Shown here piece after piece: positions 1 to 62,957 of a stretch of 62,957 nt of DNA. Within the stretch, counting starts at the first letter, position 1, and the number at the start of each line of letters is the position of its first letter. Origin of the DNA: Bradyrhizobium sp. (lineage in GTDB: Bacteria > Pseudomonadota > Alphaproteobacteria > Rhizobiales > Xanthobacteraceae); NCBI GenBank assembly GCA_028290305.1, contig JAQGKC010000491.1:1-62957 (forward strand), written 5' to 3'. The notes under the pieces were generated by a model that did not search any database, was not told the origin of the DNA, and saw only the letters and a list, made by a program, of their open reading frames with translations. Both the position numbers and the translations under genes were made by a program.

Positions 1-127
1 CGGCGTGACCGCGCCAAACGACGGCGATCAGGTCATCGGGGCAATCCCGATCACCATCACCAAGAGCCGATACGTTCCGGTGCGCTGGAACGGTGAAGAG
101 CAGAAGGGCCTGAACAACAACGGCCCC
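1..127. repeat. Direct terminal repeat, left copy
   Basis: Bases 1-127 are identical to 62831-62957. The coat gene reads in frame across the join, so the repeat is best explained as the overlap left when a circular or circularly permuted genome is assembled. The length, 127, equals a maximum k-mer used by common short-read assemblers. It could instead be a real terminal repeat, but a repeat lying inside the coat gene would be an odd place for one. Confidence 0.95.
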
Positions 128-991
128 GGCGCGCGCAACATCGTGACCAATCAGTTCACGCAAGCATTCCGCACGCTGGCCAACGAGGTCGAGGCCGATG
201 TCGTGGCCGCCGCCTATAAGGGCGCATCACGAGCCTATGGCACGGCAGCCGCAACGCCGTTCGGTACGGCGAATGATCTCACCGACGCGGCCGGCGCCTT
301 GCAGGTTCTTGATGCGAACGGAGCGCCGCTTTCGGATCGGCAACTTGTGCTTGGCTCGTCCGCCATGTCCAATCTTCGCGGCAAGCAGAGCCTGCTGTTC
401 AAGGTCAACGAGGCCGGAACCGATCAGCTCTTGCGTGACGGCGTGATCGGGCGGCTCGAAGGATTCGACATCCACAACTCGAGCGGCGTCAAGGCTGTGA
501 CCAAGGGAACCGGCGCGTCCTACACGTCGGACACTGCCGGCTATGCGATCGGTGCGACCGCCATCACGCTCATCACCGGCACCGGCACGGTTCTCGCTGG
601 CGATGTGGTGACGTTCGCGGGCGATACCAACAAATACGTCGTGACCACGGGCGTTGCGGCTCCCGGCGTTATCACGCTCGCCAAGCCTGGGCTGCTGGTC
701 GCCCTGCCGACTTCGGCAGTCGCGATGACGGTTGGAGGCACCTTCACGCCCAACCTGGCGTTCAGCAAGTCGGCCATCATCCTCGCCACCCGCGCTCCGG
801 CCGTGCCACTCGATATGAACGGCCAGCCGATGGATATGGCCGAGGATCGCGTAATTCTCACCGATGCGTATTCGGGGATCAGCTTCGAGGTCTCGCTCTA
901 TCTGCAATACAGGCAGATCAAATACGAAATCGGCCTTGCCTGGGGAGAAGCGGTAGTGAAACCCGAATTTGTCAGTATTTTGCTCGGGTGA
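1..991 (+). CDS. Major capsid protein, P22 coat-like (C-terminal part; gene continues from window end)
   Basis: This is the rest of the coat gene that starts at 62652. Joined on the circle the protein is 389 residues, compared with 430 for P22 coat. It resembles the P22 coat family (HK97 fold). A beta-rich stretch around joined residues 240-305, containing FAGDTNKYVV, is where such coats carry an inserted immunoglobulin/telokin-like domain. The protein ends with EFVSILLG. Scaffold and portal genes lie upstream on the circle, which fits the role of building the icosahedral shell. The family is recognised by eye, not by a database search. Confidence 0.85.
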   Translation, partial: GVTAPNDGDQVIGAIPITITKSRYVPVRWNGEEQKGLNNNGPGARNIVTNQFTQAFRTLANEVEADVVAAAYKGASRAYGTAAATPFGTANDLTDAAGALQVLDANGAPLSDRQLVLGSSAMSNLRGKQSLLFKVNEAGTDQLLRDGVIGRLEGFDIHNSSGVKAVTKGTGASYTSDTAGYAIGATAITLITGTGTVLAGDVVTFAGDTNKYVVTTGVAAPGVITLAKPGLLVALPTSAVAMTVGGTFTPNLAFSKSAIILATRAPAVPLDMNGQPMDMAEDRVILTDAYSGISFEVSLYLQYRQIKYEIGLAWGEAVVKPEFVSILLG

Positions 992-1058
992 TCGCGCGGT
1001 CAAGCCAGAGCAACAAACAATCCTGTTAGGTTGAAAGCAATCCACAAAGGAGGCCACC

Positions 1059-1697
1059 ATGGTCGACCCAGTAAAGACCGACGCCGAGAGGGCAAAGGAA
1101 GCCGACGCCAAATCCAAGGCCGATGAGAAGTCCAAGACCGAATCCACGGCGGCGCATGCCGAGGCGCACAAGCTCGGCGTCGCCGCGGCCGAGGCCCGCG
1201 CCAAGGCCGATGCAGAGACCGATCCTGCCAAGAAGGCGGAAGCGAACAAGGCAGCCGCGGAGTCGGCGCAGAAGGCCGATGACGCCAGAGCCAAGGCGGC
1301 CGACCTCGACCGAGTGAACCGCGAGGGCATCGAGCCGACCAGCGTGGCCGACGCCAAGACTTTGGCCGTAGTCGACCCCGCAATGCCGGCCGGCCACCAC
1401 CGGGCGCAGAAGTTCGGCAACGACCCGGCCAACCCGCCTCACGACCACACGCTCGACCCGCGCGCCGATACCGTGCGGATGTCGCGCAAGACGCCGGATC
1501 ATCCCGATCTGGTCTACACCGAAGTCCATCCCGATATGGTCGGCGACTACGCGCGCGCTGGCTGGAACCGGGACGATAACGACGCCTTCGGCCCTCGTGA
1601 TGTGCAGCGGCGGCATGGGGCGGAAGCCGGCAAGCGCGAGCCGGCCATGGCGTCCGGCGGAGTAGTCAAGCCGCCCGAAGCCGCGAAGGTGGCGTGA
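1059..1697 (+). CDS. Ala/Lys-rich coiled-coil protein of the head region, unknown function
   Basis: 212 residues with a strong ribosome site (AAAGGAGG) 6 bases before the ATG. Residues 1-85 are very rich in Ala, Lys, Glu and Asp and should form a long charged helix. Residues 110-190 differ, with His/Asp/Pro-rich stretches such as NPPHDHTLDPRAD and a segment VYTEVHPDMVGDYARAGW. It directly follows the coat gene, so a head-associated or minor structural role is plausible. I do not recognise the family. Confidence 0.75.
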   Translation: MVDPVKTDAERAKEADAKSKADEKSKTESTAAHAEAHKLGVAAAEARAKADAETDPAKKAEANKAAAESAQKADDARAKAADLDRVNREGIEPTSVADAKTLAVVDPAMPAGHHRAQKFGNDPANPPHDHTLDPRADTVRMSRKTPDHPDLVYTEVHPDMVGDYARAGWNRDDNDAFGPRDVQRRHGAEAGKREPAMASGGVVKPPEAAKVA

Positions 1698-1704
1698 GGC
1701 GCTG

Positions 1705-1923
1705 ATGCCCGCGCACACCGTCCCGACCGTCAAGGTGGTGAGCCCGTCCGCGCCGGGCGGGTTTGTCGTCATCAATGAGAGTGACCTGACGGCCGAGCAT
1801 GAGATTTGGACAGAGCAGCCGGTTCGGCCGAGCGATGAGACTCTGCAAGGAACTCCCATCGGTCGGCCGCGCAATGCAGTTGCGGCGTCGCTGCTGAACT
1901 CGACGGCGAAGGGAAGGACATGA
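1705..1923 (+). CDS. Small protein of the head region, unknown function
   Basis: 72 residues, starting 7 bases after the previous stop and overlapping the next gene by ATGA, so probably translationally coupled. It contains a short beta-like stretch (KVVSPSAPGGFVVINES). No domain is recognised. Its place between the coat and the spike-like gene suggests a virion or assembly protein. Confidence 0.65.
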   Translation: MPAHTVPTVKVVSPSAPGGFVVINESDLTAEHEIWTEQPVRPSDETLQGTPIGRPRNAVAASLLNSTAKGRT

Positions 1924-3200
1924 CGACGCTCAATCGCGGAGACATCGAAACCATATTCCTGCCGGAGCAACAGACGTTGACCGCTATTGCGGCCACAAAT
2001 GGCGCCGCCGTCGTGTCGCGGCTGGGTGATAGCGCTGGCGCCGAACCGTTCGGGGGGCCGGTTCAAGTGGCATCCGGCACAACGGTGGTCATCGGACCGT
2101 TTGCGGATGGCACACGACACGCGGTCCAATGCCTGAGCGGCAGCGTTAGCTACACCATGGCGCGCGTTCTTGGCGGTGGTGGCGGCGGAGGCGGATCCGG
2201 CCGCACCGTCCTCCTCGCCGACACCACCTTCTATGTCGCCACGACTGGAAACGACAGCACGGGAGACGGGACGGTAGGAAATCCGTGGGCGACTATCCAA
2301 CACTCCGTCGATCATGTCGTTAATTTATTAGATTGCAATTCCTATCAAGTGACAATTCAAATTGCAGATGGGATCTACCCAGAATTCGTCATTTGTGGGG
2401 TAGGAATAAACAGCGGAAACAACTCTATTGAAATTGAGAATGTGCCTTTCATACTTCAAGGAAACGTATCAGATAACACTGCCGTCAAGATTTCGCCTAT
2501 AGGCGGTCTACCCTCTTCCGGCGACCTTGGTGGCGTCATCAATATAACCGACGAAGGAAAATGGTGGTATAGATTTTTGTCAGTTTCTGCCTCTGGCGTC
2601 ACAGACAGTTGTGATGATTTTTCTCTGTTTGGAAATGCGGTTAACGTGTTGATTGAAAGCTGTGATTTTGGAAATTGCGGTGCAGGCGGCGGCAGTTTTG
2701 TCTCAGCGGGGAATTTCTGTCATGTGTTCGGGAGTAACACAACATCGGCAACATCTGTAGGTAGTATATTTAAGGTAGGTTACATGGGTATGCTTTTTTT
2801 TGACGGTACATTGCAGTTCAAGCATAATCTCGCTATCTCTGATGTCGGATTTTACGCTACAGGAAGTTCTTGGATGGTTATTGCTTCTGATCAGTTAATT
2901 GTCGATCCTGGTGTTACTATAACCGGCAACAAGGTTGAGATCGAAACGGGTTCCTTGATTACAGACAGTGGTTTTATTAATACAAACGTCAGGCTTACAA
3001 AACTTCCGGGAGACGGAACCATAATTGTTGATCACGCAAGCTGGTTCACAGGGATGCAGGGGGCTTTCAGTCAGGCCGGAATTCCGACTATTGCCGATCT
3101 TGCTCCGGGGACGCATCAGGTTTTCAAGGATACGTCCGGCGGCGGCGTATACCTAGCGTATAATGACGCGGGGACGATCAAGAAAGTCTCACTCACCTGA
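1920..3200 (+). CDS. Right-handed beta-helix tailspike-like / fibre protein
   Basis: 426 residues. Residues 1-85 look like a compact beta-rich attachment domain. Residues 86-93 are a run of glycines acting as a linker. From residue 100 the opening FYVATTGNDSTGDGT...NPWATIQ resembles the start of parallel beta-helix (pectin-lyase-like) domains, followed by irregular Gly/Asn/Val/Ile-rich coils. Such domains bind or cleave surface polysaccharide in phage spikes. DNA from about 2320 to 3060 is clearly AT-richer than its surroundings, suggesting that the receptor-binding part was acquired separately. No catalytic residues can be assigned by eye. Confidence 0.7.
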   Translation: MTTLNRGDIETIFLPEQQTLTAIAATNGAAVVSRLGDSAGAEPFGGPVQVASGTTVVIGPFADGTRHAVQCLSGSVSYTMARVLGGGGGGGGSGRTVLLADTTFYVATTGNDSTGDGTVGNPWATIQHSVDHVVNLLDCNSYQVTIQIADGIYPEFVICGVGINSGNNSIEIENVPFILQGNVSDNTAVKISPIGGLPSSGDLGGVINITDEGKWWYRFLSVSASGVTDSCDDFSLFGNAVNVLIESCDFGNCGAGGGSFVSAGNFCHVFGSNTTSATSVGSIFKVGYMGMLFFDGTLQFKHNLAISDVGFYATGSSWMVIASDQLIVDPGVTITGNKVEIETGSLITDSGFINTNVRLTKLPGDGTIIVDHASWFTGMQGAFSQAGIPTIADLAPGTHQVFKDTSGGGVYLAYNDAGTIKKVSLT

Positions 3201-3348
3201 CCCTCACCAGCGCCAGCACGAGCCCGAGTGATTAAGAAGAACATGGATCAAGCCGCCGCCCTGGCGTCGGCACGTTTGCGGCAGCAAAAACTTGCAAGCC
3301 TATGTGATCAATCCTCAACTTTCCTGACGGAAAGGGAGCAAACTTCAA

Positions 3349-3951
3349 ATGCACACCGAAAGAACTGTTGCGCAGTCCAGAGCCGACGCTTCGATTGTCC
3401 GCGGCCGAAACTCGATGGAGTTGCACGAATGCGCGCACGCGCGAGGTCACTACCTTGTCGAATGTTTCGATAAAAAAGGTAACCTCAAGTGGGTCGACAC
3501 GATCGAAAATACCGTGTGTACCGAGGGCAAGAACGTGATGGAGGACGCCGCCCTCGCAGGTTCGTCCTACACCGTTACCGGGCCCTACATGGGGCTGATT
3601 TCCTCAGTTTCCTATACGGCCGTTGCCGCGACCGATGTAGGCACGCAGATCAACGGGACCAACGGGTGGAAGGAGGCCGGTGGCGCCAATTCCCCAACCT
3701 ACTCAGGCAACCGCAAGACGGCAGCCTGGAGCGCGGCGTCGGCGGGCGCGAAGGCCCTGTCGGCCGCATTGTCGTTCGCAATCACTGGGTCTGGAACGAT
3801 AAAAGGTTGTTTCCTGGTGTTCTTTACCAACGCGGTGAACACCAAGGACGACGCGCACGGTTCGCTTTGGTCGGCTGGTGTGTTCACGGGTGGGGACAAG
3901 GTCGTGGCCAACACCGACACGGTGAACGTCTCCTATTCGACTTCGCTATAA
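3349..3951 (+). CDS. Conserved virion-associated protein, probably fibre or decoration
   Basis: 200 residues; ribosome site AAAGGGAG upstream. After a 40-residue N-terminus it has a beta-rich body (KNVMEDAALAGSSYTVTGPYMGLISSVSY...) with conserved-looking AAWSAASAGAKALS and a C-terminal GGDKVVANTDTVNVSY strand. Proteins of this look occur next to tail-fibre genes in environmental phages, from memory. A start at 3415 (MELHECAHA) is possible but has no good ribosome site. It sits among fibre-like genes. Biochemical function unknown. Confidence 0.65.
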   Translation: MHTERTVAQSRADASIVRGRNSMELHECAHARGHYLVECFDKKGNLKWVDTIENTVCTEGKNVMEDAALAGSSYTVTGPYMGLISSVSYTAVAATDVGTQINGTNGWKEAGGANSPTYSGNRKTAAWSAASAGAKALSAALSFAITGSGTIKGCFLVFFTNAVNTKDDAHGSLWSAGVFTGGDKVVANTDTVNVSYSTSL

Positions 3952-3973
3952 CCGAAAACTTAGGAGTATAACT

Positions 3974-4231
3974 ATGTCCGACGAATCCGACGCGGTTGCG
4001 AAGATCACGGCGGCCGCGGGTGAAATCGCGGAAGCGATCAAGGTCATTACAAAGGCCGTTTCGACAGACCGCACGATCGCGGAGGCTGATGTTGAGGCCT
4101 ACAAGACAATCGCAGTCGCGGCGCACCGGGTCGAGGATATGGCGCACAATTCAGTGGCGGATTTCAACGCGCTCAGTGCTGCGATGACTGGATTGCAGAC
4201 GGCGTTGTCGTCGCAGCCGAAGGTTGGGTGA
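3974..4231 (+). CDS. Small helical protein, unknown function
   Basis: 85 residues with a clear ribosome site (TAGGAG). The sequence is almost wholly amphipathic helix, rich in Ala, Val, Ile and Asp/Glu, without Cys or Trp. It lies between two fibre-like genes in the same direction. It may be a fibre-assembly helper or a small structural protein. No homology is recognised. Confidence 0.65.
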   Translation: MSDESDAVAKITAAAGEIAEAIKVITKAVSTDRTIAEADVEAYKTIAVAAHRVEDMAHNSVADFNALSAAMTGLQTALSSQPKVG

Positions 4232-4269
4232 ACTGAGTTGTGGATGTGAAAAGTCTTATTTGACATAGA

Positions 4270-5304
4270 ATGTTAATACTTTCGAGCTCTACTGACTCAG
4301 TTAAGGTCGTTACCACAACGGCTACGACCACGATTGACATTCATGCGACGTGGTTTGACAATGTTACTGGCGCGATCACGCCGGACAACACTGATAATGC
4401 AGCCGTAGCTGGTGCTGCCACGACTACAGCCGTAGCTGGTCCTTCAACGGGGCAACGAAACGTCAGATTGCTGACAATATGTAATACCCACGCCTCGCTG
4501 TCGCAGGCTGTTGCAATTCAGCACATCAAGGCTGGAGGGACGGCAACGCAGCTATTTAAGTGTACGTTGAACTTCGGCGAGGCTCTTCACTACACGGAGG
4601 ATGGTTTCCGTGTCTTTGATGCCGCTGGAGGCGTCAAGAGCGTGGGGCGCACTGGGCGTTATCTGCGCACCACGATCATTAGTAACCCGACGACGTCCTA
4701 TACGACTGGACCTGATACTAACAGTATTCACGTCAGACTAGTTGCTGGTGGTGGACAGGGCGGCGGCTGTACGGTTGGATCAGCCTCGATCTCTGGTGGT
4801 GCGGGAGGGGGTGCTGCGGGCGGCTACGCTGAGAAGACTTTCGCCGTCTCGCCCAATACTGCTTACACTGTAGCCGTTGGCCTTGGGGGCACGACTTCCG
4901 GCACCGGTGCTGTCACTGGGCAGGCCGGCGGGATCAGTACCATCGCAGTAGGTGGCGTTACCGTCACGGCAAATGGCGGCCTTGGTGGCATCGGGTGTAC
5001 ATCAGCGGCAACCGTTGTCACCCTCGGTGGCGCGGCTCCTGCGGTTTCGACCAACGGCGACGTCAACGGGTCGGGGGAACCCGGTGATCCAGGCTTTGTC
5101 TCTGCGGTCGGTGTTGCGATCTCAGGCAAGGGTGGGTCGAGCCCGTTCGGCGCCGGTGGCAACGCCCTGAAGGCGCAGGGCACAGGTGCTGCAGGCATCG
5201 GCAATGGTTCTGGCGGCGGTGGGGGCTGTGCTATAAGCACGACCGGTGCAGTAGCTGGTGGTGCTGGGACCAACGGTTTGATCGTTGTGGACGAATACGC
5301 CTGA
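4270..5304 (+). CDS. Glycine-rich fibre tip / adhesin-like protein
   Basis: 344 residues. Residues 1-150 are beta-rich (IDIHATWFDNVTG, QAVAIQHIKAGG). Residues 155-340 are dominated by glycine runs (VAGGGQGGGC, GGAGGGAAGGY, GSGGGGGCAIS) separated by short strands and end with TNGLIVVDEYA. This pattern matches glycine-rich adhesin domains on phage fibre tips, where polyglycine helices pack between receptor-binding loops. Its stop overlaps the next start (TGATG). A receptor-recognition role is inferred. Confidence 0.65.
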   Translation: MLILSSSTDSVKVVTTTATTTIDIHATWFDNVTGAITPDNTDNAAVAGAATTTAVAGPSTGQRNVRLLTICNTHASLSQAVAIQHIKAGGTATQLFKCTLNFGEALHYTEDGFRVFDAAGGVKSVGRTGRYLRTTIISNPTTSYTTGPDTNSIHVRLVAGGGQGGGCTVGSASISGGAGGGAAGGYAEKTFAVSPNTAYTVAVGLGGTTSGTGAVTGQAGGISTIAVGGVTVTANGGLGGIGCTSAATVVTLGGAAPAVSTNGDVNGSGEPGDPGFVSAVGVAISGKGGSSPFGAGGNALKAQGTGAAGIGNGSGGGGGCAISTTGAVAGGAGTNGLIVVDEYA

Positions 5305-7151
5305 TGACAACCCCGCGTTCATGGTTTGATCCAGAGCTGTTGTCCGGCACGTGGTTCGATCCCGCACTGAGCGCGCGGGGTTGGTACGATTCAGAGTGGG
5401 CGGACGTGGTTCCGCTCGGTGTTGTGCTCAGCGAGGCTGGATCTGCGACTGATACATCAAGCGTAGCTTTTACTACTGCGACCACGGTAAGTGAAGCTGC
5501 GTCGGCTACGGAGACTGAGACAGTTACGCAGGTCGTTGCATTCGGTTCCGCAACTAATTCGAGCTACCAGACTGCCCAACCAAGCTATTTCTGGAGCCAT
5601 ACCTGCGACGGCACCAACCGACTGTTGATAGTCGGCGTTTCGATGCTGTCGGTCGTGGGGTCGTCGGTCACAAATATTACCTACGGGGGTGTGGCACTTT
5701 CACCGATCAGGGCCAGGGCTTCGGTTTCAGGGGCCGTGCGATCGGAGATGTGGGGTCTGATCGCTCCGGCCACCGGCTCCAATACGATTGCCGTTACTCT
5801 CAGTGCCCCGCTCGACAGTATTGCAGGCGCCGTATCGTTCACCGGCGCCAACCAGACAGTGGCCTACGAGACGCCAAACGACGCAACGGCGACCAATGTC
5901 GGGGCAGCTAATGCGACGGTCAACGTCACGACCGAGGCCAACAACGATTGGTGCGTCGATGTTCTAGCCACCACCGCCGCGGCGCCGACTGTCGGAGCGG
6001 GACAGACCCAGCGCAACAATGTTTCGGGCGCGCTGGGTTCCGGGGCCATGTCGACCGAGGGGCCGAACACACCCCCCGGTTCCGTGACCATGAGTTGGTC
6101 CGGCATCGGAGCGCTCAAGACCTGGACCACGGTGGCGGCGGGCGTCGTTCCTGTCTCAGATATCGAGATGCTCACTACGGAGGCGGGAGCGGCAGCAGAC
6201 GCTCCAAGCGCGCAGGTCAATTTCTCCGTCGTCGGGAGCGAGAGTGGTTCAGCATCTGATATTCCGACCGCTTCTGTAGTTTTTGCGACAACGGCAAGCG
6301 AAGTAGCATCGGCATCGGATACTCCGAGCACTGCGACGACGTTTGCTGCAACGATCACGGAGAGCGGTGCCGCAACCGATACCCCGACTGCGCAGGTCGA
6401 CTTTGCAACAATTGAGAGTGAAGCCGCATCTGCCACCGATACGTCGGATATGGCGGGATCGACTTTCAATGTGGCGGGGAGCGAAGCGGGTTCTACGGCA
6501 GACGTTCCTACCGCCCAGGTCGAGTTTTTAGCAACTCAAGTTGATGGTGCTTCGGCATCGGATAGTTCAACGACATCTGCGATATTTGCCGTAACGGCAA
6601 GCGAAGCAGGGTCGGCGCTTGACACACCAAGTGCTGCGACAATAGCTACCGCGACGATCGTCGAGACCGACGTTGCATCAGATATATCTACGGCAAGTAT
6701 TGTTTATATAGCCATAGGATCGGAGACGGGGACCGCGGTAGATACTCCCACCGAACAGATTGTTTTTGCAGCAGTAGGGAATGAAGCAGCCACCGCTGTT
6801 GATAGTCCTGCTGCCCAAGTGGATTATGTTGCAACTACTGTCGAAGTTGGGGCGACGGGAGATACTGCAACGGCGGTTGGTATTTTGGCTGCCGTTGCAA
6901 GTGAAGTCGCAAACGCGAACGACACGCCTTCTGCCAAACTTATTGTTGCAAGCCCGATCGATGTTGGCCGAATCGCCTATGTAATATCTGAGAGTCGAAC
7001 GGCGCTCGTGGTCGCGGTTTTTGCTAACGACAATGTGGCCCCTGAAGCCAGGCTAGCCGTCGTGGGAGTTGAGTTGCGTTCTGTTTCGGCGGCTGCCGAA
7101 TTCCGTACTATCGTCGCCGAACAAGACGAGCGCGGATTGCTGGCAGCATAG
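5304..7151 (+). CDS. Large repeat fibre protein with about thirteen 20-residue repeats
   Basis: 615 residues. The N-terminus has WFDPEL / WFDPAL / WYDSEW repeats. Residues 40-60 hold two copies of a 20-residue unit. A separate beta-rich domain at about residues 65-280 (YFWSHTCDGTNRLLIVGVS, NITYGGVAL) interrupts the array. From about residue 289 to 549 roughly 13 tandem copies follow, pattern SEAGSASDTPTAxVxFATT. The end (AEQDERGLLAA) is non-repetitive. The shape suggests a long stalk carrying a lectin-like or Ig-like domain. The repeat carries no motif I can link to catalysis. Confidence 0.7.
   Translation: MTTPRSWFDPELLSGTWFDPALSARGWYDSEWADVVPLGVVLSEAGSATDTSSVAFTTATTVSEAASATETETVTQVVAFGSATNSSYQTAQPSYFWSHTCDGTNRLLIVGVSMLSVVGSSVTNITYGGVALSPIRARASVSGAVRSEMWGLIAPATGSNTIAVTLSAPLDSIAGAVSFTGANQTVAYETPNDATATNVGAANATVNVTTEANNDWCVDVLATTAAAPTVGAGQTQRNNVSGALGSGAMSTEGPNTPPGSVTMSWSGIGALKTWTTVAAGVVPVSDIEMLTTEAGAAADAPSAQVNFSVVGSESGSASDIPTASVVFATTASEVASASDTPSTATTFAATITESGAATDTPTAQVDFATIESEAASATDTSDMAGSTFNVAGSEAGSTADVPTAQVEFLATQVDGASASDSSTTSAIFAVTASEAGSALDTPSAATIATATIVETDVASDISTASIVYIAIGSETGTAVDTPTEQIVFAAVGNEAATAVDSPAAQVDYVATTVEVGATGDTATAVGILAAVASEVANANDTPSAKLIVASPIDVGRIAYVISESRTALVVAVFANDNVAPEARLAVVGVELRSVSAAAEFRTIVAEQDERGLLAA
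6171..6950 (+). repeat. Tandem 60-bp coding repeats (20-residue units)
   Basis: About 13 degenerate units with a 60-base period encode E-x-G-S-A-x-D-T-P-T-A-x-V-x-F-A modules. Copies differ at most third positions and several residues, so the array is old or diversifying rather than a recent expansion. Two further copies lie at about 5420-5530, before the inserted domain. Confidence 0.75.
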
Positions 7152-7160
7152 CGAGGAATC

Positions 7161-7433
7161 ATGGCGCTGACCTGGCCGTTCAAGGACCCCGATGAGGTGC
7201 TTGATTACGAGATAGACTGGTCGGCGCGATTATTGACAGATACGATATCGACATCGACATGGCTCGTCCCGGATGGGATCGTCAAGGAGAGCGACAGCAA
7301 TACCACGACGACAGCGATCATCTGGCTCTCGGGCGGTACGCTCGGTAATTCTTACGATCTGCTAAATCGCATCGTTACGACGGGGGGAAGAACGATGGAT
7401 CAGACGGCTCGCCTTAAAATCAAGGAGAAATGA
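7161..7433 (+). CDS. Small conserved connector or fibre-adaptor-like protein
   Basis: 90 residues. Conserved-looking features are FKDPDEVLDYEIDWSARL, STSTWLVPDG and a final IVTTGGRTMDQTARLKIKEK, the pattern of small phage proteins often annotated as fibre-tail adaptors (Gp77-like, from memory). It lies between the repeat fibre gene and the connector genes, which suits a role attaching a fibre to the virion. Specific function is inferred. Confidence 0.65.
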   Translation: MALTWPFKDPDEVLDYEIDWSARLLTDTISTSTWLVPDGIVKESDSNTTTTAIIWLSGGTLGNSYDLLNRIVTTGGRTMDQTARLKIKEK

Positions 7434-7434
7434 C

Positions 7435-8016
7435 GTGCCGATCGTCGTCGAGGATGGGACCGCAATTCAGAGCGCAAATTCCTACGCCAGCGAAGCGACG
7501 CTCGATGCATACGCCGACGACCGCGCGATCACGCTCGCCGCTGGAGACGCCGAGGCCGCACTGATCCGCGGCACCCGCTACATCGACAGCTACCGCGCCC
7601 GCTTCCCTGGCTATCGAACAAACAGACGTCTCCAAGGACTCGAGTGGCCAAGAATAATCGCCTTCACCCGCGTGCCGACCGGCGGCCGTGACTATCCGTA
7701 CTCGTTCGGCAGCTCAGACCGCTCAGACAGCTACGCCGCGTTTCTTGGAATCTCCAATATCCTGAGCAACGAGATTCCAATCGAGATCATCCAAGCGACA
7801 TGCGAGGCGGCAATTCGCGAACTCGCCGACCCCGGATCCATGCAGCCAGATATGGACCGCGGCGGACAGATCGAGCGGCTGAAGGCCGGCAGCGTTGAAA
7901 TCCAATACGGGGCGAATGCGTCTCCGCAAACGACGTACTTGGTCATCGAGGGGCTGCTGTCGGGGCTGCTGATCCCCAGTAGTGGCGGCATGGTTGGAAC
8001 TTTGGCGCGCGGCTAA
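7435..8016 (+). CDS. Head-tail connector / DnaT-like domain protein
   Basis: 193 residues, GTG start one base after the previous stop with AAGGAG ahead. The pattern MPIVVEDGT...ANSYASEATLDAYADDR, then ALIRGTRYIDS and LQGLEWPR, is that of the phage protein family labelled DnaT-like ssDNA-binding, which structurally behaves as a head-completion adaptor. Order before other connector genes supports head-tail joining. DNA binding is not shown by anything here. Confidence 0.7.
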   Translation: MPIVVEDGTAIQSANSYASEATLDAYADDRAITLAAGDAEAALIRGTRYIDSYRARFPGYRTNRRLQGLEWPRIIAFTRVPTGGRDYPYSFGSSDRSDSYAAFLGISNILSNEIPIEIIQATCEAAIRELADPGSMQPDMDRGGQIERLKAGSVEIQYGANASPQTTYLVIEGLLSGLLIPSSGGMVGTLARG

Positions 8017-8196
8017 ATGAGCGCCGCGAAGGAAATTCGCCGGGCCATGGTCAGCGCCCGCGCCGTGCTTCACACCGCGATCAGCGATACGGCCGAACAT
8101 CTGCTGAAGCGGGAACGTGAGAGAGTATTGCGCCGGACGGCGGATCGTTTGACGGCGGCGATTGAATTACTAGACGCGATGGAGAAGAAATCATGA
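8017..8196 (+). CDS. Small helical protein (59 aa), unknown function
   Basis: The start follows immediately after the previous stop (TAA ATG) and the end overlaps the next start by ATGA, so it is tightly packed in the operon. It is a single charged helix (LLKRERERVLRRTADRLTAAIELL). No family recognised; probably an accessory of head or connector assembly. Confidence 0.65.
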   Translation: MSAAKEIRRAMVSARAVLHTAISDTAEHLLKRERERVLRRTADRLTAAIELLDAMEKKS

Positions 8197-8408
8197 GCAA
8201 TTACTATCCAGCACCGCAGCCGCCGGCCGATCCTTCGGCCGCCAATGTCGGCACGGGCGGAAGCGCCGGAACTCCGTTGCATCGCAAGGACGCGGCGCGC
8301 GGGCTCAAGCCAACGATGGGCACGGGCGGGACGGCCGGCATCGACCCGACATCGATGGATGCGATCAAGCATGGCGATTGCGGGCCGGCGAGCTATAGCG
8401 GTAATTGA
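8193..8408 (+). CDS. Small Gly/Pro/Ala-rich protein, unknown function
   Basis: 71 residues, coupled to the previous gene by ATGA. It is low in predicted structure, with GTGGSAGTPLHRKDAARG and a near repeat GTGGTAGIDPTSMDAIKHGD; the GTGG(S/T)AG motif appears twice. Probably a flexible virion or assembly protein. No family recognised. Confidence 0.6.
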   Translation: MSNYYPAPQPPADPSAANVGTGGSAGTPLHRKDAARGLKPTMGTGGTAGIDPTSMDAIKHGDCGPASYSGN

Positions 8409-8409
8409 C

Positions 8410-8670
8410 GTGAGCCAAGAGAATGTTCACGCCCTACCGGGATTTTCGGTTCCAAGTCATGAGCCGGTGCCAACGGTAGTTGATATTCTCACGGAGGCGC
8501 TTGCGCTCGCAAACGCTGGAGAAATAGTCGGCATTGCAGTGGTGGCGGCTTACCGACAACCGGCGGCGTTTGGCAATCGCTATCATGCGGAACAATCCAG
8601 CCGACATAGTCTTGCTGCTGGCGTCCTAGCGCTTAGCTATCAGGTCGGTAGGGAATTGGTTGACGATTGA
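8410..8670 (+). CDS. Small protein (86 aa), unknown function
   Basis: GTG start one base after the previous stop. A longer in-frame extension upstream would overlap the neighbour by 160 bases and is less likely. The core VVDILTEALALANAGEIVGIAVVAAYRQPA resembles small phage proteins with an alpha/beta look. The next gene starts directly after its stop. Function not known. Confidence 0.6.
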   Translation: MSQENVHALPGFSVPSHEPVPTVVDILTEALALANAGEIVGIAVVAAYRQPAAFGNRYHAEQSSRHSLAAGVLALSYQVGRELVDD

Positions 8671-9051
8671 ATGACATCTCCACTCCTCGGCAGCCTTGCG
8701 AAAACCATCGGCAAAGCGATGTCGCCGATCTTCCTCGATGCCGTGCTCACGCGCGATGTGCAGGGAACCATCGTAGATCCGGCCGACCCGCCCGCGCCAA
8801 CGCAGACGACTTTCGGGTGCAAAGCCATTGAATCCGAATACGGCTCAATGGACCGCGCCCAAGGGCTGGTCAGCGAGACGGACATTCAGATTTTGATCTT
8901 GGCGAGCACGTTGGCGGTTAGCCCGTTGCCGCTCGACCGCCTTACCATTCGGGGCAAGACCGTGAGCATCGTTCCGGCCGGATCGGGCGGGATGCCTCCG
9001 GTCCAGAGCGATCCGGCGCGGGCGACGTGGCTTTGTCGGTGCCGGACGTGA
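8671..9051 (+). CDS. Head-closure / neck-like protein
   Basis: 126 residues. Organisation (TSPLLGSLAKTIGKAMSPIFLDAVLTRD..., later DRLTIRGKTVSIV, then ATWLCRCR at the end) fits small beta-barrel neck proteins that close the head after packaging. Position among connector genes supports this. The stop overlaps a GTG that starts the protease-like gene (GTGA). Confidence 0.6.
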   Translation: MTSPLLGSLAKTIGKAMSPIFLDAVLTRDVQGTIVDPADPPAPTQTTFGCKAIESEYGSMDRAQGLVSETDIQILILASTLAVSPLPLDRLTIRGKTVSIVPAGSGGMPPVQSDPARATWLCRCRT

Positions 9052-9485
9052 CGACGATCGCGTATCGCGACGGCGTGCTCGCAGCCGATACCGGAATGAC
9101 GATCGGCGATTCCAGGATCGGTCGCGTCACGAAGATTGTGCGCGGCCCGAATGGAAATCTCGGTGGCGCGGCGGGAAGCTGCGGATATGCGCAGAAATTC
9201 AGGGAATGGGTGGCCGGAGGCGAGCAAGATTCACCGCCGGAGCCGAAAGAAAAGGAGAACTCGTTTTCCGACAAGGGCGTCGTCTTTAGGCGCGATGGAA
9301 CAATAGACGTTCATGAGGTCAATGGCCGCTTTTCCTGTTGCGCGAATTATTATGCATTTGGAAGCGGCCGACCGGAAGCCTTGGGCGCGATGTTTGCGGG
9401 AGCCGATGCGGAGACTGCCATACGTGCGGCGATCGAGCATGATAGTGGCACGTTTGGAGAGATCGACGTTCTCGGGCACGATTAA
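9048..9485 (+). CDS. Proteasome beta / HslV-like N-terminal threonine protease
   Basis: 145 residues from the GTG at 9048, which overlaps the previous stop. This start gives Met followed directly by TTIAYRDG, as in HslV, where Met removal exposes the catalytic Thr. Visible Ntn-hydrolase landmarks are Thr1, AAD (Asp13 of the mature form), Lys28 in VTKIVR, and AFGSGRPEALGAM, matching the GSG region of HslV. It is shorter than HslV (about 175 residues). An upstream GTG at 9027 is possible but would add a prosegment. Position among head/connector genes suggests virion maturation or host protein turnover; no ATPase partner is encoded nearby. Confidence 0.7.
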   Translation: MTTIAYRDGVLAADTGMTIGDSRIGRVTKIVRGPNGNLGGAAGSCGYAQKFREWVAGGEQDSPPEPKEKENSFSDKGVVFRRDGTIDVHEVNGRFSCCANYYAFGSGRPEALGAMFAGADAETAIRAAIEHDSGTFGEIDVLGHD

Positions 9486-10498
9486 TGGCAGCAAATAGTT
9501 TCGAGCAGTTGGTTCAGTCGTGGAATGCCCCGCTCAGAAAAGCGTTCTTGGACGCAGTATACGCCCTGAGAGACCAAGCCCAGATCGATCTAATCGCCGC
9601 GCGCCTTGAAGCTGGAGACGTGGACGGCGCTTTGAGGGCGGTCGGGCTCGACCCTGTAGCCTTCCGCCAATTTGATCAATCAATCCTCAACGCCTTCGAG
9701 GCAGGCGGCAACTTCACCTCCGCGTCCCTGCCGATCATCCAGCAAGACGACGGGTTCCGGGTTAAGTTTCAGTTCAACGTGCGCAACCCAGCCGCCGAGC
9801 GGTGGCTGTCCGAGCATTCGTCGACGCTGATAACCGACATCATGGACGATCAGCGGGCGATGATACGCGCATTCCTGATGGACGGGATGGCGCAAGGGGA
9901 TAATCCGCGGACGACGGCGCTGGATTTGGTTGGGCGTATATCGGCGGCGACGGGGAAGCGGGAGGGAGGTGTGATCGGGTTGACCTCCTCGCAGCGTGAA
10001 TGGGTTGACAACTACGAGGCTGAGTTGACATCAGACAATCCGCAGCAGGCGTTGTCGCGAGTGCTGCGAGATGCGAGATTTGACCGGGCCGTGATGAAGG
10101 CGGCGGAGTCGGGCGATCCGATCCCGGCCGATCTTTTGGACAAGATGGTGGTTTCATATCGCAACAGGGCATTGCGCTATAGAGCCGAAGTCATCTCTCG
10201 AAGTGAATCCTTGACCGCACTCCACGAAAGCCAGCAGCAAGCAATGGAGCAGGCAGTAGACTCCGGCGCGATAAGTCGGACCAACATAAAGTTTGCTTGG
10301 AGGACGGCGGGTGATTTAAGAGTTCGCGATGCCCATTCCGAAATGGAGGGCCAAGAGGTCGCAATGGGTGAGATGTTCATCGATGGGGATGGGAACGAAT
10401 TGGAGTATCCAGGCGACCCAATGGCGCCAATCGAAACCACGGCCCAATGTAGGTGTTGGCGAGAGCCCGTAGTTTCCTTTTTGGAAGGAATAAGCTAA
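9485..10498 (+). CDS. Minor head / head-morphogenesis protein (Mu F / SPP1 gp7-like)
   Basis: 337 residues, start overlapping the previous stop (TAATG). The N-terminal two thirds are helical. The C-terminal region has RAEVISRSESLTALHES, then WRTAGDLRVRDAHSEMEGQ, and ends TTAQCRCWREPV, the typical layout of the Mu F family. These proteins bind the portal or connector and may act during DNA ejection. It is unusual in lying about 13 kb from the portal on the circle. Confidence 0.85.
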   Translation: MAANSFEQLVQSWNAPLRKAFLDAVYALRDQAQIDLIAARLEAGDVDGALRAVGLDPVAFRQFDQSILNAFEAGGNFTSASLPIIQQDDGFRVKFQFNVRNPAAERWLSEHSSTLITDIMDDQRAMIRAFLMDGMAQGDNPRTTALDLVGRISAATGKREGGVIGLTSSQREWVDNYEAELTSDNPQQALSRVLRDARFDRAVMKAAESGDPIPADLLDKMVVSYRNRALRYRAEVISRSESLTALHESQQQAMEQAVDSGAISRTNIKFAWRTAGDLRVRDAHSEMEGQEVAMGEMFIDGDGNELEYPGDPMAPIETTAQCRCWREPVVSFLEGIS

Positions 10499-10514
10499 GT
10501 TAAGCGGGCCGGAT

Positions 10515-10530
10515 CGGTGCTTCAACACCG
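10515..10530 (+). other. Small hairpin in the gap before a homing-endonuclease gene
   Basis: CGGTG and CACCG arms separated by CTTCAA, in the 70-base gap 10499-10568. There is no following T-run, so it is not a standard terminator. It could protect the mRNA end of the head-morphogenesis gene. The rest of the gap shows only a ribosome site (AGGAGG). Confidence 0.4.
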
Positions 10531-10568
10531 AGCCAGCCCTAACCAGCCCAACCTGACAGGAGGTCGAG

Positions 10569-11414
10569 ATGGCTGATTCCCCTATATGCTCCATCCCTAA
10601 TTGCGGCAAGCCTGCGTTAAATATCCGAGGGTATTGCAACGCTCATTATATCAGGTGGCGTCGCCACGGAGACCCGCTTGGTGGCGGCAAGACTCGCAAA
10701 CCGATAGGGAAAATATGCATCGTTGACGGCTGCGGGAAACCTCAGAGAATATCTTACGGATACTGCGGAACCCACTATTCGCGGTTTCGATTGCATGGAG
10801 ACCCTCTTAAGGGAGCTCGCAAGCCCACTCCAATATGCAAGATAGAAGGATGCGACAAGATTTCTGATGGCTTAGGGTATTGCGCTGGGCATCTTGCAAG
10901 GTTGAACCGACACGGCGACCCGCTATACGGAGGGCCTCTTACCAATCGAGCCTCGAATGGAAAGCCACTGGAATGGCTTTTGCAGCACGTCAAACACTCT
11001 GAAGACGAATGTCTACTGTGGCCATTTGGTCGTGACAGCTACGGATATGGAAGCTTGCTGTACGACGGTGCGGACAATCGTGCTCATCGAGTCATCTGCA
11101 TTCTCGCGCACGGCGAACCACCCTCTGATGATCATGAAGTGGCGCATGGTTGCGGCCGTGGACATTTTGGCTGCGTAAATCCGAACCATGTAAGATGGGC
11201 TTTGCGCATCGATAACATGCGGGACAAAATCGCCCACGGGACAACCAATCGCGGAGAGAAGGCGGCGGCGTCCAAGTTGACCGGAACTGACGTTCGCCAG
11301 ATCAGGGCATTGAGGTGCTCCAAGAGTAGAAACGAGATCGCGGATTTGTTTGGAATTTGCGTGGCAAGCGTGCGCGCTATTCATATCGGCAGAACTTGGT
11401 CTTGGTTAAAATAG
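10569..11414 (+). CDS. Free-standing HNH homing endonuclease with three N-terminal zinc modules
   Basis: 281 residues. Three near-repeats (about residues 7-36, 49-80, 88-119) each carry C-x4-C, a C-x2-H pair and an (R/L)HGDPL tail, probably zinc-binding DNA contacts. Residues 170-225 hold an HNH_3-type core (AHRVICILAHG, EVAHGCGRGHFGCVNPNHVRW). The C-terminus (KLTGTDVRQIRAL...) resembles a NUMOD-type helix-turn-helix. It sits between two virion genes and is AT-richer than them, typical of a mobile intron-type nuclease. Likely selfish DNA, not needed for the virion. Confidence 0.85.
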   Translation: MADSPICSIPNCGKPALNIRGYCNAHYIRWRRHGDPLGGGKTRKPIGKICIVDGCGKPQRISYGYCGTHYSRFRLHGDPLKGARKPTPICKIEGCDKISDGLGYCAGHLARLNRHGDPLYGGPLTNRASNGKPLEWLLQHVKHSEDECLLWPFGRDSYGYGSLLYDGADNRAHRVICILAHGEPPSDDHEVAHGCGRGHFGCVNPNHVRWALRIDNMRDKIAHGTTNRGEKAAASKLTGTDVRQIRALRCSKSRNEIADLFGICVASVRAIHIGRTWSWLK

Positions 11415-11442
11415 ATCGAACGCAAGATACGAAGAGCCCGCT

Positions 11443-11871
11443 ATGGCCGATAACTCAACCTTCGCCGCCACCGTCGACCGCTGGGCCACTCAATCAAAAA
11501 CTCGCATGACCGCGATCTTCCGCGAGAGCGCGCAAAGGACTGTCTCGCTCGCCCAAGATCGAATACCCGTGGACACTGGCTTCGCACGAGCCTCGGTCCG
11601 CGCGTCAATCGAGTCCATGCCGCCGATTGACCCGTCAGCAAAGAAGCCGGCCGGAGGTTCATTTGGTTATGACCCCGGAGAGATTACGCTAGTGATTGCC
11701 GGCGCCGAGTTGGGCCAGCAGCTATTCATAGGTTGGTCGGCGGCATACGTGATATTTTTGGAGCAAGGCAGCTCGAAACAGGCGCCAAGCGGATTTGTCC
11801 GACTGTCCGCGATGGAATGGCCGCAAATCGTGAGTGAAGTTGTGGCCGATGCGAAGTCGAGGGTGGGTTAG
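11443..11871 (+). CDS. Tail completion / neck protein (HK97 gp10-like)
   Basis: 142 residues. The pattern SLAQDRIPVDTGFARASVR, then AAYVIFLEQGSS and a C-terminal helix, matches the HK97 gp10 family of tail-completion proteins. The order gp10-like, then an unknown, then a terminator, then a tube is the usual siphovirus order. The GTG of the next gene follows directly. Confidence 0.8.
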   Translation: MADNSTFAATVDRWATQSKTRMTAIFRESAQRTVSLAQDRIPVDTGFARASVRASIESMPPIDPSAKKPAGGSFGYDPGEITLVIAGAELGQQLFIGWSAAYVIFLEQGSSKQAPSGFVRLSAMEWPQIVSEVVADAKSRVG

Positions 11872-12297
11872 GTGGCTGAAAACACGTTCGATGTTCTGCG
11901 CAAAATCGTCGCAGAAACGAAGTGCAAGCCGAGTTGGAGTTTTTCTCTTATTGACGAGGAAGGGGCTTTGCGGCTTGTGATCCAGGTGGCTGGCGTAGAC
12001 AGTTACAATCCGGACCGAAAGTTTACGGTGAGGCACTATCATCCGGTCCCAACCACGACGTTCAACGAAAAGTCATGGCGGCGCTGGATATTCGACCAGT
12101 GCATGCGGACCGAGACACACGAGATTGGGGAATGGCTTCGCTTCGGACAAGGCGATGAGGAAATGCGTCCGTTCGTGCCAACGCATGGCCCGGGGGAAGA
12201 TCCTTATGCCAATCGTGAATATCGATCTGAGGACGACGCCTTTACTACGCAAGACGGGTCGATGCGCGATGGACCGGGCCCAAGCGGCGTGCGATAG
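11872..12297 (+). CDS. Conserved phage protein of the tail-joining region, unknown function
   Basis: 141 residues with GTG start immediately after the previous stop. It has DEEGALRLVIQVAGVDSYNPDRKFTV and RRWIFDQCMRTETHEIGEWLRFG, and a disordered acidic end. It lies where head-tail connectors are expected. No biochemical role can be assigned. Confidence 0.65.
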   Translation: MAENTFDVLRKIVAETKCKPSWSFSLIDEEGALRLVIQVAGVDSYNPDRKFTVRHYHPVPTTTFNEKSWRRWIFDQCMRTETHEIGEWLRFGQGDEEMRPFVPTHGPGEDPYANREYRSEDDAFTTQDGSMRDGPGPSGVR

Positions 12298-12299
12298 CC

Positions 12300-12485
12300 C
12301 TAATCCTGTTCCGCCTTCACCCCCGCACAAATCAACCCCATCGAGAGCAGCGCTAGCATCTTCCGCGCCGCCTGCAGTGCCGTATCGGCCCGCACGGTAG
12401 CGCCGGGGGCATCGCCGAGCGCCCCGAGTGCGGCCTTTAGCCGGTCGTCGGCGGCTGAATCGCTGAGCGGCTTGTCGTCGGGCAT
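12300..12485 (-). CDS. Possible small antisense protein (61 aa)
   Basis: A leftward open frame fills the only long gap (12298-12521) in the rightward tail operon. The product has a charged N-terminus (PDDKPLSDSAADDRLKAAL), then AARKMLALLSMGLICAGV, a short hydrophobic segment. The ribosome site is weak. Composition looks protein-like, but a chance frame in GC-rich DNA is possible. Confidence 0.35.
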   Translation of the reverse strand: MPDDKPLSDSAADDRLKAALGALGDAPGATVRADTALQAARKMLALLSMGLICAGVKAEQD

Positions 12486-12521
12486 ATGCCCTGAATACCG
12501 CGAAAGGCGAGAGGTCGCAAC

Positions 12522-12962
12522 ATGCCCGATGCGGTGGAAGTGGCTATCGAGAGCGCATTGCTCAATCGCCTCAATGCCCTCACGCTGTCCCCCGCCGTCC
12601 CGGTTGCCCTGCCGAATATCACCTTCGTTCCCCCGACCGCCGGCCAAAGCGTCGCCTGGCTACGCGCCACCTTCCTGCCGGCCAGCACGATCGAGCTGAG
12701 CGTCGATTATACCGGCTCAAACCAGCACTACGGGATCTTTCAGGTCGACGTGTTCTATGGCCAAGGCGGCGGTGAGCTCGCGCCGGCCAGGATCGCGGCA
12801 TCTGTCATCGAATGGTTCCGCAGAGGTACGCGGATGACCAAGGACGGCTTCAAGGTCGAAGTCACGCGCGCTCCGCGCCGTAGCAGCCTGCTCCGCGACG
12901 ATCCGTGGCAAATGCTGCCTGTCTCAATCCCCTACGTCGCATACGCCCCCAATCCGGCATGA
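12522..12962 (+). CDS. Tail terminator-like protein (DUF4128)
   Basis: 146 residues. The pattern AIESALLNRLNAL, LPNITFVPP, WLRATFLPA, GIFQVDVFYGQGGG and VTRAPRRSSLLRDDPWQMLPVSIPY fits the DUF4128 family, which adopts the lambda gpU tail-terminator fold. It precedes the tube gene as expected. It would cap the tail and set its join to the head. Confidence 0.8.
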   Translation: MPDAVEVAIESALLNRLNALTLSPAVPVALPNITFVPPTAGQSVAWLRATFLPASTIELSVDYTGSNQHYGIFQVDVFYGQGGGELAPARIAASVIEWFRRGTRMTKDGFKVEVTRAPRRSSLLRDDPWQMLPVSIPYVAYAPNPA

Positions 12963-13014
12963 AGCCGTGAAGCTGCCGCGCTCTTGCGGCTTCCCACCGT
13001 AACGGAGAATCCCC

Positions 13015-13704
13015 ATGCCTATCGGCCCGTCATCTGGCTCAACCTTTGCAATCGGTGGCAATTCCAACGTCGCCACCAATCAGCTGACCGACACCTATAT
13101 CAACGTCGCGCACATCACGAACCTGGGAGAGTTCGGCCCGCAGTTCGCCGTGATCAAGTTCGATGATCTCGGCTCCGGCCTTACCACAAAATTCAAAGGC
13201 CAGCGCGACGACGGCAAGTTGTCGCTCGATCTTGGCCGCGCCTCGGAGGATGCCGGGCAGGCCGCGCTCATCCTGGCCAATCTCGATCGCGTCAATGATT
13301 ACAATATGCGGGTAACCAATAACGACGCGCCCGGCACTACGGCGGTTGTCTTGGCGACCAGCGCGCTCACGGCCGCCGCCAGCGCGGTCCTGCATTTCTC
13401 GTCAACGACCGGAGTGGTGGTCGGCATGAATATCGCCGACACGACGGCGCCGACCGTCATCCCCGTGGGAACGACCGTCAAGTCCATCGTTACAAATACC
13501 AGTGTGACGATGACCCAAGCCGCTACGGGCGCGGGCGTCGGATCGGCCGATTCCATTACGTTCTCGGGCGGCCCGACCACGAGCTACCTGAAGGGCAAGG
13601 TCATGACCCACACCAACAATACCGCCGGGCCGACGTCGGTTACGCGCTCGAAGGTGGACATCGAGGTCACCTCTGGATCGATTATCGAAATCCCGGCGAC
13701 CTGA
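13015..13704 (+). CDS. Major tail tube protein with an inserted beta domain
   Basis: 229 residues; ribosome site ACGGAGA before the ATG. Residues 1-105 carry the tube-like part (FDDLGSGLTTKFKGQRDDG, LSLDLGRASEDAGQ). Residues 110-190 form a Thr/Val/Ala-rich insertion (HFSSTTGVVVGM, VTMTQAATGAGVG) that is probably a surface-exposed beta domain, after which the tube pattern resumes (SYLKGKVMTHTNN...VDIEVT). It lies between the terminator and the tail chaperones. Confidence 0.8.
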   Translation: MPIGPSSGSTFAIGGNSNVATNQLTDTYINVAHITNLGEFGPQFAVIKFDDLGSGLTTKFKGQRDDGKLSLDLGRASEDAGQAALILANLDRVNDYNMRVTNNDAPGTTAVVLATSALTAAASAVLHFSSTTGVVVGMNIADTTAPTVIPVGTTVKSIVTNTSVTMTQAATGAGVGSADSITFSGGPTTSYLKGKVMTHTNNTAGPTSVTRSKVDIEVTSGSIIEIPAT

Positions 13705-13735
13705 AATCGGCACCCGTAGCGAGAAGGAACGACGC

Positions 13736-14197
13736 ATGGACATCGGCGCGGCAATCAAGTCCTCGGAGGACGGCGCGGTACTGCATTTGAAGGACATGGC
13801 GGGCAAGCTCGCCTATGCCGAGGACGGGTCTCCGGTCACCATACGGCTGGCCGGGACCGATAGCGCGCGCTGGCGCAAGGCGAACGACAAGATCGGAAAC
13901 GACCGGCTCGAGCGCGCAAGGTCTGGCACCAAGGCATCGATCGAGGAATTGGGCGAGGAAAACGCGCTCCTTGTCGCCTCGGTCACGCTGGGGTGGAGCG
14001 GCATCGTGGTCGACGGCAAGCCGTGGGACTTCACCATCGACAACGCCAAGAAACTCTATCTGACCGCGCCGTTCATTTACGAACAAGTCAACGACTTCGT
14101 GGGTAAGCGCGCAAATTTCTCGCCGGCCTCGTCGACGAGTTCATCGGAATCGCCGAGGCAGAATTTAGACTCGATATCCCCGGTGAAGGCGGCGTAA
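13736..14197 (+). CDS. Tail assembly chaperone, short form (gpG-like)
   Basis: 153 residues when read without shifting. The first 128 residues look like normal protein (VTIRLAGTDSARWRKANDK, ENALLVASVTLGWSGIVVDGKPWDFT). The last 25 are Ser/Pro-rich and look like read-through of a frame not under selection. A slippery heptamer at 14113-14119 lets some ribosomes move to the -1 frame. The chaperone coats the tape measure during tail assembly. Confidence 0.8.
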   Translation: MDIGAAIKSSEDGAVLHLKDMAGKLAYAEDGSPVTIRLAGTDSARWRKANDKIGNDRLERARSGTKASIEELGEENALLVASVTLGWSGIVVDGKPWDFTIDNAKKLYLTAPFIYEQVNDFVGKRANFSPASSTSSSESPRQNLDSISPVKAA

Positions 14198-14634
14198 CAC
14201 CGCGCGATGCCAAAACCACGTTCGAGAAGGCCGGCCTCATCGACGCCAGTTGGCGACCGGAGCCGGTGCCCGCCGAATTGGCGCACGTCTGGCGATGGTT
14301 CGGCGAGTTGCACGCCGGCCGGCATACCGGCGCCCGCGATGAGGTGGTGAACGACAGCAAGACCGGCGGGTTCCTGGCGTTCCGCAGCGTTCCGTGTCCA
14401 TTGCCGATCACCTATCAGGACATCGACGCTTGGTCGCGGATCACCGGCCGCAGCATCGGGCCATTCGAGCTTTCGCTCCTGCGGATGCTCGACAACACGT
14501 ACTTTCTGGCGCTGCGCAATCCAGATGCGGGGCCGCTCGTGCCGGACCCCGATGAGGTCGGCAGGCGGCTGACGATGGGGCTGCGGGCAAGGGCGCTGGC
14601 GGATAAGCAAAGCGGGATTGGGTCGGGGCGATGA
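14107..14634 (+). CDS. Tail assembly chaperone, -1 frame extension (gpT-like)
   Basis: This frame is open from the TAA at 14104 to 14634 and reads as real protein (RKFLAGLVDEFIGIAEAEF, then ITYQDIDAWSRITGRSIG, then LLRMLDNTYF). A -1 slip at 14113-14119 would fuse 128 residues of the upstream chaperone to 171 from here, giving a 299-residue gpGT-type protein. An independent GTG at 14266 exists but skips about 50 good residues and has no clear ribosome site. The lambda G/GT pair works this way. Confidence 0.75.
   Translation, partial: ARKFLAGLVDEFIGIAEAEFRLDIPGEGGVTPRDAKTTFEKAGLIDASWRPEPVPAELAHVWRWFGELHAGRHTGARDEVVNDSKTGGFLAFRSVPCPLPITYQDIDAWSRITGRSIGPFELSLLRMLDNTYFLALRNPDAGPLVPDPDEVGRRLTMGLRARALADKQSGIGSGR
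14113..14119 (+). other. Programmed -1 ribosomal frameshift site A AAT TTC
   Basis: The heptamer fits X XXY YYZ in the frame of the short chaperone (GCA AAT TTC becoming AAA TTT). Downstream coding quality switches to the -1 frame exactly here. A structured GC-rich stretch follows but no obvious pseudoknot was worked out. Confidence 0.75.
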
Positions 14635-14652
14635 AAATGCGGAAGCTGTAAT

Positions 14653-17600
14653 ATGGCCGACGAAATTGCCAGTCTTGGTTTTTCGATTGATAGCTCAGGA
14701 CTCACACAGGGCAATGCTGCGCTCGACCAACTGACGGCCAAGGCCAATGAAGCTGCCGTTGCGAGCGAGCGGCTTACCACGGCAACTACACCAGCAGGCG
14801 CCGCCGTCAAAGAACTTGGCGCCAGTGTAGCAACGACGGCGACGGCGACAAGCCAAGCAGACGCCGCATTTGCTGCGCTCACTGCCGAAATGGCGACGAT
14901 GACAACGGCGGCCACTGCCTCGGCGCTGTCGCTGCAAGGCATCAAGGCGTATGCGGCTGAATCTAGCGCCGCGCTCGCCTTGCTGTCGGCTTCGCATAGC
15001 GGCGTTGGTTCGTCGGCCAGGGCGGCCGCGGAAGAGTTGGGCGGCTTTAATGTATCCGCGAAAGAAGTGCGAGAGGGCGTTCATCTCCTCTCGTATGAAT
15101 TGGAATCGATGGGCGCGAGCGTCGGCGGCCTTCGTGGTATTGCCTTGCTCGCGCGTGGCGGCATCGAGCTGCTTGCCGTTGCTGTTGCAGTCGGGTTGGT
15201 CATCGAGTTTGAGCGAGCCGGAGATGCGGCGGAGGCGCTTCATGGTCGCATCGATGCGGCGTTCGGCAAAGGCAGCGGTGCATTTGATGAATTATCGGCA
15301 AGCGCCAAGCGGCTGGGCACCTCGGTTGCCACGATCGAGCCGGGCGCGGAAGCTGCTTACTCGGCGATGCTGAGGATACAAGCTCAGGGCGACCTACTGG
15401 CTAAATCGAATCTTCAATCCATGGGTTTCGGCTTTGCGCCGGGAGCCGCCGGTAAGGCAGCGCAGGATGCGCTGGTTGCCCTTAACCCGAAACTAGATCC
15501 GCAGTCCTTGGAGAGTTTGCAAAAATTAACCGATTTGTTCCGATTGACAGGCGAAACGGCCATGCAGGCAGAGCCGCAGGCCAAGGCGCTCTTAGCCGCC
15601 ATCCCGACCGGCGCGACCGGAGCGCGGCAGGCAGCCGAGACCGTCAACGAGGAGATGGTCAAGCTCTTTCAGACGACGGGCGATGGTTCAACGGCAGCCG
15701 GAAAGTCGGCGGCGGATTTCTTCGCCAAGGTATTAGCAGGCGGTCTGACCGCCAAGGACGTGGCAGCGCTTGCTCCCGAGGTTGGCAATGAGCTTGCAAA
15801 AGCATTCGGTTATGGCGAGGGCGGCGTTGAGAAATTTGAGGCCGCTCTAGCCAAAATCGGAAACGTGACTTTCCCCGACTTCATCGCCGTAATGCTGGGC
15901 GCCAAGCCGGCGATCGATGCGCTTGAGGTTAAACCATCAATCACCGATAGCTGGGAAAAGCTAGTCGACTCAGTAAGGACGTTCGCTGGGATATCAGGTG
16001 GCGGCAGTGCCGTGAAGGCGTTCCTTGATAAGATGACGGAGGAAGTTAATGCGCTCTCAGAGAATTGGGACGCCTTCACCGACAAACTGAAACTCGGTGG
16101 CCTTATAAGCGGATGGGCGCCGCCAGAGGGTAAATCTCCGCTTTCGGAACTGTCTGGTTTGGGCTTGGCTCCAGAACAGACTCCGGGGTCGTTCGGTTCG
16201 CCAACCCAAGGTCTAGGAGACTTCACCCAATTCAACAGCACGCTTCTCAAGGGGGCTGGCTGGCTGCTCAATACTCTCAACCCGGTGTCTCCCGCTGGCG
16301 CCTCCGAACTCCAGCCACCTCAGGGTGCGGTCAGCCCCATCCCCGTCGACATCATGGGCGTTGGCACCTCGCCCTCCACACTGAATTCCGGGCAGGGCCT
16401 CCCCGTCACCTTCGCGGCCCCGCAATCTTCAGCCGCGCTGACGGCCACCGAGCAGGCGTTCCAGGCACCGGAAGCGGCCCCAACCCAGGCCCCGGATACA
16501 GGTGCGGCGACCTCCGCCCTCGACATGCTCTCCACCGGCCTAGACGGCATCGCCGGCCCAGCCGATAGCGCGGCGAGCGGGCTCAGTTCCGTTGCATCCG
16601 CGGCCGGCGACGTGGCCGGCCAAGCCGGAGAACTGAGCGGCGCGCTGGGCGGCATCGGGGGCGCTCTATCGGGCGCCGCCGCTGCGGTCGACGCCGCCGT
16701 TGCACAGATCCAGGCCGCAGCTGCCAGCGCGGCGAGCAGCGGCGGTGGCGGGGGCGGAGGATCCTACGGCGACCAGACCGGCATCCAGGCCGGCGCTCCA
16801 ATTGCCGACATCGGCGGCAACGCCGACGGCGGCATCTACGCGATCGGCGGCAGCGGCGGAGCGGATAGCATCCCACTGCGGGGGATGGTGTCGGCCAACG
16901 AGCTCGTGGCCGTCATCCCGCCCGGCAAGGCCACGGACGGCATGCTCTCGCTTCTGCAGCAAGCCATCGGCTCGAGCCCGATAAGTCTCGGGGGCGCGGA
17001 CCCTGCCGCCCTCACTATCGGCTCGCCGGATTCATTTGCGGCAGCGGAGGCCGCTGCGGCCATCGCGACCGGGACCGTGGTAAACCCAGCCGGCGGCACC
17101 GGAAACGCACTGAAGCTTACGCCTGCCCAGATAGCGGCTGGTCTGGCGCTGGCCGCGGGTCGGACGCCGGTGGCGACGGCGACGAGTTCGGCGAGCGGCG
17201 GCAGCAGCAAGGGCGGTGGGGCATCGGGAGGCGGATTCAAGGGCAGCGACCCGTTCGCCAATGACCCGTATTCGTTCTCATTCCCAAACCCCGACCCGTG
17301 GGCCGGATTCAGCGGCGACCCGTTCAAAAGCCCAGGAGGCGCGGCCTGGGGCGGCGGGGCCGCATCCGCATCGCGGGCCGGCGCTGGCGCCTCAGGCATG
17401 GTGCATAACCCGGACGGGAGCTGGAGCCCGGCGGGGATGGGGCATGCCACGGCCCCGTCCATTTCTGGGATGCCCGGTCCAGTCTCGGGGGAGGGTGCAG
17501 TCAAAGGGGCGGGGGCAGTCTCGCGCGTGGCGAGCTCAGCCGCCAAACTCGACGCCATAATGGCGGCAGAACGCGCCGGCATTGCCGGATCGATCATGGG

Positions 17601-18606
17601 CGCCGGCCCGTCCATTTCCAATCCCGACATGGGGCCGATGGACCCGTTCTATGCCTCGCAGGGCCGCATTTCTGGGCAGGGCAGTTCCGGCGACTTCTAT
17701 GATCCGTTTACGAACTATTCTGGCTACGGGACGGACCAGTTCGATTCCGTGTTTACTGGGGCGGCCGATAGCTACAGCGGCGGCAGCTTCGATCCATACA
17801 GCTTCGATCCCGGCGCGCCCTACGATACCGGCGGCAGCTACGACTACACCGGGGGCTATAATTCCATCGACGCGCAGGCGCCGGACTACAGCGGGTACGG
17901 AGGCTTCGATCCCGGCGGCAGCAGTTCCGACTACACCGGGGATTACAGCCAGCCATCGCCCAGCTACGACTACACGGGCGGCGCCGCCAGCGACGTTTAC
18001 GGCGGCTACAACCCCGACAACTATCCCGACGTCTATTCCGGGGCGTTTGCCACCGGCGGCAGCTTCAAGATTCCCGGCTCCGGCGCGACCGACAGCGTGC
18101 CCGTCCGCTTCATGGCGACGCCGGGAGAGCGAGTGACCATCGAGACGCCGGAGCAGCAGCTCGCGCGTCAGTATCCGGGCGCCTTGGACGCGCCGATGCA
18201 GGGCTTTGCCGACGGCGGGAGCTTCATTGCCGGGGCCTACGGTTTCGGCGGCGCGCTCGGCTCGCCCAGCTACGGAAACGAGGGCGGCGGGGTGGCGGCA
18301 TCGCCGCTCTCGGCCCCTTCGCCTGCCGCGAGCCCCGGCGTGTTCGGCTTCGGCGGCCCGGCCGGCGGCTCGAGTTCTCCCGCTGGTGGCTGGTATTCGT
18401 CACCTGCCCAAGTCTACGGCTTCGGTGGCCCGGCGGGAGGATCCACGCAGGCGCCGGCCATCAGCGCGAGCGGCGACGGCGGAGGAGGCGGCGGAAGCCC
18501 GACCTACGTCTTCAACGTCACGACGCCACCAGAGGGATTAGCCTCCTTTGCCGCGCCGGCTTCGCGTCTCGCCATGCGGCGCACGGCGGCGGCGGTGACG
18601 GGCTGA
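14653..18606 (+). CDS. Tail tape measure protein
   Basis: 1317 residues, by far the longest gene, right after the chaperone pair. Residues 1-110 are Ala/Thr-rich coiled coil. Residues 159-185 (LLARGGIELLAVAVAVGLVIEF) form a membrane-like helix. Residues 490-720 are Pro/Ala/Gly-rich. A module GGxxxxxGSGGADSIPLR at about residue 725 recurs as GGxxxxPGSGATDSVPVR at about 1134, and residues 1030-1130 are a Gly/Tyr/Asp/Ser-rich low-complexity tract. It sets tail length: at about 1.5 angstrom per residue, near 200 nm (rule of thumb). Confidence 0.93.
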   Translation: MADEIASLGFSIDSSGLTQGNAALDQLTAKANEAAVASERLTTATTPAGAAVKELGASVATTATATSQADAAFAALTAEMATMTTAATASALSLQGIKAYAAESSAALALLSASHSGVGSSARAAAEELGGFNVSAKEVREGVHLLSYELESMGASVGGLRGIALLARGGIELLAVAVAVGLVIEFERAGDAAEALHGRIDAAFGKGSGAFDELSASAKRLGTSVATIEPGAEAAYSAMLRIQAQGDLLAKSNLQSMGFGFAPGAAGKAAQDALVALNPKLDPQSLESLQKLTDLFRLTGETAMQAEPQAKALLAAIPTGATGARQAAETVNEEMVKLFQTTGDGSTAAGKSAADFFAKVLAGGLTAKDVAALAPEVGNELAKAFGYGEGGVEKFEAALAKIGNVTFPDFIAVMLGAKPAIDALEVKPSITDSWEKLVDSVRTFAGISGGGSAVKAFLDKMTEEVNALSENWDAFTDKLKLGGLISGWAPPEGKSPLSELSGLGLAPEQTPGSFGSPTQGLGDFTQFNSTLLKGAGWLLNTLNPVSPAGASELQPPQGAVSPIPVDIMGVGTSPSTLNSGQGLPVTFAAPQSSAALTATEQAFQAPEAAPTQAPDTGAATSALDMLSTGLDGIAGPADSAASGLSSVASAAGDVAGQAGELSGALGGIGGALSGAAAAVDAAVAQIQAAAASAASSGGGGGGGSYGDQTGIQAGAPIADIGGNADGGIYAIGGSGGADSIPLRGMVSANELVAVIPPGKATDGMLSLLQQAIGSSPISLGGADPAALTIGSPDSFAAAEAAAAIATGTVVNPAGGTGNALKLTPAQIAAGLALAAGRTPVATATSSASGGSSKGGGASGGGFKGSDPFANDPYSFSFPNPDPWAGFSGDPFKSPGGAAWGGGAASASRAGAGASGMVHNPDGSWSPAGMGHATAPSISGMPGPVSGEGAVKGAGAVSRVASSAAKLDAIMAAERAGIAGSIMGAGPSISNPDMGPMDPFYASQGRISGQGSSGDFYDPFTNYSGYGTDQFDSVFTGAADSYSGGSFDPYSFDPGAPYDTGGSYDYTGGYNSIDAQAPDYSGYGGFDPGGSSSDYTGDYSQPSPSYDYTGGAASDVYGGYNPDNYPDVYSGAFATGGSFKIPGSGATDSVPVRFMATPGERVTIETPEQQLARQYPGALDAPMQGFADGGSFIAGAYGFGGALGSPSYGNEGGGVAASPLSAPSPAASPGVFGFGGPAGGSSSPAGGWYSSPAQVYGFGGPAGGSTQAPAISASGDGGGGGGSPTYVFNVTTPPEGLASFAAPASRLAMRRTAAAVTG

Positions 18607-18607
18607 T

Positions 18608-19306
18608 ATGCCGATAGTTAGCGGCGCCCTAGCCGCAGCCGGGGCCGGGGCATTCGTCACCGTTTTTATTCCCGACGTGGCGGGGATTGCGCGACTCCCT
18701 TATGCCGCGGCGGTCGGCGCCGAAATCGACATCACGTCGAACACGGCCGTCAACGAATCGGCCGGCGGTTTCTCCGGCCGGCTTTCCATTCGTCAAACGC
18801 CGATCCGGCAATTTCATCTCACGATCGGCCCCAACGAGGCGGCGGAGGTCAAGGCCATCCATTATACGCATCGCCGCAGATGGCCGGTCGCCGTTCGCGA
18901 TTGGGGGGACTATACCTATACCAATGAAATCCTCGCTCCAGGATCTGGCCCAAATGAATTTCCGCTCCGTCGGAAAATCATGCCGGTTACGGGCGCGCGG
19001 TTTCTCTACCAGCGCATCCTCATTCCAGATGAAGCCGAGGTCCCGACCGTTGTTGCCGTCAACGGCACGCCGCTGATCAGGACGGCTTGGAACTTCGTTG
19101 CCGCCGGCATCGTATATATCCCTGGATATAGTTCTGGCATCGTGACCGCGACCGGGCGCTATCTGGTCGCCGCATGCTTCATGCAGGACATTCTTACCGC
19201 CAAGGTATTCAACACGAGCGTCATCAATCTGCCCGACGTCCAGTTGCGAGAAATTCTCGAGCCCGAGCTACTCGATTTACTGAGCCAAGCGGACGACAGC
19301 GTGTAG
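18608..19306 (+). CDS. Distal tail protein, GTA gp12-like (DUF2460-related)
   Basis: 232 residues, beginning one base after the tape-measure stop. It shows IPDVAGIARLPYAAAVG, SIRQTPIRQFHLTIGP, VRDWGDYTYTNE and PVTGARFLYQRILIPDE, similar to the DUF2460 / TIGR02217 family of distal tail proteins in gene transfer agents. It would join the tail tube to the tip. Confidence 0.75.
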   Translation: MPIVSGALAAAGAGAFVTVFIPDVAGIARLPYAAAVGAEIDITSNTAVNESAGGFSGRLSIRQTPIRQFHLTIGPNEAAEVKAIHYTHRRRWPVAVRDWGDYTYTNEILAPGSGPNEFPLRRKIMPVTGARFLYQRILIPDEAEVPTVVAVNGTPLIRTAWNFVAAGIVYIPGYSSGIVTATGRYLVAACFMQDILTAKVFNTSVINLPDVQLREILEPELLDLLSQADDSV

Positions 19307-19307
19307 C

Positions 19308-20462
19308 ATGGCGTTTCTCTATCTTCCGTCAAGCACGCTCTCGAACGTCACGAAGATGACGATCTCGCAATGGGTCGCGTTGCCGCCGGGGCCGCCCGGC
19401 GGGGCCGTCCATTATTCGTTTCTTGAGTTCGGCGGCATCAAGCCAAATCAATATAGCGTCGACTCGTTCTCGATGGCATGGATCGACACGGGATATTTCG
19501 GGTCGTTGACGTACTTTCAAAACAACTTTGCGTTTGGCGGCACCGGGCCATTCGGCAATACGCCGCTGCTGGTGCCAACACTGCCAGACCCAAATCAGGT
19601 GCTCTTTGGACCTGGAACGCTTCGATGGGAGGGGCAATATATCATTGTTGGCTCCAGCGCATCGACACCAGGCGCTGTTCTGGCGATCCAGGCCGTTGAT
19701 AGCGGGTCGTCAGGCATCCTGACCAACTCAAATACTAAATATTATACCTCTATCTTTGTCGACGGCAGCGGCCCATACAAGTTCAATCTTCAGGTCGGAG
19801 GCTCAATCATCAACCGGACGCCGCCGTTTGTCTCCGGCGTCGTGACCGTGCAAACGATTCCGCTGGCGGCGGCGTCAGGCACATTCACCTTTGGGGTCTG
19901 GCACCACGTCTTTGTCGCCGTCGACATTGGGTCATCTGGCTACATGGTGGATAATACAGCCTCATCTCTTAACGGTGGCTCTAAGGGCAACAAGTGCCAC
20001 CTTGTGATTGACCGGACCAACTTCTACGGCGGCGACAGCGTTCCAGGCCGCGAGGACTTCGTCAACACAACTGACGGAATCATAAGCAATCCGCCGGTCG
20101 ATGCTAATCCCGGCATCGCGGTCAAGGGATCAATGATCGCGTTGCCGTTCAATCCACTGGCCGGGTCAACATCGCAATACAGCATCAACGAAGACCTTCC
20201 GGTCAATCTCAAGCGCCGCTACAGCGACACGCAGATTTGGCTCGGAACTTACATCGACCCGTCGAATATCGGCATGTTCATCGATGGCGCCAACAAGCCC
20301 GTCGACCCCGCCGTCCCAGCCGCCGCATTCGGTGAGCCGACAATGCGCTTCCGTCGAGATCGAAAGCTTGGAATGAATTTCAAGATCAACCAGGGGAATA
20401 GCGGAGAAACATTCCAGCTCGCGGGGACTGCTCCCGACTTCACGCCCGGCCCGGATGTCTGA
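19308..20462 (+). CDS. Tail tip protein with LamG/concanavalin-like lectin fold
   Basis: 384 residues. The region SGTFTFGVWHHVFVAVDIGSSG carries the WHH-xx-VxxD signature of laminin-G/concanavalin-type domains, with beta strands on both sides (IQAVDSGSSGIL, KCHLVIDRTNFYGG). The C-terminus has RYSDTQIWLGTYIDPSNIG. It lies between DUF2460- and DUF2163-type genes, so a sugar-binding tip or baseplate part is likely. Its stop overlaps the next start (TGATG). Confidence 0.65.
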   Translation: MAFLYLPSSTLSNVTKMTISQWVALPPGPPGGAVHYSFLEFGGIKPNQYSVDSFSMAWIDTGYFGSLTYFQNNFAFGGTGPFGNTPLLVPTLPDPNQVLFGPGTLRWEGQYIIVGSSASTPGAVLAIQAVDSGSSGILTNSNTKYYTSIFVDGSGPYKFNLQVGGSIINRTPPFVSGVVTVQTIPLAAASGTFTFGVWHHVFVAVDIGSSGYMVDNTASSLNGGSKGNKCHLVIDRTNFYGGDSVPGREDFVNTTDGIISNPPVDANPGIAVKGSMIALPFNPLAGSTSQYSINEDLPVNLKRRYSDTQIWLGTYIDPSNIGMFIDGANKPVDPAVPAAAFGEPTMRFRRDRKLGMNFKINQGNSGETFQLAGTAPDFTPGPDV

Positions 20463-21583
20463 TGCGACTATTTCCGTTCGACCCAGCAAAAGTCGCGGGT
20501 CTGCAGGCGCTGATTACGATTCAGAAGGCATTGACCGTCATCCGCTTCACCACGGCGGAACGCGCCGTCTCGATGGGCGGATTCTTGTTCCCGCCAGCGC
20601 CCGGCGCGGATACGACCGGCCTGCAGTACCCTTCGGACGGATCGACCCCATCGAACGCCGACGTGGTGGTTATGGTCGAGCCAGGCGGGATCGTTTCGCC
20701 CGGCGATGGCGTGCGCGGCGTTCTCGACAATTGGCCTATAACGATCGAATGGTTCGATCTCAACAACGCCGCTTTCGGGACGCTTGTCACGCTCGACGGC
20801 ACGATTGGCAGCGTCGACGAAGACACCCGCGGCATGGCGACCATCGCCGCCAACGGGCAGCTGCGGCTGGCTTTGCAGAAGCCGCTGACGGAGCGCTTCA
20901 CGCTGACCGGCAGGGAGGACCTTGGCGATGATCGCTGCAAGATTCCACTTCTTGCCGAGCAAAATATCGGCGCCTATGACATCGGCAGAAACCAGCAGTT
21001 CGTTCGACCAGATATTGACACCGGATTGCTGCTTGTCAGCGACGCATTCGCCCGCGTGCGCAAAGGCACGGCTGGAACAGTCGAAGACTACGCCAATCTT
21101 TATTTGGAGTGCAGTACGCTAGGAACTACCGATCCGACGACGGCGCCAGATTATAGCGGAATCTCGGTCGGAGACATCGTTACGGACGGGACCGCAGCCT
21201 TTACCGTAAAGAACGCATGGACCCGCGCGGCTCGCGGCCATGCCCTCGACCCATACACCATCGTCATTGATTCCATGGTCGAGCCACGCGCGATATTGCC
21301 GTCTTCTGATGCGCTGACTTGGTTTCTGCTTGGCGGCGTGTTCATCCGGTCCGGTCCGCTCAACGGGTTCCCAAAGATACCAATCAGAACATGGGACGGC
21401 GTATCGACGATCGGACTAGCTCTTCCTGTGAGCGTGTCTGATGTGCCGGCCGATACCCAAATGGAAATTCACGCGGGATGCAATCTGACGAGAGAGCAAT
21501 GCTTCTCGCGCTTCAACAATATCGTAAATCTGCGTGCCGAGACCTTTGTTCCCCCGCCGGACCTAAAACTGTCGGTCTTCTAG
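20462..21583 (+). CDS. Tail hub protein, GTA gp13-like (DUF2163 / BR0599 family)
   Basis: 373 residues. The C-terminal signature HAGCNLTREQCFSRFNNIVN and RAETFVPPP is diagnostic of the DUF2163/BR0599 family, whose Cys residues bind an iron-sulphur cluster in the GTA hub. Cys in GDDRCKIPLL and both Cys in the signature are kept. An insertion at about residues 195-260 makes it longer than GTA gp13 (about 290 residues). Confidence 0.8.
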   Translation: MRLFPFDPAKVAGLQALITIQKALTVIRFTTAERAVSMGGFLFPPAPGADTTGLQYPSDGSTPSNADVVVMVEPGGIVSPGDGVRGVLDNWPITIEWFDLNNAAFGTLVTLDGTIGSVDEDTRGMATIAANGQLRLALQKPLTERFTLTGREDLGDDRCKIPLLAEQNIGAYDIGRNQQFVRPDIDTGLLLVSDAFARVRKGTAGTVEDYANLYLECSTLGTTDPTTAPDYSGISVGDIVTDGTAAFTVKNAWTRAARGHALDPYTIVIDSMVEPRAILPSSDALTWFLLGGVFIRSGPLNGFPKIPIRTWDGVSTIGLALPVSVSDVPADTQMEIHAGCNLTREQCFSRFNNIVNLRAETFVPPPDLKLSVF

Positions 21584-21584
21584 C

Positions 21585-22511
21585 GTGGCGATAATCGACG
21601 CCTATGGCCAACCTGTACCGTCTACCGCGCCGACCTATGTCGCATGGATTCAGTGGTTTGGCGGAGCCCCCGTTCCGCATTCGGCGCCGAACCCGGGCTA
21701 CACACCGGGCGCCGCGCCTGGCGGGTCTTCCGGTGGCAGCGTGCCGCCGCATCTGCAGTTCTCGTTCGATACCATCGGGCAAGTTATCCCTGCCACGCTT
21801 GGGCATTGCCGGCTTGCGCTGAAAACAATCTGGGTTAAGGGCATCGATGCTTCTGGCCAATCAAACGACCGAACGCGCGTACTCACAAATACGCTCGATA
21901 CGCCGTCCGGTAACGATGTTCTGGCATTCTCGATCGACTCGCAATTCGCATGGGCGGGTTCATCACTTTCTGCTGGAAACGGCGGCATACCTGATGGCAC
22001 CAAGGTAACTGACGGAACGACTACAGTCATCGGATTAAATTCAAGCCTCAAGATGAGCGCCGCGGCGACCAAGGATATATTGGCCGGTTCGGTCATCACG
22101 TTTCTAACGCCACTGACAACATTTACCGCGGCTTACGCGCTATGCGCGCCGCTCGACCCGACAGAACTTGGCGACTTGGTAGCGCTCTATGACGGCAGCA
22201 GTCTTATTTTCACGCCATCTGGAGGGATCACGCCGCCGGCTGGGTGGAACGCGGCCGATAGCGCGCAGCTTATAAACTCTTTGTCGCAAATCACAATCTA
22301 TCCAGGCGACGAAGAGCAGGAGCCAGATCCCCTCATTCTTGCCGACAGGGGCGCGGCCATCGCCAACGCATTCCGCGGCATTCGATATGTCGTCATCCCG
22401 GACTATCCGGCTACAGGCGGAATGCCAAATCTATCTGCCGTATATAATCGCACGGGCTCCGGCAAAAGCAGCAACATTACCGCCGTCCAGTTTGGGGCCG
22501 GCGGCGCATGA
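21585..22511 (+). CDS. Tail tip / baseplate protein, unknown fold
   Basis: 308 residues, GTG start one base after the previous stop and ATGA overlap with the next gene. It has a Gly/Pro-rich linker (residues 35-60), the segment GQVIPATLGHCRLALKTIWVKG, a beta-rich insertion (about 145-195) and SLSQITIYPGDEEQEPDPLI. The GQVIP...G line resembles the start of GTA-like megatron/tip proteins, here possibly split into two genes with the next one. Confidence 0.6.
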   Translation: MAIIDAYGQPVPSTAPTYVAWIQWFGGAPVPHSAPNPGYTPGAAPGGSSGGSVPPHLQFSFDTIGQVIPATLGHCRLALKTIWVKGIDASGQSNDRTRVLTNTLDTPSGNDVLAFSIDSQFAWAGSSLSAGNGGIPDGTKVTDGTTTVIGLNSSLKMSAAATKDILAGSVITFLTPLTTFTAAYALCAPLDPTELGDLVALYDGSSLIFTPSGGITPPAGWNAADSAQLINSLSQITIYPGDEEQEPDPLILADRGAAIANAFRGIRYVVIPDYPATGGMPNLSAVYNRTGSGKSSNITAVQFGAGGA

Positions 22512-24178
22512 GCGATCTTATCACCTTCGATGTGGCTTATGTCTTTGAGACCATAGCCGCGAAAGTTGGTCTCAATCTGATCTGCGATGGGATTGACGAT
22601 CAGTGCTACGGCGTTGTGATCACCTCGCCGCAAGCATTCGCTCAGTTTTTGCAGAAGCACAAAGCACCTTACAATTTCCAGGTCATCGACGGCGACCCAA
22701 TTAGGATTAAACGTCGCGTCGTAAATTCAGACCTCGTGATAGATTTCCAAGTCACGCAGCTCACCAATGGACAAAAGGACTGCGTTCTTCGCGACCCATC
22801 TCAGGCTGCCATCAAGTTCACCCGCGTTGACCCGCTTTCGCTTTCGCGCGAAATCGAAGTGCAGTACGTCGACCCAGACCGTCTCTATGCGGCGAATACG
22901 CAGGTCGCGCGCCACCAGGGCGCAAAGATTTTTGCCAATCGGACATCGACAAAGGCAAAGGCCTATCACGGCCGCACGGCTACGCAGATCGATTTTGTCA
23001 TCAATAAAGACCAGGCGATGGCCATCGCCAATGGAATGCTATACCGGCAATGGGAGGAACAGCTTTCAGCGACACTAGAACTCGACCGAGCCGGACTGAT
23101 AGTCGAGCCTGGTGATGTGTTCCTGCTGACGTGCGATCAGGGGGTCTACACCATGTTGGTGCAGACCTCCATGCTAACAAAAGAGCGCACGAATCAGCTT
23201 ACCGCGACCGCGCTGCTAACCCAGGCCGGCATCATTGCGCCCGGCGGCCAAGCCGATCCGTTCTTTGCCAACGCCCAATCCGGCATCCTTTCGGCGACCG
23301 GGGCGGCATTGGTCGACTTCCAATCTCCGACATTCATCGGCGCGATGCGCTCAGCCGGTTCGGGAGGTTTCGCAGCTACCGGCCAATCGTCCAGAGGATC
23401 AGTTCTGGCGGCGGCTGGCGTCGGGACTTTTAGCGCGACCGAGATCGAATTCTCTAGCGCCACTGTCTCGGCGGCCGGCGCCGGGGCGCTCGCTGCGGTG
23501 GCACCTCCGATCCCATTCGCCATCGGCAACGACGCGCGCAACACGACGTGGGCCGGCACGAGTTCGGATACGGTCACGATATCCGTCTCCGCTGGATCGG
23601 TCGTTCTTGTTTGCGTCCACCAGGCGCATCCGAGCGTTACCGAAACCGTCGCATCGGCCACAAGCGCGCATCTGACCTTCGCGCAGCGCGGCGCGATCTC
23701 TCATATCAACTCAAACGTCGATGGTCACCATCAGGAATACGAGTACTGGTGGGCGCACGCGACGAGTGCGCTGACCAGCGAAGTTATAACCGTCACCTCG
23801 TCAGGAACGCCGACCGCGGCAACAATCGAGGCGTTCGAGTGTCAGAACGTAACCAACCCATCCTCGCCATGGGACGGTAACGGCTCGCTGCCGGTGAGCA
23901 ATGCCAATGGCTCGGTGAACACGGCGGCCTCCGTCAGTGGCGTTTCCACGAATAGCGGGGCGCCAGTCATCTTCTTCCTCAATTCCGCGACGCAAGGTCT
24001 TTCGGCCACGTTCACCGGATTCACCACCATCGGCGGATCAGGGCTGGCGAACATTGGCTCAGTATTCAGCCTGCAACGTAACTGGTTCGAGCAATTCAAC
24101 TCAACGCAAAGCGGAGCGAGCTACAGCGTGACCGGAAACTCAGCGGACTGGATGGTCATTGTTGATGCATTCGCATAG
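22508..24178 (+). CDS. Tail tip / host-specificity protein (Phage-tail_3-like)
   Basis: 556 residues. Residues 1-245 fit the putative phage tail protein family PF13550 (LSREIEVQYVDPDRLYAANTQ, FVINKDQAMAIANGMLYRQW, LIVEPGDVFLLT). Residues 245-335 are Gly/Ala-rich. Residues 335-556 form a separate beta-rich domain (VTISVSAGSVVLVCVH, HQEYEYWWAHATS) that resembles, in style, the inserted domain of the repeat fibre at 5304-7151. The C-terminal domain is the likely exposed, host-binding part. Confidence 0.7.
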   Translation: MSDLITFDVAYVFETIAAKVGLNLICDGIDDQCYGVVITSPQAFAQFLQKHKAPYNFQVIDGDPIRIKRRVVNSDLVIDFQVTQLTNGQKDCVLRDPSQAAIKFTRVDPLSLSREIEVQYVDPDRLYAANTQVARHQGAKIFANRTSTKAKAYHGRTATQIDFVINKDQAMAIANGMLYRQWEEQLSATLELDRAGLIVEPGDVFLLTCDQGVYTMLVQTSMLTKERTNQLTATALLTQAGIIAPGGQADPFFANAQSGILSATGAALVDFQSPTFIGAMRSAGSGGFAATGQSSRGSVLAAAGVGTFSATEIEFSSATVSAAGAGALAAVAPPIPFAIGNDARNTTWAGTSSDTVTISVSAGSVVLVCVHQAHPSVTETVASATSAHLTFAQRGAISHINSNVDGHHQEYEYWWAHATSALTSEVITVTSSGTPTAATIEAFECQNVTNPSSPWDGNGSLPVSNANGSVNTAASVSGVSTNSGAPVIFFLNSATQGLSATFTGFTTIGGSGLANIGSVFSLQRNWFEQFNSTQSGASYSVTGNSADWMVIVDAFA

Positions 24179-24207
24179 CCGCTTCACAAAAAAGGACATT
24201 CGTCGCC

Positions 24208-24639
24208 ATGGGTAAAGGAAACACGTTCAGCAATGATTTGCTGAAGCTGATCTTCAATGCGACGGCCATCGCTAATATCGCGGACAATGCCGGTTCGTCG
24301 CCGCTTACGAACCTCTATGTCTCGCTGCATACCGCTAACCCCGGTGCTGGCGGTAGCCAGACGACAAGCGAGGCGGCGTATACGAGTTATGCGCGCGTTG
24401 CCGTTGTGCGCACGAGCAGCGGATGGACAGTGGCGAGCGCCCAGAGCACGTCGCCGGTTGCCAACATTGATTTTCCGACCGCAACCGGCGGGACCGAGAC
24501 CGAGACGTTTGCCGCCATCGGCACGGCCGTCAGCGGAACCGGCAAGATCCTCTATTCCGGCGCCATCACCCCGAGCATATCGGTTTCGACCACCGTCACG
24601 CCGCGACTGACGACCGGCAGCACTGTCACGGAGTCCTGA
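24208..24639 (+). CDS. Small tail-fibre-associated conserved protein (Gp80-like)
   Basis: 143 residues. The pattern FSNDLLKLIFNATAIANIAD, LYVSLHTANPGAGG, QTTSEAAYTSYARVAV and AVSGTGKILYSGAIT is a common phage structural family, often listed as a tail-fibre protein. It closes the tail module. Its exact role is unknown. Confidence 0.7.
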   Translation: MGKGNTFSNDLLKLIFNATAIANIADNAGSSPLTNLYVSLHTANPGAGGSQTTSEAAYTSYARVAVVRTSSGWTVASAQSTSPVANIDFPTATGGTETETFAAIGTAVSGTGKILYSGAITPSISVSTTVTPRLTTGSTVTES

Positions 24640-24640
24640 C

Positions 24641-24841
24641 ATGCCGATCATCGAAGCAGTCGCCAGCATGGTCGCGCATGGCCGTTCAGGCGAGGCCGGC
24701 GATCTGGCGGAGCAAATTGCGCAGGCAATGTCGAAGGCCGTAGCCAAGGCGCAGGCGGCGGGTGTCGCCGATCCGGAAGCGCTGCGCAAGGTTCAGCTCG
24801 ATGCGCGCGATGAAATCTTGAACCGAGGTAACCCAACATGA
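24641..24841 (+). CDS. Small helical protein, unknown function
   Basis: 66 residues, starting one base after the previous stop and overlapping the next by ATGA. It is Ala/Gln-rich helix (AGDLAEQIAQAMSKAVAKAQ). It may be a small tail or lysis accessory. No family recognised. Confidence 0.6.
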   Translation: MPIIEAVASMVAHGRSGEAGDLAEQIAQAMSKAVAKAQAAGVADPEALRKVQLDARDEILNRGNPT

Positions 24842-25188
24842 GAACCATCATCGTCTGCATACTTGCGTTGTTCGCCATCGCCGCGGCCAATGCGCAAGTC
24901 CCGATCCCGACCACCATCAATATGACGACCACGGCGTCTGCGGCCAACACCGGGACCTCGGTAACCGTGGCCGTCACGGCGAGCGATGCCGCGAGCGGGA
25001 TCAATTCGGTGACCATTATGCTCGACGGCGCCTCTGCAACCTCATGCCCATTCACGGCGGTTAAGACGCCTGCCATCTGCAACGCGACGGTGACGTGGGT
25101 CGCCGGCACGGTGCCACATACGATCCTCTCGACGGCGACGAATGCGCTCGGGCTCATCCTCACGTCCTCGGTCGTATTCAAGAGCTGA
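24838..25188 (+). CDS. Secreted Ig-like domain protein
   Basis: 116 residues. Residues 1-20 are a clean signal peptide (positive start, hydrophobic core, ANAQ cleavage region). The rest is a single beta-sandwich resembling bacterial Ig-like domains (TSVTVAVTASDAASGINSVTIMLDG, then VTWVAGTVPHTILSTATNA) with Cys at both ends of one loop that could form a disulphide. Export suggests a periplasmic or surface role, perhaps superinfection exclusion or weak carbohydrate binding; both are guesses. Confidence 0.65.
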   Translation: MRTIIVCILALFAIAAANAQVPIPTTINMTTTASAANTGTSVTVAVTASDAASGINSVTIMLDGASATSCPFTAVKTPAICNATVTWVAGTVPHTILSTATNALGLILTSSVVFKS

Positions 25189-25192
25189 CGCC

Positions 25193-25381
25193 ATGTATTG
25201 GCTCGTCGTCCTCTATTTCACATCCGGCATCGGTTTGGGTGAGCCGCCGATGGTGACGCTGCCAACGCATTATCCGACGCTGCAGGCGTGCAAGGATGCG
25301 GCGGCGGTGTGGATGTCGGCCGCCTCAAATCCGACCAAGGCGGTGCGGCAGGCGAATTGCGGGTCAAGGTTTGGGAAGTGA
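25193..25381 (+). CDS. Small exported or membrane-associated protein (62 aa)
   Basis: ATG 4 bases after the previous stop. It starts with a short hydrophobic stretch (YWLVVLYFTSGIGLG), then THYPTLQACKDAAAVWMSAA and a final Cys, a layout common in small phage and alphaproteobacterial exported proteins. Its stop is followed directly by the next ATG. Function unknown. Confidence 0.6.
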   Translation: MYWLVVLYFTSGIGLGEPPMVTLPTHYPTLQACKDAAAVWMSAASNPTKAVRQANCGSRFGK

Positions 25382-25678
25382 ATGGGAGCGAAAATCAAGC
25401 TCGATACTATAGTGGTCAATGCGTGTTGCCCGACATGCGGTCAGACGCTCGCGGACGGCCCTGATGCGTTGGTTCGGCAAGATATAAAGACGCACGGTCA
25501 CGCCGGATACATGCGAGGATGCCGTTGCGAAAAATGCGTTATTGATCACCGCACATATAACCGGAACTACCAGAAAAAGTACTACCGGGATAAGATTTCA
25601 AAAACAGGTCGATTCTCGCCGGATAAAGATGATCCGCTTCGGCCGATAGACCGCGCTGAGAACGGGCGATTCCGATGA
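25382..25678 (+). CDS. Small cysteine-rich (zinc-binding) protein
   Basis: 98 residues. A CCPTCG motif near the N-terminus and HAGYMRGCRCEKCVIDHRTYNRNYQKKYYRDK later suggest a zinc ribbon followed by a basic helix. Similar small proteins of this look occur in actinobacterial and proteobacterial phages. A nucleic-acid-binding role is inferred from the zinc site and basic tail. Confidence 0.65.
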   Translation: MGAKIKLDTIVVNACCPTCGQTLADGPDALVRQDIKTHGHAGYMRGCRCEKCVIDHRTYNRNYQKKYYRDKISKTGRFSPDKDDPLRPIDRAENGRFR

Positions 25679-25688
25679 AGGATAACTG

Positions 25689-26555
25689 ATGGCACACCCG
25701 TTCGTCGCGCTGCAGCCAGAATACGAGCACGACCTCGCAATCCTGCAGGTCAAACCGTCTGCGGTAGGCGAAGTTGATAGGCTTGCCCGCAAAGGGTTGA
25801 CGGTAAACGCCGTTGCTCAATACATGCGTGTTCAGGAGGCGATTGGGATTCCGATCCCCGTGCAGCATTCCATTTGCACACGAGAATCGAATGCGGATTT
25901 CTCGCGTAGTCCGGCACAGGGCGATCGATGGGACCGCGTTTCAGTTAACGTGCCGCGCGGCATCGGACCGTTCAATTCCTGGTACGACGCCGCAATCTAT
26001 TCGTGGACGAAGGCGGACAAGTTAAACGTTCTCAGCGTGCCCGCATGGTTCATGGCATATGCGATGTGGAAGGATGAAGCCTACAACGGATTTGGATACC
26101 GGTCGCACGGAGTACGCAGCCCATATCTGGTAGGCGGAACAAACCTCCAGCAAATCGGCCGCTATGCCGGCGACAGCAATTGGGTCGAGGAGTGGGACAC
26201 CCAGATCGGGACCGTCCCCGTCATGTTGCGGATGATCGAATTGATGCCGTCGCTGGCGTTCGGCCAGTCCGTTCCATCAGTCGCGGCGCCGTCAATCATC
26301 CCCGCGCCGCAGCCGGTGCCAGCCGGCGTCGGCGGCGCACTCCCCGGCGGCCCGCTGACCGGGACCAAATGGCTCCAGGACTCGCTCAACAAGCTGATGC
26401 TGCCCGACAGCGATCATCTCGTGATCGACGGCAGTTTCGGCCGCTTCACCCGAATGGCGATGCGCGCATTCCAAAAGAGCATCGGCCATACCGAGGACGG
26501 CTTGGTCGACGACCTGACGCTATCCCTCATGGATCAATATCTCGCGAAGCTTTGA
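25689..26555 (+). CDS. Endolysin: lysozyme-like domain plus peptidoglycan-binding domain
   Basis: 288 residues. Residues 55-185 form the catalytic part: CTRESNADF gives the likely catalytic Glu, followed by GDRWDRVSVNVPRGIGPF, NGFGYRSHGVRSPYLVGG and GRYAGDSNW. A Pro-rich linker (about 200-225) leads to a C-terminal PG_binding_1 domain (WLQDSLNKLML, VIDGSFGRFTRMAMRAFQKSIG). No signal peptide, so holin-dependent release is expected. It cleaves glycan strands of the cell wall. Confidence 0.87.
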   Translation: MAHPFVALQPEYEHDLAILQVKPSAVGEVDRLARKGLTVNAVAQYMRVQEAIGIPIPVQHSICTRESNADFSRSPAQGDRWDRVSVNVPRGIGPFNSWYDAAIYSWTKADKLNVLSVPAWFMAYAMWKDEAYNGFGYRSHGVRSPYLVGGTNLQQIGRYAGDSNWVEEWDTQIGTVPVMLRMIELMPSLAFGQSVPSVAAPSIIPAPQPVPAGVGGALPGGPLTGTKWLQDSLNKLMLPDSDHLVIDGSFGRFTRMAMRAFQKSIGHTEDGLVDDLTLSLMDQYLAKL

Positions 26556-26569
26556 AACGGAGACTGCAC

Positions 26570-27322
26570 ATGAAGCGTTTTCTTACCATAGCCTTTCTGA
26601 TCGGGTCTTCGGTTGCTGCCATTGCGGTTCCGTTGCCGCAGTCTCGGCCCGTCGAATTCGCGGCCTTGGTACAGGCCGACCCGCAGTTCAAGTTCCCGGA
26701 TCGCACCATTCCGGTGCAAGCAGTGCCCCAGCCCGTGCCGGCCCCTGTTGCGACCGCGACGCCTGCCCCAGCCCCCACGAGCTCGCAGCCCGTCATCGTG
26801 GCAGCGCCGCCCCCGAATGGGCTGAGCGAAATTCTGACTGCGGTTAACGCTGCATTCCTGGCCCTCATTGCCGGGTTGCTCGGGTTCAAAAAGACCACGC
26901 CGGCAACCCCGGCCACCGGAACCGGGGCACCCGCGACGGACACCGGTTCGGTCGCCAATATCATCACGTCGCTTCTCCACAGCAAAGGCGCCGTCTCCGA
27001 TCCAGCGACCAGGGCGGCAATAGACCAGGCACTGCTCGGGATCATCCAGAGCGGCATTCCCGGTACCGCGCTCACGACGGCTGGCGGAATGATCCCAGGC
27101 GCCGCCCCGATCGTTTCTCTGATCGAGCCGATGGTGCGCAATATGGTCGAGCAGGCCCTACAGGCGCGGATGGGGAGCGCTGGCGCCCCGGCTGCCCCGG
27201 CAGGAACGGCCGCACCAGCGGGCACCGTAGCCGTCCCAGCCGCCCAACTCACCGGCATTCAGGAATTGCTCAAGGAACTGATGGGGCGCATGGCGGCTAA
27301 CTTTCCACCGAAGGCCGCGTGA
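26570..27322 (+). CDS. Exported/membrane protein of the lysis region, Pro/Ala-rich
   Basis: 250 residues from ATG 26570 with an AAACGGAG site. Signal peptide at residues 1-20 (FLTIAFLIGSSVAAIAV), Pro/Ala-rich periplasmic-type linker (50-80), a membrane helix at about 88-105 (AAFLALIAGLLGF), then Gly/Ala/Thr-rich helical regions and IQELLKELMGRM. It lies between endolysin and holin-like gene, so a role in lysis (spanin-like or holin accessory) is possible but unproven. Confidence 0.6.
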   Translation: MKRFLTIAFLIGSSVAAIAVPLPQSRPVEFAALVQADPQFKFPDRTIPVQAVPQPVPAPVATATPAPAPTSSQPVIVAAPPPNGLSEILTAVNAAFLALIAGLLGFKKTTPATPATGTGAPATDTGSVANIITSLLHSKGAVSDPATRAAIDQALLGIIQSGIPGTALTTAGGMIPGAAPIVSLIEPMVRNMVEQALQARMGSAGAPAAPAGTAAPAGTVAVPAAQLTGIQELLKELMGRMAANFPPKAA

Positions 27323-27335
27323 CCGGAGAGCGGAA

Positions 27336-27689
27336 ATGAGCGATCCGGGCGCGGCGACAGACGGGACGGCCAAGCCCGTAAAGGGTTCGCTGACAATCCA
27401 GAACGCGCTTTCGATCATCATCGTGGTAAGCTTCGTCACGCTCATATTCGTGTGGATTTTCTTCCCGCCAGCTGGCGATTCAAACACCTATTCGATGCTC
27501 AACATTCTGATCGGGTTCCTTGGCGCTGCCTTCGGGACCGTGGTGCAGTTTCATCTCGGATCGAGCAAAGGGTCTGAGGATAAGACCGATACAATCAAAC
27601 AGATGGCCGTAAACAGCGTAGCCGGGACCGGAGATGGGTCCATAACTGGCGGGGCTGGCGTCGTTGGGGCGCGACGCGATTCGCGGTGA
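27336..27689 (+). CDS. Holin-like protein with two membrane helices
   Basis: 117 residues. Two hydrophobic segments (SIIIVVSFVTLIFVWIFF, about residues 26-43, and MLNILIGFLGAAFGTVVQF, about 54-72) are followed by a charged tail (SSKGSEDKTDTIKQM). This topology and size suit a class II holin releasing the endolysin. Its place just after the endolysin agrees. Confidence 0.65.
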   Translation: MSDPGAATDGTAKPVKGSLTIQNALSIIIVVSFVTLIFVWIFFPPAGDSNTYSMLNILIGFLGAAFGTVVQFHLGSSKGSEDKTDTIKQMAVNSVAGTGDGSITGGAGVVGARRDSR

Positions 27690-27709
27690 CGCAGGAAAGG
27701 GATATTCGC

Positions 27710-27949
27710 ATGTCAGACAAACGCAAGCGCGGCGCGGAGCGCAAGCCGCCAAAGCCTGCGACCCCGAAAATCAAAGAGGTTGTGCTCGAGCCAGCGCAAG
27801 CCGTGCGCGTCGTCATCCCGCCGGACATCGTTCCGGTGATCGCGCACGACCACGACAGCGGAACATTGGAGATCGTGCCGCTCAAGAAGGAAGCAGCCGC
27901 TGTCAAGCAGCCGTTCAGTATCTTGGAATGGTTCTTCGGCAAGAACTAG
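27710..27949 (+). CDS. Small basic protein, unknown function
   Basis: 79 residues from the ATG at 27710 with AGGAAAGGGA ahead; a GTG at 27686 overlapping the previous stop is a second choice. N-terminus is very basic (SDKRKRGAERKPPKPATPK), the middle is Val/Ile/Pro-rich and the end is hydrophobic (SILEWFFGKN). Lies between the holin-like gene and the lipase. Function unknown. Confidence 0.55.
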   Translation: MSDKRKRGAERKPPKPATPKIKEVVLEPAQAVRVVIPPDIVPVIAHDHDSGTLEIVPLKKEAAAVKQPFSILEWFFGKN

Positions 27950-27961
27950 GACTCCAACATC

Positions 27962-28654
27962 ATGATTTCCGACGCCGATCTTGCCGCGCTTTCCACCGGT
28001 ATCTACGCATATGAAGGGCAAAGGGGCGTAGTCTGGGACCACTTCGACCCAGGCGATGACGGGGATAAGGTCTGCTGGGGCCTGAAGCGGATAGGCGGCG
28101 ACGTGGCGCTTGTCTTACGCGGGTCCGTCACGGCGCTCGATTGGTTGCGCGATGTGACGGCACTTACCAACCCATTTCATCACGACGATATCGGCCCCGT
28201 GCACCCCGGATTCCTGTCGGGGATGCGGACGATCGAGCGCGAGCTGGCTGACTTGATGGACAAGACGGCTCCGCTTTACATCACGGGTCATTCGCTCGGC
28301 GCCGGTCGCGCCGCCATACTCGCTGGACTTCTCACGATCGATGGATGGAAGCCGGCCGCAAGGGTCGTATTCGGAGAGCCCAAACCTGGGTTTGCGCAGC
28401 TCGCTGAACTTATCAGCGCTGTGCCTGGTAGAAGTTACAGAAATGGTGACGACAGGAATCATGATCCCGTTACTGATGTCCCATTTAGCTTCCCACCTGA
28501 ACAATTCGTGCATCCAACTCCCGTCATAAATGTAACCGCTCGCCCGACGCCCGGCCTGTTCGGACTATACGGCATTTTCTCGTGGCATCATATGGCAAGC
28601 TACCAAGAAGCGCTTAACAACAATCCACATCCAGTCGTGCCGATCTCACAATGA
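27962..28654 (+). CDS. Class 3 lipase (alpha/beta hydrolase)
   Basis: 230 residues. The Lipase_3 signature is intact: TGHSLGAGRAAILAG (nucleophile Ser), an acidic residue in NHDPVTDVP, and His in SWHHMASY near the end. LVLRGSVTALDWLRDV also fits the family. No signal peptide is seen, so it would leave the cell through the holin or act on inner-membrane lipids. Placed directly after endolysin and holin, it probably helps breach lipid barriers at lysis. ATGA overlap with the next gene. Confidence 0.85.
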   Translation: MISDADLAALSTGIYAYEGQRGVVWDHFDPGDDGDKVCWGLKRIGGDVALVLRGSVTALDWLRDVTALTNPFHHDDIGPVHPGFLSGMRTIERELADLMDKTAPLYITGHSLGAGRAAILAGLLTIDGWKPAARVVFGEPKPGFAQLAELISAVPGRSYRNGDDRNHDPVTDVPFSFPPEQFVHPTPVINVTARPTPGLFGLYGIFSWHHMASYQEALNNNPHPVVPISQ

Positions 28655-28860
28655 TACGACTCTGCGTCGTCGCGATCATTTTGTTGCTCATTGTCGCGGC
28701 GCAGGCAGCGGAGCCGGTTGAACCTCGATTTACCTGCGCGCAAGTGATCTGGGCCTATCAGAACTATTCCGCGCTGCGCCTCGAGGTATTAGCGATCCTA
28801 TTCGGGATGACGAAAGAAGAACGAGCGTTCGCGAGACGTTGCGTTCGAAAAGACAAATAG
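28651..28860 (+). CDS. Small exported protein
   Basis: 69 residues, coupled to the lipase gene by ATGA. Strong signal peptide (LCVVAIILLLIVAAQAAE), mature part with RFTCAQVIWAYQNYSALRLEVL and a second Cys near the end, like small periplasmic proteins of Rhizobiales. Might be a lipase partner because of coupling; this is only inference. Confidence 0.6.
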   Translation: MIRLCVVAIILLLIVAAQAAEPVEPRFTCAQVIWAYQNYSALRLEVLAILFGMTKEERAFARRCVRKDK

Positions 28861-28868
28861 GGGCCATC

Positions 28869-29576
28869 ATGTACGAGATCGTCGTCATCAACGAATCGAC
28901 CGTCTGCCAGGACGCCGAAGTTCAGGCGATGGTCAAGGCGATTCAAGTTCAGGTCTCGCGCGACTACTCGCCAATCTATGGCATGAATGCGAATGTGAAT
29001 TTTTTGCCGAAGGGGAGTAAGGCGCCGGCTGGGCAATGGGTGATTGCCGTGCTCGATGATTCGACGCAAGCTGATGCACTTGGATTTCACGATCTAACAA
29101 GAGATGGGTTGCCGCTTGGGAAGGTGTTTGCCGCGGCAGATAAGCAGGCAGGGGATAGCGTGAGCGTGACTTTGTCGCACGAAATCGTCGAGTGCATGGC
29201 GGACCCGTGGATAAATTTTACGGCACAAATGAACGACGGAAAATTTTGGGCCGTTGAAATTGGCGACGCGGTGGAGGCCGATGCGCTCGGATATTCAATT
29301 GGCGGCGTGCAAGTCTCAGACTTCGTGCTGCCGAGCTACTTCCAACCAAGCATCAAAACCACCAAGTTTGACTTTATGGGACACCTCAAGGGCTGCTGCC
29401 CCGCGCTGATGCCGGAAGGCTATGCATCGGTATTCGACCCAATCACCGGGAAATGGTCGCAGATCACGGCCGAGTTCGCGACCGTCAAGACTCGGCTCAA
29501 GGCGCGGCCTCCGGTTGGCTCGCGGAGGTTCCGGCGCACGGTGCCGTTGGGCGAGCGGATATTGTCGACGGTCTGA
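28869..29576 (+). CDS. Putative metallohydrolase-like protein with HExxE motif
   Basis: 235 residues from ATG 28869 with AGGGGCC ahead. Residues 103-111 (SHEIVECMA) give an H-E-x-x-E pattern in a helix, following VTL and followed by ADPWINF. Later AVEIGDAVEADALGY supplies further acidic residues and VSDFVLPSYF a strand. The layout resembles a zinc metallopeptidase core but a third ligand cannot be fixed by eye. No signal peptide. It could act on host proteins or be a non-catalytic fold. Confidence 0.55.
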   Translation: MYEIVVINESTVCQDAEVQAMVKAIQVQVSRDYSPIYGMNANVNFLPKGSKAPAGQWVIAVLDDSTQADALGFHDLTRDGLPLGKVFAAADKQAGDSVSVTLSHEIVECMADPWINFTAQMNDGKFWAVEIGDAVEADALGYSIGGVQVSDFVLPSYFQPSIKTTKFDFMGHLKGCCPALMPEGYASVFDPITGKWSQITAEFATVKTRLKARPPVGSRRFRRTVPLGERILSTV

Positions 29577-29737
29577 AGCGCGGACCAAAAGGAACCAAGT
29601 CCATTGACCGGCGGTTTCTTAAAGACCTTCGCACGCTTATGCGCGCGTATTCCGACAAAAGATTCAATTCGACGGTTGCAGACGCTGCGGTCGGTCGGCT
29701 GCGCTTGCTTTTTAAGACGAAAAATCGAAAGGAATAG
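29453..29737 (+). CDS. Possible small basic protein overlapping the previous gene
   Basis: The open frame from 29453 gives 94 residues, but only the last 55 or so (RGPKGTKSIDRRFLKDLRTLMRAY...) look like selected protein, and no clear start lies just before them. It covers the otherwise empty stretch 29577-29744. Either a non-AUG start is used or this is chance coding. Confidence 0.3.
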   Translation: MVADHGRVRDRQDSAQGAASGWLAEVPAHGAVGRADIVDGLKRGPKGTKSIDRRFLKDLRTLMRAYSDKRFNSTVADAAVGRLRLLFKTKNRKE

Positions 29738-29744
29738 GAACCCC

Positions 29745-30008
29745 ATGCCGAAACTCTTCGCGCTTCATGTAACAGGCGTCACCGACCCGTGGAAAGACGC
29801 CCCGCCCTACGAGATCGAACTGCGCGAGATGATTATCGCCACCATGAACCAGAACGAACTCATCCTCGCCAAGTTGGAAAACCGGGCGACCTATTTGACG
29901 CCCGAGGACCAAGCGAAGCTCGATCAGATCTTCAAGACGGCGACGGGCGGGGCGGCAAAGCTCTCTGCGGCAAATCCGGCTCCGGTCCCTCCTCTCGCCA
30001 ACAAGTAA
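29745..30008 (+). CDS. Small protein with DQAKLDxIF motif, unknown function
   Basis: 87 residues from the ATG at 29745 (AAAGGAATAGGAA ahead). Helical region IELREMIIATMNQNELILAKL is followed by LTPEDQAKLDQIFKTA and an Ala/Pro tail. The next gene carries the same motif with a similar tail, so the two may be distant paralogues. Role unknown. Confidence 0.65.
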   Translation: MPKLFALHVTGVTDPWKDAPPYEIELREMIIATMNQNELILAKLENRATYLTPEDQAKLDQIFKTATGGAAKLSAANPAPVPPLANK

Positions 30009-30053
30009 ACCGCTCCGGGCGGAACCCGGTACAACTGAAGGAGAACTATCATC

Positions 30054-30302
30054 ATGGCTACCATCGACGACGATCTCGCTGCCGTCACCGCCGAGGATAC
30101 GGCGGTCGGTTCGGTTATTGCGCTTCTGACTCAGCTCCAGGCGCAGGTTGCTGCGGCACTGAGCACGACCAACATTGCGCCGGCCGATCAGGCCAAGCTC
30201 GATGCCGTGTTCCAGCAATCGAATGCGTCAGCCGCCGCGATTGCCGCCGCGTTGGCCGCGAACGTGCCGCCGGCTCCGCCGGCTCCTGCCGCACGCCGGT
30301 AA
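30054..30302 (+). CDS. Small coiled-coil protein with DQAKLDxVF motif
   Basis: 82 residues with GAAGGAG ahead. A helix (AVTAEDTAVGSVIALLTQLQAQVAAAL) precedes IAPADQAKLDAVFQQS and an Ala/Pro-rich end, as in the preceding gene. Such proteins are frequent next to lysis genes in phages of alphaproteobacteria, from memory. Function unknown. Confidence 0.65.
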   Translation: MATIDDDLAAVTAEDTAVGSVIALLTQLQAQVAAALSTTNIAPADQAKLDAVFQQSNASAAAIAAALAANVPPAPPAPAARR

Positions 30303-30372
30303 GCAAAACAGCGAGCGAATGGCCGGGGCGGCAATGCCCCGGCGGTTTCTAACACCGGAAGAGGAGGCGGCC

Positions 30373-30615
30373 GTGGAAACCATTCTGATCTCGTTTCTAT
30401 ATTTGTGCCTAACTTGCGCATTCATCATCCTGGTAGCATTCGCTGTCGTGTGGATATGCTCGATGTTTGGCGTCGCGATCGACGGCAACGTCTACAAGAT
30501 CGGCAAGGTCATCGTCATGCTGCTGATCCTGATCGCCGTGGTGACATGGATATTCTCGATCTATCCCGTCGTCAGCGGCGGCGGTCTTGGCTACCGTCGT
30601 CCACTCGTGCCATAG
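30373..30615 (+). CDS. Small integral membrane protein (two helices)
   Basis: 80 residues from the GTG at 30373, chosen because GAGGAGG lies 6 bases ahead; ATGs at 30319 and 30334 are in frame but poorly placed. Two membrane segments (FLYLCLTCAFIILVAFAVVWI and VIVMLLILIAVVTWIFSIY) are separated by a short polar loop. First of a run of membrane proteins. Function unknown. Confidence 0.6.
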   Translation: METILISFLYLCLTCAFIILVAFAVVWICSMFGVAIDGNVYKIGKVIVMLLILIAVVTWIFSIYPVVSGGGLGYRRPLVP

Positions 30616-30624
30616 GAACCCGCC

Positions 30625-30783
30625 ATGGGCCTCGTTATTCTCATCATCATAGTGCTCGTCCTGCTCGGCGGCTTCAGCGGAATCGGCGGCGGACCCTTTT
30701 ACGGGACTGGATATGTCGGCGGCGGCGGACTCGGGCTGGTGCTCGTCATCGTGCTCATACTGGTCCTCTTGGGCCATCTGTGA
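30625..30783 (+). CDS. DUF3309-like small membrane protein (52 aa)
   Basis: ATG with TAGGAACC ahead. Two hydrophobic ends (VILIIIVLVLLGGF and LVLVIVLILVLLGHL) flank a Gly/Tyr-rich middle (GGPFYGTGYVGGGGLG). This symmetric design matches DUF3309 proteins, common in Proteobacteria genomes. Very short. No function is established for the family. Confidence 0.65.
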   Translation: MGLVILIIIVLVLLGGFSGIGGGPFYGTGYVGGGGLGLVLVIVLILVLLGHL

Positions 30784-30784
30784 A

Positions 30785-30895
30785 GTGCGCAAGCGCGAGT
30801 TTGTATACGGCGCGACGGCTGTCTTCTCGATGGTTGCGGTCATCTTGGCGTGCGTCCTGCTGATGTATTTCTTTGGCTCTGAGTCGCCGACCTGA
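30785..30895 (+). CDS. Very small single-span membrane protein (36 aa)
   Basis: GTG one base after the previous stop. Basic N-terminus (RKREFVYG) then one membrane helix (FSMVAVILACVLLMYFF) and a short polar end. The spacing suggests coupling with the previous gene. Could be a real micro-protein or chance. Confidence 0.45.
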   Translation: MRKREFVYGATAVFSMVAVILACVLLMYFFGSESPT

Positions 30896-30934
30896 CAGCC
30901 CTCCAACATCGATAGAATAAAAAGAACACCGCAA

Positions 30935-31354
30935 ATGATGGTTTTCCGCAATCGGCAGATCTCGATCATGGTTCTGTTCGCGATTTCTCTTCATCTATGG
31001 TGGGCGATCACCCTCGCGATCGACAGCTCGGCGCTCAGCGTCAATGCGATCGATGCGCTCTATCGGTACATTCATCCGCTGCCTATTCTGATCGCAGTCA
31101 TTACCGGCGCCGCAACAATGGCGCTGATCGGAATATTCACCGAGCTGCCATGGGTGCTGCTTTTCCTGATCCCCCAGCAAGTGCTGCTTATGATGTCTGC
31201 GGCCGGGGCTATCGAGTCCATGTGGCTCGGGCAATTTGCGGATGGTGTACTGCGTCCCCATGCCTTCATTGCAGCCGATCAGTTCTACAGCGTACTTGCC
31301 GCTCTTGGGCACACTATCGCAATTATCGTGCACGCTAGGCGCGTCACCCAATGA
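30935..31354 (+). CDS. Integral membrane protein with about four helices
   Basis: 139 residues. Hydrophobic segments near residues 10-30, 48-68, 70-92 and 118-134 (ISIMVLFAISLHLWW, LPILIAVITGAATMALIGIF, WVLLFLIPQQVLLMM, VLAALGHTIAIIVH). No ribosome site as strong as the neighbours. ATGA overlap with the next gene. It may alter the host envelope or block superinfection; no evidence decides. Confidence 0.65.
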   Translation: MMVFRNRQISIMVLFAISLHLWWAITLAIDSSALSVNAIDALYRYIHPLPILIAVITGAATMALIGIFTELPWVLLFLIPQQVLLMMSAAGAIESMWLGQFADGVLRPHAFIAADQFYSVLAALGHTIAIIVHARRVTQ

Positions 31355-31548
31355 CGCCAGACGAGGAACGGAGATTGCTACGGCTGCTGGAGTTCGACGA
31401 TGCGCTTCGCGAGATTGTGCAAGACAATAAATCCAGCAAAAGGTTTTGGCTGAAAGTCAACATATGGGCGAAGACGCTGGCTACACTCATGGCCGGGGCT
31501 GCTGCGTTAAGATACATGGGTGATTGGTTGAGAGGCGTCCTCAGATGA
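31351..31548 (+). CDS. Small membrane-associated protein (65 aa)
   Basis: Starts with an acidic/basic helix (EERRLLRLLEFDDALREIVQ), then a mildly hydrophobic segment (IWAKTLATLMAGAAALRYMG). ATGA overlaps on both sides join it to its neighbours. It looks like an accessory subunit of the membrane gene group. Function unknown. Confidence 0.6.
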   Translation: MTPDEERRLLRLLEFDDALREIVQDNKSSKRFWLKVNIWAKTLATLMAGAAALRYMGDWLRGVLR

Positions 31549-32030
31549 CCGTCACTGATGCAACTCGTCATCGAGAGTTGCTGCGCACGCGCATAATCTC
31601 AGCGCTTACTGCTGGAATTCTCATTTTTCCACTATGGCTCGTGCTTGATCGAAGTCCGCCCTTTATCGTTGACAACGGTCGCATTGACCCGCCGAATCCG
31701 ATGATGAACAGCTCGATCGTAGTGACGTGGGACATCAAGGCGACGCGCTCATGCCAACCATCGTCCGGGGCGGCCGTAACGCGGACCATTATCGATTCCA
31801 AGGGCATTCGTCACAACTATGCACCGGTACACGCTGTTTACGGGACGCCAGAGCAGCGAGAAGCGGATGAAATACAGCGCCGCATTCCGTTGCCGGAAAA
31901 CATCACCGGGCCGGCTAAATACACGTCAATTGCCTGCTATGCCTGCAATCCACTGCAAGAACTTTGGCCGATCTGCATTCAGATGCCGGAAGTCCCGTTT
32001 GAGATTCAGCCCGCGCGAGACGGGACATGA
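31545..32030 (+). CDS. Membrane-anchored periplasmic protein
   Basis: 161 residues. One N-terminal membrane helix (IISALTAGILIFPLWLVL) and a large exported-type domain rich in Pro and with five Cys (KATRSCQPSS, IACYACNPLQELWPICIQMP), suggesting disulphides outside the cytoplasm. Coupled by ATGA to both neighbours. Not recognised. Confidence 0.6.
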   Translation: MTVTDATRHRELLRTRIISALTAGILIFPLWLVLDRSPPFIVDNGRIDPPNPMMNSSIVVTWDIKATRSCQPSSGAAVTRTIIDSKGIRHNYAPVHAVYGTPEQREADEIQRRIPLPENITGPAKYTSIACYACNPLQELWPICIQMPEVPFEIQPARDGT

Positions 32031-32230
32031 CGGCAGGCGAATGGGTTCTGCTTGTGGGGCTGCTCGCCCATGCCGTGGCATTCTATTTCAGTGTGAGGGG
32101 CATCAACAAAAGGCAGGATGCCGACCACGAACTCTTGGATGGCCGGACGACGCAATTGATTGAAGAGGTGCGCGCGGCTGCCGTCGCCAAGGGGCGCAAG
32201 CAGGGGCGGGATGAAAAGGTGCCCAAATGA
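32027..32230 (+). CDS. Small membrane protein with cytoplasmic charged tail
   Basis: 67 residues: N-terminal helix (WVLLVGLLAHAVAFYFSV) and a charged coiled-coil-like tail (QDADHELLDGRTTQLIEEVRAAAVAKG). The shape is like a shortened inner-membrane spanin, but it is too short to reach the outer membrane. Function not assigned. Confidence 0.6.
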   Translation: MTAGEWVLLVGLLAHAVAFYFSVRGINKRQDADHELLDGRTTQLIEEVRAAAVAKGRKQGRDEKVPK

Positions 32231-32246
32231 CTAGAGGTGGTGCCGC

Positions 32247-32699
32247 ATGATGGAACAGAACCAAGGCGATTGCGCAGGTCTGCAAACCGTGGCGCGGGGA
32301 TTCTTCGTCGGTCTGATAGTGCTCGCCCTGGTAATTGTGGTGACCATCATCGCCGCCGCGACGCTTGGAATTGAGCACGCGCACGCGCGAGATAATGGGC
32401 AGTGGGGCAACTCTCCGGCGGAAGTACGCGCGTGGTTTCAATCCCTGATGCAGCCCGACGCCCCTTCAGTTTCGTGCTGCGGCGAGGCGGACGCATTCGA
32501 GGCCGATACGTTCGAGGTCGCTGGCGACCATTACGTCGCGATCATCACGGACGGCAAGGGCGTCCTCCCCAACGGAACGCGCATCAATGTGCCCAACGCT
32601 AAGATGAAATGGGATGCTGGCAACCCGACCGGGCACGGGATCATCTTCATAGGCGGGGGCGGGTCGCTATACTGCTATGTAGCGCCAAGCGGAGTCTAA
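32247..32699 (+). CDS. Exported conserved protein, last gene of the rightward block
   Basis: 150 residues. A membrane helix (FFVGLIVLALVIVVTIIAAATLG) is followed by an exported domain with WGNSPAEVRAWFQSLMQPD, SCCGEADAFEADTFEVAGDHYVAIITD, LPNGTRINVPNAKMKWDAGNPTGHGIIF. This domain is widespread in Rhizobiales genomes (from memory), supporting the host guess. Two Cys pairs suggest disulphides. A terminator follows. Confidence 0.7.
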   Translation: MMEQNQGDCAGLQTVARGFFVGLIVLALVIVVTIIAAATLGIEHAHARDNGQWGNSPAEVRAWFQSLMQPDAPSVSCCGEADAFEADTFEVAGDHYVAIITDGKGVLPNGTRINVPNAKMKWDAGNPTGHGIIFIGGGGSLYCYVAPSGV

Positions 32700-32781
32700 G
32701 TTTTCCGGCACAAGGGCTGGATACGAGAAGCGGCCTCTGTCCGGGGCCGTGGCGACCGCCGTTCTGGCTGACTCCATCCCT

Positions 32782-33057
32782 TTAACTCCCCGCTGGCCGT
32801 AATTGGCTGGCGGGGTCTTTTTTTGTGAAGACAGACAGTGCGGCCGGCATCTTCGACCCCTTGGCCTGATTGCATGGATAACATGCGGCCACAAGATTTT
32901 TCCTGCGGTCCGTGCCACCCCTTGACCTCGGGATTAAATGATCGGCGGTCAGGGCGTGCTTTCCGCGCCATTGAAGGCGCATGTTGCAATAGTAACAGCG
33001 CCGGAATCCGTTCTTCCAAAGCCACCGCCTGCGCGTCTTCGACCTATCGCCGGCCAT
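32782..33057 (-). CDS. HNH endonuclease (small, classical)
   Basis: 91 residues. A zinc-bound HNH core is intact: CYYCNMRL, then HALTADHLIPRSRGGTDRRKNLVAACYPCN. It is last in the leftward operon. Small HNH nucleases of this kind often assist packaging when near terminase, but here it is distant, so a homing or host-degrading role is more likely. Confidence 0.8.
   Translation of the reverse strand: MAGDRSKTRRRWLWKNGFRRCYYCNMRLQWRGKHALTADHLIPRSRGGTDRRKNLVAACYPCNQAKGSKMPAALSVFTKKDPASQLRPAGS
32788..32824 (+). terminator. Intrinsic terminator between convergent blocks
   Basis: CCCCGC at 32788-32793 pairs with GCGGGG at 32810-32815, followed by TCTTTTTTT. It stops the rightward late transcript just where the leftward operon also ends. 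On the minus strand it overlaps the 3' end of the HNH gene. Confidence 0.75.
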
Positions 33058-33069
33058 CTCACCGTCTCC

Positions 33070-33327
33070 TCAAGCCCCGCTCCGGGGCGGTCGTTGGGTA
33101 TGAGCGTGCCGCTTGCCGACGACCTCGCAGGCGAGTTGATGGCTGGCGGCGTCCATCGGGATCACCCCGTAGTCGATCATCCGATTGCGCCAACCATGCC
33201 AGAAGGCACGGCCGCGGTTCGGCCCAGGCTCCGGGTCGCCGCGCTCGGCTGAGCGATAGCCATCCATGATTTCCGTGTGGTCTAGCGTGTCGAGATCAGC
33301 CTTCGTCCGGACGGGATCGAAGTTCAT
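33070..33327 (-). CDS. Small protein resembling ribosome-modulation-factor folds
   Basis: 85 residues from the ATG at 33327 (AGGAGACGAGGGG ahead). The core DHTEIMDGYRSAERGDPEPGPNRGRAFWHGWRNRMID has the GY(R)-x-G ... P ... WxxGWRxG rhythm of RMF-like proteins in phages. Whether it binds ribosomes is not known. Confidence 0.6.
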   Translation of the reverse strand: MNFDPVRTKADLDTLDHTEIMDGYRSAERGDPEPGPNRGRAFWHGWRNRMIDYGVIPMDAASHQLACEVVGKRHAHTQRPPRSGA

Positions 33328-33338
33328 CCCCTCGTCTC

Positions 33339-33545
33339 CTATTCCTGGCCCGCGGTGGGGGCGGGCGGCTTTGGTATGCTCATCCGCTTGAACCAAACGC
33401 CTCGGCAATGATGTGGCTCACGGCTAAAGCCTTCTGGTATGTAGTCGAGATGAGGCTTGAATTTGCTGCCATCCTCCCAACGCCAAGCCTGTTCGCCTTC
33501 CCATGATTCCTGTACATCAACGGCTCTGGTCCACTTCCAGCCCAT
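33339..33545 (-). CDS. Small protein, unknown function
   Basis: 68 residues rich in Trp (WKWTRAVDVQESWEGEQAWRW). Its stop is close to the next start and its start is adjacent to the previous gene's stop. No family recognised. Its place in a tight operon of small genes supports it being real. Confidence 0.55.
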   Translation of the reverse strand: MGWKWTRAVDVQESWEGEQAWRWEDGSKFKPHLDYIPEGFSREPHHCRGVWFKRMSIPKPPAPTAGQE

Positions 33546-33782
33546 CTATTTCTCCTCGTTCGCAGAAGGGGCAGGTGCGTTCCGCTTTACCCGTTCCAAA
33601 TAGTCGCGCTCTTGAGCAGCTTTGCTGCTAAACGATCCACACCCGAACGACTGGTTGGTGTTCTGCCATTGCACCCTACACCATCCTGTCATGCGGTGGC
33701 CCTCTGGTTCCGAAAAGTCAGAACCTTTGTAGGCCCATATCAAACAACGGTCGCAGGTTTTCGGTTCGTTCATTTGGGTCAC
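33546..33782 (-). CDS. Small cysteine-rich protein
   Basis: 78 residues. CDRCLIW near the N-terminus and two further Cys (TGWCRVQW, FGCGSF) can form a zinc site, followed by a charged helix (AAQERDYLERVKRN). Directly adjacent to the next gene in the operon. Function unknown. Confidence 0.6.
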   Translation of the reverse strand: MTQMNEPKTCDRCLIWAYKGSDFSEPEGHRMTGWCRVQWQNTNQSFGCGSFSSKAAQERDYLERVKRNAPAPSANEEK

Positions 33783-33789
33783 AGCCTAG

Positions 33790-34167
33790 CTATGTGCGTG
33801 TCACTCGTGGGCCAACCTTAACCGGCCCCTTACATGGGTTGTTCATTCTGTCAGCACGCCGAACGATTCCGCATTTCTGGCAGCAATCACCTTTTACACC
33901 GTCGTAGTAGAACCATTTGTGCGTTCGGTCCCTGGCGTAGCTGTCAGCAAACTCCTCCCAGAGTCCGCGTTGCTGGAGAAAATAGCTCTTGGCGTCGTCC
34001 AGGTCAGACCTTGCGGAGTCGTGCCGCAGAACGGTGACAATGCGCTCAAAGTCGGCGCGATTGAGCAGGAACCCAGGAGAGGCGTTGTCCAGCTTCAAAT
34101 GGGTGGCAATCTTGTCCGCCAAGTCCGCAGCGGTGGCGGCCATGCTTACCGGCTCATCCATGTTCAT
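33790..34167 (-). CDS. Small protein with C-terminal zinc ribbon
   Basis: 125 residues. N-terminal two thirds helical (AADLADKIATHLKLDNA, FERIVTVLRHDSARSDLDDAKSY). C-terminal GDCCQKCGIVRRADRMNNPCKGP gives a C-x2-C pair with a third and fourth Cys. The look is that of phage nucleic-acid-binding accessory proteins. Not recognised further. Confidence 0.6.
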   Translation of the reverse strand: MNMDEPVSMAATAADLADKIATHLKLDNASPGFLLNRADFERIVTVLRHDSARSDLDDAKSYFLQQRGLWEEFADSYARDRTHKWFYYDGVKGDCCQKCGIVRRADRMNNPCKGPVKVGPRVTRT

Positions 34168-34175
34168 TCCCCACG

Positions 34176-34349
34176 TTAGCCATCTGCTATCCGCTTTGCT
34201 TCTTGCGCAATCAGTGACGCTGCCAGGTAAATTTCTTCACGCTTAAGAGTTTTAAGCTCTTGTGCGATTTCCTCGCGGCGACGATCCATAATCTCTATTA
34301 CGCGATGAAACGCCATCAGAGTTACCTCTGATTCCAATCTTCTCGGCAT
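34176..34349 (-). CDS. Small coiled-coil protein (57 aa)
   Basis: Start at 34349 chosen for GGAGG six bases ahead; an inner ATG at 34316 also has a site. The product is a continuous charged helix (VIEIMDRRREEIAQELKTLKREEIYL). Function unknown. Confidence 0.55.
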   Translation of the reverse strand: MPRRLESEVTLMAFHRVIEIMDRRREEIAQELKTLKREEIYLAASLIAQEAKRIADG

Positions 34350-34369
34350 CCAATCCTCCGTATCGCACA

Positions 34370-34558
34370 CTACTGAAGGGCGTTCCGCGCAATGCAAATC
34401 GCATCGTCAAGCCGCTCGTCGGCCTCGCTGTCTGACAGGTCAGCAATCTTCTGGAGTGCCGCCCGCAGCTTGACATTCTCCTTGCTCCGCTCATCGGCGA
34501 TTACCAGCGCGCGGCGTTTAGCCTCCTGGAGGCGTTCTATTTCAGGGATTTGGTTCAT
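34370..34558 (-). CDS. Small coiled-coil protein (62 aa)
   Basis: Start at 34558 gives a ribosome site GGAGG at correct spacing; the ATG at 34564 is too close. Helix-forming sequence (IERLQEAKRRALVIADERSK, VKLRAALQKIADLSDSEADERL) ending with a Cys-containing IARNALQ. Resembles phage coiled-coil accessories. Function unknown. Confidence 0.55.
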   Translation of the reverse strand: MNQIPEIERLQEAKRRALVIADERSKENVKLRAALQKIADLSDSEADERLDDAICIARNALQ

Positions 34559-34598
34559 CTTCATCCTCCAGCCCGCTGCCGGCCGAAGTGTGATCCGG

Positions 34599-34721
34599 TC
34601 ACCATTCCGAAACAATGATCGGTTGAAACTTAACATGAGCGATCCTCGCGACCGCAGCGAAGCATACGACCAGCATCACAATCCCAGTCATGATCCCAAA
34701 GACGTAAGTTCGTAAGTCCAT
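34599..34721 (-). CDS. Very small membrane protein (40 aa)
   Basis: ATG at 34721 with GGGAGGG ahead. One hydrophobic segment (YVFGIMTGIVMLVVCFAAVARI) then a short polar tail. The next gene ends one base before its start. Probably a host-membrane-targeting micro-protein. Function unknown. Confidence 0.5.
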   Translation of the reverse strand: MDLRTYVFGIMTGIVMLVVCFAAVARIAHVKFQPIIVSEW

Positions 34722-34722
34722 C

Positions 34723-34929
34723 TCACCCTCCCTCGGCCGCAGGCGTGGGGCGGGCGGGATACGCCCCATCGTCATTGCACATCGGGCATGAGACGATCGG
34801 CCCGTTGTTGTCCTGCTGCATCCAGCCGCCGCCCTCAAATCCGGGAAAGCGCCGGTCGTATTCGCAATGCGGGCACTGGCTCGGATGCGGGTTGCGGCGG
34901 TATTCGCTTCGTTCGGACATCGGCTTCAT
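34723..34929 (-). CDS. Small zinc-ribbon protein (68 aa)
   Basis: Start at 34929 (AGGAGGAGACG ahead). Two C-x2-C knuckles (QCPHCEYDRRF and SCPMCNDDG) about 25 residues apart form a likely rubredoxin-type ribbon. Common among leftward early phage genes. Function unknown. Confidence 0.6.
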   Translation of the reverse strand: MKPMSERSEYRRNPHPSQCPHCEYDRRFPGFEGGGWMQQDNNGPIVSCPMCNDDGAYPARPTPAAEGG

Positions 34930-34971
34930 CGTCTCCTCCTGTGGAACGCTCACCAACCGGCTGCGGGTCAG

Positions 34972-35301
34972 TTAAAACGGTATGTCGTCAACGACCTTGG
35001 CGGGGCGCTTGCGCCGTTGCCAAATTGAGCGCCACCAACTGCGCATCCGCTCCTTGAACTGAAACCACCGGCTCTCTTGCTGGCGCTGCCACTCATAATA
35101 GTCGGCAATGCGCCGAGTCTCGGCTGCGATCTCTTCATTCGTCTGCCACCACGAATGCGGGCATCGGCAGCAATGGGCGCGCCCCACCAGGATATCGACC
35201 TCGTATTCTTCGTGCTCGCATTCGTCCTCGGGCTCATCGTCCCAATCCGGCTCGCGCAATTTCCAGGCGTCGTATCCGTCCCGCCAGCTATCATCCGCCA
35301 T
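34972..35301 (-). CDS. Acidic/basic protein ending in an SSB-like C-terminal tail
   Basis: 109 residues. Residues 1-35 are acidic (EPDWDDEPEDECEHEEYEVD), then HCCRCPHSWW is a probable zinc knuckle, then a long helix (EEIAAETRRIADYYEWQRQQE) and a very basic stretch (RSWWRSIWQRRKRPAK), ending VVDDIPF. Bacterial SSB proteins end in DDDIPF, the docking site for replication and repair proteins. There is no OB-fold here, so this is not an SSB. The tail may let the protein bind SSB partners of the host. Confidence 0.65.
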   Translation of the reverse strand: MADDSWRDGYDAWKLREPDWDDEPEDECEHEEYEVDILVGRAHCCRCPHSWWQTNEEIAAETRRIADYYEWQRQQESRWFQFKERMRSWWRSIWQRRKRPAKVVDDIPF

Positions 35302-35329
35302 CACGCCCTCCCTGTTGCACGCCGCAGCG

Positions 35330-35749
35330 TCACCAGCCCAAATCACGGTCTAGCTGTTCGTGGGCCTCGTCGCGCTCGGCTATGTCTTGCTGGCGCATCT
35401 CCCGCTCGCATTCTTGCGCGCCGCATGTGTCGCGGCGGTCGTAATCGCGGTCGGCATAGACGCCAAGCCCAGCACCACAGTTGCAGCAAAATCGCATCTT
35501 CGGCATTCCCATTTCGCCCTCCTGCGGCCCTCGGGGTAACCCGCTCGCCTTGTCGAAATAAGCCTTGCACGCCGGGTAATAGCGACGGTTCCCGAATAGC
35601 GCCTGCTTCTGTGGAAAACCGCTGACACGGGGATTCTTGTCCAGCGCCCGGATGGCCTCCCGCGCGATCTTCTCGGGCACGCCCATGCGCCGGATCAGCT
35701 CGGCGTCCGTGACATAGAGGGTATCGCGCTCGCTCGTCTCGTCTGTCAT
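35330..35749 (-). CDS. Winged-helix DNA-binding protein with zinc finger
   Basis: 139 residues from ATG 35749. Residues 10-70 (YVTDAELIRRMGVPEKIAREAIRALDKNP, QKQALFGNRRYYPACKAYFD) match phage excisionase/AlpA-type winged helices. Residues 82-110 hold CCNCGAG and CGAQECEREM, a zinc site, followed by a charged helix. Possibly a transcription regulator of the early operon. No integrase is found, so excision is not supported. Confidence 0.65.
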   Translation of the reverse strand: MTDETSERDTLYVTDAELIRRMGVPEKIAREAIRALDKNPRVSGFPQKQALFGNRRYYPACKAYFDKASGLPRGPQEGEMGMPKMRFCCNCGAGLGVYADRDYDRRDTCGAQECEREMRQQDIAERDEAHEQLDRDLGW

Positions 35750-36180
35750 GGGTGGGACTCCTGGTTCGCCATCTCCAGCAGCACGTCCGCATGGCAGGGC
35801 TGATCGAGTGCGCAAAAGCACGCAAGGTTCTTGCCGCGCAAGGCTGTTCGGATTTCCTCTCGGGAAGGCGCCGCGCCGGCTTTGACCAGCGGTCCAAGCG
35901 CCATATCCCGCTTACCGTTCCCAAGTTTCGGCTGTTCCTCAAAGCTCAATGTCTGGCGCCCATGCGGTGGGTCGATCCAATCCCGAAAGGCGCGGACCGA
36001 GGCTTCCTGACGGCCTGCCGGATCGGCGCGGCATCCGAATGAAAGGGCGGCCCAACAGAACTCTGATCGCCGGAAGTCAAACGGGTTTCCCCATTTCCCG
36101 GGCCGCGTGACGCTCACGGTGTTCGGCGGCATCTTCCAGCCTCTGGTCCGCTTGCGCTGGATTCGCACGGGCATCGTCAT
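35746..36180 (-). CDS. DUF4326 family protein
   Basis: 144 residues; start overlaps the upstream gene's stop by ATGA. The N-terminal VRIQRKRTRGWKMPPNTVSVTRPGKWGNPF and C-terminal LRGKNLACFCALDQPCHADVLLEMAN are characteristic of DUF4326. The family is widespread in phages and its biochemical activity is not established to my knowledge. Confidence 0.8.
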   Translation of the reverse strand: MTMPVRIQRKRTRGWKMPPNTVSVTRPGKWGNPFDFRRSEFCWAALSFGCRADPAGRQEASVRAFRDWIDPPHGRQTLSFEEQPKLGNGKRDMALGPLVKAGAAPSREEIRTALRGKNLACFCALDQPCHADVLLEMANQESHP

Positions 36181-36437
36181 GGGCGGGGCTCCGTGGCCTT
36201 GGCTTTCATCCATCCGACAAGGGCCTGTTGGCCGGCGCCGTTGACGCAATAGATAGCGTCCCTGCCTTCATTGATCGTGCGGACAAAATCCCACCAGCCA
36301 AGCTCTTCGAACCGCTGCGCTGTCGGGCCATGTGCCTGGGTGCAGTAATAGTTGCGATGTGTATCGATGCCAGATTTCCTCGGGCGGCCGAGGGCGTGGT
36401 GCATATTGTCAAAATCTGCATCGGTCGGCTCAGTCAT
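36177..36437 (-). CDS. Small conserved protein, unknown function
   Basis: 86 residues from ATG 36437. Contains FDNMHHALGRPRKSGIDTHRNYY, RFEELGWWDFVRTINEGRDAIYCVNGAGQQAL. This pattern is seen in phage proteins, function not known. ATGA overlap with the DUF4326 gene suggests joint expression. Confidence 0.6.
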   Translation of the reverse strand: MTEPTDADFDNMHHALGRPRKSGIDTHRNYYCTQAHGPTAQRFEELGWWDFVRTINEGRDAIYCVNGAGQQALVGWMKAKATEPRP

Positions 36438-36463
36438 CTTTCCCTCTCCCGCCCGCCGTTCTG

Positions 36464-36898
36464 TCATGTGCGGGCCGGATCGCGCCAACGCACGCCGACG
36501 CCGATTGCATAGGGCGGACCGGCTACCAGTTTGATAGGCTCCATAGGCCGCAGCGCGACAAAGGACCCGTCCGGGTAGAGCGTCCCGACATTCGTGAACC
36601 GGATGCCGGGAGTTGGCTTCCCGACCGGTTCATGGGTCGGGTTTGCTGCAAGCCATGTTTTCTGTTCGTCGGTCATGTGCGCCCCGGATGCCTTGTGCCG
36701 AAAAAATTCATGCTCATCGCGGCAGGCGCCCTTGGAGCACACGTGAACGCTGGTCTGGCCGCCTGAATCGATGGCGCAGTCCGAGCAGGCCAAGATGGTG
36801 GGATCACCGCAGACGCAGCAAGGCGCCTTTGTGAATGGACACTCGTAGGTGCAGCCAAAATGCGTCCCGCCGCAATTGGGGCAATTCTCTATCGTCAT
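36464..36898 (-). CDS. Cysteine-rich (multi zinc-ribbon) protein
   Basis: 144 residues. About ten Cys in the first 70 residues (ENCPNCGGTHFGC, CCVCGDPTILACSDCAID, VCSKGACRDEHEFF), resembling B-box or TRASH-like zinc arrays, then a beta-rich end (IRFTNVGTLYPDGSFVALRP). Could bind RNA or protein. The start overlaps the neighbour's stop (TAATG). Confidence 0.6.
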   Translation of the reverse strand: MTIENCPNCGGTHFGCTYECPFTKAPCCVCGDPTILACSDCAIDSGGQTSVHVCSKGACRDEHEFFRHKASGAHMTDEQKTWLAANPTHEPVGKPTPGIRFTNVGTLYPDGSFVALRPMEPIKLVAGPPYAIGVGVRWRDPART

Positions 36899-37197
36899 TA
36901 CCCTCTCCCCGGACGACCGGTGCAGGATTGCGGGCACGCCGGCCAGTTACATTCAATCCCTTTCCGACATGGGATAACGCTGTTCAAAGGCTCCGGGCCA
37001 ACCGCCGAGACGCATTCTCCGTTTTTGCATTGCGGCCGCTCTGTCCGCAGAGTTTTTTCATATTCCGCGTGGAATCCGGCGGGGTTCTGGCCGCTCGCCA
37101 GCGCGTGCGCCTTTGTCATCAGCGCAAGGGCTTCGGTGTGGCCGAAATAGTAGGCGATGCGGGGGTCAATTTTGCCGACATCGTTCGGGCTTGGCAT
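36898..37197 (-). CDS. Small protein with C-terminal Cys cluster
   Basis: 99 residues. Helical part (PRIAYYFGHTEALALMTKAHALASGQ) and Cys-rich end (RPQCKNGECVSAV, IPCRKGIECNWPACPQSC). A ribosome site of GAGCAGACGAGG type precedes the ATG. Function unknown; one of several zinc-type small proteins in this operon. Confidence 0.55.
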   Translation of the reverse strand: MPSPNDVGKIDPRIAYYFGHTEALALMTKAHALASGQNPAGFHAEYEKTLRTERPQCKNGECVSAVGPEPLNSVIPCRKGIECNWPACPQSCTGRPGRG

Positions 37198-37210
37198 CCT
37201 CGTCTGCTCC

Positions 37211-37426
37211 CTATGGAATCCAAACCGTGTAGACCCATGGGGCGCCTGCTCCGATGCTGCTCTGGCCGGTGCGGAAGGACTTGGCGAGGCCCATGCCAAC
37301 GCGGGCGATTTGGCCAGCCTTATTGATCCACTCGCCTTGGCAGTTCGCCGGGTTGCGCTTCTTGGTGAAGCCGGCTTGGGCGAGGAGGCTGCGGACTTCG
37401 GCGGCGCTGGTCAGTTGCTGGGTCAT
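37211..37426 (-). CDS. Small protein, unknown function
   Basis: 71 residues, ATG 37426 with GGGAG seven bases ahead. TSAAEVRSLLAQAGFTKKRNPANCQGEWI then a beta-like end (GAPWVYTVWIP). It is first after a 25-bp palindrome, so possibly the first gene of a sub-operon. Not recognised. Confidence 0.55.
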   Translation of the reverse strand: MTQQLTSAAEVRSLLAQAGFTKKRNPANCQGEWINKAGQIARVGMGLAKSFRTGQSSIGAGAPWVYTVWIP

Positions 37427-37452
37427 TTCCATCTCCCGTTGTTGACAAGAAC

Positions 37453-37477
37453 CACAATCCGCCAATTTGGCGTATTG
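37453..37477. promoter_or_regulatory. 25-bp palindrome, candidate operator
   Basis: Centred on 37465: ACAAT, then CGCCAA, a T, TTGGCG, then ATTGT, with only the pair 37458/37472 unmatched. It lies in the 56-base gap between a Cys-rich helix-turn-helix gene and the next leftward gene. This suggests autoregulation or a dimer-binding site inside the operon. Confidence 0.65.
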
Positions 37478-37482
37478 TCTAA

Positions 37483-37878
37483 TCACGAAATGTTACAGCG
37501 GCGGCGCAGCCGGTCGAGCTTCGCCCGGTCCTTCCCGACCGCGTACAGGATCATGGCGACGGGCACCGGAGGCCCCTCAGATGCCCACCGCTGGCCCGTC
37601 CGGGGGCTGGCGTCGAAGTAGGCCCCGGCCTGCTCCTGCGTGAATCCAAGGTCCGCAAGGCGTTTGAGGTAGTCTTCCGGCGACATAACGGGCGCTCCTG
37701 TGTCGAGGGGCGCGGAGGGTAGCACGGCCAGCGGGATTACGTAGTCGCAGCTCGGGCAGTCGTAGGCAGTCGCGATGTTGCGCCGGCCGTTCTTCACGGT
37801 CAGCATTTTGACGGAGCGGCCCCGCAATTCAGCGCAGCGCGGGCATTCAAGCGGATCATAGATTGGAGCATCGCTCAT
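37483..37878 (-). CDS. Zinc-ribbon plus helix-turn-helix regulator
   Basis: 131 residues. N-terminal ECPRCAELRGR and DCPSCDY make a zinc ribbon. Residues 65-115 (YLKRLADLGFTQEQAGAYFDASPRTGQRWASEGPP) form a Cro/CI-type helix-turn-helix. It lies directly upstream of a near-perfect palindrome, which it may bind. ATGA overlap with its upstream neighbour. Confidence 0.65.
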   Translation of the reverse strand: MSDAPIYDPLECPRCAELRGRSVKMLTVKNGRRNIATAYDCPSCDYVIPLAVLPSAPLDTGAPVMSPEDYLKRLADLGFTQEQAGAYFDASPRTGQRWASEGPPVPVAMILYAVGKDRAKLDRLRRRCNIS

Positions 37879-38120
37879 TTCTGGCGCGCTCCATATGACC
37901 CTTGGCGCACCTCTTCATTCCGCACGCCGCTTTCCGTCCAAACGTCCATTAGCTGGCCGCAGCCAGGACATTTGTCTAAATCCCCGAAAGTTCGATCCCC
38001 ATCGTAGGGGTGCGGGTTCCAGTCGCACTCAGGGCATACAGAATACAGCCTCATGTTGCCGGCCATCGGGTCGCACATCTTCTCCGCATCGGTCCACTTG
38101 ATCTTGCTGTTTTCACCCAT
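37875..38120 (-). CDS. Small Cys-rich protein
   Basis: 81 residues; ATG 38120 (a TTG two codons earlier is less likely). Contains VCPECDWNPHPY and KCPGCGQLMDVW, a zinc ribbon. The first residues MGENSKIKWT resemble the start of DUF5131-type phage proteins, but the rest does not, so this may be a remnant or convergence. Confidence 0.55.
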   Translation of the reverse strand: MGENSKIKWTDAEKMCDPMAGNMRLYSVCPECDWNPHPYDGDRTFGDLDKCPGCGQLMDVWTESGVRNEEVRQGSYGARQK

Positions 38121-38144
38121 AGTCAAATCTCGCCATCTGTTCTG

Positions 38145-38954
38145 TCAACAGCGGGCCGCTTTCATGATTGCCCGCCCGATGATTTCGGGGATTTGCGGGA
38201 CGACGGAGTTTCCGAGGGCGGCAATCGGGTCCACCCTGTCGGGTAACCCATCAACCACTCGACCCACGGCGGGTTCAGCAGCCCATTCACAACGTCGTTC
38301 AACTGATACCCACGGGTATCGGCCAATCGCTTCTGCCAACCGGCTTCCGAACGTCGGCCGCTCCGGTGGTCCCGAGCAGTCGGCGTCGGCCAGTATTTCG
38401 CTGCAGATGGCAGACCGCTGCGCATGTCCTGGGCGATGTTCCCGCGCTTCTCGGCGTCGTTCGCCCTGGGGGTGGGCCACAATCCACAGTCGGTCTCGTC
38501 GGTGAGGCGCACCAACGGCGGAAGCAGGTATGCAATGCCATTCCGCATCATACCGGAGCGCGGCCAGGTCTCCGAGAACACGGTCAAGGCCCCGTCCAAG
38601 CAGAGCTGCGACGTTCTCCACAATGACGAACAGAGGTCGAACTTCGCCAATGATTCTGGCGTACTCTCCCCATAGCCCGCTCCGCGCCCCATCAATTCCG
38701 GCGCCCTTGCCGGCAAAGCTAATGTCCTGGCAGGGGAATCCGCCGCAGATGACATCGGGAACAATTCCGTCTGCCCGGAGGCGGCCGCCTGTGAGGGTTC
38801 GCACGTCCTCGTAGCAGGGGACGGTTGGCCAGTGCTTGGCGAGGACGTGACGGCAGAATGGCTCGATCTCGCAGAAGGCGACGGTTCGCATTCCGGCTCT
38901 TTCGAGCCCGAGCGAGAAGCCGCCAATTCCTGAGAAGAGATCGAGGACATTCAC
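38145..38954 (-). CDS. DNA (cytosine-5) methyltransferase
   Basis: 269 residues. Motif I (LDLFSGIGGFSLGLERAG), motif IV with catalytic Cys (GGFPCQDIS), motif VI (FVIVENVAAL), motif VIII (HRRDRLWIVAH) and motif X (ALGNSVVPQIPEIIG) are present in order. The variable target-recognition region is short. It methylates cytosines, probably protecting phage DNA from restriction. No cognate restriction gene is beside it. A second long frame overlaps nearly its full length. Confidence 0.92.
   Translation of the reverse strand: MNVLDLFSGIGGFSLGLERAGMRTVAFCEIEPFCRHVLAKHWPTVPCYEDVRTLTGGRLRADGIVPDVICGGFPCQDISFAGKGAGIDGARSGLWGEYARIIGEVRPLFVIVENVAALLGRGLDRVLGDLAALRYDAEWHCIPASAVGAPHRRDRLWIVAHPQGERRREAREHRPGHAQRSAICSEILADADCSGPPERPTFGSRLAEAIGRYPWVSVERRCEWAAEPAVGRVVDGLPDRVDPIAALGNSVVPQIPEIIGRAIMKAARC
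38162..38950 (-). CDS. Possible overlapping gene in +1 frame of the methyltransferase
   Basis: 262 codons open on the same strand, starting 4 bases inside the methyltransferase. The product has FSETWPRSGMMRNGIAYLLPP, two LWPTP / YWPTPTARD elements and LNPPWVEWLMGYPTGWT. I have seen proteins of exactly this look annotated in other phages. That may mean a real overprinted gene, or merely that the frame persists because the methyltransferase is conserved. Confidence 0.35.
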   Translation of the reverse strand: MSSISSQELAASRSGSKEPECEPSPSARSSHSAVTSSPSTGQPSPATRTCEPSQAAASGQTELFPMSSAADSPARTLALPARAPELMGRGAGYGESTPESLAKFDLCSSLWRTSQLCLDGALTVFSETWPRSGMMRNGIAYLLPPLVRLTDETDCGLWPTPRANDAEKRGNIAQDMRSGLPSAAKYWPTPTARDHRSGRRSEAGWQKRLADTRGYQLNDVVNGLLNPPWVEWLMGYPTGWTRLPPSETPSSRKSPKSSGGQS

Positions 38955-39358
38955 TGACCCGCATCTTCCGTAGCAGCGGGTCGCTTCTCGCCGCGCAAGG
39001 CCGCATTCACCTTCCGAAGCGTGCAGCCGCGCTCGCAGCGAACGTCCATCGGCGGGATTTCGGAGGATCGCTGGTCGTATCCGCGCATCAGGGCGTTCGC
39101 GAACCAGGAGATCATCCAGCCCTCATCGAGGGGCTTGCCTTCGGCATCCTTGAAGCCGAAGCCATTGGCGATCTTGCAGAACGCCTCGACCCAATCCTTC
39201 GGGTCGAATGACGACAATGGCCAATCGTCGGAGCGATCAATTTGGCCGGTTCCGCCACAAGCAAGGCACGGCCCATAGTCTTTTGGATGCGGATCGTTCG
39301 GGTGTCCCCGCAAGTCCCGGCCTTCGCCGCCGCACGCCTCGCAAGTGATCTTGGCCAT
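38951..39358 (-). CDS. DnaJ-type zinc-finger protein
   Basis: 135 residues with AGGAGAG ahead of the ATG. Residues 5-38 contain two C-x2-C-G-G-x-G repeats (CEACGGEGRD and CLACGGTGQI), as in the zinc region of DnaJ. Residues 45-110 are helical (WVEAFCKIANGFGFKDAEG, WMISWFANALMRGYD). It overlaps the methyltransferase start by ATGA. Possible chaperone-like or RNA-binding role; not established. Confidence 0.65.
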   Translation of the reverse strand: MAKITCEACGGEGRDLRGHPNDPHPKDYGPCLACGGTGQIDRSDDWPLSSFDPKDWVEAFCKIANGFGFKDAEGKPLDEGWMISWFANALMRGYDQRSSEIPPMDVRCERGCTLRKVNAALRGEKRPAATEDAGQ

Positions 39359-39390
39359 GTTTCTCTCCTAAAAATCCGAGTTGCACTATT

Positions 39391-39505
39391 CCCGAGAGCG
39401 TGCGGGGGGATTGGTCCAGGCTCCCCCGCTGGCCGTCCGGCTATGAGGGTATCGACCGGCTGCCTCCCGAGAGCACCCCTGGACCCCGCAGCGCTCGGCT
39501 CTCGG
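39391..39505 (-). ncRNA. Structured RNA candidate in the gap 39359-39533
   Basis: Three nested, perfectly paired arms occur in a 175-base stretch lacking a convincing gene: 39392-39399 with 39498-39505 (8 bp), 39401-39407 with 39484-39490 (7 bp), and 39415-39420 with 39478-39483 (6 bp). A smaller CCGG/CCGG arm lies inside. In the sense of transcription it is followed by ATTTTT and then the ribosome site of the DnaJ-type gene. It could be a leader, attenuator or free small RNA. Confidence 0.45.
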
Positions 39506-39533
39506 TCGGTATCCGGAGTCTGCGGGCAATTAC

Positions 39534-39791
39534 TCACCGGATTAGGCCGGAAGCAGTCACGGCGCTCCCCTTTAGGAGTGCGGCCATGTCGAGCGCTTGC
39601 GCGACCGTGAGGCTAACTGTCGTCACGCCCCCGCCGCCGTCCTCCGTGTAGACGATGACCCAATCTCCATCGCGCCTCACTCGGACGAAGGCGCGTTCGC
39701 CGATAGCGATGTCTTTGAGGGAGGCGCATCCGATGCCGTGAACGTCAGCCCATTTTCCGGTTGTTTCGGCAGCGCAATCGCATTCAGACAT
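39534..39791 (-). CDS. Small protein, unknown function
   Basis: 85 residues. N-terminal MSECDCAAET and HGIGCASL are followed by a beta-rich part (ERAFVRVRRDGDWVIVYTEDGGG) and a helix (LTVAQALDMAALLKG). No family recognised. Its start overlaps the end of the upstream gene. Confidence 0.55.
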   Translation of the reverse strand: MSECDCAAETTGKWADVHGIGCASLKDIAIGERAFVRVRRDGDWVIVYTEDGGGGVTTVSLTVAQALDMAALLKGSAVTASGLIR

Positions 39792-40107
39792 TTTGATCTC
39801 CCATCAGCTTTCGGCATTCCTGGCAGTTGATGTGCTTGTGCCAGCCGTAGTCGGCCGGCATGAAATATTTGTGCTCGCCGGTCGATTCTCGGACGAACCA
39901 CGACACGCCGCATAGCGCGACGAATTGCCGGCTCGGCTTGCCGTAGTCGATCTCGTGTCCCAGCATGTGAATGGTGGCGTTTGTCGGCGTGAGCGGCGTG
40001 TTCCAATTTGGGAGGACGCCTGCGTTCTGCATCTCTTCCTCAAGATGCTCGTTGGCGAGCACCCGATTGCCCCAATCGACCCATTGCGATTCCGGTATCT
40101 CGGCCAT
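39784..40107 (-). CDS. Small conserved protein, unknown function
   Basis: 107 residues from ATG 40107, favoured by AAGGAAAAG just ahead; ATG 40122 lacks a site. Contains ATIHMLGHEIDYGKPSRQFVALCGVSWF and HKHINCQECRKLMG, the latter a Cys pair with His. Function unknown. The 114 bases upstream (40108-40221) show nothing clear. Confidence 0.55.
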   Translation of the reverse strand: MAEIPESQWVDWGNRVLANEHLEEEMQNAGVLPNWNTPLTPTNATIHMLGHEIDYGKPSRQFVALCGVSWFVRESTGEHKYFMPADYGWHKHINCQECRKLMGDQNV

Positions 40108-40221
40108 CTTCTTTTCCTTCATGGGCGCAGGAGGCTGTCAGTCCTCCCCGCCAGTTCCCCGGATGTCAGTTCATCCAGACGCCCAACTTAAAATCCCACC
40201 CGCAGCCCTGCTGGGTGCTGG

Positions 40222-40425
40222 TCAGTACCCGTTCACGGCGTCATCAATCGCCTTGTCGGCGTGCTTAATTGTGGCTTCGTGGTCCGCGCGCTCGGCCTCC
40301 CATCGGCTTTTCCACAATTCAGCATCGGTCCGAGCCTGTTTCAGGTCTACCTCTAGGTCGCGCACATAGGCCACCTCGTGGTAGTAAAGATCGCGCGGTA
40401 CTGTCGTGAGTTCTAAATCTGCCAT
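40222..40425 (-). CDS. Small coiled-coil protein
   Basis: 67 residues with AGGAGGATA ahead. LYYHEVAYVRDLEVDLKQARTDAELWKSRW is a helix with heptad-like spacing. A similar architecture is seen in many phage early genes. Function unknown. Confidence 0.55.
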   Translation of the reverse strand: MADLELTTVPRDLYYHEVAYVRDLEVDLKQARTDAELWKSRWEAERADHEATIKHADKAIDDAVNGY

Positions 40426-40467
40426 TTTATCCTCCTAAATCCGGCCCGCAGCCTGTTGAGCAGCGCC

Positions 40468-40896
40468 TCACCCAACCGCAGCGCCATTTCCAGCCGCCGG
40501 CCCCTGCTGCAAAAATTCCGGGATCTTCGCCCCGTCATCGATCGCCGCCGCCGCTTGCGCTATCGTCCCGCCACCCAACTTCACTTCAAGGTCACGGATC
40601 AAATCAACCACCGAATTCGCCTTCTCGCCGAATTCCGCAACGTGCGTGTTGGCGACCACGGTATGCTCGCGCATGGCGTTGGCGAGCTCGCGGAGCTTGT
40701 CGCTGATCGTCTTGGCTTGAGTCTCGAAGGCGTCGGCGGTGTCATCGATTTCCTTGGCCGCGGCCTCGCCGATCTTGTCGACCGCTCGGACGGTTATGCC
40801 GGCGAGGCGTACCGGGTCATCGGGCGTGGCGCCTGGCGAGTAGGGTGATGATGGCAGGCGCGGGGCTTCGGGTAGCTTATGGACGATCTTGGTCAT
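40468..40896 (-). CDS. Helical protein next to RecT, unknown function
   Basis: 142 residues. A Pro-rich start (KLPEAPRLPSSPYSPG), then long helices (VRAVDKIGEAAAKEIDDTADAFETQ, ISDKLRELANAMREHTVVANTHV). Immediately downstream of recT. A structural helper of recombination or a scaffold is possible. Not recognised. Confidence 0.6.
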   Translation of the reverse strand: MTKIVHKLPEAPRLPSSPYSPGATPDDPVRLAGITVRAVDKIGEAAAKEIDDTADAFETQAKTISDKLRELANAMREHTVVANTHVAEFGEKANSVVDLIRDLEVKLGGGTIAQAAAAIDDGAKIPEFLQQGPAAGNGAAVG

Positions 40897-40925
40897 GGGG
40901 CGCTCCCAGTTTTTCCGGTTGACGG

Positions 40926-41966
40926 TTAGGCGGCGGTTTTCTTCAGCGCGGCGGATCTGGCCTTCGCCTTCGCCAAAAGTGCATCAAACGTCGGCTTGTT
41001 GACGCCGCACTTGTTGCGCAGGTCCCGCTCCTGATCCGACACGAACCAAGGGCTCACGCGGTCAGCATCGGCGAACATGGATAGCTTTTGCTCGACGTAG
41101 GCGACGTAGGAGCCGGAGTCGGTCGGGATGACGGATTCGGCTTCCGATGCCTGCTCATCCGCGAGCGCCATTTCGCCTTGGGTCTCGGCGTGCTCGACGG
41201 CGGCCTCGGTTTGTTGCGTGGCCGATTGCTTCGCCGCGGTCGTGATTTCTCCGGTCTCCTTGTCGACGGTCTCGCTGGTGTCTGTCTTGATCGCCGCAAA
41301 AGCATCTAGCCGGCCCGCGACGTTCTTAGCCGGCGAGAAGGTCGCGCCGACAGCGGCGGCCATGGGTTCGGAGTCCTCGATTTCATCTCGAGCGTAGACG
41401 CCGAGCAGGACGTCCGGGAAGTGGCGGCGACACCACGCGCGCACCGAATAATAGAAGTGCTGCTGATCCGGGTCGGCCTTCCACAGCGGCGAGTTCTTCG
41501 GCGTGATCTTGGCGAACTGGGGCGAGGTGTAATCCACGATCTCCCCTGGCTCGTCGCGAAGCTCAGCCCAGATGCGGCATACGCGCTTATCCCCGTCGCC
41601 AGTATATTCAATCTTGGGGCGCCCCTTGATCGGCGCGCGTCGCAGGATCACGGCCTCGATCAGTTGCGCCTCATAGGCCAAGCGGTCGTTGACCGAATAG
41701 CTCTTGTTGGCGACGGCGAAAGGAGACATCGACCATTCGAGAGCCTGGATGCAAATGCCAAGACAGGCGCCGGGATTTCCGCGAAGATGTTTTGGAACGG
41801 CTACGTTCGCTACACTCATCAATTTAGAAAACTCCATCACCTGATCCATGCTGACAAAAGCCACGCCTCCCGCGCGATCCGAAATGGCAAGATGATTAGT
41901 GATTTCCGGGCTGATGCGCCCCGCCAGCTTCTGCTCGACTGGCGTCAATTCCATAAGAGAACTCAT
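40926..41966 (-). CDS. recT: RecT-family single-strand annealing protein
   Basis: 346 residues from ATG 41966 (AGAAGGA ahead; the ATG overlaps the upstream stop). The RecT core is clear: GNPGACLGICIQALEWSMSPFAVAN, NDRLAYEAQLIEAVILRRAPIKGRP, RIWAELRD and FYYSVRAWCRRHFPDVLLGVY. The C-terminal third is acidic and linker-like. With the YqaJ-type exonuclease it anneals strands during recombination or replication repair. Confidence 0.9.
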   Translation of the reverse strand: MSSLMELTPVEQKLAGRISPEITNHLAISDRAGGVAFVSMDQVMEFSKLMSVANVAVPKHLRGNPGACLGICIQALEWSMSPFAVANKSYSVNDRLAYEAQLIEAVILRRAPIKGRPKIEYTGDGDKRVCRIWAELRDEPGEIVDYTSPQFAKITPKNSPLWKADPDQQHFYYSVRAWCRRHFPDVLLGVYARDEIEDSEPMAAAVGATFSPAKNVAGRLDAFAAIKTDTSETVDKETGEITTAAKQSATQQTEAAVEHAETQGEMALADEQASEAESVIPTDSGSYVAYVEQKLSMFADADRVSPWFVSDQERDLRNKCGVNKPTFDALLAKAKARSAALKKTAA

Positions 41967-42553
41967 TGCGATATTCCTTCTGTCTGATTGGTTGCCGTGC
42001 GTCGCTGTTTTTGTGGTCTCCGGTTGCGATTCTGCTCTATTGCATTTGCCCATCGGCAATTGTTTGGCTCGTAGTTTCCTTCCTTATCGGGGAATCGATC
42101 CAGTGATGTGCCGATCGGACGCGGCCCCATGTCAGACAGGAATGCCTCAAATGAATTAAGCCACCTATCGCAGACCATAACGCCGCCGCCGCCATATATA
42201 TCGAACCGCTTGTTATTCGGATTACAACACCGGGATTTCATAGCGGTCCATGATCGGTATTCGGGGGAGTTGTACCCGTTGTGCCCGTGCTTTGAGTTAA
42301 GCTTGTTCCTAGCGATGGTTGCCTCAGATTGTAGACATCCGCACGATGAAACGTTTCCTGCATTAAAACCGTCAGCGATGACAGTGGCCGTTGCGCCACA
42401 TTCGCAATCGCATAGCCAATATGAGCGCTTCTTGCGAATTCCAGCGAAGCTTTTTACTGATAGGCGCCCGCGCTTCACGCCGATGATATTGCGAAACGTA
42501 TGCACCGTCGGCATGTCGAGCGAGTCGAACACTAGTGGAGCTTTCCGCCTCAT
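41963..42553 (-). CDS. AP2/HNH-type homing endonuclease-like protein
   Basis: 196 residues. N-terminal CDCECG ... SSCGCLQ zinc part, then the AP2/HNH-like segment PEYRSWTAMKSRCCNPNNKRFDIYGGGG, CDRWLNSFEAFLSDMGPRP, LDRFPDKEGNYEPNNCRWA. The DNA is AT-richer than its neighbours, a sign of insertion. A related gene lies at 56844. Its stop overlaps the recT start, so it inserted without breaking the operon. Confidence 0.8.
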   Translation of the reverse strand: MRRKAPLVFDSLDMPTVHTFRNIIGVKRGRLSVKSFAGIRKKRSYWLCDCECGATATVIADGFNAGNVSSCGCLQSEATIARNKLNSKHGHNGYNSPEYRSWTAMKSRCCNPNNKRFDIYGGGGVMVCDRWLNSFEAFLSDMGPRPIGTSLDRFPDKEGNYEPNNCRWANAIEQNRNRRPQKQRRTATNQTEGISQ

Positions 42554-42566
42554 GTCGTAAATCCCT

Positions 42567-43712
42567 TCAATAAGATATCTTCGTGAACGGGATTTTGCCT
42601 TGCGCGATTGCGGTTATGATCGCGATAGCCTGCTCTTTACTCAGGCTTTTGCTGCTATCCCCTGCGGTCGCCAGGACAAGCGCTGCAAGAACCTGATTGT
42701 TGATATTGGATCGGTGCTTTTTGTCGGCCTCGCGCCGCGCTGTCTCGGCCGCCTCCCGTGCCGCCACGTCAGCCACACGCTTGCGCTCGGCCTCGATGGC
42801 GGCCAGCCGATTGCGCTCGGCGGCCTCGGCGGCGGCCACCCGGTCGCGCTCCGCTTGCTCCGCCGCAGCTACCCTTGCGGCCTCGGCCCGCTGCTCGGAT
42901 GCGATGCGCTCGCGTTCCGCCTGTTCGGCCCGCGCAATGGCGTCGGCCTTTTCCCGCTCGATCTTGGCCCGCTCCGCCTCGGCCGCCGCTGCGGCCTCTT
43001 CGGCTTCGTGCATCGCCTTGGCTTCGGCTTCCGCCCTGGCACGCTCGGCGGCCTCGGCGGCGATCCGCGCGTCACGTTCGCGTTGCTCGCGCTCGGCCTG
43101 TTCACGGCGAAGGCGCTCAAGTTCAAGGCGCTCTGTCTCGCGCTGTATTAAATCGCTATGCAGCAGCTCAAGCGCCGCCTTCGATTTCCGGTAAGCCTCA
43201 AGCGCCCGCTGGTCGAATTCCTGCCATTGGCGCCCCTCCACCATATCGACGAGGCCCTTGATTCGCGCCGCGACGGCGGCACTTGTCGGCGGGACGTCGA
43301 AATGCACAGCCGTTTGAAGGCTCTCAATTCCTGCCTCGTGCTGGTCAATTCGCCTCTTTTCGACCGCCTCCCAATCGTCCAGCGGCTTGCGGACCTCATC
43401 CTTGATCGCGTCAAGCTGCTCGCGGATGCGGCGACGCTCGGCGTCGACCTTGCCAGACTTCGACTTCCACTCAGCGACAAGATCCTTGCCCATTTCGTCA
43501 AGGGCCGTCTTTGACCGCGCCACCTTGTATGCCATCGAGCGAATCTGATCGCGCCCGGCTGGCGTCGAGATATCGCCTTTGAACGACTGAACCTCGGTCT
43601 TAACCTTTTCGATGATCGCGTCGACGCCGCCAGGTGCAAACACGACGTCGGCCTTAAGCGCCTCGATGACAACAAGATCGGTTGCTGGTTTGAGACTCGC
43701 GGCGATGTTCAT
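42567..43712 (-). CDS. Long coiled-coil protein of the recombination cluster
   Basis: 381 residues. Residues 1-190 are helical globular (SMAYKVARSKTALDEMGKDLVAEWKS). Residues 190-335 are a very regular Ala/Glu/Arg coiled coil (REQAEREQRERDARIAAEAAERAR). The end (ALVLATAGDSSKSLSKEQAIAIITAIAQGKIPFTKISY) is conserved in style in phages between exonuclease and RecT genes. May bridge or organise the recombinase complex. Confidence 0.7.
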   Translation of the reverse strand: MNIAASLKPATDLVVIEALKADVVFAPGGVDAIIEKVKTEVQSFKGDISTPAGRDQIRSMAYKVARSKTALDEMGKDLVAEWKSKSGKVDAERRRIREQLDAIKDEVRKPLDDWEAVEKRRIDQHEAGIESLQTAVHFDVPPTSAAVAARIKGLVDMVEGRQWQEFDQRALEAYRKSKAALELLHSDLIQRETERLELERLRREQAEREQRERDARIAAEAAERARAEAEAKAMHEAEEAAAAAEAERAKIEREKADAIARAEQAERERIASEQRAEAARVAAAEQAERDRVAAAEAAERNRLAAIEAERKRVADVAAREAAETARREADKKHRSNINNQVLAALVLATAGDSSKSLSKEQAIAIITAIAQGKIPFTKISY

Positions 43713-44680
43713 GCTGCCTTCTCCCGGCTCGCGCGCATTACCCTGAATGAGGCCGCCTTTACTTCGTAAGCCTTCCGGTGCTGCGTTTTCCAGGACAGCC
43801 GCCAGCCGTTGATGAGGGCGGCTTCGGCGTCGCCTAGCTTGGCTTTCAGTTCCGTCTCAATTTCGTCCTTGCGCGCATCGGCATCCTTTATGACCTGGGC
43901 CAACTTCTCGCGCTCATCGAGAAGCGTCGGGGCGAAATTATCCCCGGTCAAATCAATCGTCTTGCCGGGCGCGCTGGCCGGATAGAGCAGCGACATCAAT
44001 TCGCCATCGCGCGCATGGTCGGTCTTGGGCTCGCGCCCAGCCTCGACATCGGCCCAGAACTGAGCCACTGCATCGCGGAGTTTCTTCTCGGCTGCGGGGT
44101 GACGGGGCACTTCGTAAATGTGCAAATCGAGTTTCCACGGGTCCACAACAAGTGCGGCGATGACGCCCCAAGCCGTATCGGCCAGCATCATCTCGGTTGC
44201 GTTCTGCAGCACGATCCAGAACGGCGGGGAATCCTCGGTCCATTCCTTTCGGTAGACGGACGGCGCAACGGTTTTTGCCTGGAGCACGCCGCGTCCGCGC
44301 GGGTCGCCGGCAATGTAGAAATCAGGAGTCGCCCCGATGCGTGCCTTCGGGTCGCGCAGATACTCGGTCGCTTTGGTGATTTTCCACGTCGGGCGCTCTT
44401 CGGCCACTGCTTGCGCGACGGCGCTCTCGAGCAGCCGGCCGCGGCGGAGGACGGCGTTGTCGATTTCCGGCATGTCGAAGCCGGTCTTTTCCAGGAACAG
44501 GCCAAGCGGTGTCTGGTAGGGATGCAGCCCGAATAGCGCGCCGATCACGCTGGCGGTCACGTCCTTTTTGCGCTCGGCAAGCCAGGACTCCCGGTCCGTC
44601 ACGGCAATCCGCTCAATCGGCGCCACCTTCGCCACAACCCGCTCCGCCACCGCCCCAATGCTCTGCCAATTGTCGCTCAT
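43709..44680 (-). CDS. YqaJ-type phage recombination exonuclease
   Basis: 323 residues. Typical elements: VTASVIGALFGLHPYQTPLG, RRGRLLESAV (acidic Glu85), IGATPDF (Asp120) and GVLQAKTV. In PD-(D/E)XK nucleases the last motif is normally E-x-K; here Gln134 replaces Glu before Lys136. The rest (WIVLQNATEMMLADTAWGV, VPRHPAAEKKL, FWADVEAGREP) fits the family. It should chew one DNA strand for RecT. Confidence 0.82.
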   Translation of the reverse strand: MSDNWQSIGAVAERVVAKVAPIERIAVTDRESWLAERKKDVTASVIGALFGLHPYQTPLGLFLEKTGFDMPEIDNAVLRRGRLLESAVAQAVAEERPTWKITKATEYLRDPKARIGATPDFYIAGDPRGRGVLQAKTVAPSVYRKEWTEDSPPFWIVLQNATEMMLADTAWGVIAALVVDPWKLDLHIYEVPRHPAAEKKLRDAVAQFWADVEAGREPKTDHARDGELMSLLYPASAPGKTIDLTGDNFAPTLLDEREKLAQVIKDADARKDEIETELKAKLGDAEAALINGWRLSWKTQHRKAYEVKAASFRVMRASREKAA

Positions 44681-44853
44681 ACTTTCCTCCCAGCCGTCCG
44701 CGTCTCATTTGTCGGGCGGGCATCTGTTGCCCATCCCGCCTCCAGCAAAACCGCCCGCATATGCAGCGCCGATGCCTGTATGTGGTCGCCCTCGCGCCAA
44801 TACATTGCGGCGAGCTCTCGCAGGGTTGCCGTGAGTGCGGGGAATTCAGACAT
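44677..44853 (-). CDS. Small helical protein (58 aa), unknown function
   Basis: ATG 44853; its stop overlaps the exonuclease start (ATGA) and its start overlaps the ACP-like gene's end, so it is tightly packed. Product: PALTATLRELAAMYWREGDHIQASALHMRAVLLEAG, a TPR-like pair of helices. Function unknown. Confidence 0.55.
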   Translation of the reverse strand: MSEFPALTATLRELAAMYWREGDHIQASALHMRAVLLEAGWATDARPTNETRTAGRKV

Positions 44854-45106
44854 TTGCCGCCGCCCCTATCTTTCGCTCCGCGAGCTTCACAAGGTCCCCT
44901 ACGTTGCCCACGAGTTCGGATTCGCTATCCTCAATTTCGATGCCGAACTCTTCTTCAACCTCCATCACGATCTCGATCAGATCGAGTGTATCGACGTGAT
45001 CGCAAATGTCCGCGTTGTCGCTGAGCGCGTCGGCGCGCAGGCCCGTGATGCGCGCGATTACGAGGCGCACGCGGGAGGCGATGAGGTCGCGGAGAGGGGC
45101 GGTCAT
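44846..45106 (-). CDS. Acyl-carrier-protein-like protein, attachment Ser replaced by Thr
   Basis: 86 residues, ACP size. DIIEI-type acidic helix II is clear (VDTLDLIEIVMEVEEEFGIEIED) and the end fits helix IV. ACPs carry phosphopantetheine on Ser in D-S-L; here the residue is Thr40 (D-T-L), codon ACA. It may be inactive as a carrier, acting instead by binding ACP partners of the host, or be modified on Thr. It sits in the recombination operon, far from any lipid genes. Confidence 0.8.
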   Translation of the reverse strand: MTAPLRDLIASRVRLVIARITGLRADALSDNADICDHVDTLDLIEIVMEVEEEFGIEIEDSESELVGNVGDLVKLAERKIGAAANV

Positions 45107-45285
45107 CGCTCTCCCCTTTTCATCATTTCAACTTTGCCAAGGCAGAGAGCCCTAATTTCCGAAGGCTGGCGCATATTCTGGACCTCGGCGCTGAGGTATT
45201 TAATGACCTCAATCAATTCATCGCGGCTAAGATTGTCGACGGGCTTGCCATTCCAATAGGAAATCATCGGAATCTCTGGGGTCAT
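45103..45285 (-). CDS. Small protein (60 aa), unknown function
   Basis: ATG 45285 (a GTG just before is also possible). MISYWNGKPVDNLSRDELIEVIKYLSAEVQ suggests a short strand and a helix. Overlaps the ACP-like start by ATGA and the upstream stop. Seen with similar pattern in other phages, from memory. Function unknown. Confidence 0.55.
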   Translation of the reverse strand: MTPEIPMISYWNGKPVDNLSRDELIEVIKYLSAEVQNMRQPSEIRALCLGKVEMMKRGER

Positions 45286-45718
45286 CACGCCACCCGCTTA
45301 ATCTTGGCGCCGTCCGCAATCAGCGCCGAGGCGATCAGCGGATAGGTCCAAGCAAGCCCGCGAAACCGCAACAGCCGCAGGACCAGCCGCAGCTCGGCCA
45401 GCACCTCGAGCGACAACCGGCTCGGCTGGGGCGCCGCAACTCGGCCGCGCGCCAGAGTTCGGCGTCGGCGAGCGCGTCGGCGAGGGTGCTGGCTCCAGAA
45501 GCCCGGACGCGAGCGCCGTAGCGGGCCTGCACTTCGGGGTCGGCGGCGCCCATCCTGATGATTTGTTCAACGGCGAGCTTGCGACGGTTTGCCACCCACG
45601 CCGGCCCGAACGTCGCGCTGATCTGCGCGAGCGCGGCGGTTACCGCGCTGGCGCCGGCGGATCGGGCCTTGGCGTATGCGGCTCGGCCGCGGGCTTCGTC
45701 GCGAATGGTGCGGTTCAT
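45285..45718 (-). pseudogene. Helical protein gene interrupted by an apparent -1 frameshift
   Basis: From ATG 45718 the frame gives good helical protein (RDEARGRAAYAKARSAGASAV, LAVEQIIRMGAADPEVQ, STLADALADAELWRAAEL), then at about 45430-45400 turns into Cys/Trp-rich nonsense ending at 45335. The -1 frame from there reads well (SLEVLAELRLVLRLLRFRGLAWTYPLIASALIADG) and ends at 45285, touching the next gene. One missing base, a real frameshift, or two genes (TTG 45416) are all possible. Confidence 0.5.
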
Positions 45719-45728
45719 GGCGCTATCC

Positions 45729-45830
45729 TCAATGCCGGGTTGCGGCGAAAGCGCTCGCGGCCACAACGATGGCGCCGAGCAGCGCGTCGAGGGCGAGTGC
45801 GTTCTGGGTGGCCCAGAGGGCGGCGGTCAT
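45729..45830 (-). CDS. Very small hydrophobic protein (33 aa)
   Basis: ATG 45830 overlaps the upstream stop (ATGA). The product is a single hydrophobic helix (ALALDALLGAIVVAASAFAA). It may be a true micro-protein in the membrane; being so short, it is uncertain. Confidence 0.4.
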   Translation of the reverse strand: MTAALWATQNALALDALLGAIVVAASAFAATRH

Positions 45831-46471
45831 GACACGGCCTCATCGGTAGCCGAGATCATGCGCTCGACCAGCGCCAGCGCGGATTTCTGCAACTCAGCTT
45901 GGGTCGGCGCGAGCTTCTTTTGCGCAGCGTCCCACGCAGCGGCCCACGCGGCGGCCCCAGCGGCGGCCCCAGCGGCGGCCCCAGCGGCGGCCCAAGCGGC
46001 GGCCCAAGCGGCGTCGGCGTCTCGCCTTGCGGCTTCGATCGCCGGCTTGATTGACGGAACTTGCGCTAATGCCGTGATTTCCGGCAGTCCGGACAGCGCG
46101 TCGGCTTGCGCGGTCAACCCGGCGAGCCGCAGCCATGCCGGCGTGTGTGTGCGGACCAGCCAATCGGCGCACATCAGCGCGCGGCGTTCCTCGATCTTTT
46201 TACTGCCGCGCGTGCCGACGAGGCGCGGGATAAGTGGGAGCAGAAGTTTGGTGCGCTCCTTGTCCGGCAGCACATCGTTCCACGATCGCATGAACGCGTC
46301 GATGACCGGGCAGGCACATTGCGGATGATCCGACCACGACTCACCGGCGACAAAGGCGACCGCCTCCATTACGCAGAACTTGCCGTTCGGATCATGCTTG
46401 CCCGAGTAGAGCGTGCGGATACGGGCAACGCGGGCCGGGTCGAGGGTGAAGGTCTGTGCGGCGGTGGGCAT
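45827..46471 (-). CDS. First gene of the leftward operon, Ala-repeat-containing protein
   Basis: 214 residues from ATG 46471 (GGGAG ahead). Residues 25-130 look conserved (RTLYSGKHDPNGKFCVMEAVAFVAGE, CACPVIDAFMRSWNDVLPD, LLLPLIPRLVGTRGSKKIEERRA), a layout known from actinobacterial and other phages, function unknown. Residues 155-185 are a run of AAWA/AAGA units encoded by 12-bp repeats. It is the first gene after the leftward promoter, so expressed earliest. Confidence 0.7.
   Translation of the reverse strand: MPTAAQTFTLDPARVARIRTLYSGKHDPNGKFCVMEAVAFVAGESWSDHPQCACPVIDAFMRSWNDVLPDKERTKLLLPLIPRLVGTRGSKKIEERRALMCADWLVRTHTPAWLRLAGLTAQADALSGLPEITALAQVPSIKPAIEAARRDADAAWAAAWAAAGAAAGAAAGAAAWAAAWDAAQKKLAPTQAELQKSALALVERMISATDEAVS
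45927..46010. repeat. Seven tandem 12-bp units
   Basis: Units resemble GCGGCCCCAGCG; three are identical and two share GCGGCCCAAGCG, with two more diverged at the left. They encode four-residue AAGA/AAWA steps in frame, so copy changes keep the reading frame. Such an array can vary by slippage. Confidence 0.8.
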
Positions 46472-46496
46472 GGCGGGCTCCCGTGGTGTCGGGAGG

Positions 46497-46526
46497 AATG
46501 TACGCCCCATGTACAACCGAAGTCAA
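46497..46526 (-). promoter_or_regulatory. Leftward early promoter
   Basis: On the minus strand TTGACT (46521-46526) and TACATT (46497-46502) are spaced by 18 bases. The same two hexamers with the same spacing occur before the Cro-like gene. The -10 overlaps an operator copy, so a repressor would block it. Confidence 0.7.
46499..46515. promoter_or_regulatory. Operator copy 1
   Basis: TGTAC-N7-GTACA, a perfect 5-bp inverted repeat, overlapping the -10 of the leftward promoter. Same pattern as three other sites around the switch. Confidence 0.7.
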
Positions 46527-46532
46527 CCGAAA

Positions 46533-46549
46533 TGTGCGCCCGGTGTACA
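46533..46549. promoter_or_regulatory. Operator copy 2
   Basis: TGTGC-N7-GTACA just upstream of the leftward -35. Its spacer GCCCGGT differs from that of the rightward copy GCCGGGT only in one base. Paired sites would allow cooperative binding. Confidence 0.65.
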
Positions 46550-46622
46550 ATTATTTTTTGGGACTATTCTACCTGGGTCACTTGTGGGTAACCACGGCCG
46601 CTATATTGCACCGCACCCATCA

Positions 46623-46886
46623 TCAGCCAGTCTTGGCGAGGGCGGGCGGTCGTTCATCAAGGAGGGATTTGACGTCGGTCCGGTACAGCCTCGCAATGGC
46701 CTCCAGCATCTCAGCGGAGGGCATCTGCTTACCATTTTCGTAGCGGCCGAGGGATGTATGGGTGGTCGGCATGTCGTGCGGAGGTCCGCTCAGAGCCTCC
46801 GCGGCCTGCTCAAGTGTATAATCCCTGTACATGCGCCATAAGCGCATACAGGTGACCCGCCACCGGAGGGGCTCTTTTTGCTTCAT
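46623..46886 (-). CDS. Repressor-like XRE helix-turn-helix protein
   Basis: 87 residues from ATG 46886. RDYTLEQAAEALS ... TTHTSLGRYENGKQMPSAEMLEAIARLY is an XRE-type HTH with a longer turn. It reads divergently from the Cro-like gene, as CI does. There is no C-terminal cleavage/dimer domain, so it is shorter than lambda CI. No ribosome site precedes the ATG, which suggests a leaderless transcript. An operator copy overlaps its start. Confidence 0.7.
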   Translation of the reverse strand: MKQKEPLRWRVTCMRLWRMYRDYTLEQAAEALSGPPHDMPTTHTSLGRYENGKQMPSAEMLEAIARLYRTDVKSLLDERPPALAKTG

Positions 46887-46902
46887 GTACACATGATGCA
46901 CC
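46886..46902. promoter_or_regulatory. Operator copy 3 (over the repressor start)
   Basis: TGTAC-N7-GCACC, matching the other copies with two changes in the right arm. It covers the first base of the repressor gene, which would allow autorepression. A weaker related half-site (GTGCACA) lies at about 46931. Confidence 0.5.
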
Positions 46903-46944
46903 GCACCGGCAGAACCGTCCACAACACAGGGTGCACAAAACGTC

Positions 46945-46974
46945 TTGACTTAAATTGTGCGCCGGGTGTACATT
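46945..46974 (+). promoter_or_regulatory. Rightward early promoter
   Basis: TTGACT (46945-46950) and TACATT (46969-46974) with an 18-base spacer, the mirror of the leftward promoter. The expected start of RNA is about 46981, just before the ATG at 46984, so the first mRNA would be nearly leaderless. Confidence 0.7.
46956..46972. promoter_or_regulatory. Operator copy 4 (over the rightward -10)
   Basis: TGTGC-N7-GTACA lying in the spacer and -10 of the rightward promoter. Position equals that of copy 1 in the leftward promoter. Confidence 0.7.
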
Positions 46975-46983
46975 GGATTTGCC

Positions 46984-47241
46984 ATGCACCTTTCCGATTA
47001 CATGACCGAGAAAAAGCTGACCGACGATGACGTCGCGACCGCGATCGGCCGCGTCCGCGTCAGCGTTAGCCGATACCGGCGTCGGCTCGTGCGCCCGGAT
47101 TGGGAGGCAATTGACGCCATCGAAACTTTCACGGGCGGCGCCGTTGGGCCGTCAGACTGGAAAGAAATCGAGGAGCCCGCAGCAGCTGGCCCTGAAACGC
47201 CGCCCGCCACCGAGCCCGCCAACAGCGAGGCCGCAGAATGA
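46984..47241 (+). CDS. Cro-like helix-turn-helix protein
   Basis: 85 residues. LSDYMTEKKLTDDDVATAIGRVRVSVSRYRRRLVRPDWEAIDAIE is a compact HTH, followed by an acidic Pro/Ala tail (EEPAAAGPETPPATEP). First gene to the right of the switch, opposite the repressor-like gene. It should bind the same operators. ATGA overlap with the next gene. Confidence 0.75.
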   Translation: MHLSDYMTEKKLTDDDVATAIGRVRVSVSRYRRRLVRPDWEAIDAIETFTGGAVGPSDWKEIEEPAAAGPETPPATEPANSEAAE

Positions 47242-47528
47242 TCACCCCCACAACCCTATCCGCCGTCGCGCTCGACCTCGGCACCTTCGCCGCCGCCGGC
47301 CTTTGGCTCACCCGCGCCCTCAAGCGCCGCGCGCGCATCCGGCGCCGCCTGGCCGAGACATGCGCCGCCGCCGCGCAACGCAACCGCCTCGCGCGCATCC
47401 CGGAACCAACGGACAGTCTTGCGGGTGCGCTCGCCGCAATGCGGGCGGGCGCCATCAGTGACGCAAGCGTCAAACATGCGCAGAGGCAACTGATTTCTCC
47501 GTTTGGATTTGATCGGAGCGCGGCATGA
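47238..47528 (+). CDS. Small early protein, unknown function
   Basis: 96 residues, coupled by ATGA. N-terminal hydrophobic helix (LSAVALDLGTFAAAGLWLTRALK) then very basic (RRARIRRRLAETCAAAAQRNRLARI). Possibly membrane-anchored. ATGA overlap with the next gene. Not recognised. Confidence 0.6.
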   Translation: MITPTTLSAVALDLGTFAAAGLWLTRALKRRARIRRRLAETCAAAAQRNRLARIPEPTDSLAGALAAMRAGAISDASVKHAQRQLISPFGFDRSAA

Positions 47529-47800
47529 AGATGCGCGCGACCATTGAATACCCGTTCGGTCCCGATCTCGTCAGGAGTGCGGGATCGCACAAGCCCGCCG
47601 CATCACGCCCCCAGCTCTTGCGGCGGGTACCTATTCGCAGCGAAAGGCCGAGCCCGTGGCTGCTGATCTTAGGCGCCGCGTTGGGCGCGGTTGAGACGGG
47701 CCTGCTCGCGCTGCTTTTCAATGAGTTCCGCTTTTGGATGGTCGCGCCGGTTTTCGTTGGCGCGGTCATCGGGGCGATGGTCTCCACTACGGATAACTGA
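47525..47800 (+). CDS. Small membrane protein
   Basis: 91 residues. Two hydrophobic segments near the end (WLLILGAALGAVETGLLALLF and FWMVAPVFVGAVIGAMV). Expressed from the early rightward promoter, so perhaps an exclusion or takeover factor. Unknown family. Confidence 0.6.
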   Translation: MKMRATIEYPFGPDLVRSAGSHKPAASRPQLLRRVPIRSERPSPWLLILGAALGAVETGLLALLFNEFRFWMVAPVFVGAVIGAMVSTTDN

Positions 47801-47942
47801 CTTTCGGCGCGCCCCTGGCAGGGCGTGAGGTTGTGGGTTGGGCTTAGGCTTTCTAAAGCGTGGCGTTGCTGCTGCCTTCCATTGCTTCACCGTAGCGATG
47901 GAGGGTTTGAAAGTGTTCAAGAAGGTTCTGCCAAAAAATCAA

Positions 47943-48269
47943 ATGACGAACACGGACACAATCAATCAAGCCGCCAGATGGGCACGCGACCTAGCGCAGA
48001 TGCGCGCCCGAGGCCCTGGCGATCTTGAGAATGCAATGCGGTCAGTCGAGCGCGACTACGGCATTGATTATTGGTTTCAATGGACGCTGCGCTATCGGGC
48101 CAGTCGGCTCAAAGACGTAGGGCATACAGTATTCCTGAAATTGCGAGCTGCCTACGAGGCTGAGTGCTCGCGACAGATGACATCGACACCACAAAGGCGA
48201 TCGCCGGGCCTGATTGCCCTGCTGTTCGCGCGGCTGAGACTTTGGTTCGCGAGGATGAAGGGTAGATGA
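47943..48269 (+). CDS. Conserved phage early protein, unknown function
   Basis: 108 residues from ATG 47943; an in-frame ATG at 47898 would add 15 residues. ARWARDLAQMRARGPGDLENAMRSVERDYGIDYWFQWTLRYR is a pattern I associate with phages of alphaproteobacteria, often near HTH genes. The C-terminus is hydrophobic/basic (LIALLFARLRLWFARMKG). Bases 47801-47942 hold no clear signal. Confidence 0.6.
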   Translation: MTNTDTINQAARWARDLAQMRARGPGDLENAMRSVERDYGIDYWFQWTLRYRASRLKDVGHTVFLKLRAAYEAECSRQMTSTPQRRSPGLIALLFARLRLWFARMKGR

Positions 48270-48273
48270 CGCC

Positions 48274-48993
48274 ATGCTTGTCCGATTGACGCCGGTGATT
48301 GAACGAACGGACTACTTTTTGACGGGGGCGGCGCCCGACGAAGTGTGGCCGCTTGTTCGTTCACACCACTATTCGCGCCGAATGCCTGGGAACATTCAGC
48401 ACTGTTGCGCGGCGCGTGGAGAAGGCGGTCTATTTGGCAACAACGGCGAACCGCTGGCAGCGGTTGTTTTCAGCATTCCGCCCACCCGATGGGGTGAAGA
48501 ACTGATCGAATTAACCCGGCTTGTTCGGGTTCCAGCATTTTCGGTTCCGCTGTCCCATCTGATTTCTTTTGCTTGTTCCCAGCTTAGAAAACAGGGATGG
48601 GTGCTTGCGGTAAGTTTTGCGGACCAACAACAGGGCCACCATGGGGGGGTCTACCAAGCCGCCGGATGGCATTACGATGGCCGCCGCGAACCCCGAATGG
48701 ATGGCCTTTTGATCGACGGCGTATTTAAGCCGGGGCGATCATGTAATTCGCAATACGGGACGCAGAGCCCGGATAAGCTCCGTCAAATTTTGCCAAGCCA
48801 TACAGTTGAACCACATTACGACAACGGCAAACACCTTTACTGGAAACCGCTCGCTATCGCCGGCCGATCTAAAGCGCGGCGGTTGGGCCTAAAGGCGCTT
48901 CCATACCCGAAACCAGACATCGCGGCCCGTCCATTGGACGAACGCCTTCCCAGGCGCGTGAGCGACGTGCAACCCGTTGGGGCCGCTCCATGA
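48274..48993 (+). CDS. Mom-like DNA-modification protein (GNAT-fold)
   Basis: 239 residues. Signature elements of the Mu Mom family: SHHYSRRMPGN (residues 30-40), AAVVFSIPP, ELTRLVRVPAF, PLSHLISFACSQLR and SFADQQQGHHGGVYQAAGWHYDG (114-136). Mom converts adenine to a bulky N6-modified base that blocks restriction. The C-terminal 50 residues are extra. Encoded just before a 33-residue basic peptide and gcrA; coupled by ATGA. Whether it uses the same chemistry as Mu is unknown. Confidence 0.75.
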   Translation: MLVRLTPVIERTDYFLTGAAPDEVWPLVRSHHYSRRMPGNIQHCCAARGEGGLFGNNGEPLAAVVFSIPPTRWGEELIELTRLVRVPAFSVPLSHLISFACSQLRKQGWVLAVSFADQQQGHHGGVYQAAGWHYDGRREPRMDGLLIDGVFKPGRSCNSQYGTQSPDKLRQILPSHTVEPHYDNGKHLYWKPLAIAGRSKARRLGLKALPYPKPDIAARPLDERLPRRVSDVQPVGAAP

Positions 48994-49091
48994 AACACAT
49001 CCGCAGAATCCTGAACTGGTACGGCGCATGGCGAAGGCGCAAGCGGCTGGAACGCATGCTCCGCGAAAGCCGGGCGAAGGCGGGTAAATGA
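48990..49091 (+). CDS. Short basic peptide (33 aa)
   Basis: ATGA overlaps on both sides tie it to the Mom-like gene and gcrA. Product: HIRRILNWYGAWRRRKRLER and more basic helix, net charge strongly positive. Could bind DNA or RNA. Small but well placed for coupling. Confidence 0.5.
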   Translation: MKHIRRILNWYGAWRRRKRLERMLRESRAKAGK

Positions 49092-49900
49092 CCGAATCCT
49101 TGGGCCTTTCCTGGACCAACGAGCGAGCCGAGACGCTACGCCAGCGATGGGCGTCCGGCGCGACAAGCAGCAACATCGCCGCCGAGTTTGGCATCAGCCG
49201 CAGCGCCGTCATGGGGAAGCTGAAACGGATGAACCTGTTCGGCACCCGCCGCAAGCCGGAGCCGATGCAAATTCGCTGCCGGCTCAGCGGCGTCGGGCGG
49301 GAGCTAATGTTCCGCCGTAATCTCACCAAACACAAAGAACGGCTCGGCACCATCGTCGGCGTATCACTCGACGGCCATTGCTGGATCGTGGTCTGGGATG
49401 GCATGGCGAATACCTCCCGGAAACCTCACCCGAAATACTGCATCGATTTCCTTGGCCCGGCGGGCGTGGCGGCGGTGCCGGTCATCAGCAAGCCGAATGG
49501 CGACAAGGGCGGCAGCATCGTCGCGGCCGTTAAGGCGGCGAGACGGCGCACCACCGAGCGCAAGGTGAACGGCAACGGCGGCGGGATCGTCATCCGCGTC
49601 AAGGCGAAACGACGCCGGGGAAATGCGCCAGCCGAGCGCCAGGTAATCGAGCCGCATCGCATCGGTGACAGCTTGGCTGAGCTCAACGCCGCAATCAGCA
49701 AGCGCCAGCGCGTTACCTTGATTGATCTGACGCCGGAGACTTGCCGCGCGCCCTTATGGGGCGACGAGGCGCGCAGCGGTTTCTATTGCGGGTCGCTTGA
49801 GGCCGATCTCACAGAGAACCGGCCGTTCTGCGCCTCACATGCGCGGTTTTTTTATAATGGGAAAACCAGCGCCAAGCCCTGGCTTCCGGGGCGGGGCTGA
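49088..49900 (+). CDS. gcrA: GcrA-family cell-cycle regulator with an inserted domain
   Basis: 270 residues. Residues 9-50 (WTNERAETLRQRWASGATSSNIAAEFG, SRSAVMGKLKRMNL) form the GcrA N-terminal DNA-binding HTH. Residues 208-258 (DLTPETCRAPLWGD, GFYCGS, FCASHARFFY) are the conserved C-terminal part. Between them lies about 155 residues including a beta-rich, SH3-like segment (GTIVGVSLDGHCWIVVWDG). Cellular GcrA (about 170 residues) recruits sigma70 at methylated GANTC promoters. A phage copy could redirect host transcription. Confidence 0.82.
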   Translation: MTESLGLSWTNERAETLRQRWASGATSSNIAAEFGISRSAVMGKLKRMNLFGTRRKPEPMQIRCRLSGVGRELMFRRNLTKHKERLGTIVGVSLDGHCWIVVWDGMANTSRKPHPKYCIDFLGPAGVAAVPVISKPNGDKGGSIVAAVKAARRRTTERKVNGNGGGIVIRVKAKRRRGNAPAERQVIEPHRIGDSLAELNAAISKRQRVTLIDLTPETCRAPLWGDEARSGFYCGSLEADLTENRPFCASHARFFYNGKTSAKPWLPGRG

Positions 49901-49914
49901 AACAGGAGAGCAAG

Positions 49915-50505
49915 ATGGGACGTAAGAAGAAATCCGAGGCCACCGCCGAGGAGCCGAAGCGCACCGTCGCGGACCTCGACGACGATCAGCGGCAAGTGCT
50001 TTTCTTCAGCCATAAGAAATCATACGAGGACGCGCTGGCCGCGAAGAAAACGGCTGCCGCCAACTTCCTCAACGCGACGAAGCTGGCGAAGGCCGAACTC
50101 GGCAAGGGCGCAATCAAAGACATCAAGACCGCGCTCGCGCTTGAACTCGATGGTGGCGAGGAGACACTCAAGGCCGACATCGAGAATCAGCTCCGCGTCG
50201 CCCGTTGGATGGGCGCGCCCCTTGGCAGCCAAGCCGACCTATTCGGCGACGCCGACCGCACACCGCTCGCTGACCGCGCGTTCGCGGAAGGGCGCCGCGA
50301 CGGTATCGCCGGCAATGCTTGCCGCACCGACCATGCGCCATCGACGGAAGCCTATACGCGCTTCATGGCCGGCTATCAGGAAGGCCAGGCCGCAGCGATT
50401 GCGAAGGGCGGCGGGTTCAAAGGATCCGGCAGCGAGGATGATGTTCGCCCTGGATTCCTTAAACGCAAAGAAGCCGAAGCGGTTGATTCCCTCGCCAAGC
50501 ATTGA
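49915..50505 (+). CDS. Conserved early protein with RMF-like C-terminal module
   Basis: 196 residues. Basic start (GRKKKSEATAEEPKR), long helix (ATKLAKAELGKGAIKDIKTALALELDGG), then LADRAFAEGRRDGIAGNACRTDH...RFMAGYQEGQA, the A-x-x-x-GxxxG ... GY(Q)xG rhythm of RMF-like proteins. Often found in phages and prophages of Rhizobiales, from memory. Role unknown. Confidence 0.65.
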   Translation: MGRKKKSEATAEEPKRTVADLDDDQRQVLFFSHKKSYEDALAAKKTAAANFLNATKLAKAELGKGAIKDIKTALALELDGGEETLKADIENQLRVARWMGAPLGSQADLFGDADRTPLADRAFAEGRRDGIAGNACRTDHAPSTEAYTRFMAGYQEGQAAAIAKGGGFKGSGSEDDVRPGFLKRKEAEAVDSLAKH

Positions 50506-50546
50506 GGCTTATCCGGTTAACACACACAAACGCTGAGATCTACTAG

Positions 50547-50756
50547 ATGTTGACACAAGACGAGCGAACACAATCGGCCCAGAAATGTCTCTCAGCAAAT
50601 TCAGCAGCCGACCCCAGGGTGTCGAAGATGCGAACGGCTCTGGAAACTGCCAAGGCCAATATTCTCGACCATCAGGGCTGCATCATGCCATCACATTTGA
50701 TGGACGCCGTGGTGCGTGAGATCGATTCAGCATTGAGGGCCGCGCCGTGCTCGTAA
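50547..50756 (+). CDS. Small protein, unknown function
   Basis: 69 residues. Two amphipathic helices (VSKMRTALETAKANILDHQG, LMDAVVREIDSALRAA). Its stop overlaps the start of the RuvC-like gene (TAATG). No family recognised. Confidence 0.55.
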   Translation: MLTQDERTQSAQKCLSANSAADPRVSKMRTALETAKANILDHQGCIMPSHLMDAVVREIDSALRAAPCS

Positions 50757-51259
50757 TGGCGATTGATCCAGCAACAAAATCCGGATTTTGCGAGGGCGCG
50801 ACGAGCGCCACGCCCCGGATTTGCACGGTCAATTTCCGTCACGACGCAAGCGATGGCCCCGAGGACATATGCGGCCACGCCATCGCGTGGTTCGCGGATC
50901 GCATGAAGAGCAACCCGCCGAACCTGATCGCCATCGAGCAGCCGTTTCCGTCGCAGAGCTTCGATACCTCGCTAATTACGCTTGGCCTGTACGCCATCTT
51001 CACCGGCATTGCAAAATGCAAGGACGTCGAGCTTCTGACCGTCCCGATCCAGACTTGGCGCAAATACTTCCTCGGCCGTGGCAACCTCAAGGGCGACGAA
51101 GCGAAACGCCAGTGCGTGAAGCTTTGCGCACAGCTCGGATGGAAGGCTGACGACCACAACGGGGCGGAGGCCGCCGGTATATTCAGCTTTGCCTGTTCGC
51201 AAGTCGCTCCGCGGAACGTTGTTCGCGTCGAGCCTCTATTCGCGAGGGCCGCATCATGA
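50756..51259 (+). CDS. RuvC-like Holliday-junction nuclease
   Basis: 167 residues from ATG 50756 (a GTG at 50747 is an alternative). RNase H-fold acids are in place: MAIDPATKSGFCEG (Asp), NLIAIEQPF (Glu), and WKADDHNGAEAAGIF (Asp/Glu). This matches phage RuvC-like resolvases, which clear branched DNA before packaging or in recombination. ATGA overlap with the next gene. Confidence 0.78.
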   Translation: MAIDPATKSGFCEGATSATPRICTVNFRHDASDGPEDICGHAIAWFADRMKSNPPNLIAIEQPFPSQSFDTSLITLGLYAIFTGIAKCKDVELLTVPIQTWRKYFLGRGNLKGDEAKRQCVKLCAQLGWKADDHNGAEAAGIFSFACSQVAPRNVVRVEPLFARAAS

Positions 51260-51456
51260 CCCACCGCCACTCCTGGAGCACGCCAACCCGGCCGAGCCAT
51301 TTGCTCACCATCCGCGTCTGCATCAAATGTGGCCTAGAAAAGCGCACGCGGCATGAATCGCCGGAGCACTGGACGGAGTTTCGGCTCGACGGACGGGTGA
51401 TTGAGACTGAGAGTAGAAGGACGCCGGGGTGCATGGTGGCGGAGGTGGCGGCGTGA
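51256..51456 (+). CDS. Small zinc-finger-like protein
   Basis: 66 residues. HRHSWSTPTRPSH, then RVCIKCGLEKRTRHES, a C-x2-C knuckle with His residues that may bind zinc, then a beta end. Coupled to both neighbours. The family of H-x-W ... C-x2-C-G-x-x-K proteins is common in phages. Function unknown. Confidence 0.55.
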   Translation: MTHRHSWSTPTRPSHLLTIRVCIKCGLEKRTRHESPEHWTEFRLDGRVIETESRRTPGCMVAEVAA

Positions 51457-51599
51457 GTGAGACGTTCCTCAATGGCAAGGTGACGCTCTGGGCGGGTGAC
51501 TGCCTGGAGGTGCTTGCCGGCTTGCCGGAAAACTCCATTGATTCCGCAGATTTACGGAGTCTTCGCAGATCAATCGGGCCGATCGGATTGAAGTGGTGA
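51453..51599 (+). pseudogene. Truncated DNA methyltransferase (N-terminal remnant, 48 aa)
   Basis: GTG 51453 overlaps the previous stop. The start SETFLNGKVTLWAGDCLEVL, then AGLPENSIDS, is the opening of phage amino-methyltransferases (N6-adenine or N4-cytosine), which continues with a DPPY motif. Here the frame changes to unrelated sequence right before that motif and stops at 51597. The catalytic motif is therefore lost; a deletion removed the rest. Confidence 0.6.
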
Positions 51600-51603
51600 A
51601 CGA

Positions 51604-51930
51604 ATGAAGCGCGTCATCCTCGAATCCCCCTATGCCGGCGACGTGGAGGCAAACGTCGAATATGCGCGCCGCTGTGTCCGCGATGCGCTAGCCCGTGGTG
51701 AGGCTCCGATAGCCTCGCACCTTCTCTATACCCAGCCCGGAATTTTGCGCGACGACGTGCCGGAAGAGCGCCAATGGGGCATTGACGCCGGCTTGGCTTG
51801 GAAGGCCGTAGCGGAGGCGACTGTCGTCTACACCGATCGCGGCATCAGCTTAGGCATGGAATATGGAATGGCGGCGGCGCGTCAGGCCGGGTTGCCGATT
51901 GAAATACGGTCGATCGGGGTGCCGAAATGA
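51604..51930 (+). CDS. DUF7768 / nucleoside-deoxyribosyltransferase-like protein
   Basis: 108 residues. RVILESPYAGDVEANVEYARRCVRDAL, then APIASHLLYTQPGILRDD, ERQWGIDAGLAW and ATVVYTDRGISLGMEYGM are characteristic of small phage proteins in the nucleoside 2-deoxyribosyltransferase-like superfamily. Might act on nucleotides or signalling molecules. Substrate unknown. ATGA overlap with the next gene. Confidence 0.7.
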   Translation: MKRVILESPYAGDVEANVEYARRCVRDALARGEAPIASHLLYTQPGILRDDVPEERQWGIDAGLAWKAVAEATVVYTDRGISLGMEYGMAAARQAGLPIEIRSIGVPK

Positions 51931-52016
51931 ACGCGCCGCTCGCGCCCACTGTGTTCCGGTCGTCATGGGAGCGCCGTCTGGGCAAGACGGAAAGCCCGAT
52001 TGAGAGGCAGAAATGA
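51927..52016 (+). CDS. Micro-protein (29 aa), unknown function
   Basis: ATGA overlaps at both ends (51927-51930 and 52013-52016). Product APLAPTVFRSSWERRLGKTE, then SPIERQK. It may serve translational coupling more than protein function. Confidence 0.4.
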   Translation: MNAPLAPTVFRSSWERRLGKTESPIERQK

Positions 52017-52357
52017 AAACACGCCCCGATCTTTTCTATGAGAGCCGCGATTGGCTCGAGCTTCGATATCGCGTGCTCAAGAATACTGAAGCCCATTGCC
52101 GTTGCTGCGGCACGCGCGGGTGTGCCGATAATCCGGTCCAGGTCGATCATATCAAGCCGCGGTCGAAATATCCCGCGCTTGCGCTCGACATCAGCAATCT
52201 TCAATTGCTTTGCAGGGATTGCAACCTCGGCAAAGGGGCGTGGGACGAAACGGATTGGCGTTCATTGTACGAGCGCGAAAAGGCCAAAGCGATATCTCAA
52301 TCTCCAATGGAGCGGCAGCGCGCGGATAGCCGAGCGTTCAAGGGAATTTATTACTAA
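52013..52357 (+). CDS. HNH endonuclease
   Basis: 114 residues. CRCCGTRGCADNPVQVDHIKPRSKYP, then DISNLQLLCRDCNLGKG gives the full HNH (PF01844) core with two zinc knuckles. Its stop is shared with the start of the helicase gene. It may be a homing nuclease or act in replication/packaging. Confidence 0.8.
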   Translation: MKTRPDLFYESRDWLELRYRVLKNTEAHCRCCGTRGCADNPVQVDHIKPRSKYPALALDISNLQLLCRDCNLGKGAWDETDWRSLYEREKAKAISQSPMERQRADSRAFKGIYY

Positions 52358-53721
52358 TGCTCGTCAATGTGCCGCACAACATCGAGGCAGAGCAGGCGCT
52401 TATAGGGGCGGTCTTGGTCAATAATGACGCCTATGCCATGGTGTCAAACCTACTTGAGCCGGACGACCTATTTGAGCCGGCGCATCAAGAAATTTTTCGC
52501 GTCATCGGCACGGAGATATCAGCAGGTCGCAAGGCTACGCCCGTCACGCTCAAGGATATGCTACCGCATTGTGGTATCCTGAATATGACGCTTTCCCAAT
52601 ACCTCGCCCATCTCTGCGCGGAATCAACGACAATCATAAACGCGCCAGACTACGCCGCACGTATTCGCAGCCTTTCAATCATGCGCCACATGATCGCCGT
52701 TGGCGATGTGCTGGCAACCACCTTTACGTCCCCAGACGACGCATTGCGTGAAGCGTGGGATAGCCTTGATCAAATCAGGGCCGCGTTGTCCGGCGCTAAC
52801 CATCATCGCTCATCGATCCACGATCTAGCGATGAAGGTGCTCGACGATGACGGCAGCTTCGCCATTCCGACCACGCTCAGCGATTTCGATAGGGCCACGG
52901 CGGGCGGGCTTCGCTCTGGGCGCCTCTTGGTGCTCGGGGGCCGGCCCTCCATGGGCAAGAGCCTGTTTCTCTGCTCCGTGAGCCGCCGTATCGCCCGGCA
53001 GGGCATCGGGGTGTCCATCTTCTCGCTCGAGACCGACGCCAAGGAGGTGACTGCCCGCCTCATCGCCGACGAACTAGCGCGCACCGACTACCCGATTGTC
53101 TACCGTGACATCCTTGCTCGGAACCTGACCGACGCCGACTTCGAGCGCGTCCAGGTCGGCGCTGAGCGCGTCCAGGTATTACCGATCCGCATCGATGACG
53201 CCTCCAGCCTTGGCATCGCAGAAATTGAGGCCCGCGCGCGGATGGATCGTGACCGCATGGCCAAGGCTGGGACCAGGCTCGGCGTGGTCATGATCGACTA
53301 TCTCGGGCTGGTGAAGTGTTCTGACCGCTACCGCGGCCGCAAGGTCGATGAAATCGGCGAGATCACCGCCGCCTGCAAGATCATGGCGAAGCGGCTCAAC
53401 GTCGCCGTTGTGCTCCTGGCGCAGCTTAACCGGCAGGTCGAAAGCCGCGACGATAAGCGCCCCGGCATGTCGGACCTTCGTGAGAGCGGCAACATCGAGC
53501 AGGATGCGGACATTGTCGGGCTTCTCTACCGGCCGGTATACTACATCGAGCGCAGCGCGGAATTCCGGCGCGATGAGCCGGACGCCCTGCGGCGTTACAG
53601 CGATTCGCAGAACAAGCTCGAGTTGATCCTGGGCAAGAACCGGCTCGGCGCCGCCGCGACGATTGAGTTGTGGTGCAATCCAGGGACGTCGTCGGTCGAT
53701 AATTGGAGCCACATCAAATGA
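52357..53721 (+). CDS. DnaB-type replicative helicase
   Basis: 454 residues. N-terminal helical domain opens with VPHNIEAEQALIGAVL. The RecA-like ATPase domain starts near residue 170 with Walker A at about 193 (GGRPSMGKS), then FSLETDAKEVTARLIADEL, Walker B region VVMIDYLGLVK, LLAQLNRQVESRDDKRPGMSDLRESGNIEQDAD and KNRLGA. It unwinds DNA at the phage fork, loaded by the next replication genes or host factors. Confidence 0.9.
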   Translation: MLVNVPHNIEAEQALIGAVLVNNDAYAMVSNLLEPDDLFEPAHQEIFRVIGTEISAGRKATPVTLKDMLPHCGILNMTLSQYLAHLCAESTTIINAPDYAARIRSLSIMRHMIAVGDVLATTFTSPDDALREAWDSLDQIRAALSGANHHRSSIHDLAMKVLDDDGSFAIPTTLSDFDRATAGGLRSGRLLVLGGRPSMGKSLFLCSVSRRIARQGIGVSIFSLETDAKEVTARLIADELARTDYPIVYRDILARNLTDADFERVQVGAERVQVLPIRIDDASSLGIAEIEARARMDRDRMAKAGTRLGVVMIDYLGLVKCSDRYRGRKVDEIGEITAACKIMAKRLNVAVVLLAQLNRQVESRDDKRPGMSDLRESGNIEQDADIVGLLYRPVYYIERSAEFRRDEPDALRRYSDSQNKLELILGKNRLGAAATIELWCNPGTSSVDNWSHIK

Positions 53722-54272
53722 ATTTCGACGATACCGTAACGGAAAGCCCCATTGAGCATAGATTTTTGTGCGCCCTGGTTGATGTCGTGGACCCTTTCGA
53801 CATTACTTACCCTTTCGACAAGATTCACATTATTACGGAGAAACCATATCTTCATTTCATTACCGACGACGATCTTATTCTCGAGCCGCAGGCTCAGATC
53901 GGCCGATTTCGTGTCGATTTTTTCATTTCGGTGCCCGCGAACATGTCTCGCCGACTTGTCGTCGAATGCGATGGGCATGATTTTCATGAGAGAACGAAGG
54001 AGCAGGCGGCCCGCGATCGGTCCCGGGACCGCGCCCTGCAAATGGCTGGTTACGAGATATTTCGGTTCACGGGATCGGAACTTCACCGCGACCCCAAGGC
54101 CTGCGCGATGGAGGTTATGGAATGGGCGTCAAAGCAGTGGGAATTAAAAACAGTCGATGAAAGAGATAGTCGGAAGAGGTTTAGAATCGCTAAAAAAATT
54201 CTAGACGATTGGGCAGAGGGAAAGGGAGAAACGGCCGAAGAAATGATGGACCGGATATTCAGGAAAAAATGA
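53718..54272 (+). CDS. PD-(D/E)XK nuclease, DUF559/Vsr-like
   Basis: 184 residues from ATG 53718 (ATGA with the helicase stop). EPQAQIGRFRVDFFISVP supplies the catalytic Asp and RRLVVECDGHDFHERTKEQAARDRSRDRAL supplies E-x-D/H, as in the DUF559 family; GYEIFRFTGSEL follows. DNA is AT-richer than neighbours. Could repair mismatches, nick host DNA, or be a homing-like nuclease. Confidence 0.75.
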   Translation: MNFDDTVTESPIEHRFLCALVDVVDPFDITYPFDKIHIITEKPYLHFITDDDLILEPQAQIGRFRVDFFISVPANMSRRLVVECDGHDFHERTKEQAARDRSRDRALQMAGYEIFRFTGSELHRDPKACAMEVMEWASKQWELKTVDERDSRKRFRIAKKILDDWAEGKGETAEEMMDRIFRKK

Positions 54273-54275
54273 ACT

Positions 54276-55271
54276 GTGGCCGGGACAACATGGAGCAAGT
54301 GGTTTTGGAGCGACTGGCTGTCCGACGTAGGGATACGGCGGTGCAGTCCTGCAGCCCGAGGCATCTGGATGGATATGCTGTGCATTGCCGCAAATCATGA
54401 TCCGATCGGTCTTGTCGCCGTCAATGGCCAGGGCCTCGCCGTGGAAGACATAGCCCGGATTTCCGGTGTCTCCGCCAGCGAGGCCACCGCCCTGATCGAC
54501 GAGCTTGAACGAAACGACGTGTTCACCCGCAATCGCTCAGGCATCATTTACAATCGCAGAATGGTTCGTGAGGCCAAGAAGTCGCAAACCGCTATTGAAA
54601 ATGGAAAGTTGGGGGGTAATCCAACCCTCAGAAAGACAAGGGGAAATTCCGCGTCGGATAACCCGCCGCTTAAGCCACCAGATAAGTCTGAGGTTAAGGG
54701 TGGAGATAAGCCCCATCTGCCACTTGCCATGAGCCAAAAGCCAGCAAGCAACTCCGAGCCCGGAACTGCGCGCGAGTCGCAACAGCAGTTCGATGAATTG
54801 TTGCAGAGGTGCCACGACGCATTGCCGGAAGACTGCGCTTGGCCGGTTAAAACAAGGCTCGATTTGGGTCCTGTCATTGCCGCGATGCGCGACGGCGCAA
54901 CAGTCGACGATGTGGTTTCCGCAATTCAGGTTTCGGCCAAGGGCGCGTTGGCGGCAGGCCGGACGGTAGGCTCATGGAAATACTTCGAGCAGGCCATCCG
55001 CGACCGGCACAAGTCGAGGACCGCAGGCAATGGCGCAATGAGTATGCCAAAAGACGTTAAGCCATTGGAGCCGGACCAGAACTCCCAACACCTGATGGCG
55101 AAAATCTGGGCCACGAAGCTGCGAAACGGAGAGGACAGTTGGACGCTCGGGTCGCCTCAGCCGGGCAAGCCGGGGTGCAAGATCGCGGCTGAAATCCTCC
55201 GCGAGCACGGCATCGACCCGGAGACGGGCAAGCGGCTCGAGCCGGCGCATGCCTCAACCGAGGGCGATTAG
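54276..55271 (+). CDS. Replication initiator / organizer-like protein
   Basis: 331 residues, GTG start. Residues 5-95 (WFWSDWLSDVGIRRCSPAARGIWMDMLCIAANHDPIG, DIARISGVSASEATALIDELERNDVF, NRRMVREAKKS) fit the DUF1376/phage replication-organizer winged helix. A Lys/Pro-rich linker follows, then a C-terminal helical domain (WKYFEQAIRDRHKS). Downstream of DnaB, it likely recognises the origin or loads the helicase. No iterons were seen inside it. Confidence 0.7.
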   Translation: MAGTTWSKWFWSDWLSDVGIRRCSPAARGIWMDMLCIAANHDPIGLVAVNGQGLAVEDIARISGVSASEATALIDELERNDVFTRNRSGIIYNRRMVREAKKSQTAIENGKLGGNPTLRKTRGNSASDNPPLKPPDKSEVKGGDKPHLPLAMSQKPASNSEPGTARESQQQFDELLQRCHDALPEDCAWPVKTRLDLGPVIAAMRDGATVDDVVSAIQVSAKGALAAGRTVGSWKYFEQAIRDRHKSRTAGNGAMSMPKDVKPLEPDQNSQHLMAKIWATKLRNGEDSWTLGSPQPGKPGCKIAAEILREHGIDPETGKRLEPAHASTEGD

Positions 55272-55273
55272 CC

Positions 55274-55501
55274 TTGACCACTACGCGCCAACCAGGACCC
55301 GAATGCGGCTGTAGCCACGTGAAACATTGCAGCAAATGCGGCGAGCCTCGCGACACTACCGGCCGCTATTGCCGGGCCTGCCGCGCGGCGTTCATGCGGG
55401 CGTGGCGGAAGGCGAAGCGGGAGGAGTTGCAGTTGGTTCGTCTGGCTGCGGAGGCGCTGAGCAAGTTGGTAGGTTACGGTCGCAGAATTGGGGAGCGCTG
55501 A
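55274..55501 (+). CDS. Small zinc-ribbon protein
   Basis: 75 residues, TTG start. HCSKCGEPRDTTGRYCRACRAAFMRAWRKAKREELQ is a C-x2-C ... C-x2-C ribbon leading to a basic helix, as in small phage DNA-binding accessories. Stop overlaps the next start. Confidence 0.6.
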   Translation: MTTTRQPGPECGCSHVKHCSKCGEPRDTTGRYCRACRAAFMRAWRKAKREELQLVRLAAEALSKLVGYGRRIGER

Positions 55502-56448
55502 TGCTGATGGTCCCGACGAAGAACTACAAGCCGGTGAAGGCCGGAATCGAGATTCAGGCTTTGCTGGAATGGTGCTTCAGGCAGGAACTTCCCAAGCGCC
55601 AAATCTCATCCGCCGAGGGCATCTGGCGCGACGTGGCGATAGGCGCGGCCGGAACCGGTGGCGATCACGGATCCGCGCAACGCTACCCACATCACGGCTT
55701 GCCGCACGATGACGCGCTGCTGATCGAGCAAGCCGTCGCCGACCTCCCGCTCTGGATGTGCGATTGGGCGGAGAGCCTGCCGGCCATCATGGGCGACCTG
55801 GCCGGACTTCTCACCGTCAACGACCTCCGTCGCGAGCAGGAGGAACGCGGGCGCATCACGCAATCGAGTTGGCCGGCAAAGACCTACTCCAAGACCGAGC
55901 GGCGGGCGCAGGCGGTGAATAAGCCGCGGGACGTGATCTTCGTAGGGTCGATCGATGTGGAGGCCCTGGTGGTCTCCCACGCCCGGCAGGGCACCCGTCC
56001 GCGATGGTACGGCGAGCCTGTGACGTGCCGCAAGACGCCGTCGAGGACCGACCCTAACCGCCCGCTGATCATCGGGGAATGTCGGGCGAGGGACCTTTAC
56101 ACCACCGGTTCATGCTGCCCGCTGAAATGGGGAATCCCCGGCGATAAATGGGGCGACGTGCTTGTCACGCCGTTTTCGATTGCCACGGCTCGAGCTGACT
56201 ATCGGGCCTGGTGGTACGGGCTGCGCTTGCTGGCTAAATCGCTAGTGCTCCTCGAACACGCCCCGTTGCCGCCCGAGGCACCCGAGTTCCCTTGGTTCGA
56301 CGGAGAGCGGGAGGTGTCGCTGTACGGCCAGCGGTCGCCGCCCAAAATGGCGACTTTGCCGCTGAAACCGCAACGGAAGATGGCCGGGCCAACGCGCGGG
56401 CAGGGCGAAGATGTGCCTAGGCGTTCGCCGGGGCGGCGGATAGGATAA
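55501..56448 (+). CDS. Conserved phage protein of the replication region, unknown function
   Basis: 315 residues from ATG 55501, overlapping the previous stop. AGIEIQALLEWCFRQELPKRQ, HHGLPHDDALLIEQAVADLP, VIFVGSIDVEALVVSHARQG and GDKWGDVLVTPFSIATARADYRAWWYGL suggest a mixed alpha/beta protein. I do not recognise catalytic motifs. Position after the organizer suggests a DNA role. Confidence 0.65.
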   Translation: MLMVPTKNYKPVKAGIEIQALLEWCFRQELPKRQISSAEGIWRDVAIGAAGTGGDHGSAQRYPHHGLPHDDALLIEQAVADLPLWMCDWAESLPAIMGDLAGLLTVNDLRREQEERGRITQSSWPAKTYSKTERRAQAVNKPRDVIFVGSIDVEALVVSHARQGTRPRWYGEPVTCRKTPSRTDPNRPLIIGECRARDLYTTGSCCPLKWGIPGDKWGDVLVTPFSIATARADYRAWWYGLRLLAKSLVLLEHAPLPPEAPEFPWFDGEREVSLYGQRSPPKMATLPLKPQRKMAGPTRGQGEDVPRRSPGRRIG

Positions 56449-56451
56449 GGC

Positions 56452-56640
56452 ATGAAACAGAAGCGCATAACGTCTAAGATGATGGAAGCGGCAGTGCAGA
56501 TTTTGCTTGATTATTACGAGATATCCGCACGGTCCGAGAATTCATATGCCAGCCCAGAAGATGATAAGGATTTTGCTAGGAAAATTTTGCGTGTCGCGTT
56601 GCCGCTGCCGAAGCGGAAGAAGAAGGCTAAAGGAACATAA
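56452..56640 (+). CDS. Small protein, basic C-terminus
   Basis: 62 residues. EAAVQILLDYYEISARSENSYASPEDDKDFARKILRVALPL then PKRKKKAKGT. It ends a transcription segment before a terminator. Function unknown. Confidence 0.55.
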   Translation: MKQKRITSKMMEAAVQILLDYYEISARSENSYASPEDDKDFARKILRVALPLPKRKKKAKGT

Positions 56641-56701
56641 TCCTTGACAATCGGTATGGGGCGGTTCATTGACGGGAACTAGATAGTTGAATTCTTTTGA
56701 G

Positions 56702-56728
56702 CCCGCCGCGGAAACGCAGGCGGGTTTT
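56702..56728 (+). terminator. Intrinsic terminator after the replication genes
   Basis: CCCGCC (56702-56707) pairs with GGCGGG (56719-56724), followed by TTTT. It lies in the 203-base gap 56641-56843, which also holds TTGACA at 56643 without a clear partner -10, and a GGGCA/TGCCC hairpin near 56784-56798. It may separate early from late transcription. Confidence 0.6.
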
Positions 56729-56843
56729 CGCGTTTGTGGACCCAGCCCCGCCCCGTCCATCGCTACTGGCCTCCCGGTGCCGATGGGCAAGATGCCCGTG
56801 TGAACCACGGCACGCCTAGCCGGCGGGCAGGAGCCGGCAATCA

Positions 56844-57527
56844 ATGGCGAAGGAGCGTGACGTGGGCGAAAGACTGAGCCTTTCGGAGATCATCGGCCGT
56901 CGATTTGGGCGATTAGTCGTCGGCCAAGAGGTTGAATCAGCTACGGAGCCTTCAGGAAGGCGAAGGCGTATGTTCTCGGTGAAGTGCGACTGCGGGACAG
57001 AGTTTGTTGTATCCGGCAGGGGTGTGAGGAGCGGGAACACCAGTAGTTGTGGCTGTTTACAGCGTGAATTGGTCGCCGCCCGATCAACGGTGCACGGATC
57101 GGCCGGGCGCGCCAGCATGACCCCCGAGTATGTCGCGTGGCGCAACATGATAGCGCGCTGCGAGAATCAGGAATTGGACCATTACGACCGATATGGTGGC
57201 CGCGGCATATCTGTTTGCGCTCGCTGGCGTCACGGCGATGGAGGGCTGACCGGATTTGAGTGTTTTCTGACTGATGTAGGCCAAAAGCCGTCGTCCCAAC
57301 ATTCTATTGATCGCCTAGATAATGATCGCGGATATAGCCCCGACAACGTAACGTGGTCCGACAAGGTGTCACAAGCACGAAACCGCAACAACACAATCCG
57401 GGTGACCATTGAAGGCAGGGAGATGTCGTTGCTTGAGGCGTCGAGGTTTATCGGCGTGAAGTATACGACGGCCTATATGAGGATCCGGGCCGGCCGCTCT
57501 CTGGAAGACGCCTTGGGCATTAGGTAG
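56844..57527 (+). CDS. AP2/HNH-type homing endonuclease-like protein
   Basis: 227 residues. Zinc part CDCGTEFVVSGRGVRSGNTSSCGCLQ, then TPEYVAWRNMIARCENQELDHYDRYGGRGI, CARWRHGDGGLTGFECFLTDVG, SIDRLDNDRGYSPDNVTWSD, then a C-terminal HTH (SLLEASRFIGVKYTTAYMRI). Same family as the gene at 41963-42553. Placed between the replication block and terminase, a typical homing site. Confidence 0.8.
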   Translation: MAKERDVGERLSLSEIIGRRFGRLVVGQEVESATEPSGRRRRMFSVKCDCGTEFVVSGRGVRSGNTSSCGCLQRELVAARSTVHGSAGRASMTPEYVAWRNMIARCENQELDHYDRYGGRGISVCARWRHGDGGLTGFECFLTDVGQKPSSQHSIDRLDNDRGYSPDNVTWSDKVSQARNRNNTIRVTIEGREMSLLEASRFIGVKYTTAYMRIRAGRSLEDALGIR

Positions 57528-57545
57528 ATAGCGAGAAAGACTTAG

Positions 57546-57755
57546 ATGGGCGAAAGATTGAGCGGTCGCGTGAAGTTCTTCAATTCAGACAAGGGTTTTG
57601 GATTCGTGGCGCGCGACGACGGCCAGGGCGAGGTGTTCCTGCATGCCAGCGTTTTGCCGGAAGGGACCGGCGAGCTCGAGCCCGGCGACCCGGTGACGTT
57701 CGAGACGGCCGAGGGCAAGAGGGGCGTGCGGGCGGTGAAGGTGGCGCTGGTATGA
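57546..57755 (+). CDS. Cold-shock domain protein
   Basis: 69 residues. Both RNA-binding motifs are intact: KGFGFVARDD (RNP1) and EVFLHASVLP (RNP2) in a five-strand OB-fold of CspA size. It binds single-stranded nucleic acid and may melt RNA structure or assist late expression. It overlaps the small terminase start, so it is co-translated with packaging genes. Confidence 0.9.
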   Translation: MGERLSGRVKFFNSDKGFGFVARDDGQGEVFLHASVLPEGTGELEPGDPVTFETAEGKRGVRAVKVALV

Positions 57756-58246
57756 AGGCCGCTGTCCACTACAGCCCCGAGGTTGCCGACAAGATTCTAG
57801 GCCGCATGATCGCCGGCCTTTCGGTGACGCGCATCGCCCGCCAGCCCGGCATGCCGACCAAAGCGGCAATCATGAAGTGGGTGGAGACCAAGCCGGAATT
57901 CCGGGAGGTCTATCTGCGGGCGCAAGAAGGCCGCGGCTGCACCTACGCGGAAAAGGCCGTCGAGGCCGAATACGAACTGAACGACATCATTCGTATGATG
58001 CTCACCAAGCAAATCCTGCCCAGCGTAGGGCGTGCGATTATATCGGCGGTTCAGGCCAAGATCGACGTATTCAAATGGGGCGCTGGCCGCATGGCGCCCA
58101 AGATATTTGGCGAACGTGTGACCGCAGATCATACGGTCAACGTCACAGGTCAGGTTGAATTTACCGCACGGGACGCGCTTGCACATCAAATCGATCGCGT
58201 TGCTGACGCCGAGTCAGAGGCAGAGCGTCCTCTCGTCACTCACTGA
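57752..58246 (+). CDS. terS: Terminase small subunit
   Basis: 164 residues. Helix-turn-helix start (EVADKILGRMIAGLSVTRIARQPGMPTKAAIMKWVETKPEFREVYLRA), then a central helix (YAEKAVEAEYELNDIIRMML), like Sf6-type small terminases. It recognises the packaging site and forms a ring. Coupled with the cold-shock gene and overlapping the large subunit's possible starts. Confidence 0.82.
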   Translation: MKAAVHYSPEVADKILGRMIAGLSVTRIARQPGMPTKAAIMKWVETKPEFREVYLRAQEGRGCTYAEKAVEAEYELNDIIRMMLTKQILPSVGRAIISAVQAKIDVFKWGAGRMAPKIFGERVTADHTVNVTGQVEFTARDALAHQIDRVADAESEAERPLVTH

Positions 58247-59519
58247 GGCGCAGGCGGACGAACTCCTGCATGATTGGGAGTTTTTGGGACGCCCTGATCA
58301 ACTGCCGCCTCCGGGAGACTGGCGCACATGGCTGTTTCTCGCTGGTCGCGGCGCTGGCAAGACGCGCGCTGGGGCCGAGTGGGTTCGCTCCAAGATCCGG
58401 GCTGGGTACAGTCCGATTGCCCTGATCGCCCCAACCGCTGGCGATGCCCGTGATGTGATGGTTGAGGGTAACGGCGGTATCCTTTCCGTTTCATGGTCTA
58501 AGGATCGCGATGCCCGCGGGAACCTAATGGGGCGCCCGCTTTACGAGCCATCCAAACGCCGCCTGACTTGGTCGAATGGATCAACAGCCACACTATTCTC
58601 CGGCGAGGAGCCGGAACGGTTGCGCGGCCCGCAACACGCCGCGCTATGGGCCGATGAGGTCGCCGCTTGGCAAGACCCATCTGAAGCCTGGGATATGGCC
58701 ATGTTCGGCCTGCGGCTTGGAGATGACCCACAGGCGATGGTCACTACTACGCCGAAACCGATCCGAATAATCCGTGAGCTGATAAAATCGCCGACGTGCG
58801 TCATCACGCGCGCCACGACCTACGATAATCGCGCCAACCTCGCTGGAGCGTTCCTTTCGCAGATTGTCGCCAAGTACGAGGGCACGAGGCTCGGGCGGCA
58901 GGAGTTGCAGGGCGAACTTATCGAGGAACTCGAGGGCGCACTTTGGAACCGCGCGATGATCGAGCAGGCGCGGTTGAACCCGAATACCAAAGAACCATTA
59001 ACCGCCGTCCCGCCGATGAAGCGCATCGTTGTGGCAATCGACCCGGCCGTGACTGCGAAAGAGGAATCCAACCTGACCGGAATCGTGTGCGCTGGGCTTG
59101 GACAGGACGGCCGCGGCTACGTGCTCGCTGATAGTTCGGGCAAATATTCACCCAACGAATGGGCGCGCAGAGCTTTGGCGCAGTTTGATAGCCTCAAGGC
59201 AGACCGCATTATCGCCGAAGGCAATCAGGGCGGTGACTTGGTTCGTAACACGATCAGCACGCAGCGCCCGAATGCGCCAATCACAATCGTTCATGCCCGC
59301 CAAGGCAAGAGCGCCCGCGCCGAACCGATCGCCGCGCTTTATGAGCAAGGCCGCATTGGCCACGTCGGATCGTTCCCAGATTTGGAGGATCAGATGTGTT
59401 CATGGGAACCGCTTGGAAGCGCGCCGTCGCCGGATAGGATTGATGCAATGGTCTGGGCATTTACCGCGCTGATGGTTGACACTCACCCCGCCACGATCGT
59501 CAGCTTCTACGGGCGCTGA
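58200..59519 (+). CDS. terL: Terminase large subunit
   Basis: 439 residues from TTG 58200; TTG 58155 would add 15 residues and a longer overlap with terS. ATPase: LFLAGRGAGKTRAGAEW (Walker A), LIAPTAGDARD, LWADEVAAW (Walker B), TTTPKP (motif III). Nuclease: VVAIDPAVT, RIIAEGNQGGDLV, SPDRIDAMVWAF. Motif order resembles GTA / Terminase_6-type large subunits. It packages DNA and cuts concatemers. Confidence 0.92.
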   Translation: MLTPSQRQSVLSSLTEAQADELLHDWEFLGRPDQLPPPGDWRTWLFLAGRGAGKTRAGAEWVRSKIRAGYSPIALIAPTAGDARDVMVEGNGGILSVSWSKDRDARGNLMGRPLYEPSKRRLTWSNGSTATLFSGEEPERLRGPQHAALWADEVAAWQDPSEAWDMAMFGLRLGDDPQAMVTTTPKPIRIIRELIKSPTCVITRATTYDNRANLAGAFLSQIVAKYEGTRLGRQELQGELIEELEGALWNRAMIEQARLNPNTKEPLTAVPPMKRIVVAIDPAVTAKEESNLTGIVCAGLGQDGRGYVLADSSGKYSPNEWARRALAQFDSLKADRIIAEGNQGGDLVRNTISTQRPNAPITIVHARQGKSARAEPIAALYEQGRIGHVGSFPDLEDQMCSWEPLGSAPSPDRIDAMVWAFTALMVDTHPATIVSFYGR

Positions 59520-59522
59520 TTG

Positions 59523-61130
59523 ATGGCCGATGGCTTTCAGGACAATACCGAAAAAGGTCCGGACGAAAAGTCAGCCGATGCGAAGGCGATGGCGGCTTAT
59601 TGGGAACTCGTGAACACCATCCTCGGCGGTGCCGAGGCGATGAGATCCAAGCATCACGTCTATCTGCCGAAGTTCCCCGAGGAGAGCGTCGAGGATTACG
59701 ACCACCGCCGCCGCTGGGCTCCGTTCACCAACATTTACGAGGACATCTCGAAGAACCTTGCATCGAAGCCATTCGCCAAGGAGTTGACGCTCAAGGACGG
59801 CGCCGCGCAATCGCTTGTCGATCTGTGCGAGGACATCGACGGGCAAGGTAACAGCCTCCACGTCTTCGCCTCGGTCGTGTTCCAGCACGCGCTCGACAAC
59901 GCGATTGATTGGATCTTGGTCGACTACACCAAGTCTCCGATCGACGACCCCGGAAAGCCGCGCTCAATCGCCGAAGAGAAGGCGCAGGGGCTGCGGCCGT
60001 ATTGGGTGCATATCGGTGCTGATCGTGTGCTCGCGGTCTACAGCGATTTCCATCAAGGCGAAGAGATCATTATCCACGCGCGCATTAAGGAAGACTTGCT
60101 AGAGCGCGACCAATGGAGCGAGGCGGTTACGGAGCGCGTCCGGGTATTCAACCGCGACAAGATCGGCGACCGCGACTATGCGCCTGCGACGTTCGAGGTT
60201 TGGGAGAAGCAGCGCGACACCCAAGGCAAATGGGCCTGGATCAGCATTGAGGGGCCGACGCCAATCGACATCGGCGTGATCCCGATGGTGCCGTTCCTGA
60301 CCGGCAAGCGCATCGGCGCCTCGTGGCAGGTTCAACCGCCGTTGCGCGGCATAGCGATGCTGCAGGTTGAGGAATTCCAGCAGGAGTCAAACCTCAAGTC
60401 GGTGATGGAACTGACATGCTACCCGATGCTGGTCGGGGCGGGTGTCGGTCAGACGGTGGACGACAAGGGTGCGCCGATCCGTGTTCGCGCGGGTCCGCGT
60501 TCGGTATTGCTGGCCCCGATGAGCGGCACAGGCACGCACGGCGACTGGCACATCATTGAGCCGACCGCGCAATCGATCAAGACGCTGATTGATCAGCTCG
60601 ACTCCACCCAGAAGAATATGCGCGACCTCGGCATGCAGCCGCTGAACGTCGCGAACCTCACCGTCATCACGACCGCCAACATTGCCGAGAAGGCGCATTC
60701 CGCGGTGCAGGCTTGGGCGCTCGGGCTCAAGGACGCGCTCGAGCAGGCGTTCATCTTCACGACGATGTGGCTCAACGATGGGTCTGCCGAGCCAGAGGTC
60801 GACGTGTTCACAGATTTTGTTGTTCATTTGGAGAAGCACGCCGAGATCGAGACGCTGCTCAAGGCGCAATCGCAAAACGTGCTGAGCAAACTTACCTGCC
60901 AGTTGGAGTTCAAGCGGCGCGGTGTTCTTTCCGACAACTTTGATCCGGACGACGAGAAGCAGCAGCTCGCCGAGGAACAGCAGGGCTTGCAGGGCGAACA
61001 AGCGATCGATCCAGTGACGGGCGAGATCGTTCAGGCGCCGACGACGCCGGTCGTTATTGGCAAGCCCGCACCGGTGACGGTAAGGCCAGCGAAGGCTGCG
61101 CAAGTCAAGCCGCCGGTGACGGTGCAGTAA
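59523..61130 (+). CDS. Portal protein (DUF4055-type)
   Basis: 535 residues from ATG 59523. HHVYLPKFPEESVEDYDHRRRWAPFTNIYEDISKNLASKPF, FASVVFQHALDNAIDWILVDY, LTGKRIGASWQVQPPLRGIAML and a C-terminal helical region fit DUF4055, a portal family found with P22-like coats. The end (about 500-535) is Pro/Val-rich and flexible. It forms the DNA gate at one vertex. Confidence 0.85.
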   Translation: MADGFQDNTEKGPDEKSADAKAMAAYWELVNTILGGAEAMRSKHHVYLPKFPEESVEDYDHRRRWAPFTNIYEDISKNLASKPFAKELTLKDGAAQSLVDLCEDIDGQGNSLHVFASVVFQHALDNAIDWILVDYTKSPIDDPGKPRSIAEEKAQGLRPYWVHIGADRVLAVYSDFHQGEEIIIHARIKEDLLERDQWSEAVTERVRVFNRDKIGDRDYAPATFEVWEKQRDTQGKWAWISIEGPTPIDIGVIPMVPFLTGKRIGASWQVQPPLRGIAMLQVEEFQQESNLKSVMELTCYPMLVGAGVGQTVDDKGAPIRVRAGPRSVLLAPMSGTGTHGDWHIIEPTAQSIKTLIDQLDSTQKNMRDLGMQPLNVANLTVITTANIAEKAHSAVQAWALGLKDALEQAFIFTTMWLNDGSAEPEVDVFTDFVVHLEKHAEIETLLKAQSQNVLSKLTCQLEFKRRGVLSDNFDPDDEKQQLAEEQQGLQGEQAIDPVTGEIVQAPTTPVVIGKPAPVTVRPAKAAQVKPPVTVQ

Positions 61131-61147
61131 TCCAGAGTTTTGTCCGC

Positions 61148-61157
61148 CGCGGATGCG
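61148..61157 (+). other. GGAT-loop hairpin 1
   Basis: CGC-GGAT-GCG, the shortest of five hairpins of the same design in leaders of the scaffold and coat genes. Confidence 0.45.
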
Positions 61158-61168
61158 AGCGGGCGCAC

Positions 61169-61180
61169 GGGCGGATGCCC
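61169..61180 (+). other. GGAT-loop hairpin 2
   Basis: GGGC-GGAT-GCCC, perfect 4-bp stem in the 83-base gap before the scaffold gene. Confidence 0.55.
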
Positions 61181-61186
61181 ACAGGA

Positions 61187-61200
61187 CTGGCGGATGCCAG
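61187..61200 (+). other. GGAT-loop hairpin 3
   Basis: CTGGC-GGAT-GCCAG, perfect 5-bp stem directly upstream of the scaffold ribosome site (GGGAAGG). Confidence 0.6.
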
Positions 61201-61213
61201 GGAAGGCTAAACC

Positions 61214-62026
61214 ATGAAGCTCAAGACGGTAGACGTGAACGGAAAGACGTACGCGGAGGTGATTGACGGGAAACCCGTTTTTGTTGACGACGAGACAGGG
61301 AAAGATCTCGCATTCGACGTTCCTCATACGAAGTCGACGATCACGCGGCTCAATGGGGAAAGCAAAGCATTCAGAGAAAGGGCCGAAAAGGCCGAGACCA
61401 GTCTGAAGGCATTCGAGGGCATCGAAGACCCAGAAGCCGCCCGCAAGGCAATCGAAACGGTCGCCAATTTAGATTCCGGGAAATTACTTTCCGCCGGTAA
61501 GGTCGATGAGATCAAAGCCGCCGCGAAGAAAGCCGCCGAGGATCAGGTCGCCGCCGCTCAAAAAGGTTACACCGAGAAACTGGCCGTTACCGAGAAAGAG
61601 CGCGACGCGCTGCGCAATGATCTCTACGCCGAGAAGATCGGCGGCAGTTTCAACCGCTCGAAGCTGATCAGCGAGAAGGCCGCAATCCCCGCCGACATGA
61701 TGCAGGCGCGGTTCGGCGGCGCATTCAAGATCGAGGACAATCGGATCGTTGCCTATGACCAGGCCGGCAACAAAATCTTTTCGCGCGTCAAGGCTGGCGA
61801 GGTTGCCGACTTCGACGAGGCGCTTGAAACGCTCATCGATCAGTATCCGTACCGCGACCAAATCTTGAAGGGCGCCAATCATTCCGGCAGCGGCGCGCGC
61901 CCCGGCGCCAATGGCGCGAACGGCGGTAAGCGCACGATCTCCCGCACCGAATTCGAGAAGCTTGATCCGGTAGCGAAGCGCAATGCCATGGTCGGCAAGG
62001 ATGCGATGACGCTGATCGACGGCTAG
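61214..62026 (+). CDS. Scaffold-like protein (DUF6651-type)
   Basis: 270 residues. A short beta start (VDVNGKTYAEVIDGKPVFVDDETGKD), a long coiled coil (FRERAEKAETSLKAFEGIEDPEAARKA...), FNRSKLISEKAAIPADMMQARFGGAFKIEDNRIVAYDQAGN and a Gly-rich linker before ISRTEFEKLDPVAKRN. This is the layout of phage scaffolding proteins placed before the coat gene. It directs capsid assembly and is removed before packaging. Confidence 0.78.
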   Translation: MKLKTVDVNGKTYAEVIDGKPVFVDDETGKDLAFDVPHTKSTITRLNGESKAFRERAEKAETSLKAFEGIEDPEAARKAIETVANLDSGKLLSAGKVDEIKAAAKKAAEDQVAAAQKGYTEKLAVTEKERDALRNDLYAEKIGGSFNRSKLISEKAAIPADMMQARFGGAFKIEDNRIVAYDQAGNKIFSRVKAGEVADFDEALETLIDQYPYRDQILKGANHSGSGARPGANGANGGKRTISRTEFEKLDPVAKRNAMVGKDAMTLIDG

Positions 62027-62042
62027 GCAGAGAGGCGACAGA

Positions 62043-62507
62043 ATGAAGGGCGATCCGAAGATCGTTGGATACCTCAATCAGGCCGTGGTGGCCGAGCTAA
62101 CCGCCGTTGATGAGTATTTCATCGAATCTCGGCTGCTGAGCAATTGGGGCTTCAAGGATCTGGCGCACGGCTTCTGGCGCGATAGCAAGAGGGCGCATCG
62201 CAAGAACGCCCGTGCATTCATCGACCGCGTGCTGTTCCTCGAAGGCACGCCGACCATGAAGCCGAACACGTTTACGCCGGCAACATCGGTCGAGGCCGTA
62301 TTCAAGGCCGGTCTTGCCTCAGAAACAGCAATTCAGGCGCTCTACAACGAAGCCGCATCGGCGTCGGATGACGTGATGGACTTCGTTTCTGAGGAGTTGT
62401 TTCAGGACATCCTCGTTAAGACCGAGCGTCGTATCAAGAAGATCGAGACGCAGATCAAGCTCATCGGGAGCGTCGGTCTCGAATTGTACCTGCAAAAGAA
62501 AATCTGA
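62043..62507 (+). CDS. Bacterioferritin-like four-helix protein with degenerate ferroxidase site
   Basis: 154 residues, close to E. coli Bfr (158). It aligns over its whole length: MKGDPKIVGYLN, LTAVDEYF, LLSNWGF, LFLEGTP, VGLELYLQKKI. Of the ferroxidase ligands Glu18 and Glu94 remain, but positions equal to Glu51, His54, Glu127 and His130 are His (or Ala), Asn (or Lys), Thr and Arg; the haem ligand Met52 is Arg. The cage fold may persist without iron oxidation. Located between scaffold and coat genes, 16 bases after the scaffold stop. Confidence 0.82.
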   Translation: MKGDPKIVGYLNQAVVAELTAVDEYFIESRLLSNWGFKDLAHGFWRDSKRAHRKNARAFIDRVLFLEGTPTMKPNTFTPATSVEAVFKAGLASETAIQALYNEAASASDDVMDFVSEELFQDILVKTERRIKKIETQIKLIGSVGLELYLQKKI

Positions 62508-62523
62508 AATAGGCGAGCCGCAC

Positions 62524-62537
62524 CGGGCGGATGCCCG
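62524..62537 (+). other. GGAT-loop hairpin 4
   Basis: CGGGC-GGAT-GCCCG, perfect 5-bp stem, in the 144-base leader between the ferritin-like and coat genes. Confidence 0.6.
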
Positions 62538-62597
62538 CGCGACCCTCGCATCAATCTAAGCCTATCGGCCGGTCTCCTTGGATGAGGAACGGCGCAC

Positions 62598-62611
62598 GCG
62601 GCGGATGCCGC
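62598..62611 (+). other. GGAT-loop hairpin 5
   Basis: GCGGC-GGAT-GCCGC, perfect 5-bp stem, 29 bases before the coat ribosome site. Confidence 0.6.
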
Positions 62612-62651
62612 ATCGCAGCCAATCCCTCAACCTTTGCCATAGGAGGCTACC

Positions 62652-62957
62652 ATCTCGAACACCTTGACGGGACTAATCCCGACTCTCTACGAATCCCTCG
62701 ACGTCGTCGCCCGCGAGCTGATCGGCGCAATCCCCGCCGTCACTACCGACGCTTCGGTAGCCCGCGCCGCGAAAGGCCAGATCGTTGACTCGTTCGTCAC
62801 CCCGGCCGTCACGGCGTCCGATATCACCCCCGGCGTGACCGCGCCAAACGACGGCGATCAGGTCATCGGGGCAATCCCGATCACCATCACCAAGAGCCGA
62901 TACGTTCCGGTGCGCTGGAACGGTGAAGAGCAGAAGGGCCTGAACAACAACGGCCCC
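62652..62957 (+). CDS. Major capsid protein, P22 coat-like (N-terminal part; continues at base 1)
   Basis: A perfect ribosome site AGGAGG (62641-62646) ends five bases before an ATC at 62652 that begins (M)SNTLTGLIPTLYESLDVV. The frame has a TAG at 62640 and no ATG or GTG until well inside. A TTG at 62664 is 17 bases from the ribosome site and would remove the conserved first residues. Related coats start M-A/S-N-T-L, from memory, so ATC initiation (or a sequencing error in ATG) is the best reading. The frame enters the terminal repeat at 62831 and continues to 991. Confidence 0.85.
   Translation, partial: MSNTLTGLIPTLYESLDVVARELIGAIPAVTTDASVARAAKGQIVDSFVTPAVTASDITPGVTAPNDGDQVIGAIPITITKSRYVPVRWNGEEQKGLNNNGP
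62831..62957. repeat. Direct terminal repeat, right copy
   Basis: Identical to bases 1-127. Removing one copy closes the sequence into a circle of 62,830 bp with the coat gene intact. Confidence 0.95.

Follow-up and report, generated by a model that had tools for sequence, protein, structure and literature searches.

Why should a phage carry a bacterioferritin (Bfr)-like gene in the middle of the operon that builds its head? The question is raised by an open reading frame at 62043–62507 (+ strand, ATG start, product of 154 aa) in a DNA stretch of 62,957 nucleotides from Bradyrhizobium sp., referred to as the window in the following. As argued below, the product is probably, though by no means certainly, a Bfr-fold protein without haem ligand that is re-used in the head module, either in head assembly or within the virion.

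The head gene module of the window

The original prediction, made from the sequence, placed the gene between scaffold and coat genes. This holds true, as a scaffold-like gene (61214–62026) precedes it and the coat gene (from about 62652) follows. The genes lie on one strand in the order TerS, TerL, portal, scaffold-like gene, ferritin-like gene and coat, and the ferritin-like gene begins 16 bases past the scaffold stop codon. In the following list, clade A denotes the group formed by the window protein and its relatives, and L083 is the nearest relative by scaffold (76%).

57752..58246, + strand: terminase small subunit (TerS), Sf6 type (phrog_1482)
58155..59519, + strand: terminase large subunit (TerL; profile matches, Pfam and PHROG)
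59520..61130, + strand: portal protein (phrog_145, DUF4055)
61214..62026, + strand: head scaffold-like protein (phrog_784, phrog_206, DUF6651)
62008..62520, no strand: stretch without counterpart in L083, approximately the gene with short flanks (blastn blocks 61214–62008 and 62520–62956 against L083 563–1351 and 1372–1804)
62043..62507, + strand: Bfr-derived clade A protein, 154 aa (E18, H52 in the E51 slot, R53 in the Met52 slot, E94, R130, K132)
62652..62957, + strand: major coat gene, 5' part, continuing at window position 2 (tblastn with the L083 coat)
2..991, + strand: coat gene, 3' part (L083 coat homology; the window ends share 127 bases)

The scaffold-like protein matches phrog_784, a family of unknown function, with E 1.7e-90 and phrog_206, annotated as 'head scaffolding protein', with E 1.5e-15. 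The two coat parts are 92% (from about 62652) and 82% (from position 2) identical to the L083 coat. Since 127 identical bases occur at both window ends and the coat gene runs on across them, the contig is circular, with a length of 62,830 bp. A PHROG scan of 20 more open reading frames of the window found, among others, tail proteins, RecE- and RecT-like proteins, a DnaB-like helicase, a methyltransferase and HNH endonucleases.

Within 57400–62957, one promoter-like site (59185–59212) and two terminator-like sites (61265–61279 and 59995–59983) were detected, fewer than in shuffled sequences. A moron with its own promoter was considered and set aside, as no promoter- or terminator-like site lies at the gene within this scanned region. 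Two further observations concern the module itself. A gene for a cold-shock domain protein (57546–57755) is located directly upstream of the terminase genes. Moreover, the coat start expected from L083 homology, 62652, carries the codon ATC, while the first usual start is a TTG at 62664, which reflects either an unusual start or an assembly error.

A bacterioferritin homologue with altered metal and haem sites

The homology of the window protein to Bfrs is far beyond chance, as judged by profile and pairwise comparison. It matches the Pfam family Ferritin (PF00210) with E 2.4e-20 and 73.3 bits (gathering cut-off 24.5), which places it in the ferritin-like superfamily, while the NCBIfam equivalog bfr (TIGR00754) is matched with E 4.3e-32 and 111.3 bits, under the curated cut-off of 125.55. 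Dps family cut-offs are not reached (14.7 versus 300 and 13.5 versus 170 bits). Bfrs of known structure match over the whole length, the best being 4am2 from Blastochloris viridis (E 1.3e-31, residues 1–152), and the predicted end-to-end alignment with E. coli bacterioferritin is borne out by 1bcf (E 1e-23, residues 1–154). There is no tail past the Bfr end at residue 154, the protein having only the short common terminus QKKI or a sequence near it. An AlphaFold2 model built on a 54-sequence alignment has a mean pLDDT of 94.9, a pTM of 0.87 and five helices at Bfr-like places, and Foldseek superimposes this predicted model on 4am2 with TM 0.97 and rmsd 0.8.

When the ferroxidase ligands E18, E51, H54, E94, E127 and H130 are taken as reference (PMC3467274), alignment shows that E18 and E94 are kept, while E51 is replaced by H52, H54 by N55, E127 by T127 and H130 by R130. 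The E51 slot holds His52 because one residue is inserted near position 43. The haem ligand Met52 is replaced by R53. A register shift of helix B would restore neither E51 nor H54, as the sequence then gives A51 and K54. Hence, the earlier claims that two of six ferroxidase ligands survive and that the haem ligand is gone are confirmed, and both routes by which the prediction could have failed are closed: the ferritin fold is present in the model (pLDDT 94.9, TM 0.97) and the ligands are not intact at shifted positions. A chance match or mis-aligned ligands are likewise ruled out by alignment, register check and Foldseek. The Bfr residues E18, Y25, R30, R61, E94, D113, E128, E135 and Y149 are kept.

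Clade A: relatives with the same replacements

With E 1e-5 as the limit, a protein search returned 34 sequences, namely the window protein itself, 11 relatives at 52–73% identity and a remainder at no more than 41%. The window protein and the 11 relatives form one group, clade A, supported at 100/100 on a long stem in a 56-row tree. The 12 members were compared with 42 other Bfrs; as one of them (P0012) ends before residue 127, 11 members are counted from there on. Position 52 is His in all 12 members and Glu in all 42 others, and position 53, the Met52 haem slot, is Arg (ten) or His (two) in clade A and Met in 42 of 42 others. Position 130 is Arg in 11 of 11 members (His in 41 of 42 others), and at position 132 all 11 members have Lys where all 42 other Bfrs have Asp, so that the acidic residue of the B-pore is absent. 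The replacements at 52, 53, 130 and 132 occur in none of the 42 other Bfrs. Position 57 is Arg in 12 of 12 members and Asp or Glu in 41 of 42 others. Position 127 holds Thr, Leu or Ile in all 11 members and is also variable elsewhere, with Ser in eight of the 42 comparison Bfrs.

Some of these sites have been characterized in other Bfrs. D132 borders the B-pore (PMC3467274; PMC12120770), and D132F is reported among the changes with a pronounced loss of stored iron in a Shewanella Bfr (PMC12120770). According to the same study, D56 and R30 of PaBfrB are joined by a two-fold salt bridge, and haem-free Bfr subunits place Asp23 and a basic residue 52 at the two-fold interface. In clade A, an acidic residue at 22 or 23 is found in 12 of 12 members and K/R50 in 10 of 12; hence, the haem pocket seems to have been replaced by a charged contact, as far as residue patterns tell. 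D56 is Arg in all 12 members and Lys or Arg in 55 of 77 clade-B rows (see below), while it is Asp in 23 of 23 alpha-proteobacterial Bfrs. Several cage-contact residues (R30, R61, D113, E128 and E135) are kept in clade A, with D56 reversed in charge. The net charge at pH 7 amounts to −5.1 to +0.7 in clade A versus −18 to −7 in the 42 other Bfrs. Between the window protein and its relative in locus L001, dN is 0.29 and dS 1.59, the latter near saturation, giving a dN/dS of about 0.18. Judged from these substitution patterns, the window gene does not look like a decaying one and belongs to a clade with common replacements.

Gene places of clade A

Where do other clade A genes lie? A clade A profile scan of IMG/VR found two loci, L001 and L002, and a DNA-pattern scan led to the L001 contig again, while a single-sequence scan gave no confirmed locus in IMG/VR. 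In L001 (protein P0009), TerS, TerL and an HK97-type portal are followed after 10 bases by the ferritin-like gene, and the contig ends 29 bases later. In L002, TerS and TerL are followed 24 bases on by the gene, which is cut off by the contig end after 50 codons. In both loci, the visible neighbour is the upstream one. The window and L001 have different terminase and portal types, and the TerL proteins of L001 and L002 are 39.5% identical. All three members with a readable place (window, L001, L002) thus lie among head or packaging genes. As they occupy three different slots, clade A is not tied to one partner gene. Taken by themselves, these three loci are weak evidence.

In the lineage of the window, scaffold and coat are joined in L083 without a ferritin-like gene, and none of the 80 related-scaffold loci (best 80 of 390 confirmed) has a ferritin-like match within the 5 kb fetched; among these 80, a coat relative was recognised in 34, and six contigs stop less than 500 bases from the scaffold match. 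L084–L086 show a 719-base gap between scaffold and coat, and the open reading frames in the L084 gap are not ferritin-like by eye and gave no tblastn match. The gene is therefore accessory in this lineage. The gene order of the window does not recur beside the related scaffolds of these loci (0/80); head-gene neighbours are found in L001, L002 and clade B. A search of host genome contigs yielded matches of no more than 46% identity among the best 80 of 573 confirmed loci.

Clade B: a second group of altered bacterioferritins in head modules

A control scan of IMG/VR with ordinary Bfrs gave 15 loci and led to a second Bfr-derived group in which ferroxidase residues are altered, clade B, whose alignment (A5) then retrieved 55 loci. 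Flanks were read for 59 loci, i. e. these 55 together with L166, L167, L171 and L179, while L168–L170, which look like copies of L167, were left out; head neighbours were called by blastp against ten reference proteins. A head gene is the direct neighbour in 54 of the 59 loci, most of which had been retrieved by the profile of clade B itself; a large share of the contigs are near-copies. The five loci without head neighbour are L233 and L166 (on one contig), L234, L167 and L171.

The typical order in clade B is a lambda-type portal (PF05136) of about 570 aa, the ferritin-like gene, and a fusion of protease and major head protein (phrog_4523). Other arrangements occur as well. L175 and L181 feature an HK97-type portal and a ClpP-type protease, and L231 and L232 another HK97-type portal followed by a ClpP-type protease, with the coat also present in L231. 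In L172, a portal in two open reading frames precedes the ferritin-like gene and a head maturation protease (phrog_80), and L179 runs from portal via an endolysin-like open reading frame, the ferritin-like gene, a ClpP-type head maturation protease and another open reading frame to the coat. L001 of clade A and L175 of clade B use the same slot, right behind portals that are 33% identical. In a reverse scan with the L177 portal, 117 relatives were confirmed, of which the best 80, with listed identities of at least 71%, were examined. All of these best 80 of 117 carry a ferritin-like gene downstream of the portal, although many of them are near-copies and do not represent 80 independent events; 77 were assigned by a distance rule and three by inspection, namely L258 (direct, in an extended open reading frame), L261 (about 1.25 kb away) and L275 (about 0.77 kb away). 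A ferritin–protease fusion was considered as proof of contact and rejected, as it was found in one case (P0108) and in none of 90 protease or coat homologues, with L261 comprising two genes.

Met at position 52 occurs in none of the 54 head-adjacent loci (34 distinct proteins). Among the five other loci, it is present in four (three contigs); the fifth, L234, has His, nests in clade B and lacks a recognisable head neighbour. In L172 and L179, the complete set of six ferroxidase ligands is present, though not Met52. Since these two lie in head modules, ferroxidase loss is not needed for this location, and haem-ligand loss tracks location more strictly than ferroxidase loss does. From their residues, L172 and L179 are possible intermediates or possibly active ferroxidases in phage heads.

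In alignment A6 (53 clade-B rows), E18 is conserved in 48, E92 in 52 and Cys50 in 32 rows, and three histidines stand out: His120 (52/53), His125 (52/53) and His135 (49/53). A model of P0035 (pLDDT 97.2) matches the Bfr fold with TM up to 0.93 and has helix D interrupted at 127–134. Because of this insertion, clade-B ligand strings are unsure at 127; E128 and E135 are mostly absent, with the alignment near 128 being unsure. Clade B may have rebuilt a metal site via the new near-invariant His120, His125 and His135. At E 0.01, the Pfam ferritin family was called in the L173, L175 and L177 proteins and not in that of L180. Of 398 genomes of the phylum, 48 gave matches to the clade-B profile with E values not above 1e-25, at best 109 bits, and from their scores these matches were classed as ordinary Bfrs.

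Origins

In a 67-row tree, clade A stands beside alpha-proteobacterial Bfrs (93/88), clade B together with L231, L232 and L234 stands apart (100/100), and L172 and L179 are placed elsewhere on long branches. AU tests gave p 0.018 for all head rows in one clade, 0.243 for clades A and B together with nested rows, and 0.078 for clade A with L172 and L179. Hence, Bfrs were recruited once or more; more than one recruitment is favoured, without being proven.

Comparison with known systems

The window protein shares with Bfrs the whole-length homology, the predicted five-helix fold and the kept residues. It differs in that clade A lacks Met52 and four of six ligands, carries Lys instead of D132, is nearly neutral in charge and is encoded by a gene of a phage head operon. 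Similarities also exist to haem-free or ligand-poor subunits of hetero-Bfrs (SoBfr1, Bfr1 and Bfr2 of Magnetospirillum gryphiswaldense) and to FtnA of Pseudomonas aeruginosa: a basic residue is reported in place of Met52 (Lys52 in SoBfr1), together with Asp23 at the two-fold interface, and several ferroxidase ligands are described as mutated in M. gryphiswaldense Bfr2 (PMC12120770, PMC6529640). As described there, the subunits of hetero-Bfrs divide the sites between them, one retaining the ferroxidase centre and the other the haem ligand, whereas clade A has neither. Like the haem-free subunits, the window protein has Met52 replaced, but it lacks an intact ferroxidase centre as well as a tandem partner Bfr gene, its immediate neighbours being scaffold and coat. 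Moreover, hetero-Bfr subunits are encoded by host iron-storage genes, while the window gene belongs to a phage head module.

Encapsulin systems offer another parallel, as ferritin-like or Bfr cargo is reported to be encoded beside an HK97-type shell protein (PMC8346489). The window gene differs from them in belonging to a phage head module that includes terminase and portal genes, and its product in the absence of a C-terminal extension suited as targeting peptide and in the altered catalytic residues. Ferritin folds also occur in phage Dps or ferritin-like proteins of Lactobacillus phages, Gratiaviridae and Sajous1, at other genomic places; gp217 of Sajous1 is reported to have been found by mass spectrometry and modelled as a ferritin by Phyre2 (PMC10892097). 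The best BFVD matches to the window model have 18–19% identity, so that phage ferritin-fold proteins are not close in sequence as far as the BFVD comparison goes. In CsCl-purified virions of the Stenotrophomonas phage AXL1, the sole host protein in the reported list is a bacterioferritin, with two peptides (PMC9206674). This Bfr differs in being host-encoded and may be a mere co-purification of a protein cage.

No PHROG family corresponds to the window protein (best E 0.13), to that of L001 (no match at a cut-off of E 1e-3) or to those of L175, L177 and L180 (no match at E 0.01). Among 50,697 phage records, the window protein has no close relative, the best full-length match being 36% identical; tblastn gave eight matches at 30–36%, including two phage-labelled records that retain six ligands and Met52 (H1) or five of six and Met52 (H6). 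The L175 and L173 proteins gave three and two weak matches in these records, respectively (25–41%, E 5e-4 to 8e-3), among them H43 (MT837148). A description of a Bfr-like gene in phage head modules was not found in an open-access full-text library, which leaves preprints and most subscription papers outside, and no virion proteome of a phage with such a head module was found.

Possible roles of the head-module protein

What, then, could the protein do? On the preferred reading, the gene product would be made late together with the head proteins, as suggested by the 16-base spacing and the absence of a promoter- or terminator-like site of its own. It would pair via the Bfr-type dimer, with charged residues (R/H53, K/R50 and an acidic residue at 22 or 23) in place of the haem pocket, and would then join the prohead or virion as an internal protein, cargo or decoration rather than for iron storage. 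Expression with the head genes, a role in assembly and presence in particles are thus what we infer from gene order and residues. The original prediction that the fold was kept, the chemistry lost and a new structural job acquired, such as decoration, internal cage or scaffold partner, stands in part: it is in line with the common clade replacements, the recurrent head placement and the absence of Met52 in 54 of 54 loci. "Lost" chemistry fits clade A but is too strong for clade B, where near-invariant histidines have newly appeared and a metal site may have been rebuilt. A bolder and rather doubtful extension would be that phages domesticated Bfr more than once, placing a haem-less Bfr fold inside an HK97-fold prohead, with a His-rebuilt metal site in one clade and metal binding in the virion; this would be the phage counterpart of an encapsulin with ferritin cargo.

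Several other explanations deserve consideration. The protein might be a late metal or redox protein for sequestering iron, zinc or copper or for protecting DNA, its head operon providing timing and dose only. Phages are reported to carry ferritin-fold oxidative-stress genes such as Dps and Mn-catalase (PMC8008677, PMC6669764), and the full ligand sets of L172 and L179 as well as E18 (48/53), E92 (52/53) and the new histidines of clade B would suit this role, which is possible above all for these proteins. Yet clade A is devoid of four of the ferroxidase ligands, of Met52 and of the acidic B-pore residue, and timing alone need not place the gene downstream of the portal in all of the best 80 of 117 loci, so that we consider this explanation unlikely. 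Alternatively, a decoy subunit could enter host Bfr cages, dilute their ferroxidase and haem sites and thereby free iron for the phage. The cage contacts R30, R61, D113, E128 and E135 kept in clade A are compatible with such a decoy, different host Bfr subunit types are reported to co-assemble in vivo (PMC12120770), and hetero-Bfrs with ligand-poor subunits are on record (PMC6529640). However, the charged two-fold interface should hinder pairing with a haem-bearing subunit, no heterodimers are reported for SoBfr12, in which homodimers form first (PMC12120770), and E128 and E135 are mostly gone in clade B, as far as the unsure alignment near 128 allows. As a decoy would also leave the location among head genes unexplained, it is possible but quite unlikely and ranks below a head protein.

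Finally, the gene could be an accessory acquisition from a host Bfr that drifts without function. Its absence at the same site in L083 and from 80 of 80 related-scaffold loci (best 80 of 390, 5 kb) would be expected in this case, but neutral decay is disfavoured by the new residues common to the 12 clade A members, the clade support of 100/100 and the dN/dS of about 0.18 against L001, which renders it very improbable.

Should the head-module protein indeed reside in proheads or virions, a self-assembling cage fold would have been turned into a viral structural part beside HK97-fold shells. This would be the same pairing as in encapsulin iron stores and would bear on the kinship of encapsulins and phage heads. 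The presence of metal-binding proteins in phage particles, as envisaged in 'ferrojan horse' ideas, could then be tested directly. Moreover, a function could be assigned to a gene that many uncultured phages have between portal and protease and for which no PHROG family was matched by the members tested.

Hairpins and other side observations

Perfect hairpins with a GGAT tetraloop occur on the + strand of the window at 61169–61180, 61187–61200, 62524–62537 and 62598–62611, i. e. shortly upstream of the scaffold gene and in the interval that separates the ferritin-like gene from the coat. At least one such hairpin lies before the scaffold or in the scaffold–coat stretch in 73 of the 80 related-scaffold loci (L083–L162), many of which are near-copies, and 121 such GGAT hairpins were counted, as compared to 0–16 for eight control loops. 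The stems differ yet pair (GGGC/GCCC, GGCC/GGCC, GGTC/GACC). When the entire window is considered, GGAT hairpins are not conspicuous in number, with nine versus ten for GATG. A search of Rfam found nothing at gathering score in six sources and one chance-level match in 60900–62957. By loop and position, the element looks like a translational control element, and we presume its loop to resemble that of CsrA/RsmA type.

The 494-aa protein P0203 is listed as a prohead protease (PF04586) with a PF03860 domain, which we take to be a four-helix copper-binding domain, and has a Cys-rich tail; from its domain content, it may represent a further helical bundle that binds metal and is linked to head maturation. 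In addition, three BFVD proteins named prohead protease from uncultured Caudovirales (A0A6J7XDU5, A0A6J7WPK9 and A0A6J7WIS1) weakly match the ferritin-fold model and are possibly ferritin or Dps domains fused to proteases.
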